The notes under the pieces: model-generated
Seen by the model: only the letters and a program-made list of their open reading frames with translations
What the model was told of the DNA's origin: nothing
Database searches by the model: none
Program-made: the position numbers and the translations under genes
DNA from: Frigoriflavimonas asaccharolytica
Lineage (GTDB): Bacteria; Bacteroidota; Bacteroidia; Flavobacteriales; Weeksellaceae
Direction of reading: 5' to 3'
DNA length: 35,515 bases
Assembly: GCF_013294015.1 (NCBI RefSeq)
Contig: NZ_JABSNO010000018.1
Location: 1-35,515 of the forward strand
Shown: positions 1 through 35,515 of the stretch, in pieces
How positions within the stretch are numbered: position 1 is the stretch's first letter
How the letters are laid out: each line of letters starts with the position of its first letter

Positions 1-135
1 GAAATCATGACTAAAATATGCAAGGATTATTACATAAAGATACGTTTTCTTGCAGATATAAACAAACTTTATAACTTCTAAATAACTATTAATCAATTGT
101 TTAAATAGTTTTTAATGGCTGACTAAATACATAAA

Positions 136-513
136 ATGATTGTCATTGTAGATACAAACATTGTTTTTAGTACACTTTTGAACCCTAATTCTTTAATCGG
201 CGAATTGTTGATGAATGTTCAAGATGAAATTACTTTCGTTGCACCTGAATTTTTAATTGATGAAATTGAAAAATACAATGAGAAAATTGAGAAGCATTCC
301 AAACTTAATCAACATTCCATTAATTTATTAAAATCCTCAATTTGGAAAGTCATCAACTTTATGAGTGAAGAAAATATTTTCGAAGAAAATTGGAAAAAAG
401 CGTTTGAATTACTAAAAAATATTGATCCAAAAGACACCCCATTTTTGGCATTGGCTTTACAACTAAATTCTAAAATATGGACCGGTGATAAAAAGCTTAT
501 TTCTGGCCTCTAA
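136..513 (+). CDS. PIN-domain toxin-like RNase, C-terminally truncated
   Basis: The 125-residue product begins MIVIVDTN, the first acidic motif of the PIN fold. Further candidate metal-binding acids are E43 (PEFLIDEIEKY), D100 (DPKDTPFLALAL) and D118 (WTGDKKL). PIN proteins are Mg-dependent RNases, usually the toxin of a VapBC-like pair. No antitoxin gene lies in the 135 bases upstream, and the gene downstream is an unrelated convergent hydrolase. The reading frame ends at TAA 511-513, directly after the last acidic motif. If that codon is read through, 19 more codons follow to TGA 571-573, and they read like the usual C-terminal strand and helix of such proteins (KKNYHDYFLETKDVEKILL). The stop is therefore probably a recent nonsense mutation. 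The four acidic positions remain, so activity may persist. The PIN assignment is firm; the toxin role is inferred. Confidence 0.8.
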   Translation: MIVIVDTNIVFSTLLNPNSLIGELLMNVQDEITFVAPEFLIDEIEKYNEKIEKHSKLNQHSINLLKSSIWKVINFMSEENIFEENWKKAFELLKNIDPKDTPFLALALQLNSKIWTGDKKLISGL

Positions 514-564
514 AAGAAAAATTATCACGATTATTTTTTAGAAACAAAAGATGTAGAGAAAATT

Positions 565-1344
565 TTACTTTGACAAAAATTTTAAAACTTCTTTATTAAA
601 GTCTATCGGATTTTCTGCTTGCGTCCAATGTCCGGCGTTTTTTATTTCTACAATAGTTGAATTGGGAAATTGTTGCTTGATGACAAAATCGTCTTCTGGC
701 AAAATATAATTGGATTTTTCGCCTTTTAGAAACAATGTTTCTCCCGAAAAAATCCCAGCAGTAATTGCATTAGATACAAATTCTTCGTATTTTTCTGTTA
801 AAGTTTTGAGGTTAAATCTCCATTTTAAATTTTTATTTTCATCCCAAAAAAGACTTTTTGCAAGAAAATAAATGACAGATTTTTCTGGAATATATGCAGA
901 CAAAACATCTTCTACATCTCCTCTGCTTTTTATATTGGCGAAATCTACGGTATTTAAAGCTTTCAAAATTCCTTGATGATGTGGTGCATACGCTTTTGGC
1001 GCTATATCTACTACAATTAATTTTTCCACTTTTTCAGAAAATTTTATGGCAAATTGCATCACGGCTTTTCCACCGAGGGAATGGCCGAGAAGGTTGGCTT
1101 TTTCAATATTGTTTGCAGACATATAATTGAGAATATCACTCGCCAAATCGTCATGAGACATATTTTCTGAATGAAAACTTTTGCCATGATTTCTTAAATC
1201 CAGCAAATGAACGGGGAAAAATTCACCCATTTCTTTGCCAAAACTTCCCCAATTATCCAGCTTTCCAAACAAGCCGTGAAAAACTAAAAGTGGTGTGGTA
1301 GAATTTTGTTCTCCGTATATTTTTGAGTGTAAGATATTGTTCAT
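565..1344 (-). CDS. alpha/beta hydrolase, YbfF-like esterase
   Basis: The 259-residue product has the alpha/beta-hydrolase core: an oxyanion-loop HG motif (LLVFHGLFG, 20-28), DLRNHGKS at 49-56, the nucleophile elbow GHSLGG with Ser89, and a C-terminal catalytic His in NAGHWTQAENP. This layout matches the YbfF/esterase branch, which hydrolyses short acyl esters; the physiological substrate cannot be read from sequence. There is no signal peptide, so the enzyme is cytosolic. It lies 17 bp downstream of pdxJ on the same strand and is probably cotranscribed with it. Its last codons overlap the ancestral 3' end of the convergent PIN gene (to 573). Confidence 0.85.
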   Translation of the reverse strand: MNNILHSKIYGEQNSTTPLLVFHGLFGKLDNWGSFGKEMGEFFPVHLLDLRNHGKSFHSENMSHDDLASDILNYMSANNIEKANLLGHSLGGKAVMQFAIKFSEKVEKLIVVDIAPKAYAPHHQGILKALNTVDFANIKSRGDVEDVLSAYIPEKSVIYFLAKSLFWDENKNLKWRFNLKTLTEKYEEFVSNAITAGIFSGETLFLKGEKSNYILPEDDFVIKQQFPNSTIVEIKNAGHWTQAENPIDFNKEVLKFLSK

Positions 1345-1361
1345 TGCTATTTACTTTATAA

Positions 1362-2081
1362 TTACCATTTCGCCAATCTCTTCAAATACGCTTGCACCGT
1401 ATTTTCCATCCCCATATACAACGCCTCAGAAATTAAAGCGTGACCAATGGAAACTTCTAACAGATTGGGGATATTGTCTGCAAAATATTTTAAATTTTCT
1501 AAACTTAAATCGTGACCAGCATTAATGCCTAATCCATGTTTTTGGGCTTCTAAAGCTGTTTCTATATACAATTTTATCGCCTCTTCTTTGTTTATAGGAT
1601 AGTTTGTGGCGTAAGCTTCCGTGTATAATTCTATCCGATCGCAACCAGTTTCTTTGGCAAATTGCACCATTTCTGGGTTTGGATCTAAGAAAATAGAAGT
1701 TCGAATTCCAGCATTTTTAAATTCTGCAATCACATTTTGTAAAAATCCTAAATGCTTTTTGCAATCCCAACCAGCATTGGAAGTTATGGCATCTTCGCCA
1801 TCTGGAACCAAAGTTACTTGCTCTGGTTTTACTTCTAAAACCATATCTATAAACGGACGATGCGGATTCCCTTCTATATTAAATTCAGTTTTTACCAAAG
1901 GTTTTAGATCGTACACATCTTTTCTGGTGATGTGTCTTTCATCTGGTCTTGGATGTATGGTAATTCCTTGTGCACCAAATTCTTCCAATTTAATAGCAGC
2001 TTCTGTTACACTTGGTAGCAAACCGCCTCTCGCATTTCTAATGGTCGCAATTTTATTAATATTTACACTTAATTTTGTCAT
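1362..2081 (-). CDS. pdxJ: pyridoxine 5'-phosphate synthase
   Basis: PdxJ condenses 1-deoxyxylulose 5-phosphate with 3-amino-2-oxopropyl phosphate to pyridoxine 5'-phosphate, the last ring-forming step of the DXP-dependent vitamin B6 route. The 239-residue product is full length for the family. It starts MTKLSVNINKIATIRNARGG and carries the typical ITIHPRPDERHI segment (about 41-52), an EGNPHRPF segment and GINAGHDLSLENL near the C-terminus. It is a cytosolic TIM barrel. The gene sits 34 bp downstream of a mechanosensitive channel gene and 17 bp upstream of a hydrolase, all leftward, so a three-gene transcript is likely. Nothing links the three functions. Confidence 0.95.
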   Translation of the reverse strand: MTKLSVNINKIATIRNARGGLLPSVTEAAIKLEEFGAQGITIHPRPDERHITRKDVYDLKPLVKTEFNIEGNPHRPFIDMVLEVKPEQVTLVPDGEDAITSNAGWDCKKHLGFLQNVIAEFKNAGIRTSIFLDPNPEMVQFAKETGCDRIELYTEAYATNYPINKEEAIKLYIETALEAQKHGLGINAGHDLSLENLKYFADNIPNLLEVSIGHALISEALYMGMENTVQAYLKRLAKW

Positions 2082-2115
2082 TATTTTTAGTTAAAATAAA
2101 TTTTTAAAAATATTT

Positions 2116-3372
2116 CTATGCTTTAGAAAGTTGTACAACTTCTAGTTTAAATTCTTTGGAAGCCACCAAAAGATGATCAAAAATATCAGATTGTATGGCT
2201 TCATAGTTTTGCCAAACAGAATCATTGGTAAAACAGTAGATTTCTAAAGGCAAACCTTGCGGTGTGCTTTCCATTTGGCGCACCATCATATCTCCGGTTT
2301 GGTCTATGTGTTTATTATTTTTGATATAATTGAGGGCATAAATTCTGAACAAACCAATATTCGTTAATTGTTCACCATTCATAATATTCATATTGACGGT
2401 AGAATCTTGATTTTCTGGAAAAATATCTGGTCTTTTTTCTTCCATGTATTCTTTTAACAAATTGAGGTGCGATAACTTTTCAAATAAAATTTTATCTACA
2501 AATTGGAATGAATTGATGTTAAATACTATAGAACGTTTTATCCTTCTCGTATTTGTTTCGGACATTACTTGTAGATTTTTTATTTCTGTAGATAGCAAAT
2601 CGTAGGTTGGAATGGTAGAAATAGTTTTATCAAAACAAAGAATTTTTGTGGTTAATAGATTGATATCTTCTATAAAACCTTCTAGATTATATTTTGGAAT
2701 TCCTATCCAATCTCCTACTTTCAAATTTCTAGATGTAGCAACGTGCAAACCTGTGACGAAACCCAAAATTGTATCTCGGAAAACTAAAACCAAAACGGCT
2801 GTTATTGCTCCTAAACTTCCAAGAATAGTTCCGCTTTTTATCCCGAAAATAATACTGATTGCGATGATTGAGAATATAAAAAGTCCAAATATTTTGATCG
2901 TTTGTGATACAGCTCTTAAAGCTACAATTCTGTAAAAATCTTTTTTTGTTAAATAATAATATTCTAAAGCTTTCAAAAAACGGAATGTCATGCCTGCAAT
3001 TACTATTACGACGCCAATATCTACCAATTTATCTAAATAAAGATAGGCAGAAGGTCTTGTATAAAATATAGAAGCAAATGCAAATTTCCCAAAAATTAAT
3101 GCAATTAAATGTGCAATAGAATTGGTGATTTTTGATTTTTGAATGGCAACCAACATTGGAAATCTTTCTTCATCTACAAAATATTTAAAAGAAAAATATA
3201 AGAGAAATTTAAATATAGTATCTATTAAATATATTATGGCTACAAAAATAAGGAATTTGCCTACTACTAAAGATATAGACTGCCATCCATTCGCAACATT
3301 ATCTATCACGAATGAATGCCACAAATCGCTAATGTCTTGCAAAAAATCTTTTGTTTGTACTAATTCTTCCAT
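2116..3372 (-). CDS. mechanosensitive ion channel, MscS family (YbdG-like)
   Basis: The 418-residue membrane protein has about five predicted transmembrane segments in the first 190 residues. The MscS pore region and beta domain follow: GTILGSLGAITAVLVLVFRD, TGLHVATSRNLKVGDWIGIP, and a C-terminal alpha/beta domain. Size and layout fit the YbdG/MscM type with extra N-terminal helices rather than the three-helix MscS. It would act in the inner membrane, releasing solutes on osmotic downshift. A perfect TAnnTTTG box (3378-3385) ends only 6 nt before the ATG, so the transcript may have almost no leader. It is the first gene of a probable operon with pdxJ and a hydrolase. Confidence 0.9.
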   Translation of the reverse strand: MEELVQTKDFLQDISDLWHSFVIDNVANGWQSISLVVGKFLIFVAIIYLIDTIFKFLLYFSFKYFVDEERFPMLVAIQKSKITNSIAHLIALIFGKFAFASIFYTRPSAYLYLDKLVDIGVVIVIAGMTFRFLKALEYYYLTKKDFYRIVALRAVSQTIKIFGLFIFSIIAISIIFGIKSGTILGSLGAITAVLVLVFRDTILGFVTGLHVATSRNLKVGDWIGIPKYNLEGFIEDINLLTTKILCFDKTISTIPTYDLLSTEIKNLQVMSETNTRRIKRSIVFNINSFQFVDKILFEKLSHLNLLKEYMEEKRPDIFPENQDSTVNMNIMNGEQLTNIGLFRIYALNYIKNNKHIDQTGDMMVRQMESTPQGLPLEIYCFTNDSVWQNYEAIQSDIFDHLLVASKEFKLEVVQLSKA

Positions 3373-3377
3373 TAGTG

Positions 3378-3385
3378 CAAAATTA
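3378..3385 (-). promoter_or_regulatory. -7 box (TAATTTTG) very close to mscS-like start
   Basis: On the minus strand the box matches the Bacteroidetes -7 consensus TAnnTTTG at every fixed position and ends 6 nt before the ATG of the channel gene. Transcription would begin at or next to the start codon. I see no clear -33 element. Confidence 0.4.
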
Positions 3386-3507
3386 ACAATAATAAAATCT
3401 TTCTAACATTAAAAGAAAGGTTTTAATACTTTTTGTGAAATAAAATTTTTAAAATCACATCTTCAACAAAATTATATTCATTACTTTTAAAAAAAATTAA
3501 ACCAAAG

Positions 3508-3999
3508 ATGAATACGGAAATTTATATTGTGGTGAGTATTATTTTGTTAATAGCAGGAATGATCGGCACATTTCTACCTGTTTTACCAGGGTTACTACTC
3601 AGTTTTGCAGGTTTACTACTATACAAATATGGTGCAGGTGCAAATATTGGAATGATTTGGATATGGATTTTCGGAATTTTAACAGCAATTTCTGCAGTTT
3701 TAAATTATGTAATTCCCGCAAAAACCAACAGAAAATATGGCGGAACAAAATGGGGAAGCATCGGTTCTGTAATCGGAACTATTGTGGGAATGTTTTTCAT
3801 CCCAATACCTTTTGGTTTTCTTATCGGTATGTTTGCAGGGGTTTTCGTCGGGGAATTGCTGCATGATTCCTCAGATAGAAAAAAGGCTTTCAACTCTACA
3901 AAAGGTGCTTTGATAGGGTTTTTATACGGAACAGCTTTTAATCTAATGGTTGGATTGGCAATGTTTTTGGTTGTAGTGATAGATATTTTTAAAAACTAA
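3508..3999 (+). CDS. DUF456 family membrane protein
   Basis: The 163-residue integral membrane protein has glycine-rich helices typical of DUF456: an N-terminal IAGMIGTFLPVLPGLLLSFAG, a second hydrophobic pair near 50-70, a GTIVGMFFIPIPFGFLIGMF stretch with small-residue packing, and a last helix near 140-160. The family function is unknown. A near-consensus -7 box (TACTTTTA, 3482-3489) lies 18 nt upstream of the ATG. The following lipoprotein gene begins 3 nt after the stop, so the two are probably cotranscribed. Confidence 0.85.
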   Translation: MNTEIYIVVSIILLIAGMIGTFLPVLPGLLLSFAGLLLYKYGAGANIGMIWIWIFGILTAISAVLNYVIPAKTNRKYGGTKWGSIGSVIGTIVGMFFIPIPFGFLIGMFAGVFVGELLHDSSDRKKAFNSTKGALIGFLYGTAFNLMVGLAMFLVVVIDIFKN

Positions 4000-4002
4000 A
4001 TA

Positions 4003-4515
4003 ATGATGAAACATTTATTCATTGCTGCAATTTCTTATTTACTCATGTTCTCTTGCTCTAGCCAAGTGAAAAAACCTATAGCAAAAACAATAACTGTCGA
4101 AAATAATAAAACGCAGAATGAAAATGGTTCTCAAATACAAACTATGTTTAAATTAGATGAAGGTAAAACTCAATTTTTTAAAGATCAAGAAATGAATGTA
4201 ACTTTTGTGAAAATTGGCGAAGATAGCCGATGTCCGAAAGATGTAAATTGCATTTGGGCAGGAGTTGCTCTTGTAGAATTAAATGTTATGGGAACTTACA
4301 CCAGACCATCAACAATAAAACTTGCCACAATAGACGACGCAGCAAAAGGATATTCCCGATCCGCTATTTTTAATGGATACAAAATTTCTTTGCAAGAACT
4401 AAATCCTTATCCGGAAAATTCTGAAAGCAAAAAAGCAAATAGTGGAAAGAATAATATTACCATTCAAATTTTGAAGATAGCTGAAAGTGAGCTAGAAAAC
4501 TCAAATACATATTAA
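4003..4515 (+). CDS. putative lipoprotein of unknown function
   Basis: The 170-residue product starts with a lipoprotein signal: two Met, a Lys, a hydrophobic run and the lipobox LMFSC with lipidated Cys18. The second Met (4006) is an equally good start. After a low-complexity Lys/Thr/Asn linker a small beta-rich domain carries a notable SRCPKDVNCIWAG motif, whose two Cys could form a disulfide in the periplasm or on the surface. I recognise this motif from uncharacterised flavobacterial lipoproteins but know no function. The gene follows the DUF456 gene by 3 nt and converges on ung with a 2-nt gap, with no terminator hairpin between them. Confidence 0.7.
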   Translation: MMKHLFIAAISYLLMFSCSSQVKKPIAKTITVENNKTQNENGSQIQTMFKLDEGKTQFFKDQEMNVTFVKIGEDSRCPKDVNCIWAGVALVELNVMGTYTRPSTIKLATIDDAAKGYSRSAIFNGYKISLQELNPYPENSESKKANSGKNNITIQILKIAESELENSNTY

Positions 4516-4517
4516 TT

Positions 4518-5159
4518 TTACCAATTTATTTCAGATATTTTTTTAGACTTTAAATATTCATTAATTTTTGAAAAAGGTTTGCTGCCGAAAAATCCTTTGT
4601 ATGATGAAAAAGGAGATGGATGCGGCGATTGAATGATAAAATGCTTTGCTGTATCTATAAGCAAAGCTTTTTTTTGCGCAAATGCACCCCACAAAACAAA
4701 TACTACATCTTCTTTCTTCTCAGAAACTTCTTTAATAATGAAATCTGTGAAGACAGACCAACCTAAATTTTTGTGAGAATTTGGCGTGTGTGCTCTCACG
4801 GTAAGTGTACTATTTAAAAGTAGAACGCCTTGCTTTGCCCAATCTTCCAATTCATTTGTAGTTTTGATAAGCCCTAAATCTGAGGCCAATTCTTTATAAA
4901 TATTTTGAAGAGAAGGCGGAGTTTTCACCTCATTAGAAACAGAAAAAGACAACCCATTTGCTTGATTTTCATTGTGATAAGGATCTTGACCGATGATCAC
5001 TACTTTTATATCTTCAAAATCCGTTAATTCTAAAGCTCGGAAAATTTGTCTTTCGGGTGGAAAACACTTCGTAGTATTGTATTCTAATTCCACATTGTTC
5101 CACAAATCTTGAAAATATTGAGTTTCCTTGATAGGTGAGAGAATTTCTGTCCAATTCAT
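4518..5159 (-). CDS. ung: uracil-DNA glycosylase, family 1
   Basis: The enzyme removes uracil from DNA in base-excision repair. The 213-residue product carries the family-1 water-activating motif GQDPYH (Asp59), the uracil-pocket segment GLSFSV (69-74), LLLNSTLTVR, and the DNA-intercalation motif HPSPFS with His180. Length is normal. The start MNWTEILSPI is typical. It is a single gene, convergent with the lipoprotein gene on its left and divergent from the serine hydrolase on its right. Confidence 0.95.
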   Translation of the reverse strand: MNWTEILSPIKETQYFQDLWNNVELEYNTTKCFPPERQIFRALELTDFEDIKVVIIGQDPYHNENQANGLSFSVSNEVKTPPSLQNIYKELASDLGLIKTTNELEDWAKQGVLLLNSTLTVRAHTPNSHKNLGWSVFTDFIIKEVSEKKEDVVFVLWGAFAQKKALLIDTAKHFIIQSPHPSPFSSYKGFFGSKPFSKINEYLKSKKISEINW

Positions 5160-5248
5160 TTATTGCTAATTTTAATCGTTCACAATTTAAAAAAAATACT
5201 TTTATAATTTCAATTTCAGAATTATTAAATTCTAGATTTTAAATTCCT

Positions 5249-5256
5249 TATATTTG
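5249..5256 (+). promoter_or_regulatory. -7 box (TATATTTG) of the serine hydrolase gene
   Basis: The box is a perfect match to TAnnTTTG. It overlaps the TTG (5254-5256) that opens the longest possible reading frame, so that TTG cannot be translated from this promoter. The ATG at 5278 lies 21 nt downstream, a normal leader for these bacteria. No clear -33 element is visible. Confidence 0.55.
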
Positions 5257-5277
5257 AAATACTTTTTAAATAATATT

Positions 5278-6819
5278 ATGAAACGCTACTTTTCTATTCT
5301 TTTAGTTCTAATAACAACATTTTTTTTCGCTCAAATTGAAGACAAAAAATTAGATGATTTAATTAAAAACACTTTGACGACTTTTGATGTTCCTGGAATG
5401 TCTGTTGGGATTATTAAAGATGGAAAACTCATCTATGCAAAAGGATTTGGTGTAGCATCATTAACTACAAAAAAACCAATGAACGAAAATACTTTGGTGG
5501 GAATTGCTTCTAATTCCAAAGGATTTACGGCAACAGCTTTGGCAATTTTGGTAGATGAAGGAAAATTGAATTGGGAAGATAAAGTTTCTAAATTTATCCC
5601 AGAATTTAAAATGTATGACGATTATGCAAGCCAAGAAATTACGATAAAAGATTTACTTACACATCGTGCTGGTTTGGGACTTGGACAAGGAGATTTGATG
5701 TTTTTCCCAGAAGGTGGAACTTTGTCTGTGCAAGACATCATCAATAACGTAAAATATTTGAAACCAGACTATTCTTTCCGAGATGGTATGGAATATAATA
5801 ATGTATTATTCATCGTAGCTGGAGAAGTGATTAAAAGAATTTCTGGAATGGAATGGGCAGATTTCATCGAACAAAAAATCCTGAAACCTGTAGGTATGAA
5901 TTCAAGTTTTGGAAGCTACAATAGAGCAAAAAACATCAGCAATAAAATAGATGCACATGCACCAATAAACGGAAAATCCGTGCAAGTTCCGCATGATTGG
6001 AATGAAACTGCCAATGCAGCAGGTGGAATAATGAGCAATATAACAGATATGGCGATTTGGGCAGATTGCTTGATGAATAATTTCACCACAAAAGATGGTA
6101 AAAAATTAGTTTCAGATAAGCAAATTCAACAATTGTGGCAAATACAAAGACCGATAACAGTTGCAACAAAAAATCCGTACGACACTCATTTTTATGGTTA
6201 TGGTTTAGGTTGGTTTTTGAGTGATGTAAAAGGGCAATTTCAAGTGCAACATACTGGTGGATTGATAGGTACGGTTACACAATTTACACTTTTACCAGAT
6301 ATGAAATTGGGAATTATAGTATTGACGAACCAACAAAGTGGTGCAGCATTTAATACCATTACCAATACCGTAAAAGATTCTTATCTCGGAATAGAAGATA
6401 GAAATTGGTTGAAAAATTATGGAGAAAGAATGACTAATTATTTTGCAAAAATGGAGCAAGGAAAGCAGAAAGTATTTGCAGAATCTGCAGCATTTGCGAA
6501 AGATGGAAAATTTCCAAAGGAAAACCAATATCTGGGAACTTACAAAGATGCTTGGTTTGGAAATGTAGAACTAAAAAAAGAAAGTAAAACAGTAAGATTT
6601 TACAGCAAAACTTCGCCAAGATTGAAAGGGACGCTACTTCCCTATTCTGCAGATTCTTTTATTGTAAATTTTGATGATAAAAGTTATGATGCAGATGTAT
6701 TTATCACCTTTATATTTGATGAAAAAGGCAATGCAGCATCAGCGAAATTAAAACCAATTTCCGATGTAACCGATTTCAGTTTTGATTTTGAAGATTTAGA
6801 TTTGGTGAGGGTGAAATAA
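5278..6819 (+). CDS. secreted serine hydrolase, beta-lactamase class C/PBP-like with C-terminal DUF3471-type domain
   Basis: Starting at ATG 5278 gives 513 residues with a clean Sec signal peptide (MKRYFSILLV to FFFAQ). An in-frame TTG at 5254 is rejected because it lies inside the promoter. The catalytic domain has all three motifs of the class C beta-lactamase/D-Ala-D-Ala peptidase fold: S78-N-S-K81, Y173-N-N175 and HTGG at 325. A C-terminal beta domain (about residues 400-513) resembles DUF3471. Such proteins act in the periplasm or outside on peptides or esters; few are true beta-lactamases, and the substrate is unknown. The gene is monocistronic and converges on the ParDE-like locus. Confidence 0.85.
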   Translation: MKRYFSILLVLITTFFFAQIEDKKLDDLIKNTLTTFDVPGMSVGIIKDGKLIYAKGFGVASLTTKKPMNENTLVGIASNSKGFTATALAILVDEGKLNWEDKVSKFIPEFKMYDDYASQEITIKDLLTHRAGLGLGQGDLMFFPEGGTLSVQDIINNVKYLKPDYSFRDGMEYNNVLFIVAGEVIKRISGMEWADFIEQKILKPVGMNSSFGSYNRAKNISNKIDAHAPINGKSVQVPHDWNETANAAGGIMSNITDMAIWADCLMNNFTTKDGKKLVSDKQIQQLWQIQRPITVATKNPYDTHFYGYGLGWFLSDVKGQFQVQHTGGLIGTVTQFTLLPDMKLGIIVLTNQQSGAAFNTITNTVKDSYLGIEDRNWLKNYGERMTNYFAKMEQGKQKVFAESAAFAKDGKFPKENQYLGTYKDAWFGNVELKKESKTVRFYSKTSPRLKGTLLPYSADSFIVNFDDKSYDADVFITFIFDEKGNAASAKLKPISDVTDFSFDFEDLDLVRVK

Positions 6820-6825
6820 ATATTT

Positions 6826-7080
6826 TTAAGAAAAATCTTGCCTTCCAATTATGGTAATTATTTCAATTTCGAAACCGATAATATTGTAAAAAATAGTATC
6901 AACACCGCGCTTATCAATTGCTTGAGGAAACATAAATGGATTAGACTCTATTTTTTCAAAATTTGAATAAAATTGTTCTAAATATTTATCCGCTTGCAAT
7001 TCGCCAAATTTGTGAAAACCATTTTGGTAGATTCTAAATAAATCTGCTTTTGCCTCATTTGTTAAATTAAGATTATACAT
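6826..7080 (-). CDS. RelE/ParE-family toxin, short
   Basis: The 84-residue product has the ParE pattern: LTNEAKADLFRIYQNG, a helix with ADKYLEQFYSNFEKI, and the closing strand IEIITIIGRQDF. Members of this subgroup as I remember them have about 95 residues and carry a YR-x-C-V-type basic segment just before GVDTI. Here the sequence goes straight from DKR to GVDTIFY, so roughly six to nine residues, including the conserved Tyr-Arg, appear to be absent. That could weaken the toxin. Its start codon overlaps the antitoxin end by 8 nt (7073-7080), the usual translational coupling. ParE toxins target DNA gyrase; the target here is not shown. Confidence 0.85.
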   Translation of the reverse strand: MYNLNLTNEAKADLFRIYQNGFHKFGELQADKYLEQFYSNFEKIESNPFMFPQAIDKRGVDTIFYNIIGFEIEIITIIGRQDFS

Positions 7081-7318
7081 TTCTTATTCTGCCTTTAAAT
7101 TCTGCTAGCATTTCTTCTTTAGTTTGTTTTTTAGCAATACCACTTTTCAATGCACGATCAATTTTCATTTGCACATATTCATCATACTCTTTATCGGAGC
7201 GCGCTTTTTTTATTAAATAGTTCACTACTTCACTTTTGCTGTTAAATTCTTGATCAGCAACTTGCTGTTTCAACCATTCGTCGTTTTTTTCTGCCAATGT
7301 GATGCTTTGTCTTGTCAT
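7073..7318 (-). CDS. ParD-like ribbon-helix-helix antitoxin
   Basis: The 81-residue product begins MTRQSITLAEKNDEWLKQQV, a ribbon-helix-helix DNA-binding head, followed by FNSKSEVVNYLIKKAR, the second helix with the typical SKSEVV turn. The C-terminal half is charged and would wrap the toxin. It is the first gene of the pair and overlaps the toxin start by 8 nt. A perfect 7-bp inverted repeat 16 nt upstream (7335-7352) is a natural operator for autoregulation by the ParD-ParE complex. Confidence 0.88.
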   Translation of the reverse strand: MTRQSITLAEKNDEWLKQQVADQEFNSKSEVVNYLIKKARSDKEYDEYVQMKIDRALKSGIAKKQTKEEMLAEFKGRIRNV

Positions 7319-7334
7319 GATATTAAATTTTATG

Positions 7335-7352
7335 TGGTGTAAATATACACCA
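7335..7352. promoter_or_regulatory. inverted repeat, likely ParD operator
   Basis: The site reads TGGTGTA-AATA-TACACCA: perfect 7-bp arms around a 4-bp centre, 16 nt before the antitoxin ATG. On the minus strand it contains TATATTTA, close to a -7 box, so repressor binding would cover the promoter. The operator role is inferred from position and symmetry. Confidence 0.65.
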
Positions 7353-7405
7353 ATTTTTTTTTGGTAATAATTAAATTGTCAATTTCAAAACCGCAAATAA
7401 TTCCG

Positions 7406-7413
7406 TATTTTTG
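7406..7413 (+). promoter_or_regulatory. -7 box (TATTTTTG) of ffh
   Basis: The box is a perfect TAnnTTTG match 20 nt upstream of the ffh ATG, a typical leader length. A TTG lies further upstream (about 7376) but at more than the usual spacing, so the -33 element is uncertain. Confidence 0.55.
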
Positions 7414-7433
7414 CAATTCATTAAATTACAATT

Positions 7434-8801
7434 ATGTTCAACAATCTACAAGATAAACTAGACAAAGCACTTCACAACATCAAAGGTCGTGGCAAAATTT
7501 CTGAAATCAACGTTGCCGAAACCGTAAAAGAAATTCGCCGTGCTTTGGTAGATGCCGATGTAAACTACAAAGTTGCTAAAGACCTAACCAAAAGAGTGCA
7601 AGATAAAGCGCTCGGACAAAATGTATTGACGAGTTTGAGTCCAGGACAATTGATGACCAAAATTGTGCATGATGAATTGGTAGAATTAATGGGTTCTACA
7701 CAAGAAGGCATCAACTTAACTGGAAAACCTACCGTTATTTTGATCGCTGGTTTGCAAGGTTCTGGTAAAACTACTTTTTCTGGAAAATTAGCGAACTATT
7801 TAAAAATAAAGAAAAACAAAAAACCACTTTTGGTTGCTTGTGATGTTTATAGGCCTGCTGCAGTAGAACAATTGAGAGTTTTGGGTGGCCAAGTTGGAAT
7901 TCCTGTTTATACAGAAGAAGGCGCGGTAAATCCAAGCACAATTGCAGAAAATGGGATCAAATTTGCGAAAGAAAATGGGCATGATGTTGTAATTGTAGAT
8001 ACTGCTGGTCGTTTGGCGATTGACGAACAAATGATGAATGAAATAAAAAGCATTCACTACTTCATCAAACCTAATGAAACTCTTTTCGTAGTAGATTCTA
8101 TGACGGGACAAGATGCGGTAAACACTGCAAAAACCTTCAACGAAGCTTTGAATTTTGATGGAGTTGTACTTACAAAATTAGATGGTGATACGCGAGGTGG
8201 AGCTGCATTGACGATACGTTCTGTTGTAGAAAAACCGATAAAATTTATCTCTACTGGAGAAAAAATGGAAGCCTTGGATTTGTTCTATCCAGAAAGAATG
8301 GCAGACAGAATCCTTGGAATGGGAGATGTTGTTTCTTTGGTGGAACGTGCTCAAGAGCAATTTGATGAAGAGGAAGCTAAAAAATTACACAAAAAAATAG
8401 CCAAAAATGAATTCGGTTTTGATGATTTTCTGAAGCAAATTCAGCAGATTAAAAAAATGGGTAACATGAAGGATTTGATGGGCATGATTCCAGGTGTTGG
8501 TAAAGCCATAAAAGATGTAGATATGAACGATGACGCCTTCAAAGGTATAGAAGCGATTATCCATTCTATGACGCCAGATGAAAGACGCAGACCATCAATA
8601 ATTAACACCCAAAGAAAAGCCAGAATTGCAAAAGGTTGTGGTAAAAAAATCGAAGACGTGAATGCACTCATGAAACAATTTGAACAAATGGGCAAAATGA
8701 TGAAAATGATGCAAGGACCGCAAGGTAAACAAATGATGGAAATGATGAGCAAAGGAATGCCAAAAATGCCAATGGGTGGCGGAAATTTGTTTGGGAAATA
8801 A
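7434..8801 (+). CDS. ffh: signal recognition particle protein Ffh
   Basis: Ffh is the SRP GTPase that binds signal sequences on ribosomes and delivers membrane proteins to FtsY. The 455-residue product shows the N domain (1-90), the P-loop GLQGSGKTT (106-114), DTAGR near 190, TKLDGDTRGG near 250, and a C-terminal M domain (about 330-455) with methionine-rich segments such as MGKMMKMMQ and MMEMMSKGMPKMP. The start follows a consensus -7 box by 20 nt. A strong terminator follows at 8828-8859, so the gene is monocistronic. No SRP RNA gene is visible nearby. Confidence 0.97.
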   Translation: MFNNLQDKLDKALHNIKGRGKISEINVAETVKEIRRALVDADVNYKVAKDLTKRVQDKALGQNVLTSLSPGQLMTKIVHDELVELMGSTQEGINLTGKPTVILIAGLQGSGKTTFSGKLANYLKIKKNKKPLLVACDVYRPAAVEQLRVLGGQVGIPVYTEEGAVNPSTIAENGIKFAKENGHDVVIVDTAGRLAIDEQMMNEIKSIHYFIKPNETLFVVDSMTGQDAVNTAKTFNEALNFDGVVLTKLDGDTRGGAALTIRSVVEKPIKFISTGEKMEALDLFYPERMADRILGMGDVVSLVERAQEQFDEEEAKKLHKKIAKNEFGFDDFLKQIQQIKKMGNMKDLMGMIPGVGKAIKDVDMNDDAFKGIEAIIHSMTPDERRRPSIINTQRKARIAKGCGKKIEDVNALMKQFEQMGKMMKMMQGPQGKQMMEMMSKGMPKMPMGGGNLFGK

Positions 8802-8827
8802 ATTTTGACAAACAATTTAATACTATA

Positions 8828-8859
8828 AATCTCGAGAAAATTTCTCGGGATTTTTTTTT
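8828..8859 (+). terminator. rho-independent terminator of ffh
   Basis: The inverted repeat AATCTCGAG / CTCGGGATT (one G-T pair) surrounds a short AT loop and is followed by a run of nine T. It starts 26 nt after the ffh stop. Confidence 0.85.
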
Positions 8860-8917
8860 GCAATACTGCTAATTGCTTGAAGTGAATCTTCTATTCTTTC
8901 TCATAACTTGCCACAAA

Positions 8918-8945
8918 AATAGGATGAGCAAAAACTCATCCTATT
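8918..8945 (-). terminator. terminator of the SPFH-protein gene
   Basis: Perfect 11-bp arms (AATAGGATGAG / CTCATCCTATT) surround a 6-nt loop. Read on the minus strand it is followed by a T run, placing it about 20 nt after the stop of the leftward SPFH gene. Confidence 0.8.
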
Positions 8946-8964
8946 ATATTACTTTTTGTAAAAA

Positions 8965-9912
8965 TTAGTTTTGTGGATTTTGTCCGTATCTTTCTGGTGC
9001 AGGTGGATAGTTTCCTTTGTCGGCTTCTTCTAGTTTAGAAACGGAAATCATTGCAGCCATCATATCATTTAGCATATTGCTTGCAGAAGTTGGCGAATTT
9101 GGCAACAATACCAGATTACTTCTATTGTTCGCTCCAATTGCTTGCAAAGTATCGTAATGTTGCGTAACCACAATTAAAGAAGATGCTTCTTGCGAACCAA
9201 TATTCACCTTATTTAGCATTCTTACAGATTCTTCCAGACCTTTTGCAATTTCACGTCTTTGGTCTGCAATACCTTGTCCTTGTAGTTTTTTAGATTCTGC
9301 CTCTGCTTTTGCAACGGCTACAATTCTAATTCTTTGTGCTTCAGATTCGTATTCTGCGGCAGTTTTTTCACGTTCTGCAGCATTAATTCTGTTCATGGCA
9401 TGTTTCACTTGCTCATCTGGATCTATATCTGTAACCAAAGCTTTGATGATATCATACCCATAACTTTGCATTGCATCTTGCAATTCAGATTTTACAGCGT
9501 TTGCAATATCATCTTTTCTCACAAATACATCATCTAATCTTGTTTTTGGAACTTCCGCTCTCACTACATCAAAAACGTAAGAAGTAATTTGATTCTCCGG
9601 ATTTTCTAATTTGTAATAAGCATCTTTCACATTTGTTCTAACGACTTGGTACTGAACAGAAACCTTCATCTTGACGAAAACATTATCCAAAGTCTTTGTA
9701 TCGATCATCACATCCAATTGTTGAATTCTCAGATTTAATCTTGCAGAAATTTGATCGATAAACGGAACTTTTAAATGCAATCCAGAATCACAAACTTTTA
9801 AAAATTTCCCAAGTCTTTCCACGACTGCAGCAGATTCTTGTTTCACGGTAAAAAAGGAGGCCATTAAAGTAATAAAGCCAAAAAAGGCTACAACACCTAA
9901 GAAATACATCAT
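8965..9912 (-). CDS. SPFH/band 7 (stomatin/QmcA-like) membrane protein
   Basis: The 315-residue product has one N-terminal transmembrane segment (MMYFLGVVAFFGFITLMASFF) followed at once by a band-7 domain: VVERLGKFLKVCDSGLHLKVPFID, then VFVKMKVSVQYQV and DVVRAEVPKTRLDDVF. A coiled coil rich in Ala, Glu and Arg (AEREKTAAEYESEAQRIRIVAVAKAEAE) and a Pro-rich tail follow. Such proteins form ring-shaped scaffolds at the inner membrane and often associate with FtsH or with lipid microdomains. The NfeD partner frequent beside such genes is not adjacent. Two ATGs stand in tandem (9912, 9909); either could be used. A terminator follows the gene. Confidence 0.9.
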   Translation of the reverse strand: MMYFLGVVAFFGFITLMASFFTVKQESAAVVERLGKFLKVCDSGLHLKVPFIDQISARLNLRIQQLDVMIDTKTLDNVFVKMKVSVQYQVVRTNVKDAYYKLENPENQITSYVFDVVRAEVPKTRLDDVFVRKDDIANAVKSELQDAMQSYGYDIIKALVTDIDPDEQVKHAMNRINAAEREKTAAEYESEAQRIRIVAVAKAEAESKKLQGQGIADQRREIAKGLEESVRMLNKVNIGSQEASSLIVVTQHYDTLQAIGANNRSNLVLLPNSPTSASNMLNDMMAAMISVSKLEEADKGNYPPAPERYGQNPQN

Positions 9913-10053
9913 CGTTTTTATTTTAAATATTAGATGGTAAGATACAATTTTAATTCAATATTTCCAGTCTTTTATTGAAGATAATTTGCATTAATTCAAG
10001 CTTTAAAAAAAATAAATTTTTGTAAATTGTGCATCAATCAAAATGATAAAAAT

Positions 10054-10434
10054 ATGGAAATACAAGAAATGATTTTAGTAATAATCATCGGTGTGATTGC
10101 TGGTATTTTAAGTGGACTCTTGGGAATTGGAGGTGCGGTTTTAATAATCCCAGCATTGGTTTTATTTTTAGGATTTTCTCAGCAGACTGCGCAAGGAACT
10201 ACCTTATTGATGATGGTTCCGCCAATTGGTGCTTTGGCTGCTTTTCAATATTATAAAGAAGGTACAGTAGATTTTAAAATTGCAGGTATTTTGGCAGTTG
10301 GCTTTTTAATCGGTGGCTATTTCGGTGGAAAATATGCCAACCACATACCGCAAGAAATATTGAAAAAACTATTTGCAATCTTACTTTTAGTTATCGCCTT
10401 GAAAATGCTTTTTCTGGATAAGGCATTTAAATGA
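10054..10434 (+). CDS. half-size TauE/SafE (TSUP) family transporter
   Basis: The product is 126 residues from ATG 10054. An in-frame TTG at 10027 would add a polar MCINQNDKN leader and is less likely. It has four predicted membrane helices and the TSUP signature with GILSGLLGIGGAVLIIPALVL near the N-terminus, GTTLLMMVPP in the middle and GGYFGGKYA near residue 90. Full TSUP proteins have about 250 residues with two such halves, so this single-repeat form presumably dimerises. TSUP members export sulfite, sulfoacetate or other anions; the substrate here is unknown. The stop overlaps the start of the next gene by 4 nt (ATGA), showing translational coupling. Confidence 0.85.
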   Translation: MEIQEMILVIIIGVIAGILSGLLGIGGAVLIIPALVLFLGFSQQTAQGTTLLMMVPPIGALAAFQYYKEGTVDFKIAGILAVGFLIGGYFGGKYANHIPQEILKKLFAILLLVIALKMLFLDKAFK

Positions 10435-10892
10435 GATCCTCTGCAGATAAAAAATTAAAAAAATTCATACTTAAATTTTGGTTTTCCAACCTCATTTTTA
10501 GTCTCATTTTGTATATCGGGTTTAGAATTGTGCTCAATAATATTGATACAGAAGAAAGTAATTTTTTTGAATTTATTTTAAAAATTTTAGAATTATTTTT
10601 AGACATCTACCTAACTGCACTTTTTTTAGGAGCGATGATGGTTTGTTCTTTCACGTATTTTTTAAACTTAAACAATCAAATTAGAAACAATACTTTCTTT
10701 TCTTTATTAACGTTTACGGCAATTCCAATCGCAGTTGTTTTATTTTATTGTATTCAATTCAATATCGATTTTCAAATGGAAGATATCGACGGATTAAGAA
10801 TGATGAAACCCTACTTTATAGTTGCGTTCATCTATATTCTATTCAGCATTTTTTTATTCATTATTTTCAGAATAAAACTCCGTAAATTTTAA
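10431..10892 (+). CDS. four-helix membrane protein of unknown function
   Basis: The 153-residue protein has a basic N-terminus (MRSSADKKLKKFILKFW) and four predicted transmembrane helices, near 17-33, 48-72, 88-108 and 128-148. I recognise no family. Its ATG overlaps the stop of the half-size TSUP gene by 4 nt, so the two are made together. It could be a partner of that transporter, but this is only inferred from coupling. It converges on dgt with 5 nt between the stops. Confidence 0.65.
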   Translation: MRSSADKKLKKFILKFWFSNLIFSLILYIGFRIVLNNIDTEESNFFEFILKILELFLDIYLTALFLGAMMVCSFTYFLNLNNQIRNNTFFSLLTFTAIPIAVVLFYCIQFNIDFQMEDIDGLRMMKPYFIVAFIYILFSIFLFIIFRIKLRKF

Positions 10893-10897
10893 TAGAA

Positions 10898-12253
10898 TTA
10901 CATGGTCATTCCAATTTCAATTCCCTTTATTTTTTTATAAAGATCGGTTGCATAATTATCCGTCATTCCAGAAACGAAATCTATCACGCCCAAAGTTTTT
11001 TGATAATCTGTTCCGTTTTGATAATTAAATTGCGCTGGCAAAAGTTTTAAAGCCATTTTATCATAAGACTTCCGAAGGTGATTTTCTTTCAATATAGAAG
11101 GTATAAAATGATCTAAAAGCTCATACATAACATTGTATCCAGCATTTTCTATTTCAATAACTGCTTTGTAAGCATAAATATTTTCGATAGAAAATTTCTG
11201 AATTTCCTGAAACGCAGGATTTTCTTTTTTAAATAAATCTAAAAGTGGTTTTTCCAAACTTCCATCTAGAATATTTGCAAAATTTTCTTGGTATAATTGA
11301 ACAGATTTATTGATCAATGCATTAATTACTTTGGCTCGGAGGTAAGATATCCGCTCATTTTTATTGGAAATTAAAGCCATTTTATCTTTTACTCTCGTCA
11401 AATTTGCATTCTCAGATTGGATAAGATCTAAAAAAAGATTTTCGCAATCGGAAGTAGAAACGATTCCCAATCTGTGTGCATCTTCCATATCTATTATGTG
11501 GTAGCAAATATCATCTGCAGCTTCTACCAACCACACAAAAGGATGTCTTTTAAAAACAATAGGGTTTTCATTTTCTTGCAGAATATTCGTGTTTTTTGCA
11601 ATTTCTAAAAACGTTTCCTTTTCATTTTGAAAAAACCCAAATTTTTTGCGGTGGATGTGAGATTTATCTTTCGCGATAGCTTCACAAGGATATTTTGCAA
11701 TACTTGCCAAAGTGGTAAAAGTTAATTGTGTACCACCAAAATCTTTCCCATTTTGTTGATGCGTCAATACCCGAATTGCATTGGCATTCCCTTCAAAATT
11801 AACCAAATCTGCCCATTCTTTTTCATTAAATTTGGTGAGCAAATCTGTTTCATTTCTTTCAAAATAACTAGCAATTGCATCTTCACCAGAATGCCCGAAA
11901 GCAGGATTTCCCACATCATGGCAAAGGCAAGCCGCAGCTAGAACGTTGCTTAAATTGTGCAAATAAAATTCTTGCGAATCTAGGCTTATATCTTTCTTGC
12001 AATGCTCTACAATCCAAGTTCCAATCAAGCTTCCTAAACTTCTACCTACTGAGGAAACCTCTAAAGAATGCGTTAATCTATTGTGCACAAATACACTACC
12101 TGGCAAAGGAAAAACCTGTGTTTTATTTTGCAATCTTCTGAAAGCAGAAGAAAAAATAATCCTATCAAAATCGCGTTGAAAATCTGTGCGAGATGCTACA
12201 GAAGTAGAATGATTGCCGCTGCGTTGGTTGGTGTAAAGCTGATTAAGATTCAT
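10898..12253 (-). CDS. dgt: deoxyguanosinetriphosphate triphosphohydrolase-like dNTPase
   Basis: Dgt-type HD enzymes cut dNTPs to nucleoside and triphosphate, controlling dNTP pools. From ATG 12253 the product has 451 residues. A longer frame opening at 12289 adds the hydrophobic stretch MMYVFIFIKFAS, which is not part of the family; the conserved start is MNLNQLYTNQRSG. The HD metal-binding set is visible: H62 in NRLTHSLEVS, H112-D113 in CLCHDVGNPAFGHSGEDA, and a later Asp in VWLVEAADDICYHIIDMEDA. RRLQNKTQVF at 39-48 is typical. A near-consensus -7 box (TACGTTTT on the minus strand, about 12280-12288) fits the ATG at 12253. Confidence 0.93.
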   Translation of the reverse strand: MNLNQLYTNQRSGNHSTSVASRTDFQRDFDRIIFSSAFRRLQNKTQVFPLPGSVFVHNRLTHSLEVSSVGRSLGSLIGTWIVEHCKKDISLDSQEFYLHNLSNVLAAACLCHDVGNPAFGHSGEDAIASYFERNETDLLTKFNEKEWADLVNFEGNANAIRVLTHQQNGKDFGGTQLTFTTLASIAKYPCEAIAKDKSHIHRKKFGFFQNEKETFLEIAKNTNILQENENPIVFKRHPFVWLVEAADDICYHIIDMEDAHRLGIVSTSDCENLFLDLIQSENANLTRVKDKMALISNKNERISYLRAKVINALINKSVQLYQENFANILDGSLEKPLLDLFKKENPAFQEIQKFSIENIYAYKAVIEIENAGYNVMYELLDHFIPSILKENHLRKSYDKMALKLLPAQFNYQNGTDYQKTLGVIDFVSGMTDNYATDLYKKIKGIEIGMTM

Positions 12254-12335
12254 GCTGGCAAATTTAATGAAAATAAAAACGTACATCATATAATATATTC
12301 CCTGCTTTATTCTCTACATTGTAAAAAATTTAAAT

Positions 12336-13010
12336 ATGAAATTTAATATTAAATTAAACAGCGCAGAAACATTAGAAGAGATAGAGCATTATTGGACGAA
12401 TGAGGATTATATCCAACTTTTAACTTTGTTTAATTTTCCAGATGCGAAAACCATCCAACCAGAAAATTTGCGAGAAATGCTTTTTATGGCCATCTCTGAT
12501 TTTGAACCTAATGAAGCCGCAGAAATTGTATTAACCTACAAACTTTCGGAAGATTTGAATGAAGGGCAGATTTCACAAATTTCTAATGATATGCTGCTTG
12601 ATAAAATCTGCGAAGAATATCCGGAAATTAATCTGCACTATGCTCTTTTCAATATAAATCAATTGCTTTTTAAAGCCTACAATGGTACATTTTTAAATTG
12701 CAAAGCGACATTGGTCAATTTTGAAATAGAGAAACCAAGAGACTTTGATGACGAAATAACCAAGGAAATTGTACTAAAATCCTTTAATAATGGACTTTCT
12801 GATAGTAATATTATAAAGAGGTTGTTTACTGAAAATATGTCTACAGAAACGAGATTTGAGCAAGCCGAAGATATTTTGTGGGAATTGAATCACAAGGAAG
12901 GAAATAATTACACCTTCATCACCTCAGAATATTGGATGAATAAAGATGAAATCATCGCCTCGGAATTTGAGGGTGATTGTTTGATGGCAAAAGTTGAAGA
13001 AGAGGAATAA
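12336..13010 (+). CDS. acidic protein of unknown function
   Basis: The 224-residue protein is soluble, strongly acidic and mostly helical, with no signal peptide or membrane segment. I recognise no domain. Phrases such as EHYWTNEDYIQLLTLFNFPDA and ISDFEPNEAAEIVLTY suggest helical hairpins. The gene is divergent from dgt (82 bp apart) and ends 39 nt before an unusually long hairpin (13050-13104), so it is transcribed alone. Codon use resembles its neighbours, which argues for a real, conserved gene. Confidence 0.65.
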   Translation: MKFNIKLNSAETLEEIEHYWTNEDYIQLLTLFNFPDAKTIQPENLREMLFMAISDFEPNEAAEIVLTYKLSEDLNEGQISQISNDMLLDKICEEYPEINLHYALFNINQLLFKAYNGTFLNCKATLVNFEIEKPRDFDDEITKEIVLKSFNNGLSDSNIIKRLFTENMSTETRFEQAEDILWELNHKEGNNYTFITSEYWMNKDEIIASEFEGDCLMAKVEEEE

Positions 13011-13049
13011 TTGAAAATGATTATTAAGATTTAGAAAAAACTTCTATAT

Positions 13050-13104
13050 ACCGTAAAAACTTAAATATTTGAAGATTTGCTTTCAAATATTTAAGTTTTT
13101 CGGT
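13050..13104 (+). terminator. long stem-loop, probable terminator
   Basis: The left arm (13050-13073) and right arm (13082-13104) pair over 23 bp with one bulged T, enclosing an 8-nt loop. The core is AAAAACTTAAATATTTGAA. It lies 39 nt after the acidic-protein gene. The right arm ends in TTTTTCGGTTT, so the U-tract is partly inside the stem. Confidence 0.7.
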
Positions 13105-13234
13105 TTAAATTAAGTACTGCGCTTATCTTTACAAATTATTCTTCAAAATTTTGATGAACAAATAATCGGTGTTTTATTTGGGATGAATTGAATTTTTTAA
13201 ATAATAAAAGTACTATAGAAAAGCAACATCATAA

Positions 13235-13480
13235 CTTAAAAATAAATTTATAGCAGAAGGTTGGTGCATAACTGGACAACTATTTTCTAAAAAAATCGGA
13301 ATTTAAGATGCTGGACAAGGAACATTATAGTATAAATTGCCATTAGTTGGTTTAAGAAAAGAAGTAAAAAACAACTATCAATTTATTCCTTTTGCGATTA
13401 TGAAAACATTTTCTGAAGAAAATACTATTTTGATTCTTGTTGAAAATGGAAACCCCGATAGAGATTTTTTAGAAGGTTAA
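13235..13480 (+). pseudogene. decayed ORF with two in-frame stops
   Basis: A single reading frame of 82 codons is interrupted by TAA (13304-13306) and TAG (13328-13330). The last 49 codons are open and protein-like (LPLVGLRKEV, FIPFAIMKTFSEENTILILVE, NGNPDRDFLEG). The order ITGQL - IGI-D - LVGLRKEV - ENTILILVENG has a faint resemblance to the domain-2 beta barrel of EF-Tu-like small proteins; this is a guess. The stretch before it (13105-13234) holds nothing I can identify. Confidence 0.4.
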
Positions 13481-13494
13481 ATAATATTAAAATT

Positions 13495-13653
13495 ATGGAA
13501 ACAAGTCAAAAATTTAATTATAAATACTGCTTAAAAAGAGTTGCACCTTTATTAACCATTTTTATAATAACTCTGTTATTAATAATTGTAAGCAGCGAAA
13601 CACATTTAATAAATAATGAAGTAGGTTATTTTATTTCATATCTGAATGATTAG
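13495..13653 (+). CDS. small single-span membrane ORF (52 aa)
   Basis: ATG 13495 opens a 52-residue frame with a basic N-terminus (METSQKFNYKYCLKRV), one strong hydrophobic helix (PLLTIFIITLLLIIVSS) and a short polar tail. It lies 14 nt after the decayed ORF and before a bidirectional hairpin. It could be a real small membrane protein, or the remains of a longer gene. I recognise no family. Confidence 0.4.
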   Translation: METSQKFNYKYCLKRVAPLLTIFIITLLLIIVSSETHLINNEVGYFISYLND

Positions 13654-13696
13654 AAATTACATTCTATTCATTAAATATTATGCTGTATGATTAAAA

Positions 13697-13724
13697 AATT
13701 CCAGATTAAAACTAATCTGGAATT
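13697..13724. terminator. bidirectional terminator hairpin
   Basis: Perfect 12-bp arms (AATTCCAGATTA / TAATCTGGAATT) surround a 4-nt loop. The minus strand continues into a T run, serving the mscS gene. The plus strand has a shorter T run, possibly serving the small ORF. Confidence 0.85.
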
Positions 13725-13744
13725 TTCTGTTACTTGTAAATGAT

Positions 13745-14641
13745 CTACTGTTGATTTGCAAAACGTACTGGCATTTCCGTCATTGTAGTTCCACCTTTTA
13801 TTCCAAAATCTAATGTTCTGATTGGGAATGGTATCATGATATCGTTTGCATCGTAAGCAATTTTTATTTTCATAATGGCTTCACTTCTCACTTTAACGTA
13901 CACACTTTGTTCTGGAGTATTCAGCCAGATTCTTACGGATAAATTGATAGAGCTATCGCCAAATTCTACAAAAAATACGGTAACGTCATCTTCTTGAGAA
14001 CGTTCTGCGATATCTTTTACGGCATCTAATGTAATTTGTTGCACTTTTGCCAAATCGTCTCCATAGGAAACACCAACGGAAAGATCTAATCTTCTTTTGT
14101 TAATGTAAGAATAATTATCTATCGCATTTTGATACACCTCTTTATTAGGAATAATGATGGTTTGCCCTTCAAATGTTTGCAAAACTGTGTCTCGTAAATT
14201 TATAGAAATAACTTTTCCCATATAATCTTTCAATTTCACGATGTCTCCTACTTTCAAAGGTTTTCTGAAGGAAATAAAAATACCGGACATAAAATTAGAA
14301 GCAATATCTTGAAAAGCAAAAGCCAAGGCTAAACCTAAGATTCCAGCACCAGCCAAAATTGACGTCACCGCTTTATCTAGTTGCAAAATACTTAAAACAG
14401 TAAATATTACAATTCCCAAAACCACCATATAAATGACGGAACTGAAGAGATTGTTGAGTGTTATGTTGTGAGAAATTTTACCTATTAATTTTTTTGAAAT
14501 TCTTCTTACAAATTTTGCAATGTAAAAACCGATAACCAGTACAATTGCTGCTAAAAATATGTTTGGAAGCAATTTTATGAGAGCAGTCCCCCAATTTGTA
14601 AGTTTTCCTGTTAATAAATCTGTAATTTGATTGAAATCCAT
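13745..14641 (-). CDS. mscS: small-conductance mechanosensitive channel MscS
   Basis: The 298-residue protein has the classic three-helix MscS layout. TM1 lies near 20-45 and TM2 near 65-88. The pore helix TM3 (ILAGAGILGLALAFAFQD, Ala/Gly packed) is followed by FMSGIFISFRKPLKVGDIVKL, the beta domain with GQTIIIPNKEVYQNAIDNYS, and the C-terminal alpha/beta vestibule. It opens on membrane tension to release solutes after hypo-osmotic shock. It is shorter and closer to E. coli MscS than the channel at 2116-3372, so the window holds two different members. A hairpin at 13697-13724 terminates it; no partner gene adjoins. Confidence 0.93.
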   Translation of the reverse strand: MDFNQITDLLTGKLTNWGTALIKLLPNIFLAAIVLVIGFYIAKFVRRISKKLIGKISHNITLNNLFSSVIYMVVLGIVIFTVLSILQLDKAVTSILAGAGILGLALAFAFQDIASNFMSGIFISFRKPLKVGDIVKLKDYMGKVISINLRDTVLQTFEGQTIIIPNKEVYQNAIDNYSYINKRRLDLSVGVSYGDDLAKVQQITLDAVKDIAERSQEDDVTVFFVEFGDSSINLSVRIWLNTPEQSVYVKVRSEAIMKIKIAYDANDIMIPFPIRTLDFGIKGGTTMTEMPVRFANQQ

Positions 14642-14728
14642 AAATATATTTTAATATCAGACAAAATAATGAATTTTCATTTAAGAAATGTTATAATATT
14701 CAACTTTTTAGTTAAAACTTTAAATAAA

Positions 14729-14759
14729 AATTCCCGTGATGATCATCAAAACGGGAATT
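14729..14759 (-). terminator. terminator of gcvP
   Basis: The arms AATTCCCGT / ACGGGAATT surround a 13-nt loop, and the minus strand runs on into T residues. The hairpin lies about 22 nt after the gcvP stop. Confidence 0.8.
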
Positions 14760-14781
14760 AAAAATTTAGATAAATAATAAT

Positions 14782-17643
14782 TTAGTCCATATAGCTTTCA
14801 ATCGGTTCGCAAGTGCAAACTAAATTTCTATCTCCGTAAGCATCATCTACTCTAGAAACGGATGCGAAGAATTTGTATTCTCTTACCCAATCAAGTGGAT
14901 ATGCAGCTTTTTCTCGGCTATAAGGTTTGTCCCAAGAATCAGAAATTAAAATCTCTTGTGTGTGAGGTGCGTTTGTAAGAACGTTGTCTTCTTTATCCGC
15001 ATCACCATTGATGATTTCCTCAATTTCTTTTTTAATATTAATTAAAGCTGATGCAAAACGATCCAATTCTTCTTTGCTTTCGCATTCTGTTGGTTCAATC
15101 ATCATTGTTCCGGCAACTGGGAAACTTACTGTTGGCGCATGATATCCGTAATCCATCAATCTTTTTGCAATATCCGTAACCTCAATTCCGAACTGTTTGA
15201 ACTGGCGGAAATCTAAGATACATTCATGCGCAACCCTACCATTTTCATTAGCATACAAAATTGGGAAATGCTCTGCGAATATTTCTTTTAAATAATTCGC
15301 ATTTAAAATTGCATATTCTGTAGATTTTTTCAAACCATAAGAACCCAACATTTTTATATAAGAATAAGAAATATTTAATACCAAAGAAGAACCATAAGGT
15401 GCGCCAGAAATAGCTTCCAAAGATTGTGCTCCTCCAATTTTGATGTTAGGATTGCTTGGTAAAAATGGAACCAAATGTGCTGCCACACAGATTGGGCCAA
15501 CTCCTGGTCCACCTCCACCATGTGGAATTGCGAAAGTTTTGTGTAAATTTAAATGGCAAACATCTGCACCAATCAAACCTGGACTTGTATATCCTACTTG
15601 TGCATTCATATTTGCGCCATCCATATAAACTTGGCCACCGTGCTCATGAATTAATGAGGTGATTTCTTTAATATTAGCATCAAAAAAACCATAAGTAGAA
15701 GGATATGTAATCATTGCTGCTGCAAGATTTTCACTGTGCAATTCTGCTTTTGCTTGTAAATCTGCAAAGTCTATTCTTCCATTTTCTAAATTTTTCACCA
15801 CTACTACTTTCATACCTGCCAAAACTGCAGAAGCAGGATTGGTACCATGTGCAGATTGTGGAATTAACACGATATTTCTATGTTTATCTCCTCTAGATTT
15901 GTGATATTGACGGATAACCATCAAACCTGCATATTCTCCTTGCGCTCCAGAATTTGGTTGTAAAGAAGTACCCGCAAATCCTGTGATTTCTGCAAGATCT
16001 TTTTCTAACTCTTTGATCATTATTTGGTAGCCACCAGCTTGTTCCGTTGGTACAAATGGATGTACACTTCCCCATTCTCCCCAAGAAATTGGCAACATTT
16101 GTGTTGCAGCATTTAATTTCATGGTGCAAGAACCGAGGGAAATCATGGAGTGAGTTAAAGATAAATCTTTTTTCTCCAATCTTTTGATGTACCTCATCAA
16201 TTCCGTCTCTGTGTGGTATTTATTAAAAACTTCATCTTTCAAAATAGCGTCTGTACGCAACATTTCTTGCGGTATAGAATATTCTTCTTTTACTTGAAGT
16301 TTAAAACTCTGTTTAGATTTATATTGAGCAAATGACTCTACAAGAAAATCTAATTTTTCTAAAGTACTAGATTCATTTGTAGAAATACTAACGATATCTT
16401 CCGAAAAATAATTAAGATTAATGCTTCTCTCACGCATCATTCTCATCAATACATTCTTCTCATCTTCATGCATTCTAATTTTCACGGTATCAAACATTGG
16501 TTCTTCTACAACATCAAAACCTAGAGATTTTAAGGCTTGGCTTAGTGAATTTGTTTTATAATGAATTTGATCTGCAATATAATTCAAACCAGTTGGCCCG
16601 TGGTAAACACAATACATTCCTGCCATTACAGCTAGAAGAACTTGCGCCGTACAAATATTAGACGTTGCTTTTTCTCTTTTGATGTGCTGCTCTCTCGTTT
16701 GCAAAGCCATTCTTAAAGCGCGACCTCCATATCTATCTTTGGTTACACCAATGATTCTACCTGGAATATCTCTTTTGTAAGATTCATGACAAGAGAAAAA
16801 TGCTGCATGCGGACCACCATATCCCATCGGAATTCCGAATCTTTGGGTAGTTCCTACTGCACAATCTGCTCCCATATCTGCAGGTGATTTTAATTTCACC
16901 AAAGCCATAGGATCACAAGCTACTACTACTTGTAAGTTGTGTTCTTTATAATATTTTATATTTTCTGTGTAATCGTAAATCACACCATTTTTACCTGGAT
17001 ATTGAAGCATTACTCCAAAGTAAGAATCATTAAATTGATGAGATTTGTGATTTCCAACAATTACATCAATTCCCAAACCTTCTGCTTTTGTTTTTAAAAC
17101 GGCAATAGTTTGTGGCAAAACAAGATCTGAAACAAAAAATTTCTGCGCACCCAATTTTCTTTGATCTTTGGTTCTGCTTTCAAAAAACATATGCATAGCC
17201 TCTGCAGCTGCAGTAGATTCGTCTAAAAGAGATGCATTTGCTAAAGAAAAACCTGTAAGATTTGCAATAACGGTTTGAAAATTTAATAATGCTTCTAATC
17301 TACCTTGTGCAATCTCTGCTTGATATGGTGTGTACGCAGTATACCAAGATGGATTTTCTAATATATTTCTCTTGATTGCGGATGGCAAAATAGTGTTGTG
17401 ATATCCGAAACCTATATAATTCATGAAATCACCATTTTTTGTAGCCAATTCCTTAGAATGACGAAGCATTTCATATTCAGAAAGTGATTCAGAAATATTC
17501 AATTCTTTGTCTGCTCGTATAGAATCTGGGATCGTTTGAGATATAAGCTCTTCTGCACTAGAAACTCCTATTACTTTTAACATTGCTTCTCTATCTGCCT
17601 CATTTAGTGGAATATGGCGGTATACAAAATCTACTGTATTCAT
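14782..17643 (-). CDS. gcvP: glycine dehydrogenase (decarboxylating), P protein
   Basis: GcvP is the PLP-dependent P protein of the glycine cleavage system; it decarboxylates glycine and passes the aminomethyl group to lipoyl-GcvH. At 953 residues it is the single-chain form with a fused N-terminal half (1 to about 450) and C-terminal half. The PLP lysine is K702 in HLNLHKTFAIPHGGGGPGVG. Other hallmarks are FIGFGYHNTILPSAI-like residues near the N-terminus (here YIGFGYHNT), the TPYQAEIAQGRLEALLNFQ segment and PNSGAQGEYAGL. The gcvT and gcvH genes are not in the window. A TATTTTTA element about 45 nt upstream could be its -7 box; a terminator follows. Confidence 0.97.
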   Translation of the reverse strand: MNTVDFVYRHIPLNEADREAMLKVIGVSSAEELISQTIPDSIRADKELNISESLSEYEMLRHSKELATKNGDFMNYIGFGYHNTILPSAIKRNILENPSWYTAYTPYQAEIAQGRLEALLNFQTVIANLTGFSLANASLLDESTAAAEAMHMFFESRTKDQRKLGAQKFFVSDLVLPQTIAVLKTKAEGLGIDVIVGNHKSHQFNDSYFGVMLQYPGKNGVIYDYTENIKYYKEHNLQVVVACDPMALVKLKSPADMGADCAVGTTQRFGIPMGYGGPHAAFFSCHESYKRDIPGRIIGVTKDRYGGRALRMALQTREQHIKREKATSNICTAQVLLAVMAGMYCVYHGPTGLNYIADQIHYKTNSLSQALKSLGFDVVEEPMFDTVKIRMHEDEKNVLMRMMRERSINLNYFSEDIVSISTNESSTLEKLDFLVESFAQYKSKQSFKLQVKEEYSIPQEMLRTDAILKDEVFNKYHTETELMRYIKRLEKKDLSLTHSMISLGSCTMKLNAATQMLPISWGEWGSVHPFVPTEQAGGYQIMIKELEKDLAEITGFAGTSLQPNSGAQGEYAGLMVIRQYHKSRGDKHRNIVLIPQSAHGTNPASAVLAGMKVVVVKNLENGRIDFADLQAKAELHSENLAAAMITYPSTYGFFDANIKEITSLIHEHGGQVYMDGANMNAQVGYTSPGLIGADVCHLNLHKTFAIPHGGGGPGVGPICVAAHLVPFLPSNPNIKIGGAQSLEAISGAPYGSSLVLNISYSYIKMLGSYGLKKSTEYAILNANYLKEIFAEHFPILYANENGRVAHECILDFRQFKQFGIEVTDIAKRLMDYGYHAPTVSFPVAGTMMIEPTECESKEELDRFASALINIKKEIEEIINGDADKEDNVLTNAPHTQEILISDSWDKPYSREKAAYPLDWVREYKFFASVSRVDDAYGDRNLVCTCEPIESYMD

Positions 17644-17768
17644 AAAATTATTTGGTTTGAAAAAATTAGTTAAGAAAAATTCTATCCGTAAAAATACAAT
17701 AATTTTTAAAAAATAAAGGCTTAAAAAAAACTGATATTTCTCTTGAATTTTAAAAACTCAGCAAAAAT

Positions 17769-18410
17769 CTATTTTTCTCTAAAAATTAAATAGATGGCTA
17801 AAGTAAAAGCAAGAAATATCAATAACCCCCAAAATGTAGGATGAATTTTGGGTTGTATTTTTTTCGGTTTTGTCTTTTGAAATAAATCTTCTACTTCTTG
17901 ACGAAATTCTTCTTTATCCGCAGGGAATATTTGACTTATAGTAAGGGCTTTTACTGCAGTTTTGCCCGTTAAAGAATTATGAGCATGCAAGATTATTTGA
18001 AACTTTCCATCTACAAAACCCGTCACTTTGAAAGCTCTCTCTCCAAAAGGTTTTTCTAAACCGAAAGGCAATACTTTTACCACATCTGCATTGGTTGTAT
18101 TCCATTTTAAAATAATTTCTTCTCCCATTTGCGCACGCACTTTGTTGGAAGTAAAATTTTTAATGGTAGCCGGCAAATTATTTCTATAAGATCTTTCTGA
18201 ACGGGAAGAATTTGCATCGTAGAAAGTTCTACTGTCTTCTTTTCCCAGAATTTCATAAGCCTCTTTCACTTCTCGAAAACGAAGGGCAAAAAAATCATCA
18301 TTTTCGTTTTTATCAGGATGATATTTTAAGGAAAGCTTGCGAAAGGCTTTTTTGATGTCTTCCGAAGAAGCATCTCTTTCTACACCAAGAAAATAATAAT
18401 AATCTTTCAA
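17769..18410 (-). CDS. membrane-anchored J-domain (DnaJ-like) protein with TTG start
   Basis: The 213-residue product has an N-terminal J domain (1 to about 65) with the HPD motif at 31-33 (LSLKYHPDKNEND). A beta-type middle region (about 80-165) and one C-terminal transmembrane helix (FWGLLIFLAFTLAIYLIF) follow. J domains stimulate the ATPase of DnaK; the tail anchor would recruit DnaK to the membrane. The start must be TTG 18410: an in-frame TGA lies two codons upstream, and the J domain begins at once (KDYYYFLGV). A perfect -7 box sits 18 nt before this TTG. The middle domain (MGEEIILKWNTTNADVVKV) looks immunoglobulin-like, but I cannot name it. Confidence 0.82.
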   Translation of the reverse strand: MKDYYYFLGVERDASSEDIKKAFRKLSLKYHPDKNENDDFFALRFREVKEAYEILGKEDSRTFYDANSSRSERSYRNNLPATIKNFTSNKVRAQMGEEIILKWNTTNADVVKVLPFGLEKPFGERAFKVTGFVDGKFQIILHAHNSLTGKTAVKALTISQIFPADKEEFRQEVEDLFQKTKPKKIQPKIHPTFWGLLIFLAFTLAIYLIFREK

Positions 18411-18428
18411 ATTTCAATTTTGCAAGAG

Positions 18429-18436
18429 CAAATTTA
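18429..18436 (-). promoter_or_regulatory. -7 box (TAAATTTG) of the J-domain gene
   Basis: A perfect TAnnTTTG match on the minus strand, 18 nt before the TTG start codon. It supports initiation at TTG with a leader of only about 12 nt. Confidence 0.55.
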
Positions 18437-18538
18437 ATAAAAATAAAAAGGGAAAACCCGTCCTATTAAAATTTTTGCAGATACTTTGTATTGAAAACTT
18501 CAATCTGTTTTTGTATATTCACGAAACAAAGAATCTCT

Positions 18539-19603
18539 ATGAACAGCAACCCAGAATCTGATTTCAAAATTTCTAAAAAGAAGACCACCTATCCTATTAA
18601 TGAGCCTTTGCTTCAGTATTTGAAGATTTATAGTAGAACTTTTAAATCTCCAATTACTTACGAAGATTTACTACGGTTTACGGATAATTTCCCTATTCTA
18701 GACAAAGATGGTAAAGATACACTTTGGGAAGGGGTGATGTACAACTATCATGAAATGAACGAAATTCATGAAAATTTGATAAAAATTTACCAACGTTTAA
18801 ATTCAGATGGAAACGAAGATGCAATTGCTAACATGGTGGTAGACAGCATAGATTTTTGCACTTTCGGAAATTCTCATCCTTTTAGAATTAAAATCCGCAA
18901 CCAATTTAATGATAATCACGATTATTTTTACGTAAAAAAAGCCGACGCTTCTAGAATTTACGGGTTGGAATTAGAATACATACTTTCGCCAAACAGAATT
19001 AATTTTTTAGTCTATCAAAATACTTTAATTGAAGAGCATATTGCGGGAATTCCTGGCGATCTTTATTTAGAAAAATATTTGAATGAAAATACTGATAGAA
19101 TTCGGCTTGCAAAAGAGTTCGTGAAATTTAACGAACGTTGTTTTTTGAGACTTTTAGGCGATCAAAGAGCGTATAATTTTGTAATTGTTTTGACGCCGGA
19201 TTTTGATCAAATGCAATATAGGATCCGAAGTATCGATTTTGATCAGCAAAGCTATGAAGGCAAAATGAACTTATACAAGCCTCAATTTTTTAGAGAAAAT
19301 TTGGAATATGTGCAACTGGTTGCAAAAAATATAGATGAATCTTCTATACGGCAATACCAAAAAGAAGAAAGATCTTTACTAGCAAAACGCATGTTGGTGG
19401 GGAAAAAGAGATTAAATAGATTGATAAAAATAATGAAGAAAGACGAAATTGCACCATACGAAAAGATGGAAACTCTGAAAATGGAAATCTACGACTCTTT
19501 GAAAGACAATAGTTTGAAAAACTGTGAATCTATGGGCGATATTGTAGAAGCCATCATCAATTTTACGTTGCGCAATTATCAAGATTCTATAATCGGTAAA
19601 TAG
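18539..19603 (+). CDS. uncharacterised protein with kinase-fold-like motifs
   Basis: From ATG 18539 the product has 354 residues (a TTG at 18491 would add a hydrophobic Cys-rich leader and is less likely). I know no family name. The order of motifs resembles a protein-kinase-like fold: a strand with paired lysines (YFYVKKAD, K133-K134), a following Glu-rich helix (YGLELEYIL), a hinge-like FLVYQNTLIEEHIAG, a catalytic-loop-like LLGDQRAYNFVIV (D208, N213), and a metal-loop-like IRSIDFDQQSYEG (D233, D235). A basic helical tail follows. A glycine-rich P-loop is not evident. It is cytosolic, with no signal or membrane helix, and stands alone between divergent and convergent neighbours. The kinase-like reading is inference; the ORF itself is solid. 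Confidence 0.75.
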   Translation: MNSNPESDFKISKKKTTYPINEPLLQYLKIYSRTFKSPITYEDLLRFTDNFPILDKDGKDTLWEGVMYNYHEMNEIHENLIKIYQRLNSDGNEDAIANMVVDSIDFCTFGNSHPFRIKIRNQFNDNHDYFYVKKADASRIYGLELEYILSPNRINFLVYQNTLIEEHIAGIPGDLYLEKYLNENTDRIRLAKEFVKFNERCFLRLLGDQRAYNFVIVLTPDFDQMQYRIRSIDFDQQSYEGKMNLYKPQFFRENLEYVQLVAKNIDESSIRQYQKEERSLLAKRMLVGKKRLNRLIKIMKKDEIAPYEKMETLKMEIYDSLKDNSLKNCESMGDIVEAIINFTLRNYQDSIIGK

Positions 19604-19606
19604 AAC

Positions 19607-20038
19607 TTATTCTATTATCTGTTCTTCATAATTTTCTACGTAATTTTTGAAATTATTTAAAATGGCAAACCAACCTTTTTTCTGCAAATTATGGGGGTTT
19701 TCTTTCTCTGCCTCAAAATTCTGAATCAATTTCACGCTATTTTCAGTTTCATTTTTAAATTTCACATCTACTTTTCTACCATCATCAAGATGATATTTTA
19801 TGACATCATTAGTAGTAATTTCATCAAAAACACCGGTGAAATTGAAACCAAAATCTTCGTCCTTTGCCTCCATTCTGTAATTAAAAGTGCCTCCTACTTC
19901 AAAATTATTTTCTGCATTCGGACAATGCCAATCTTGGCTCGCAAAATACCATTCTTCTATATGATCTCTATCTGTGAAGCACTCCCAAATTAAATCTAGT
20001 GGTTTCAAAATTGTGATTTCTACTGTAATATATGACAT
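19607..20038 (-). CDS. SRPBCC (AHSA1/START-like) domain protein
   Basis: From ATG 20038 the protein has 143 residues, the usual size for a lone SRPBCC domain; a TTG at 20065 would add nine residues not needed by the fold. It shows the family pattern ITVEITILKPLDLIWECFTDRDHIEEWYFAS near the start, GGTFNYRMEAKDEDFGFNFTGVFDEI in the middle and a C-terminal helix with KKGWFAILNNFKNYVEN. The fold forms a hydrophobic cavity that binds small ligands; its role here is unknown. It lies 3 nt from the end of the convergent kinase-fold-like gene and downstream of tpx, from which a terminator separates it. Confidence 0.88.
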   Translation of the reverse strand: MSYITVEITILKPLDLIWECFTDRDHIEEWYFASQDWHCPNAENNFEVGGTFNYRMEAKDEDFGFNFTGVFDEITTNDVIKYHLDDGRKVDVKFKNETENSVKLIQNFEAEKENPHNLQKKGWFAILNNFKNYVENYEEQIIE

Positions 20039-20063
20039 AAATCTAATTGTAAAATTTAAAAAC

Positions 20064-20091
20064 AAAAGTTCTAAATAACTTTAGAACTTTT
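20064..20091 (-). terminator. terminator of tpx
   Basis: Perfect 12-bp arms (AAAAGTTCTAAA / TTTAGAACTTTT) surround a 4-nt loop. The minus strand continues GTTTTT. It lies 32 nt after the tpx stop and just upstream of the SRPBCC gene. Confidence 0.8.
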
Positions 20092-20122
20092 ATTTTAACT
20101 TTGAATTGTAACTGCTAAATAA

Positions 20123-20620
20123 TTATTTCAACGCGTTCAAAGCGTTTTCGTAATTTGGTTCTTGTCCAATTTCTGGAACTTGTTCTGTATACAAAATTTT
20201 ATTGTTTTCATCTAAAACGATAACGGCTCTGCTCAAAAGACCTTTAAAACCAGAATCCGTAATCTCTACACCAAAATCTTGCCCGAAACTACCACGGAAA
20301 TCTGATAAATTGGTAACATAATCCAAACCTTCTGCCGCACAAAAACGCTCTAGTGCAAAAGGTAAATCTTTGGATACATTGATGACAACAGTATTTTCTT
20401 CATTGCCCACTTTTTCATTAAATGCTCTTGCAGATGCTGCACAAACTCCTGTATCAATGCTTGGGAAAATATTTAAAATTTTCTTTTTTCCAGCAAAATC
20501 TTGCATGGTTTTTTCTGTTAAATTTTTATCTACCAAATTAAAATCCATTGCTTCAGATCCAACTTCTGGTAGATTACCGATGGTATTGATCGCGTTTCCG
20601 CCTAATGTAATATTTGCCAT
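20123..20620 (-). CDS. tpx: thiol peroxidase (atypical 2-Cys peroxiredoxin)
   Basis: Tpx reduces hydrogen peroxide and alkyl peroxides with thioredoxin as electron donor. The 165-residue product has the peroxidatic Cys60 in FPSIDTGVCAASARAF and the resolving Cys94 in LERFCAAEGLDYVTNLSDFRG, the spacing typical of Tpx. It starts MANITLGGNAINTIGNLPEVG. It has no signal peptide. A TATTTTTA element about 25 nt upstream may be the -7 box. It is a monocistronic gene with its own terminator. Confidence 0.96.
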   Translation of the reverse strand: MANITLGGNAINTIGNLPEVGSEAMDFNLVDKNLTEKTMQDFAGKKKILNIFPSIDTGVCAASARAFNEKVGNEENTVVINVSKDLPFALERFCAAEGLDYVTNLSDFRGSFGQDFGVEITDSGFKGLLSRAVIVLDENNKILYTEQVPEIGQEPNYENALNALK

Positions 20621-20669
20621 ATTTTACTTTTAAATTTTAGTAAAAATAGGAAATTTAAACTGAAAAATA

Positions 20670-22994
20670 TTATTTTCTAGAATTAAAATATTCTTTAAAA
20701 GAATTGCAAGAACTCATTAAATCCTCATAATCGCTGGATGATTTTTTTAATTCTTGATAAAATTTATTTTTGGAAAATCTCTGTTCAATGTATTCATCAT
20801 CATGCCAATATCCATACATTTCATTTGCGTTATAATCTAATTTATTATTTTCACATCTTCCTTGCATCCTCAAACATAACATTTGAAATTTCTCTGATTT
20901 TGAATTTTCCTTAGCTTTTCCATAATAGTATTTAGCAAGATTGTTGCTATTAAATTCATCATCGTCATTTTGAAGAGAATAATCTGTAATCATGGTCCAG
21001 GAATATCTACGCATCATCCAAGCGCTTCCATATTTAGACATATTGTAGTAGCAATTTGCCACCAGAAAATTATAACAATCACGGTCTTTTTCTGCAGGAT
21101 TATTCGCTTTGTTGATGTATTCTACCAATTTTTTGGTGATGGTCAATTTATTTAATCTAAAACTTTCTTTCTCTTCTATAAAATTCGGTGTGTACTTAAG
21201 GTTGTAAAACGGATTTTCATCAAACACAAATTGATTTTTAAAATTATTATCGGCAGTGTTTTTTTCCCACAAAACGTCTTGAGATTCCAAATATCCCTTA
21301 TCTAATTTTTGGAAAGATTGAAGGGCAAGATTTAATTTATTTTCCCTAATATATTTAGTGCCCAGCAAATCTTGTAGAGAATTGATTTCTGTATCATCAA
21401 TCTTATGCAATCTGTAATAAAAACCATCCACAAATTTTTTCTGATTTTTTAAATTATTGATGAAATATTGCAATTGCATTGGCGTGTATATCGCATCTAT
21501 ATAAGAGAAATAATCGTAAAATAAAATGCCATACGTTTGGTTTTTATTTTGCAAAGATTTAAAATAAATAAAATTCTCGTCATAAGAATTAGAAGAAAAA
21601 TCTTGCAATGCAGAATACAAAAATGCAGCATCATTTGTATTTCCTAGATATTCCAATTCTCTACCAATGGCAAATAAAAATTGTTTATTGTCCTTATTTT
21701 TTAAAATAATTTGCTGTACTTCATCAGATAATTTTGCATTTCCAATAGTTTGATTTGCTGTTAGATTCAGGGCTTTTAGTAAATCTAAATTTTTATCGTT
21801 TTTGTAGTCCTTTCTTTCTTCAATTGTAGAAATTAATTGCAAACTTTCCTTATAATTTTTTGTCATAAAGAGCAATTCTGCCTTTGCATGAAGCCAGAAT
21901 TCTGGATTATTTACTGTAGAAATATCTGCAGTATTTATAAATTCAAGCAATTTTTGAGCGTAGGCTCTATCAATTAGAACTCTATCCAACACGTTTTGTG
22001 TAGATTGTTCTTCATTTTCATTACCAGAATAATAATCTGAAAATAAAGTATAGTAAGGTGTGAAAATCCAATTTTCAAGTTTACTCACTTCTCTGAAAAG
22101 TAAAAAACTTAAGGCATCAGAATTTGGATTAGCTTGATACATTTCCTCAATATTTTCAATGTTTTTTTCAGGGTTGTACAAACTGTACATCATCAAAATT
22201 TGAGATTTCTCGACACTATTTTTAGCATATTTTAAAACCTCGTCTTTATTAGTACTCGAAGAAAAATATTGCCAAGAAACAAATCTTTTTTCCGGGCATG
22301 CATCAAAAACCTTAGCGAGATAGTAATTTTTTAATGGCGCATTTTGTTCAACAATTGCTCGAAAATACAAAGCCCAATAATCAATAACATCATTCTGCTT
22401 TTTAATATTGAAATTATCCGAGTAGATTTTCCGAATTTCATCCTCGTTTTTATTATAAAACGCCAATCTCATTGCCAAAAATGCATATCTTTTTTTAATG
22501 TTTGCATTCTTTGATTTTTTAGCAAAAGTGACTGCATTTTTCAGTAGATTTTTTCTTTTTACCGTTGATGTGCTGTCTTCTCTTTCCCAAGGATCATCTT
22601 GCCAAGTATTGAAATACTCGCAGTTTTTTGCAAATTTTAGATATTGTATAGCTTCTTTATCTTTATTTTTAAATAAAAATTTTAGAAATAAATTGTTGGA
22701 TTCTGGTTTGATGTCAGAGTATTCGTACTTCTTTAAAAAGAAAGAAATTTCTGATACCGAAACTCTATTTTTACAATAATTTTTCCATAAAATCTCATTT
22801 TTAAAATTTGGAACTGAATCTTCTGAATTTGGTGAGAAACTATTTAAGGAATAATAAAATGAATTATATTGTTGAAACCCAAAATTATTTCCGTTGATGA
22901 AATTCATCCGTACATCATCACCAGATAGATAAAATCCGCAGGCAAAAGTAAAACTACTTAGTAAAACTGCTATAAAAGCTACTAATTTCTTCAT
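20670..22994 (-). CDS. large exported helical-repeat protein of unknown function
   Basis: The 774-residue product has a Sec signal peptide (MKKLVAFIAVLLSSFTFACG) and no later membrane segment, so it is periplasmic or extracellular. The Cys in FACG could also be a lipid site, but the context is a poor lipobox. The mature chain is rich in Tyr, Asn, Lys and aromatic residues and looks like successive helical hairpins (for example YKESLQLISTIEE, LNLALQSFQKLDKGYL, AKYYYGKAKENSKSEKF), as in TPR/Sel1-type solenoids, though I see no clean repeat consensus. Its start lies inside the end of the upstream lipoprotein gene (41-nt overlap, different frame), so both are made from one transcript and probably act together. 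I know no named family. Confidence 0.72.
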   Translation of the reverse strand: MKKLVAFIAVLLSSFTFACGFYLSGDDVRMNFINGNNFGFQQYNSFYYSLNSFSPNSEDSVPNFKNEILWKNYCKNRVSVSEISFFLKKYEYSDIKPESNNLFLKFLFKNKDKEAIQYLKFAKNCEYFNTWQDDPWEREDSTSTVKRKNLLKNAVTFAKKSKNANIKKRYAFLAMRLAFYNKNEDEIRKIYSDNFNIKKQNDVIDYWALYFRAIVEQNAPLKNYYLAKVFDACPEKRFVSWQYFSSSTNKDEVLKYAKNSVEKSQILMMYSLYNPEKNIENIEEMYQANPNSDALSFLLFREVSKLENWIFTPYYTLFSDYYSGNENEEQSTQNVLDRVLIDRAYAQKLLEFINTADISTVNNPEFWLHAKAELLFMTKNYKESLQLISTIEERKDYKNDKNLDLLKALNLTANQTIGNAKLSDEVQQIILKNKDNKQFLFAIGRELEYLGNTNDAAFLYSALQDFSSNSYDENFIYFKSLQNKNQTYGILFYDYFSYIDAIYTPMQLQYFINNLKNQKKFVDGFYYRLHKIDDTEINSLQDLLGTKYIRENKLNLALQSFQKLDKGYLESQDVLWEKNTADNNFKNQFVFDENPFYNLKYTPNFIEEKESFRLNKLTITKKLVEYINKANNPAEKDRDCYNFLVANCYYNMSKYGSAWMMRRYSWTMITDYSLQNDDDEFNSNNLAKYYYGKAKENSKSEKFQMLCLRMQGRCENNKLDYNANEMYGYWHDDEYIEQRFSKNKFYQELKKSSSDYEDLMSSCNSFKEYFNSRK

Positions 22995-23991
22995 TGCTGT
23001 AATTGCTTAATTGGTTTTCGTCTAAATGGAATAAGCTAACTGTGATTTCTTTATCCATTCTCAGCTCATTTTTCAAGATGGAAATTGCCTTATTTATTGT
23101 GTTTGCATCTATTTCCTCATATTTAATTTTGTCGCCCACTTTCAAATATGTTTCATAGTCTATTGCGGTATCTTTTGTAACTTCATACCACAAAGGTTTA
23201 ATTTTCTTCATGCTTTTTTGAAATTCTTTGCCCGTGTAAATTATTTTTTGAAATTGATTATTTTGATACAATTGTGACCAAGAATATAATGGCAGCGCAA
23301 CATCTAAATGCAAAGGATAATTTTGCTTTCCACTGAGATAACTTTTTAATTCATCTAAATCTAGAATAGAATTTTTCGCAGAATTCTCCAGAGGATTGAT
23401 GAGATTATAGCACATCAATGTAGCTTTATCAACCGGCGGAACACCCATTTTGTCGGGATATTTGTAGGGATATAAACGCAGTGTGCAAGAAAGAGATTTA
23501 GATGAAACTTTTTTCAATTCTTTCAAAAAATAAAAATAATTGTCTTTGGTAGATTCCGTCCAATCGCAATCCATTTGAAATTCTTTTATCTCTAGAGAAT
23601 CAAGCCTTTCTTTTGTGTATTTATTGATTAAAAAATTAACATCGTCCGCTAATTGTACCAATTCTGCTTTTGTACTTTTTTTGAAAACGATATTTTTCAG
23701 ATAAACCGTTGGTATTATTTCATACTCAAACTTATTATCATTACAATAATTGTTTGCGCTAAAATTAGTTTTTGCGATTGGAAAATTCCCTAAAGCATCA
23801 CTATAATCTACCTCAAAAAATTTTACATACATTTTTTGAATATTCTGTTCGTCTGTAATTTCTTTTTCCTTATCAGAAAAATAAGAATCTGATTTCCAGT
23901 AATAGAACGCCGGAATTACTTTTTCAACTTTGCTTTCGCAAGAATTGAAAAGTAGAATAGTAGGAATGATGAGGAAAAGAAATTTCTTCAA
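22954..23991 (-). CDS. lipoprotein, putative TIM-barrel (DUF3142-like?), TTG start
   Basis: No ATG is available at the 5' end. The longest frame opens at TTG 24024, but a perfect -7 box (24022-24029) covers that codon. TTG 23991 gives a proper lipoprotein signal (KKFLFLIIPTILLFNSC) with lipidated Cys18 and a product of 346 residues. The body suggests a TIM barrel: FQMDCDWTESTKDNYFYFLKEL (acidic strand end), LSCTLRLYPY, PPVDKATLMCYNL and LHLDVALPLYSW succeed each other like beta strands of glycosidase-type barrels such as GH18 or DUF3142. The DxD and later Asp/Glu could be catalytic. The family link is recalled, not tested. The end overlaps the next gene by 41 nt. Confidence 0.68.
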   Translation of the reverse strand: MKKFLFLIIPTILLFNSCESKVEKVIPAFYYWKSDSYFSDKEKEITDEQNIQKMYVKFFEVDYSDALGNFPIAKTNFSANNYCNDNKFEYEIIPTVYLKNIVFKKSTKAELVQLADDVNFLINKYTKERLDSLEIKEFQMDCDWTESTKDNYFYFLKELKKVSSKSLSCTLRLYPYKYPDKMGVPPVDKATLMCYNLINPLENSAKNSILDLDELKSYLSGKQNYPLHLDVALPLYSWSQLYQNNQFQKIIYTGKEFQKSMKKIKPLWYEVTKDTAIDYETYLKVGDKIKYEEIDANTINKAISILKNELRMDKEITVSLFHLDENQLSNYSNEEISSFYSSFTK

Positions 23992-24021
23992 TTTGTGAAT
24001 TTTTAAATGATTTAATTGAAA

Positions 24022-24029
24022 CAAATATA
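24022..24029 (-). promoter_or_regulatory. -7 box (TATATTTG) of the lipoprotein operon
   Basis: A perfect TAnnTTTG match on the minus strand, 30 nt before TTG 23991. It covers the alternative TTG 24024, which decides the start choice. No -33 box is evident. Confidence 0.5.
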
Positions 24030-24381
24030 ATCACAAAATTCAGATTTTACTTATTTTATTAATATTAATTTTAACAAATTTTAACATCTGTTTTAATTGA
24101 ATTAAAATTTTCTGTAGCTTAAAATTTTTACAAGTTTATACGCTGTATTTTATACCGGCTAAAACTTATTTATTTCAATAAATATTAATTTTCCTCATTT
24201 AATAGCTTGTTTCACTAGATTTGATATGGAATAAATACTTAAAAATGAACACTTTAAAAGAAACCGCATTTTCTAAAGTTAAAATTTTAAAAAACACCCA
24301 AAATGCACAAGATACAGGCATTAATAAATAAAATACCATATATAACCTTAAAGAAAAGACGAATATGATTCTACCTTAAAT
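24030..24381. other. AT-rich intergenic stretch with one tiny ORF
   Basis: This 352-bp gap between the lipoprotein operon and the end of cca is very AT-rich. It contains a perfect -7 box on the plus strand (TAGATTTG, 24216-24223), 21 nt before an ATG that opens a 28-codon frame (24245-24331; MNTLKETAFSKVKILKNTQ then NAQDTGINK). The peptide is basic, lacks a membrane helix and resembles nothing I know. No RNA gene or hairpin terminator stands out. Confidence 0.35.
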
Positions 24382-25806
24382 CTAATTTTGAATTTTCAGT
24401 CCAAGTATTTCTCCCTCTTTAATCACAAATTTTCTGGCGGCAATTTTTTCATTGGGAATTTCGCCATCTAAAATTGCTTCTTTCACTTTCTCCTTCAAAA
24501 TTCCAATTTCTCTACCAGGATTTAGATTAAATAATTCCATAATTTCTTCCCCAGAAATTGGCGGTTGGAAATTCCTCACTTGATCTTTCTCTTCTACTTC
24601 CTTTATTTTTTCTGCTACGTATTCAAAATTTTGTTTAAATTTCTCCTGTTTTTTAGAATTTTTGGTCGTGATGTCCGCTTTATTTAAGATAAAAAGATCT
24701 TCTAAATCTTCGCCAGCATCAAAAAGCAATCTTCGCAATGCAGAATCGGACGTACCATCGTCTATCAAAGAAATTGGTCTAGAAGAAAGTTTCACCATTT
24801 TTTGCACATATTTCATGTCGCTTCCTAAAGGTAATTTCAATTGATAAAAAATAGATTTCACCATTTTTGAGCCCAAAAATTCGTGACCGTGGAAACTCCA
24901 ACCAATGCCATCTATAAATTTTTTGGTAGGTGCCTTTCCAACATCGTGAAGCAATGCAGCCCATCTTAACCAAAGGTTTTCTGTATTTTCACAAATATTA
25001 TCTACCACTTCCAAAGTATGCCAAAAATTGTCTTTGTGCGTTTGTCCTTCTTTTTCTTCAATTCCTTTTAACGCGGTAAGTTGGGGTAAAAATAAATCTA
25101 GCAATCCTGTTTCTTCTAGTAATTTCAAACCAATGGATGGTTTTTTGGAAAGCATAATTTTATTAAATTCAACCATAATTCTTTCCATAGAAACGATGCG
25201 GATTCTTTCTGCTTCATTTTTAATCGCTTGAAGAGAATTTTCTTCAATTGTAAAATTTAAAGTTGAGGCAAAACGGATGGCGCGCATCATCCTCAAAGGA
25301 TCATCAGAATAGGTTTGAGAAGGTTCTAATGGCGTTTTTAGAATTTTTTTCGTTAAATCTTTTTGCCCTTCAAAAGGATCTATCAATTCTCCAAAATTTT
25401 CTGAATTTAAAGAAATTGCCAATGCATTGATGGTAAAATCTCGGCGTTTTTGGTCATCATTTAATGTTCCAATTTCTACCGATGGGTTTCTGCTATCTTC
25501 CGAATAGCTTTCTTTTCTGGCGCCCACAAATTCTAAATCTAAATTTTTAAATTTAATCATTGCGGTACCATAGGTTTTGAAAATACTTACTTTTAAATTA
25601 GGATCTAATGCTTTTCCCACGGCTTTTGCAAGATCAATTCCACTTTGTTCTGTGACGAAATCTATATCTGTAGGTTCTTTTCTGTCTAGTAATAGATCTC
25701 TCACAAAACCACCGACAATATATACGGATTGTTTGTTATCTGCAGCAACAGCAGAAATAGTTTTGAAAAGTTTGAAATTTTTATTTTGTGTAAGGTTGAT
25801 AGTCAT
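24382..25806 (-). CDS. cca: CCA tRNA nucleotidyltransferase / HD-domain protein
   Basis: The enzyme adds or repairs the 3'-CCA of tRNAs. The 474-residue product has the class II nucleotidyltransferase head with VGGFVRD (31-37) and the metal-binding DID (47-49), followed by RRDFTINALAI, the poly(A)-polymerase-type RNA-binding neck (DPLRMMRAIRFA), and a C-terminal HD domain (LLHDVGKAPTKKF near 285). The HD-containing form may also have phosphohydrolase activity. A perfect -7 box (TATCTTTG, 25829-25836) lies 22 nt upstream of the ATG. Class II CCA enzymes and poly(A) polymerases are hard to separate by eye. Confidence 0.92.
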   Translation of the reverse strand: MTINLTQNKNFKLFKTISAVAADNKQSVYIVGGFVRDLLLDRKEPTDIDFVTEQSGIDLAKAVGKALDPNLKVSIFKTYGTAMIKFKNLDLEFVGARKESYSEDSRNPSVEIGTLNDDQKRRDFTINALAISLNSENFGELIDPFEGQKDLTKKILKTPLEPSQTYSDDPLRMMRAIRFASTLNFTIEENSLQAIKNEAERIRIVSMERIMVEFNKIMLSKKPSIGLKLLEETGLLDLFLPQLTALKGIEEKEGQTHKDNFWHTLEVVDNICENTENLWLRWAALLHDVGKAPTKKFIDGIGWSFHGHEFLGSKMVKSIFYQLKLPLGSDMKYVQKMVKLSSRPISLIDDGTSDSALRRLLFDAGEDLEDLFILNKADITTKNSKKQEKFKQNFEYVAEKIKEVEEKDQVRNFQPPISGEEIMELFNLNPGREIGILKEKVKEAILDGEIPNEKIAARKFVIKEGEILGLKIQN

Positions 25807-25828
25807 TAAAAAAGTCTGAAATTTTGAG

Positions 25829-25836
25829 CAAAGATA
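25829..25836 (-). promoter_or_regulatory. -7 box (TATCTTTG) of cca
   Basis: A perfect TAnnTTTG match on the minus strand, 22 nt before the cca ATG. No clear -33 element is visible. Confidence 0.5.
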
Positions 25837-25866
25837 AGTTTTGATGTGAAATATTTAAATTTTTAT

Positions 25867-26442
25867 TTAAAAAAATTCGGTTAGATATACAATAATGAAA
25901 AACCAACCTACATAAAGAAAAGTATATCCTAAAGAATAAAGAGCTGCAAATTCTAATTTACCTTGCGTATCTGGATATTTTGAAAACACTAATCTTAACG
26001 CTCGAAAAAACACCCAATAAAGCATCGCAAGAATTATAAAAATGGAAACCCAAAAAAATGCTTCTAGTACGATCAGACCTAAAAAAATTAAAATAGTAAT
26101 AGCAATCCAGAGTAAAATAGACACAATTAATCCGCCAAATCCATCTCCTCCTTCTATTAATGGGACATCTGGAGCAGTTCCTGATTTAGCGAAGAAAAAT
26201 CCAATTTTAAAATCTCTATATTTCGGGAAATCATCTCATAATTTTACCCCCTTATAAAGTCCGTAAGTCATAAAAAGAAATAGCGAAATACCAATTATTG
26301 AAAGCGAATAATATAGATTGGATGATAACGTTCGATTATATTTTTCGCCGGTTAAATAAACTGTCAAAATTGTAATTCCAATTACTAATAATGATACAAT
26401 AAATACAGATTTTCCTTTTAAATATGTTTGTTTAGCTTTTAA
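25867..26442 (-). pseudogene. membrane protein gene broken by an in-frame TGA and lacking a start
   Basis: On the minus strand one frame is open from 26442 to 25867 except for a TGA at 26236-26238. The upstream part encodes two membrane helices (SVFIVSLLVIGITILTVYL and YYSLSIIGISLFLFMTYGLY). The downstream part continues with a polar loop (DDFPKYRDFKIGFFFAKSG, then GGDGFGGLIV) and three or four more helices ending YVGWFFIIVYLTEFF. A GTG at 26124 allows an 85-residue remnant to be called, but it would start inside the first helix after the loop. The upstream part has no ATG at its beginning; a TAA lies at 26443-26445. Both point to a decayed gene. It sits between tsaC and cca. I do not know the family. 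Confidence 0.65.
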
Positions 26443-26479
26443 TTAAATATAAATTTTGTATATATTTTTAGAAAAAATT

Positions 26480-27046
26480 CTATTCCCGAATTACCTTTAT
26501 TCTACCGTCTTTCCAAATTTTGATAATTGAAGAACCTGGAAATTCTGAAACTTTATCTTCTGGATCTTCTACTACAAAATCTACGGCTTTCTTTATTTCA
26601 TCAGAAATATCTGAGAATTTCATCGGACTTTTTTCTCCACTGAAATTTGCGGAAGTTGAAACCAATGGTTTATTTAATTTTGTAATTACTTTTTTGCAAA
26701 AATCTGTTTTTACTAATCTTATAGCAATAGAACCATCTTCTGCAAGCAATTCTTTGGGCAATCCTTCGGCTTTTTCGTAAATCAGCGTTACAGGTTTTTC
26801 GCTCATATCCATAATGTCCCAAGCTATCTCTGGCACATCTACCAAATCTTGGAGTCGTTTTTCTGTCTCAACCAAAATAATGAAGGATTGAGATGGATCT
26901 CTTTTTTTGAGGTCGAAAATTTTTGCAATAGCTTCAACATTCGTCGCATCGCAACCAATTCCCCAAATCGTATCTGTTGGATAAAGGATTGTTCCACCGT
27001 TTTTTAAGGTTTCTAATGCTTTTGTAATATTATTTTGATCTGACAT
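26480..27046 (-). CDS. tsaC: L-threonylcarbamoyladenylate synthase (Sua5/YciO/YrdC family)
   Basis: TsaC makes threonylcarbamoyl-AMP from Thr, bicarbonate and ATP for the t6A37 modification of ANN-decoding tRNAs. The 188-residue product is a lone YrdC domain with GGTILYPTDTIWGIGCDA (17-34), the KKRDPSQSFIILV segment (substrate Lys and Arg), SIAIRLV and PLVSTSANFSGEKSP. It lacks the C-terminal Sua5 extension. It starts 3 nt after the stop of the upstream DinB-family gene, so the two are cotranscribed. Confidence 0.93.
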   Translation of the reverse strand: MSDQNNITKALETLKNGGTILYPTDTIWGIGCDATNVEAIAKIFDLKKRDPSQSFIILVETEKRLQDLVDVPEIAWDIMDMSEKPVTLIYEKAEGLPKELLAEDGSIAIRLVKTDFCKKVITKLNKPLVSTSANFSGEKSPMKFSDISDEIKKAVDFVVEDPEDKVSEFPGSSIIKIWKDGRIKVIRE

Positions 27047-27048
27047 TT

Positions 27049-27552
27049 TTAATTTAATTTTAAATATTTATCTATAATCACATTTAAATGATGCAAATTA
27101 TGGCCAACAACTAATTTTCCAATAGTTTCTACAGAAATCTCGTTGTCGTTTGCAAAACCATTATTGGCAAGCATTTCTTTGGAAAAACTTTTAAACAAAA
27201 GCAAGCTTGATTGTCGAACCACTGTGAATTCATCAATTAAATCTTGTAATTTCCTGGAATCTGCATTAGCATTATTTGCATAAATTTCTTCATCAAAACC
27301 TGGTAAATTGTGCGATTCTCCTCTAGAAAAAGATAAAGCACGAAATTGAAATATCCTTTCGCAATCTATCAAATGTTGCAATATTTCTTTTAGAGACCAT
27401 TTCCCTTCTGCATACTTGAAAAGGGAAGATTCATCATCCAATTTAGAATAAATTTCTAAGGTTTGATTTTCAGAATGAATCAATTGTTGCATCCAATTTT
27501 CTGAAGGAAGCAAATCTACATACCGTTGAATATATTTTTGAAATTCTGTCAT
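27049..27552 (-). CDS. DinB-family (DUF664-like) protein
   Basis: From ATG 27552 the protein has 167 residues; a TTG at 27570 adds only six. It forms the four-helix DinB/YfiT bundle: KWSLKEILQHLIDCERIFQFRAL carries the first His ligand and a conserved Asp/Glu patch, and VGHNLHHLNVIIDKYL at the end carries the paired His of the metal triad. Such proteins are metal-dependent thiol transferases or hydrolases; the substrate here is unknown. It precedes tsaC by 3 nt. The gap on its 5' side holds the first copy of the intergenic repeat family. Confidence 0.88.
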   Translation of the reverse strand: MTEFQKYIQRYVDLLPSENWMQQLIHSENQTLEIYSKLDDESSLFKYAEGKWSLKEILQHLIDCERIFQFRALSFSRGESHNLPGFDEEIYANNANADSRKLQDLIDEFTVVRQSSLLLFKSFSKEMLANNGFANDNEISVETIGKLVVGHNLHHLNVIIDKYLKLN

Positions 27553-27555
27553 AGT

Positions 27556-27633
27556 TATAAAGTGTAACAATGTGAAAATTTAACAAAACACCAATTTAAA
27601 AATTGTTAAACTGGAACATTGCAAAATTGTTTT
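27556..27633. repeat. intergenic imperfect inverted repeat, copy 1
   Basis: The gap between the DinB gene and the trans-sulfuration gene contains GTGTAACAATGTGAAAATTT and, inverted, ATTGTTAAACTGGAACATTG. The words GTAACA, TTTAACAA and ACATTG recur in the two gaps further right (28803-28858, 29215-29270), so all three belong to one degenerate family. Confidence 0.5.
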
Positions 27634-27634
27634 A

Positions 27635-28777
27635 TTAATGAAAAGCATTGCCTAAATCTGGTATCAAATCTTCCACATCTTCAATTCCAACGCTTAATCT
27701 CACCAAATCTTCAGTAATTCCCAATGCTAATTTTTGTTCGGCTGGAATAGATGCATGCGTCATCATGGTTGGATAATTTGCCAAAGATTCTACGCCACCT
27801 AAAGATTCTGCAAGTGTAAAAACTTTCAAATTTTCTAAAAATTTTATGGCATCTTCCTTTCTTCCAGACTTAAAAGTGAAAGATAACATGCCACCAAAAC
27901 CAGACATTTGTTTTTTAGCTAAATCGTGTTGTGGATGAGATTTCAATCCTGGATAAAAAACTTTGTTTACAGCAGGATGATTTTCCAAAAACTCTGCTAC
28001 GATCAATCCATTTTCAGAATGTCTTTGTACTCTTAATGCCAATGTTTTGATACCTCTTAAAACCAAATAAGAATCGTGCGGACCTAGAATTCCTCCGCTT
28101 GCAAATTGTATAAAATGCAATTTTTCTCCCAATTCTGCATCTTTCGCAATCAATGCTCCTGCCATCACATCCGAATGTCCGCCCAAATATTTTGTAGCAG
28201 AATGCATTACAATATCTGCTCCTAGATCTATTGGATTTTGAAGATATGGTGTGGCAAAAGTATTATCTACAGCTACCAATATGTTTTTATCTTTCACAAA
28301 ATCGCAAACTTTTTTAATATCTACCAATTTCATCAATGGATTCGTGGGTGTTTCTATCCAGATTAATTTAGTTTTTTCCGATAATTTTTGTGCTAAATTT
28401 TCAGCTTCATCAAAATCGCAAAATGTAAATTTCAATTGATATTTCTCAAACAACTTTGTGAAAAGTCTATACGTTCCACCATACAAATCGTCTACGGCAA
28501 TTACCTCATCTCCAGGATTTAATAATTTTAAAACACAATCTATCGCAGCCAAACCAGATGCGAAGGCCAAACCTCTTGCTCCGTTTTCTATGCTTGCCAA
28601 ACTATCTTCCAACGCTTGTCTTGTTGGGTTTGCAGCTCTCGCATATTCATATGCTCCAATGGGTTTTCCGGGCGAAGTTTGTGCAAATGTGGACGTTAAA
28701 AACACAGGAACATTCACAGATCCTGTTGCAGGTTCGTGCTTTTGTCCACCATGAATTACTTTTGTGTTGAATTTCAT
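27635..28777 (-). CDS. trans-sulfuration PLP enzyme (cystathionine gamma-synthase/lyase)
   Basis: The 380-residue enzyme belongs to the Cys/Met metabolism PLP family. It has the phosphate-binding YEYARAANPTRQALE segment (43-57), the ring-stacking Tyr in DDLYGGTYR (near 99), the VDNTFATPYLQNP stretch and the PLP lysine K196 in HSATKYLGGHSDVMAG. Starting MKFNTKVIHGG and lacking any signal, it is cytosolic. Synthase (methionine synthesis) and lyase (cysteine synthesis) activities cannot be separated by sight, so no symbol is given. It is flanked on both sides by the palindromic repeat family, and a transcript would run from gldC across the 28803 palindrome. Confidence 0.92.
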   Translation of the reverse strand: MKFNTKVIHGGQKHEPATGSVNVPVFLTSTFAQTSPGKPIGAYEYARAANPTRQALEDSLASIENGARGLAFASGLAAIDCVLKLLNPGDEVIAVDDLYGGTYRLFTKLFEKYQLKFTFCDFDEAENLAQKLSEKTKLIWIETPTNPLMKLVDIKKVCDFVKDKNILVAVDNTFATPYLQNPIDLGADIVMHSATKYLGGHSDVMAGALIAKDAELGEKLHFIQFASGGILGPHDSYLVLRGIKTLALRVQRHSENGLIVAEFLENHPAVNKVFYPGLKSHPQHDLAKKQMSGFGGMLSFTFKSGRKEDAIKFLENLKVFTLAESLGGVESLANYPTMMTHASIPAEQKLALGITEDLVRLSVGIEDVEDLIPDLGNAFH

Positions 28778-28802
28778 ATTTGATTTAGTTTACCAATGTA
28801 TA

Positions 28803-28858
28803 AATGTAACAGTTTACCAATTGGTAAACTGTTACATTGATAAATTGTTACATTAAAA
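28803..28858. repeat. perfect 36-bp palindrome plus repeat tail, copy 2
   Basis: Positions 28803-28838 form a perfect palindrome with no spacer: the left half is AATGTAACAGTTTACCAA and the right half (from 28821) its exact complement. A further word (AAATTGTTACATT) follows. It lies between gldC and the trans-sulfuration gene, 25 nt before the latter's ATG on the minus strand, and lacks a T run, so it is not a classic terminator. Confidence 0.75.
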
Positions 28859-28860
28859 CA

Positions 28861-29187
28861 CTACATTTTTATCGCTGCTTTCACAGCAAATGTTTCCGCA
28901 GTTTCGTGTAGCCAAGCTGCTACATCTTCTTCACCTGTTGCCGTTTCATAGGTTTGAGAAAGAGAAACCATTATTTGATGCAAAAACATTTTCATTTGAT
29001 CTACTGGCATATCTTTCGTCCAAAGATCAATGCGTAGTGCTTCCATCGTTTTATCGTCCCAAACGGAAATCATGGTTGCTTTTGTTTCTTCATTTGTAAT
29101 TCCACCATCTTCAGCATTCCAAAGAATCTTTTCTGGAACATGGTTTTCGTCTAATTCTACCTTTATATTGATATTTGTTGTTCTCAT
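28861..29187 (-). CDS. gldC: gliding motility protein GldC
   Basis: GldC was found as a gliding-motility gene of Flavobacterium johnsoniae, beside gldB; its biochemical role is unknown. The 108-residue product matches the family as I know it: RTTNINIKVELDENHVPEKI at the start, WNAEDGGI, a central SVWDDKTMEALRIDLWTKDMPVDQMK, and a helical C-terminus. It has no signal peptide and is soluble. It lies downstream of gldB, with a repeat of the palindrome family in the 78-bp gap. Many non-gliding relatives keep gldB and gldC, so presence does not prove motility. Confidence 0.9.
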   Translation of the reverse strand: MRTTNINIKVELDENHVPEKILWNAEDGGITNEETKATMISVWDDKTMEALRIDLWTKDMPVDQMKMFLHQIMVSLSQTYETATGEEDVAAWLHETAETFAVKAAIKM

Positions 29188-29214
29188 AATTAATTTTTTA
29201 ATTTACTAATAAAA

Positions 29215-29270
29215 CAATCTAACAGTTTACCAATTGTTACATTGTTAAATTATTAGATTGTTACATTAGT
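29215..29270. repeat. intergenic imperfect inverted repeat, copy 3
   Basis: The arms CAATCTAACAGTTTACCAAT and ATTGTTAAATTATTAGATTG pair with three mismatches around a 6-nt loop (TGTTAC), and a GTTACATT word follows. The 17-bp word TAACAGTTTACCAATTG is shared exactly with the 36-bp palindrome of copy 2. It lies in the gldB-gldC gap and touches the last codons of gldB. Confidence 0.65.
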
Positions 29271-30243
29271 CTTTTGGTTTATATTCAGACTGATTAAAGA
29301 TTTCCGTAGCATCCATTTCTATAAATTTATCTAGAGAAACTTCTGGTTTTTCCATCAAAAATTTTCTACAAATTTGCCATCCTGTAAAAATTCCCACTTG
29401 CGGAGAAGATTCGTTATCTATTTCTGTGTAAAATTTGGAAAACGGTGCTGGAGAAATAAAACGATCTTGCAGACGCGTATCTGCGGAAAAAAGCAAATCG
29501 CTTTCTACAAAATAATCCCAAATATTTCCTTCATTTGCAATCGCCCAATCATACTGTTTTTGAGTGTAATGCATCTTCAAATAATCTGGAATTTCTGGTA
29601 AAAAAGCATCTTGAAGAATCATCGTTTTACCACTATATACCATTTGATCTAAAAATTTTTGATTGGTACTGCTAAAAGGAATCAACCTGATTGCAATACT
29701 TTCCGCAATCTTTGGCAGCATATTTTGGGTATTCATAGATTTTTGAAGATAAGGCTCTATACCTTTATAAAAAGCATTATTTTCACCTAAAAAACCAGAA
29801 ATATCTATGAATAGAAAATTACTTTTCGGATCAAAAATTACTGGTTCTTCTGCCATTTGTGTAGCAGAGGAAAATGTGAAAACTGTTGGACTTTTAAATT
29901 CAGGAAAATAATATTGAATACGACCAAATAATGTTGAAAGATCTGTACTCAATTTTTTCAAATCCACTTTAGATGCAGCCTCTTTGTATACTTTTTGTTC
30001 TTCTTTACTGGCTCTTCTTTTGGCAAATGCACTATCTGTAACGGTACCCTGAAACCAAGGATATTTTTTTTGAAAATTTTCTAGTTCTATAGCTTCATTG
30101 TAGTAATCTTTGGAAATATCGTTGATGGTAACAGAAGGTTTATCGAAATCTTCAGTTATTTCCCATCGGTTTTCAACGTCTTTTTTGCAACTTTGGAGAA
30201 TCAGCATTAAAAACAAAAAAGAAAAGAGGATTGTTTTTTTCAT
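29266..30243 (-). CDS. gldB: gliding motility lipoprotein GldB
   Basis: GldB is a lipoprotein required for gliding in Flavobacterium johnsoniae and widely kept in Bacteroidetes. The 325-residue product has a lipoprotein signal (MKKTILFSFLFLMLILQSC) with lipidated Cys19, then the GldB domain: FQKKYPWFQGTVTD, LFGRIQYYFPEFKSPTVFTF, NFLFIDISGFLGENNAFYKG, and a C-terminal ESSPQVGIFTGWQICRKF. The transcript probably starts at a promoter with both elements (30346-30374), leaving a leader of about 95 nt. The divergent neighbour is nadE and the downstream gene is gldC. Confidence 0.92.
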   Translation of the reverse strand: MKKTILFSFLFLMLILQSCKKDVENRWEITEDFDKPSVTINDISKDYYNEAIELENFQKKYPWFQGTVTDSAFAKRRASKEEQKVYKEAASKVDLKKLSTDLSTLFGRIQYYFPEFKSPTVFTFSSATQMAEEPVIFDPKSNFLFIDISGFLGENNAFYKGIEPYLQKSMNTQNMLPKIAESIAIRLIPFSSTNQKFLDQMVYSGKTMILQDAFLPEIPDYLKMHYTQKQYDWAIANEGNIWDYFVESDLLFSADTRLQDRFISPAPFSKFYTEIDNESSPQVGIFTGWQICRKFLMEKPEVSLDKFIEMDATEIFNQSEYKPKD

Positions 30244-30345
30244 TAAATTATTTATTTTAAATTATTTAAAGCATTGAATTACATATATTTAAAATAATCT
30301 TAGTTAGAAACAAAAGTTCAAATTATTGTAATTAAATTTTAGGTG

Positions 30346-30374
30346 CAAAAGTAATAAAAATATAATCCTACAAA
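30346..30374 (-). promoter_or_regulatory. two-element Bacteroidetes promoter of gldB
   Basis: On the minus strand TTTG (30374-30371) is followed after 17 bp by TACTTTTG (30353-30346), matching the -33 TTG and -7 TAnnTTTG elements at their usual spacing. It lies about 103 nt upstream of the gldB ATG and is the most complete promoter I see in the window. Confidence 0.6.
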
Positions 30375-30489
30375 GAATTTTGATGTAATTCTTAAAATAA
30401 ATAGTTAAAAGATATTTTAATCATAATAATTTTAAATAATTACGTTTCTTTGTGTGTAAATCTTGAATAATTTATTTAAAAATTAAAAT

Positions 30490-31278
30490 ATGCAAACAGA
30501 CAAAATAATAAATCACATCGTAGATTGGTTGAAAAATTATGCGACGAAAGCCAACGTAAATGGTTTTGTACTTGGAGTTTCTGGTGGTGTAGATTCTGGA
30601 GTAGTTTCTACTTTGTGTGCAATGACGGGTTTGGAAATCCTGCTTTTAGAAATGCCTATTCGCCAGAAAGAAGATCAAGTAAACCGAGCTTGGGAACATA
30701 TTGAAGATCTTAAAAAAAAATTTTCTAATGTGAAAGCGATGAGCATCAATTTGACTCCCGCTTTCGAAAATTTGCATGCTACGTTTGATGTGAATGATGC
30801 AGATTTCCCCGCAGAAAAACTGGCTTTTGCCAACACAAGAAGTAGATTGCGAATGCTTACATTATATTATTATGGGCAAATAAACGGTCTACTGGTTTGT
30901 GGAACCGGAAATAAAGTAGAAGATTTTGGCATAGGATTCTACACAAAATACGGCGATGGTGGAGTTGATGTTTCACCAATTGCAGATTTGTACAAGACAG
31001 AAGTTTATGCACTTTCAAAAGCGTTGAATTTGGTAGAATCTATTCAAAACGCTATTCCTACAGATGGTTTGTGGGATGTAGAAAGAACAGATGAACAGCA
31101 AATTGGCGCAACCTATCCAGAATTAGAGAAAATTCAAAAGGAATATGGTACGAAAGCCGAAGCAGATTATGAAGGTAGAGATTTGGAAGTTTACAAAATA
31201 TTTTCTAAAATGAATAAAGCGGCGCAACATAAAATAAACCCAATTCCTGTTTGTGATATTCCAGAAGATTGGAGATAA
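30490..31278 (+). CDS. nadE: NAD(+) synthase, ammonia-dependent type
   Basis: NadE converts nicotinic acid adenine dinucleotide to NAD with ATP and ammonia, the last step of NAD synthesis. The 262-residue product contains only the synthetase domain, with no glutaminase extension. It has the PP-loop SGGVDS at 31-36, FANTRSRLRMLTLYYYGQ (near 117-134), VCGTGNKVEDFGIGFYTKYGDGGVD and ISPIADLYKTEVY-like residues (here VSPIADLYKTEVY). It is divergent from gldB; TACGTTTC about 45 nt upstream is a near-consensus -7 box. Confidence 0.95.
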   Translation: MQTDKIINHIVDWLKNYATKANVNGFVLGVSGGVDSGVVSTLCAMTGLEILLLEMPIRQKEDQVNRAWEHIEDLKKKFSNVKAMSINLTPAFENLHATFDVNDADFPAEKLAFANTRSRLRMLTLYYYGQINGLLVCGTGNKVEDFGIGFYTKYGDGGVDVSPIADLYKTEVYALSKALNLVESIQNAIPTDGLWDVERTDEQQIGATYPELEKIQKEYGTKAEADYEGRDLEVYKIFSKMNKAAQHKINPIPVCDIPEDWR

Positions 31279-31353
31279 TTTTTGACAAAAAGAAACTTTT
31301 TAACTCGTTGGAATTTGCCATAAGGCACAACCTCACAATATAAACTTATTAAA

Positions 31354-31839
31354 ATGACGCAAGAAAAAAAGAAAGTGTTTTTCCAATTTTTAATTGGTGC
31401 TTTGGTGGGAATTTTAGGAATGTATGTTTACCAAAATTATAACGTGGTGAAAAAAGATTCAAATAAAATAGAATCTTCAACTCCTTCCAAACCTTCGAGC
31501 ATTTCCAATTCACAAAGTATAGATGCACTAACGGAAGAAAATTTAGTTGTCAACTTTGTGAAAGCTAATAAAGAATTACCAGAATATTACATGACCAAAA
31601 ATGAAGCAAAAAATTTGGGCTGGACTCCTTCCAAAGGCAATCTTTGTGATGTTTTGCCCGGAAAAGCGATTGGCGGAGACAACTTTAGCAATAGAGAAAA
31701 AACTTTGCCAAAAGGAAAATATTATGAAGCAGATGTGAATTATAATTGCGGAAATAGAAATGCAGATCGTATCGTATTTAATGATAATGGCGAAGTATGG
31801 CTCACTAAAAATCATTACAAAACTTTTGAAAAACAATGA
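31354..31839 (+). CDS. membrane-anchored barnase-family ribonuclease
   Basis: The 161-residue product has one N-terminal membrane segment (FFQFLIGALVGILGMYVYQN), a Ser/Lys linker, and a barnase (ribonuclease N1-type) domain from about residue 55. It aligns by eye with Bacillus barnase: LPEYYMTKNEAKNLGW, SKGNLCDVLPGKAIGGDNFSNRE and ADVNYNCGNRNADRIVF. The catalytic residues are all present: E125, R135, R139 and H154 (barnase E73, R83, R87, H102), plus K82 and R114. Cys98 and Cys132 are additions that could form a disulfide outside the cytoplasm. It probably acts as an exported toxin or nuclease. The next gene encodes barstar, 63 nt downstream. Confidence 0.92.
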   Translation: MTQEKKKVFFQFLIGALVGILGMYVYQNYNVVKKDSNKIESSTPSKPSSISNSQSIDALTEENLVVNFVKANKELPEYYMTKNEAKNLGWTPSKGNLCDVLPGKAIGGDNFSNREKTLPKGKYYEADVNYNCGNRNADRIVFNDNGEVWLTKNHYKTFEKQ

Positions 31840-31902
31840 TACACAGTTCATAGTTAATTTTAAAAGTCAATTTTAAAAATTGAATCAAAAAACTTAGAAA
31901 AT

Positions 31903-32181
31903 ATGAAAATAGACTTCACAAATATAGCAGACATGGAAGATTTCTATGCTGCATTGAAAGAAATTATAACTTTACCAGAATACTTTGGGGACAATTTGGA
32001 TGCACTTTTTGATTTCATAACGGGTGATGCAGAAATGCCTTTGGAACTAGAATTTGAAAACATGAGCGTAGATCAGCTAGAAGATTTTGAAGATTTAATT
32101 AATACTATGGAAGATGCAGAAGAAGAGGTGGAAAATTTTACTTTCAAATATTATTTAGAATTATATGATGATGGTGAATAA
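31903..32181 (+). CDS. barstar-family ribonuclease inhibitor
   Basis: The 92-residue acidic protein is a barstar: MKIDFTNIADMEDFYAALKE, the inhibitory helix and loop LPEYFGDNLDALFDFI (the Asp-rich face that plugs the barnase active site), and a C-terminal helix-strand part with EDFEDLINTMEDAEEEVENF. It lacks a signal peptide, so it protects the cytoplasm from the adjacent barnase-like RNase. The 63-nt gap and same orientation suggest cotranscription; an extra promoter for surplus inhibitor is possible but not seen. Confidence 0.92.
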   Translation: MKIDFTNIADMEDFYAALKEIITLPEYFGDNLDALFDFITGDAEMPLELEFENMSVDQLEDFEDLINTMEDAEEEVENFTFKYYLELYDDGE

Positions 32182-32264
32182 TTTTAAGAAAATATTATAA
32201 AATTTGTTCGTCTAGATGCTGAATATTTTTTGTAAATTAGCATTAACAAACAAAATAATTGAAT

Positions 32265-32579
32265 ATGGACGTTAAAATCAATACCGACAATCACATCGAA
32301 GGACACCAAAGATTTATTGATAATTATATCATGGAAACTGAAAAAGCTTTGGGCAGATTTGATAATTATGTTACCCGTTTTGAAGTTTATTTTTCTGACG
32401 AAAATAGCGATAAAAATACACCAGACGACAAAAAATGCGTGATTGAAGCGAGAGTGAAACACAAAAACCCTGAACGAGTTTCTCACAATGCATCTGAAAT
32501 TCACCAAGCTTTTGATGGAGCAGTAAGAAAAATGAAAACTGTGTTAGACAAAGTTATTGATATGCAACAATCTCATTAA
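32265..32579 (+). CDS. HPF/RaiA-family ribosome-associated protein
   Basis: From ATG 32265 the product has 104 residues (a TTG at 32259 adds only two). It is a short HPF/RaiA (sigma-54 modulation) domain: a first strand MDVKINTDNHI, a helix FIDNYIMETEKALGRFDNYV, strands with RFEVYFSDENS and KCVIEARVKHKNPERVSHN, and a second helix AFDGAVRKMKTVLDKVIDM. Such proteins bind the 30S decoding site and favour hibernation. The long C-terminal dimerisation domain is absent. A terminator follows at 32592-32626. Confidence 0.85.
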   Translation: MDVKINTDNHIEGHQRFIDNYIMETEKALGRFDNYVTRFEVYFSDENSDKNTPDDKKCVIEARVKHKNPERVSHNASEIHQAFDGAVRKMKTVLDKVIDMQQSH

Positions 32580-32591
32580 TAGAAATTAACA

Positions 32592-32626
32592 AAAAAAAAA
32601 CGCATCTTTTCGATGCGTTTTTTTTA
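32592..32626. terminator. bidirectional terminator between hpf-like gene and pafA
   Basis: The GC core CGCATC / GATGCG with a 5-nt loop is flanked by a run of ten A on the left and eight T on the right. It works on either strand for the two convergent genes. Confidence 0.9.
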
Positions 32627-32646
32627 TGAAAAAATTTATGCTTTTA

Positions 32647-34284
32647 TTATTTTAAAACTTCATCAATAGTCTTTCCTATATTGCCGCTTGGAAATTCTAT
32701 CTTTAGAAGCGCTGAAAGAGTTGGTGCAATATCCGTCATGTGATATTCTTTGTTGCTATCTCCTTTTTTTATCCCAAAACCCATAAAAATTAATGGAATA
32801 TGAGCGTCATAAGAATTCCAAGAGCCATGTGTTGTCCCTTTTTTTGAGTAGCTTGGTAAATAAGAATCTCTGTAAATTATTTGAATATCGCCACTTCGCT
32901 GCCAATTGTAACCATTAATAATTCTAGATTTCAAAGGCTCTGGAATGCTACTTTCCGCAATTTTTTTCATATCTACAGCAAATAGTATTGTTGGATCTTT
33001 TAATAATTGTTTGATTAAATATTCTTTCACTTCTGCTTCGTTTAGATTATTTTTTTCAATCTCTTTGGAATTTAGATAAACTTGGCTATTCGCAACATCT
33101 GATATTAATTTTTCAACATTAAATTTGTCTTTTAAAGATTTTAAATAATTTTTTTTGGCATCTTCTCCATAAAAACCAGTTGGCATTTTATGAGCTTCCA
33201 TAAAACCTTCGGAATGCGCACCACCATGATCTGCAGATAAGAAAACCGTATATTTCCCCTTCCCTATTTTTGAATCTAACATTTCGAAAAACATGGCTAA
33301 ATCTCTATCTAATCTCAAATATACATCTTCAACCTCTATAGAATTTGGTCCGAATTTATGACCTGCATAATCTGTAGATGCCAAATTGATGGCTAAAAAA
33401 TCTGTAACATTGTCACTTCCCATTTTTTCTCCATTCAAAGCAGCTTCTGCAACCTTCAACGTCAAAGTATTTCCAAAAGGCGTATATCTAATATTGTCTT
33501 TTTTTGCTAAATAATCTGCCGGCAAATTATCATAAGGAAATGTTGGCGTTTTCGCAGTTCCCAAAAGACCTTCCCATTCCGAATTATCTGCCGAACTTTC
33601 TGTGTACTCAGAAATTGGTAACAAGGTATTCCAGCCGTTTTTTACCAAATCATCAGCAATATTTTTGGCGTTAAAATCTTGCAACCATTTTGGCAAAGTA
33701 TTCATGTAATATGTACTGGTTACAAAATTACCAGTAGAATCATCAAACCAAAAAGCACCAGTAGGATTGTGACCAGCTGGTAAAATAGATGCTCTATCTT
33801 TTAAAGAAACGCCTACTATTTTTGATTTAAAATTAGTACCCAACATCAATTGATCTGTAATGGTAGTGCTCCAAAGATTTCTAGGTGATTGTTTTCCAAC
33901 TTTTTCATCTAAGCTTCCTACAGTTTTCACTTCTTCATCGGATGTGCAATAAAGTTCTTTATCCTGAGATTTATCAAACCAATCATTTGCAGCAATACCA
34001 TGAATTGCGGGAACAGATCCTGTGTAAATTGTTGTATGACCAACCGCTGTATAAGTTGGTAAATAATTGATAGTGACATTATTTAAGGAATAACCATCTT
34101 TCAAAAGTCTTTTAAAACCACCTTTTTCATATTTATCATAATATCTATACAAATAATCCCAACGCATTTGGTCTATGACCAAGCCGACAACCAATTTTGG
34201 GCTTTCAATTTTAGAATTATTTTTTTGCGCAAAAATATTTGTAGAAAGTATTGCAAATAGTAGCAATGTAATTTTTTTTAGCAT
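32647..34284 (-). CDS. pafA: PafA-type alkaline phosphatase, secreted
   Basis: PafA is a calcium-stimulated, phosphate-insensitive alkaline phosphomonoesterase exported to the periplasm or surface. The 545-residue product has a Sec signal (MLKKITLLLFAILSTNIFAQ). Its residues coincide in number with those I recall for the Elizabethkingia meningoseptica enzyme: nucleophile Thr79 (PTYTAVGH), Asn100, and K162/R164 (LKDRAS), with zinc ligands Asp38 (VIDQM), STDYAGH, SADHGGAHS and THGSWN. A single Thr nucleophile with K/R marks monoesterases. A perfect -7 box lies at 34317-34324. It is flanked by terminators on both sides. Confidence 0.92.
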   Translation of the reverse strand: MLKKITLLLFAILSTNIFAQKNNSKIESPKLVVGLVIDQMRWDYLYRYYDKYEKGGFKRLLKDGYSLNNVTINYLPTYTAVGHTTIYTGSVPAIHGIAANDWFDKSQDKELYCTSDEEVKTVGSLDEKVGKQSPRNLWSTTITDQLMLGTNFKSKIVGVSLKDRASILPAGHNPTGAFWFDDSTGNFVTSTYYMNTLPKWLQDFNAKNIADDLVKNGWNTLLPISEYTESSADNSEWEGLLGTAKTPTFPYDNLPADYLAKKDNIRYTPFGNTLTLKVAEAALNGEKMGSDNVTDFLAINLASTDYAGHKFGPNSIEVEDVYLRLDRDLAMFFEMLDSKIGKGKYTVFLSADHGGAHSEGFMEAHKMPTGFYGEDAKKNYLKSLKDKFNVEKLISDVANSQVYLNSKEIEKNNLNEAEVKEYLIKQLLKDPTILFAVDMKKIAESSIPEPLKSRIINGYNWQRSGDIQIIYRDSYLPSYSKKGTTHGSWNSYDAHIPLIFMGFGIKKGDSNKEYHMTDIAPTLSALLKIEFPSGNIGKTIDEVLK

Positions 34285-34316
34285 AATGTTTAAAAATTTA
34301 TATGAAAATAACTCTG

Positions 34317-34324
34317 CAAATTTA
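34317..34324 (-). promoter_or_regulatory. -7 box (TAAATTTG) of pafA
   Basis: A perfect TAnnTTTG match on the minus strand, 32 nt before the pafA ATG. No clear -33 TTG is visible at normal spacing. Confidence 0.5.
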
Positions 34325-34374
34325 ATGGTTAAATTTAAATTATTGAAAAATCAGAGATAAGATTTGCTAAAATT

Positions 34375-34412
34375 AAAAAACGTTTCTTCATTGATGAAGA
34401 AACGTTTTTTTT
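34375..34412 (-). terminator. terminator of mdh
   Basis: Perfect 10-bp arms (CGTTTCTTCA / TGAAGAAACG) surround a TTGA loop, extended by A and T runs. The hairpin lies about 36 nt after the mdh stop, before pafA. Confidence 0.88.
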
Positions 34413-34447
34413 GGTCAGAAGACCCTTTAGTTTTAAAATAATTTCGA

Positions 34448-35374
34448 TTAAAATCCTAAATCTCCATTCACATCACGCACAGCTTTCGCTGCGGTTGCAA
34501 ATTTTTCTTTCTCAGAATCTGTAAGAGAAATATTGATGATTTTTTCTATACCATTTTTCCCGATGATACAAGGAACACCTACACAAATATTGCTTTCGCC
34601 GTATTCTCCATCCAACATTACAGAGCAAGGAATCATTTTTTTCTGATCGCAAACTATTGATTGTACCAAAACAGACACTGCTGCTCCAGGTGCATACCAA
34701 GCGGAAGTTCCTAATAATTTTGTCAATGTTGCTCCACCAACTTTAGTAGCTTCTTCTACTTCTACCAATTTTTCTGCGCTCAAAAATTCTGAAACCGCTA
34801 CTCCATTTCTGGTCGCTTTGCTTGTAAGTGGTAACATTCCAGTATCACTGTGTGCTGCTAAAACCATACCGTCTACATCAGAAATTGGGCAATCTAATGC
34901 TTCTGCCAATCTATATTTAAATCTTGCAGAATCTAAAGCTCCTCCCATTCCAATAATTCTTTCTTTTGGCAAGCCAGAAGTTTTGTGTACCAAATATGCC
35001 ATAGTATCCATAGGATTAGAAACCACAATGATGATAACATCTGGAGAGTGCTTAACCAAATTAGCAGTAACATCTTTCACAATTCCTGCATTGATGCCGA
35101 TCAATTCTTCTCTCGTCATTCCTGGTTTTCTAGGAATTCCAGAAGTGATAACGGCAACTTTTGATCCTGCTGTTTTAGAATAATCTCCTGTTGTTCCGGT
35201 AATTTTGGTATCAAAACCATTTAGAGATGCGCATTGCATAAGGTCCATTGCTTTTCCTTCTGCAAATCCTTCTTTGATGTCTACCAAGACAACTTCAGAA
35301 GTAAAATTTTTCAACGCAATATATTCTGCACAACTTGCGCCTACTGCTCCTGCTCCAACTACGGTTACTTTCAT
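34448..35374 (-). CDS. mdh: malate dehydrogenase, LDH-like clade
   Basis: The enzyme interconverts malate and oxaloacetate with NAD in the TCA cycle. The 308-residue product has the Rossmann start MKVTVVGAGAVGASCAEYIA, the coenzyme-selecting Asp in VVLVDIKEG (near 32), substrate arginines in ITSGIPRKPGMTREEL, VSNPMDTMAYL, the GMGGALDSARFKYRLAE segment and the catalytic His in LAAHSDTGMLPL. The active-site loop RKPGMTR fits malate rather than lactate. Its start codon lies within the first copy of a 50-bp tandem repeat that reaches the window end, so its promoter region is duplicated. Confidence 0.95.
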   Translation of the reverse strand: MKVTVVGAGAVGASCAEYIALKNFTSEVVLVDIKEGFAEGKAMDLMQCASLNGFDTKITGTTGDYSKTAGSKVAVITSGIPRKPGMTREELIGINAGIVKDVTANLVKHSPDVIIIVVSNPMDTMAYLVHKTSGLPKERIIGMGGALDSARFKYRLAEALDCPISDVDGMVLAAHSDTGMLPLTSKATRNGVAVSEFLSAEKLVEVEEATKVGGATLTKLLGTSAWYAPGAAVSVLVQSIVCDQKKMIPCSVMLDGEYGESNICVGVPCIIGKNGIEKIINISLTDSEKEKFATAAKAVRDVNGDLGF

Positions 35375-35515
35375 ATTAATTTATTTATTGTTTTAATTTG
35401 AAATATGGAAACTTGCGTTTTCATATTAATTTATTTATTGTTTTAATTTGAAATATGGAAACTTGCGTTTTCATATTAATTTATTTATTGTTTTAATTTG
35501 AAATATGGAAACTTG
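35371..35515. repeat. 50-bp tandem repeat across the mdh start, 2.9 copies
   Basis: The unit begins TCATATTAATTTATTTATTG and recurs without change at 35371, 35421 and 35471; the last copy is cut after 45 bases by the window end. Each unit carries a reverse-strand ATG equivalent to the mdh start; in copies 2 and 3 it opens a 17-codon frame whose TGA overlaps the next ATG by 4 nt. It may be a true local amplification or an assembly artefact at a contig end. Confidence 0.85.

Follow-up and report, generated by a model that had tools for sequence, protein, structure and literature searches.

In a 35,515-nt stretch of Frigoriflavimonas asaccharolytica DNA (the window), we found a gene for a barrel lipoprotein that overlaps a gene for a helical solenoid protein, and because across many bacteria one is hardly ever inherited without the other, they very probably build one cell-envelope machine. 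The barrel is predicted to have a chitinase-type fold with an invariant pocket, and profile comparisons point to a remote kinship with a family found in Proteobacteria.

An overlapping and co-inherited gene pair

The barrel gene occupies positions 22954–23991 of the reverse strand (345 aa from the TTG at 23991), and the alpha-solenoid gene occupies positions 20670–22994 of the same strand (774 aa from an ATG, with a signal-peptide-like start). The 41-nt overlap that had been claimed for the two genes was confirmed at 22954–22994, where the final codons of the barrel gene, together with its stop codon, cover the start and signal-peptide codons of the solenoid gene in a different frame. Both frames were conserved as protein in all of the 49 related loci of the genome_contigs set. 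In 48 of these, best-segment identities were 48–71% for the barrel and 38–56% for the solenoid, and the remaining locus (L052) gave 32% and 23%; the solenoid of L019 is incomplete where the contig end cuts it. The overlap was 41 nt long in 44 of the 49 loci, 38 nt in three, 44 nt in one and, depending on the start chosen, 44 or 41 nt in another, and the relative frame was identical throughout. A further comparison of overlapping pairs found the same frame in every pair except one. There is also one clade in which the barrel and solenoid genes are separate, with no overlap, and the barrels are about 12 residues shorter. Neither promoter-like sites (29, against 24.6 with an s.d. of 4.7 in shuffles) nor terminators (1 against 1.5) were in clear excess.

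The partner gene was present at all 49 genome_contigs loci. Among 296 Bacteroidota genomes, the barrel was detected in 37; 36 of the 37 also contained the solenoid, which was not found in any of the remaining 259 genomes (Fisher p 1.4e-45, uncorrected for kinship, a value that overstates independence because the sampled genomes are related). The survey scored the best candidates of each genome, up to seven for the barrel and up to three for the solenoid, so that an absence in it is no proof. When the two lists were compared by reading, there were as many barrel as solenoid loci in 35 of the 36 genomes. The original prediction of tight coupling was thus borne out by the co-occurrence as well as by the overlap retained across 49 loci. 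The linkage is not absolute, since two barrels (L098 in genome G178 and L084 in G296) stand without an adjoining solenoid; in both cases the genome has, at another site, a solenoid with no barrel within ∼1.3 kb, which counts in favour of coupling. One genome (G230) held a barrel fragment and the solenoid was not found in it; another (G156) held one barrel and apparently three tandem solenoids on a different contig. The entire pair was duplicated in tandem at one locus (L033), and the window's own genome carries it twice. Flavobacterium hydrophilum and F. phragmitis are among the species with the pair.

Across 50 neighbourhoods, the barrel was present in 50, the solenoid in 49 and the next most frequent gene family in 15, and no recurrent neighbour tied the pair to polysaccharide or peptidoglycan genes. 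A plasmid search with the barrel gave no match. Sequence comparisons of the window proteins with Pfam, NCBIfam, PADLOC and PDB returned matches at chance level only, as did profile searches against PDB sequences.

The barrel lipoprotein and its pocket

The ORF lister began the barrel at a TTG at 24024 (356 aa), and the alternative TTG at 23991, the start on which the original prediction was built, yields MKKFLFLIIPTILLFNS directly followed by Cys, similar to the starts of relatives; residue numbers below follow the 356-aa ORF, from which 11 is subtracted for the shorter form. Judged by its signal peptide and lipobox cysteine (23938–23940, reverse strand), which would give a lipid-anchored mature N-terminus of CESKVEKV, the window barrel is a predicted bacterial lipoprotein. 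A script found a cysteine preceded by a run of hydrophobic residues at the corresponding site in 77 of 78 distinct barrels, and the only exception (L081/L097) has a membrane domain fused in place of the anchor.

The AlphaFold2 model (pLDDT 88.3) is a beta/alpha (TIM) barrel of the GH18 fold, in keeping with the lipid-anchored, glycosidase-type barrel that had been proposed. The best solved matches were SleL (4s3j and 4s3k; for 4s3j_A, Z 20.0, rmsd 4.2, 277 residues aligned) and, tied with it at Z 19–20, chitinases, including class V chitinases. All 50 structural matches listed had Z 18–20, nearly all covered approximately model residues 33–356, and sequence identity to the listed structures was 10–16%. 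Foldseek gave a best E of 4.9e-10 with the barrel model, and the BFVD search returned GH18, lysozyme and other barrel folds. The barrel model shares its chitinase-type fold with the GH18 family, but no sequence match above the Pfam cut-off was obtained: PF00704 did not match the window barrel at E <= 1, gave one weak match (E 0.044) among 31 barrel relatives, and in the window's genome hit a single sub-threshold stretch away from both barrels.

Predicted strand beta4 (148–153) ends in a DCDWT motif (residues 152–156; 23557–23571, reverse strand), and predicted strand beta6 (200–204) in an LMCYN motif (residues 203–207; 23404–23418, reverse strand). The DxD noted earlier in the barrel corresponds to D152 and D154, and D152, C153, D154 and W155 were all invariant in the 78 distinct barrels; residue 156 was Thr in 71, Ser in 7 and Glu in none. 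In the second motif, L203, M204 and Y206 were present in all 78, C205 in 65 and N207 in 72. The search for conserved acids in the barrel that had been suggested found E148, D152, D154 and D335 in every one of the 78 barrels; R183 and Y206 were equally constant, and E303 occurred in 77; most of these seven residues lie at or near strand ends in the model.

In GH18 enzymes, the beta4 motif is DxxDxDxE, which carries the catalytic Glu, and the beta6 motif is MxYD. The barrel family shares with them an Asp pair on beta4 and a Tyr on beta6, on corresponding strands, but reads xxxDCDW(T/S) in all 78 members, so that the catalytic Glu appears to be lost, with residue 156 matched to that Glu by strand order and motif spacing rather than by residue-level superposition. 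Two of the listed structural matches, 1hjx and 1zbv, are presumably lectin-like non-hydrolases that likewise keep the GH18 fold and have lost the Glu. Unlike such proteins, the barrel is bacterial, lipid-anchored and co-inherited with a solenoid, and has Thr or Ser at the Glu position.

The solenoid partner and a relationship to DUF3142

The solenoid model (AlphaFold2 pLDDT 83.4) is nearly all helical apart from isolated bridges, which agrees with the 774-residue helical solenoid of the original prediction, and the fold is a predicted all-helical, TPR-like alpha-solenoid. Its best structural match had Z 10.2 and rmsd 10.6, which for repeats may reflect only a common arrangement. Pfam TPR_2 matched 7 of 29 solenoid relatives (best E 3e-6) and 4 of 17 in a second set, and no Pfam TPR match was obtained in the window's own solenoid. 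The protein is apparently exported, given its signal-peptide-like start. Just past the signal peptide lies Cys19 (ACGFY...; 22938–22940, reverse strand), and a second cysteine, Cys763 (20706–20708, reverse strand), lies near the C-terminus. Both were invariant in the 29-row solenoid alignment (A2) and in a divergent 17-row set (A7), and Cys19 may form a disulfide with Cys763 or be lipidated.

Profile comparisons place the barrel as a remote relative of Pfam DUF3142 (PF11340). An alignment of divergent barrels (A6) matched the DUF3142 profile (A3) by hhalign with Prob 90.5 and E 1.3e-6, over a region that begins at the start of the lipoprotein and reaches strand beta5; significance was reached only with this divergent set, an earlier barrel set (A1) having given weak values (P 0.012 and 0.021). 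PF11340 also matched more of the divergent barrels than any other Pfam family did (5 of 21, all weakly, best E 0.0033). An eight-sequence DUF3142 profile run against 3285 segments returned, after DUF3142 proteins and fragments, seven weak hits (E 0.37–4.4 at Z 1e6) that were all barrels. At its cut-off of 30 bits, PF11340 matched neither the window barrel nor anything else in its genome, and the best scores among barrel relatives, 19.6 and 18.0 bits, lay below that cut-off.

DUF3142 is an uncharacterised family, found here in Proteobacteria. Opposite the DCDWT of the barrel it has DFDA (DHDC in the Xanthomonas locus L092), without the Trp after DxD, and it is shorter, at ∼235–260 aa in six of seven loci and 398 aa in L092. 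Like the barrel, it adjoins a large helical-looking protein in seven of the eight proteobacterial loci read, the partner being seen by annotation in L088, L089, L092 and L094 and by translation in L090, L091 and L095; the eighth locus (L093) is broken. The DUF3142 gene follows its partner in six of the seven loci, whereas the barrel gene precedes the solenoid. A scan of viral_contigs with a DUF3142 protein confirmed nothing.

The Providencia DUF3142 partner belongs to the NCBI family T4P_rel_PA5441 (NCBIfam NF053584). These partners, comprising the PA5441 family and the ACGPEFP protein of L092, are ∼690–725 aa long with weak TPR matches and, as in the window solenoid, have a signal peptide followed by a Cys. 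By hhalign, the similarity of the window solenoid to the two was not significant with either solenoid alignment (P 0.048 and 0.029 with A2; 0.013 and 0.015 with A7; unrelated comparisons, 0.31, 0.17 and 0.71). The C-terminal 300 columns of the divergent solenoid set (A7) and of the PA5441 family were collinear. The two proteobacterial partners compared with each other gave no match either (P 0.17), and the profiles of each branch did not recover the other branch among the fetched loci. NF053584 did not match the window solenoid and was absent from the families listed for 29 relatives. PA5441 has been modelled on the TPR protein PilW (PMC8516228), which may amount to a generic TPR resemblance. 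No secretin (PF00263) was found in the window's genome, which makes a type IV pilus role there very unlikely.

A proposed envelope module and its alternatives

We propose, with a confidence that falls just short of even, a two-gene envelope module in which a tethered glycan binder, or a non-classical glycan enzyme, has an obligate solenoid partner. The overlap would couple translation, so that barrel and solenoid are made together, and the two would form a complex on the envelope side of a membrane. In this complex the barrel would hold a sugar chain, and the solenoid would serve as a scaffold or as an arm that binds clients. The replacement of the Glu by Thr or Ser, when the two Asp residues, the Tyr on beta6 and further pocket residues are invariant, suggests that the barrel would bind an N-acetylated glycan (peptidoglycan, or a secreted or surface glycan) without ordinary chitinase-type hydrolysis; alternatively, it might use a different carboxylate pair. 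TIM barrels serve many chemistries, so the GH18-like fold is no proof of a glycan ligand. Slightly more tentative is the wider form of the proposal, a widespread module that occurs in Bacteroidota and, by way of DUF3142, also in Proteobacteria, whose tethered GH18-fold protein, with an active site remodelled to DCDWT, would act on or sense one specific glycan only together with the solenoid encoded by the overlapping gene. The module itself we regard as real and old, and its mechanism we infer; no description of it was found in the open-licence PMC literature searched.

Some enzyme families use an Asp pair with substrate-assisted catalysis, and the barrel could belong to a new family of active glycoside hydrolases or transglycosylases, with two pocket carboxylates (e.g. 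D152/D154, E148, D335 or E303) taking the place of the GH18 Glu and the solenoid positioning the barrel on its polymer. The constancy of these acids and the place of SleL, an annotated spore cortex-lytic enzyme, among the tied best structural matches would fit, but we consider this less likely given the Thr or Ser at the GH18 acid position in 78 of 78 barrels, third gene families in at most 15 of 50 neighbourhoods, and no known family above its cut-off. The first two of these observations also weaken the polysaccharide or peptidoglycan enzyme that had been suggested at the outset. A role outside sugar chemistry, with the barrel as a scaffold lipoprotein whose pocket binds a peptide or cofactor and the pair aiding envelope-protein assembly or quality control, would suit a large, helical, TPR-like partner and the Providencia partner's membership of T4P_rel_PA5441, with PA5441 modelled on PilW (PMC8516228); we hold it to be improbable, as the window's genome lacks a detected PF00263 secretin and the similarity of the solenoid to the PA5441 family is not significant.

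That the pair merely reflects shared vertical descent and an accidental overlap, with no functional coupling, is very hard to credit. Related genomes do share genes, one clade lacks the overlap and unlinked copies exist, but presence is patchy (37 of 296 genomes) and yet matched genome by genome, the overlap frame is the same in all overlapping pairs but one, and in a second phylum DUF3142 likewise has a large neighbour, the gene order being reversed in six of seven loci. The genes are co-conserved and the lipoprotein, in structure predictions run on single chains, models as a barrel, the two points on which the original prediction had been made to depend.

In the envelope module proposed here, two orphan genes can be tested as a single unit that combines a fold, a conserved pocket, an anchor and a partner. 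The pair is tied, through the remote relationship described above, to DUF3142, a Pfam family whose Providencia neighbour is labelled 'type IV pilus related'. The conserved out-of-frame overlap, together with the one clade of separate genes, offers a natural case for translational coupling of complex subunits. Should the barrel prove to bind or cut a glycan, it would represent a new, partnered class within the GH18 superfamily.

Conservation of an overlapping gene pair

On the minus strand of the window, the gene for a putative barrel lipoprotein (likely TTG start at 23991, end at 22954; 345 residues with the lipobox signal peptide MKKFLFLIIPTILLFNS directly before its Cys) lies upstream of, and overlaps by 41 nt, the gene for a solenoid (20670-22994; 774 residues, with a signal peptide at its start and then Cys19). 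The pair is flanked by a redoxin gene (20123-20620) and by a gene (24382-25806) whose product has poly(A)-polymerase/CCA-adding-enzyme domains. At 18491-19603 on the plus strand, a 370-aa ORF that starts with TTG and matches no Pfam family significantly adjoins an AHSA1-domain gene.

Scanning the genome_contigs sequence collection with the barrel yielded 49 loci, all from Bacteroidota judging by their titles, and a solenoid was encoded directly behind the barrel in every one, the copy in L019 being cut by a contig end. The overlap was 41 nt in 44 loci, 38 nt in three (L049, L051 and L052), 44 nt in L018, and 44 or 41 nt in L025 depending on the start chosen; the barrel of L050 was frame-shifted and its overlap was computed from locus coordinates. 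Among more distant relatives, with starts picked by script, the overlap ranged from 4 to 86 nt. In all overlapping pairs compared except L100 (4 nt), its length left a remainder of 2 on division by 3, so the frame is inherited whereas codons are gained and lost. Non-overlapping genes with gaps of 39-312 nt were found in six sequences (L002, L061, L063, L064, L065 and L067), which formed one clade (support 100/100) and whose barrels end ∼12 residues earlier, near the point where the overlap would begin. As the tree was rooted at the midpoint, the direction of change between overlapping and separate genes is a matter of inference. The window barrel clustered with Chryseobacterium in a group of 11 (support 99/99). 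The 50 oriented neighborhoods, comprising the 49 loci and the window, all contained the barrel and in 49 cases the solenoid as a closed ORF; no other family recurred in more than 15 of them, which suggests that the module is confined to this pair of genes.

We surveyed 296 Bacteroidota genomes, scoring at most seven barrel and three solenoid candidates per genome. The barrel profile matched 37 genomes and the solenoid profile 36, which were the same genomes minus G230, where only a barrel fragment was present and a second search also found no solenoid (Fisher p = 1.4e-45, a value that ignores kinship among genomes). Locus counts for the two families, made by eye, were equal in 35 of the 36 genomes. 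Two barrels had no adjacent solenoid (L098 in genome G178 and L084 in G296); both genomes carried a solenoid elsewhere, with no barrel in its fetched flanks of about 1.3 kb. Another locus, L074/L103, extends past a contig end. The coupled two-protein system proposed in the original prediction is, given this co-inheritance and the conserved overlap, real and well conserved.

Genome G156 apparently holds three tandem solenoids on contig 11 (about 1400-6000), the only barrel found being at the end of contig 51. The whole pair is duplicated in tandem in Flavobacterium reichenbachii (L033, 2708-9346), and contig 22 of the genome of the window carries another, diverged pair (L113, 3293-7060; also L002) with a 312-nt gap and no overlap. 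This second pair adjoins a transposase-like ORF and a ribosomal-protein-like ORF.

Predicted folds, pocket and membrane anchor

Both fold classes had been guessed rightly. The AlphaFold2 model of the barrel (31 sequences, pLDDT 88.3) is an eight-stranded beta/alpha barrel, for which glycoside hydrolase family 18 (GH18) proteins came first in both Foldseek and VIA-align, indicating a GH18 fold at the level of the model. The top VIA-align matches were SleL structures 4s3j_A and 4s3k (Z 20.0; for 4s3j_A, rmsd 4.2 over 277 aligned residues with 13% identity), tied with chitinases of bacteria, plants and insects and with chitinase-like proteins. In the numbering of the 356-aa mechanical ORF, E148, D152, C153, D154, W155, R183, L203, M204, Y206, P245, W249 and D335 were invariant in all 78 distinct barrels and outline a pocket, most of them at or just after predicted strands. 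GH18 enzymes carry a DxxDxDxE motif that ends in the catalytic Glu, whereas the corresponding position of the barrel family, matched by strand order and spacing, is never Glu but Thr in 71 members and Ser in 7. The barrel is not a standard GH18 enzyme.

A lipobox-like Cys was present in 77 of the 78 barrels. The sole exception, L081/L097 in genome G190 (L081 1426-3936; L097 4425-7049; minus strand), lacks a signal peptide; its barrel is fused to the C-terminal side of a multi-pass membrane domain of ∼7 hydrophobic segments on a simple scale, which had no Pfam match, and an overlapping solenoid gene follows. Because this lipobox-less barrel carries a membrane domain instead, tethering seems to matter, and the fusion may offer a hint as to the membrane setting of the module.

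The solenoid model (29 sequences, pLDDT 83.4) is almost purely helical and had no PDB match at E 0.001; its best structure match (Z 10.2, rmsd 10.6) may, as for repeat proteins in general, mean just a common arrangement. TPR_2 was matched in 7 of the 29 solenoid relatives and 4 of 17 in another set. Cys19 and Cys763 (window numbering) were invariant, the divergent set included.

Relation to DUF3142 and its proteobacterial partners

The DUF3142 model (Pfam PF11340) matched one barrel-family protein, in Taibaiella, below the cut-off (E 0.00245). Across 395 Bacteroidota genomes it gave three matches, one above the cut-off in a genome that may hold foreign DNA, and tblastn from this match led to 13 plasmid records of Proteobacteria, eight of which were read for DUF3142 neighborhoods. 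One, L093, was dropped as broken: in this Burkholderia ubonensis plasmid the DUF3142 gene lies in pieces in different frames (3720-4460), downstream of an insertion sequence. A ∼690-725-residue protein precedes DUF3142 in L088, L089, L090, L091, L094 and L095, overlapping it by 31 nt in L089 and L094 as annotated, and in L090 if the start is alike, or separated from it by a short gap of about 3 nt in L091 and 7 nt in L088 and probably also in L095. In L092 (Xanthomonas), DUF3142 comes first, followed by a 721-residue protein with ACGPEFP past its signal peptide. The Providencia partner (L089) matched the PA5441 family (NCBIfam T4P_rel_PA5441) at E 3.2e-239; there, the PA5441-like and DUF3142 genes (288-4510) immediately follow genes for SPFH/Band-7 and NfeD proteins.

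With the divergent barrel set, the profile-level relation between barrel and DUF3142 became clear (hhalign Prob 90.5, E 1.3e-6), a first test having been weaker, and 5 of the 21 divergent members had weak PF11340 matches. In 3285 six-frame segments, a profile of eight DUF3142 proteins ranked DUF3142 proteins and fragments first and then seven other ORFs, all barrels (E 0.37-4.4 at a nominal million sequences), and a second profile yielded eight further ORFs, all barrels and equally weak. The reverse search, with the barrel profile against DUF3142, reported no DUF3142 protein, and profile comparison of window-branch solenoids with the proteobacterial partners did not establish homology.

Implications for function

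Published work offers few leads on function. PA5441 has been termed a putative pilus protein, with PilW, a TPR protein, as its modelling template (PMC8516228), appears in a protein-abundance table of surface-adhering cells (PMC5541441) and is tied to outer-membrane vesicles (PMC9993114); the sole paper naming DUF3142 in the literature searched lists it beside a hypothetical protein (PMC10040529). No secretin was found in the genome of the window, and a pilus role is therefore very unlikely for its branch. Barrel and solenoid would form a complex, their translation putatively coupled through the overlap, in which the barrel may recognize a glycan as a binder rather than a classical hydrolase, and a polysaccharide or peptidoglycan role of the pair is plausible.
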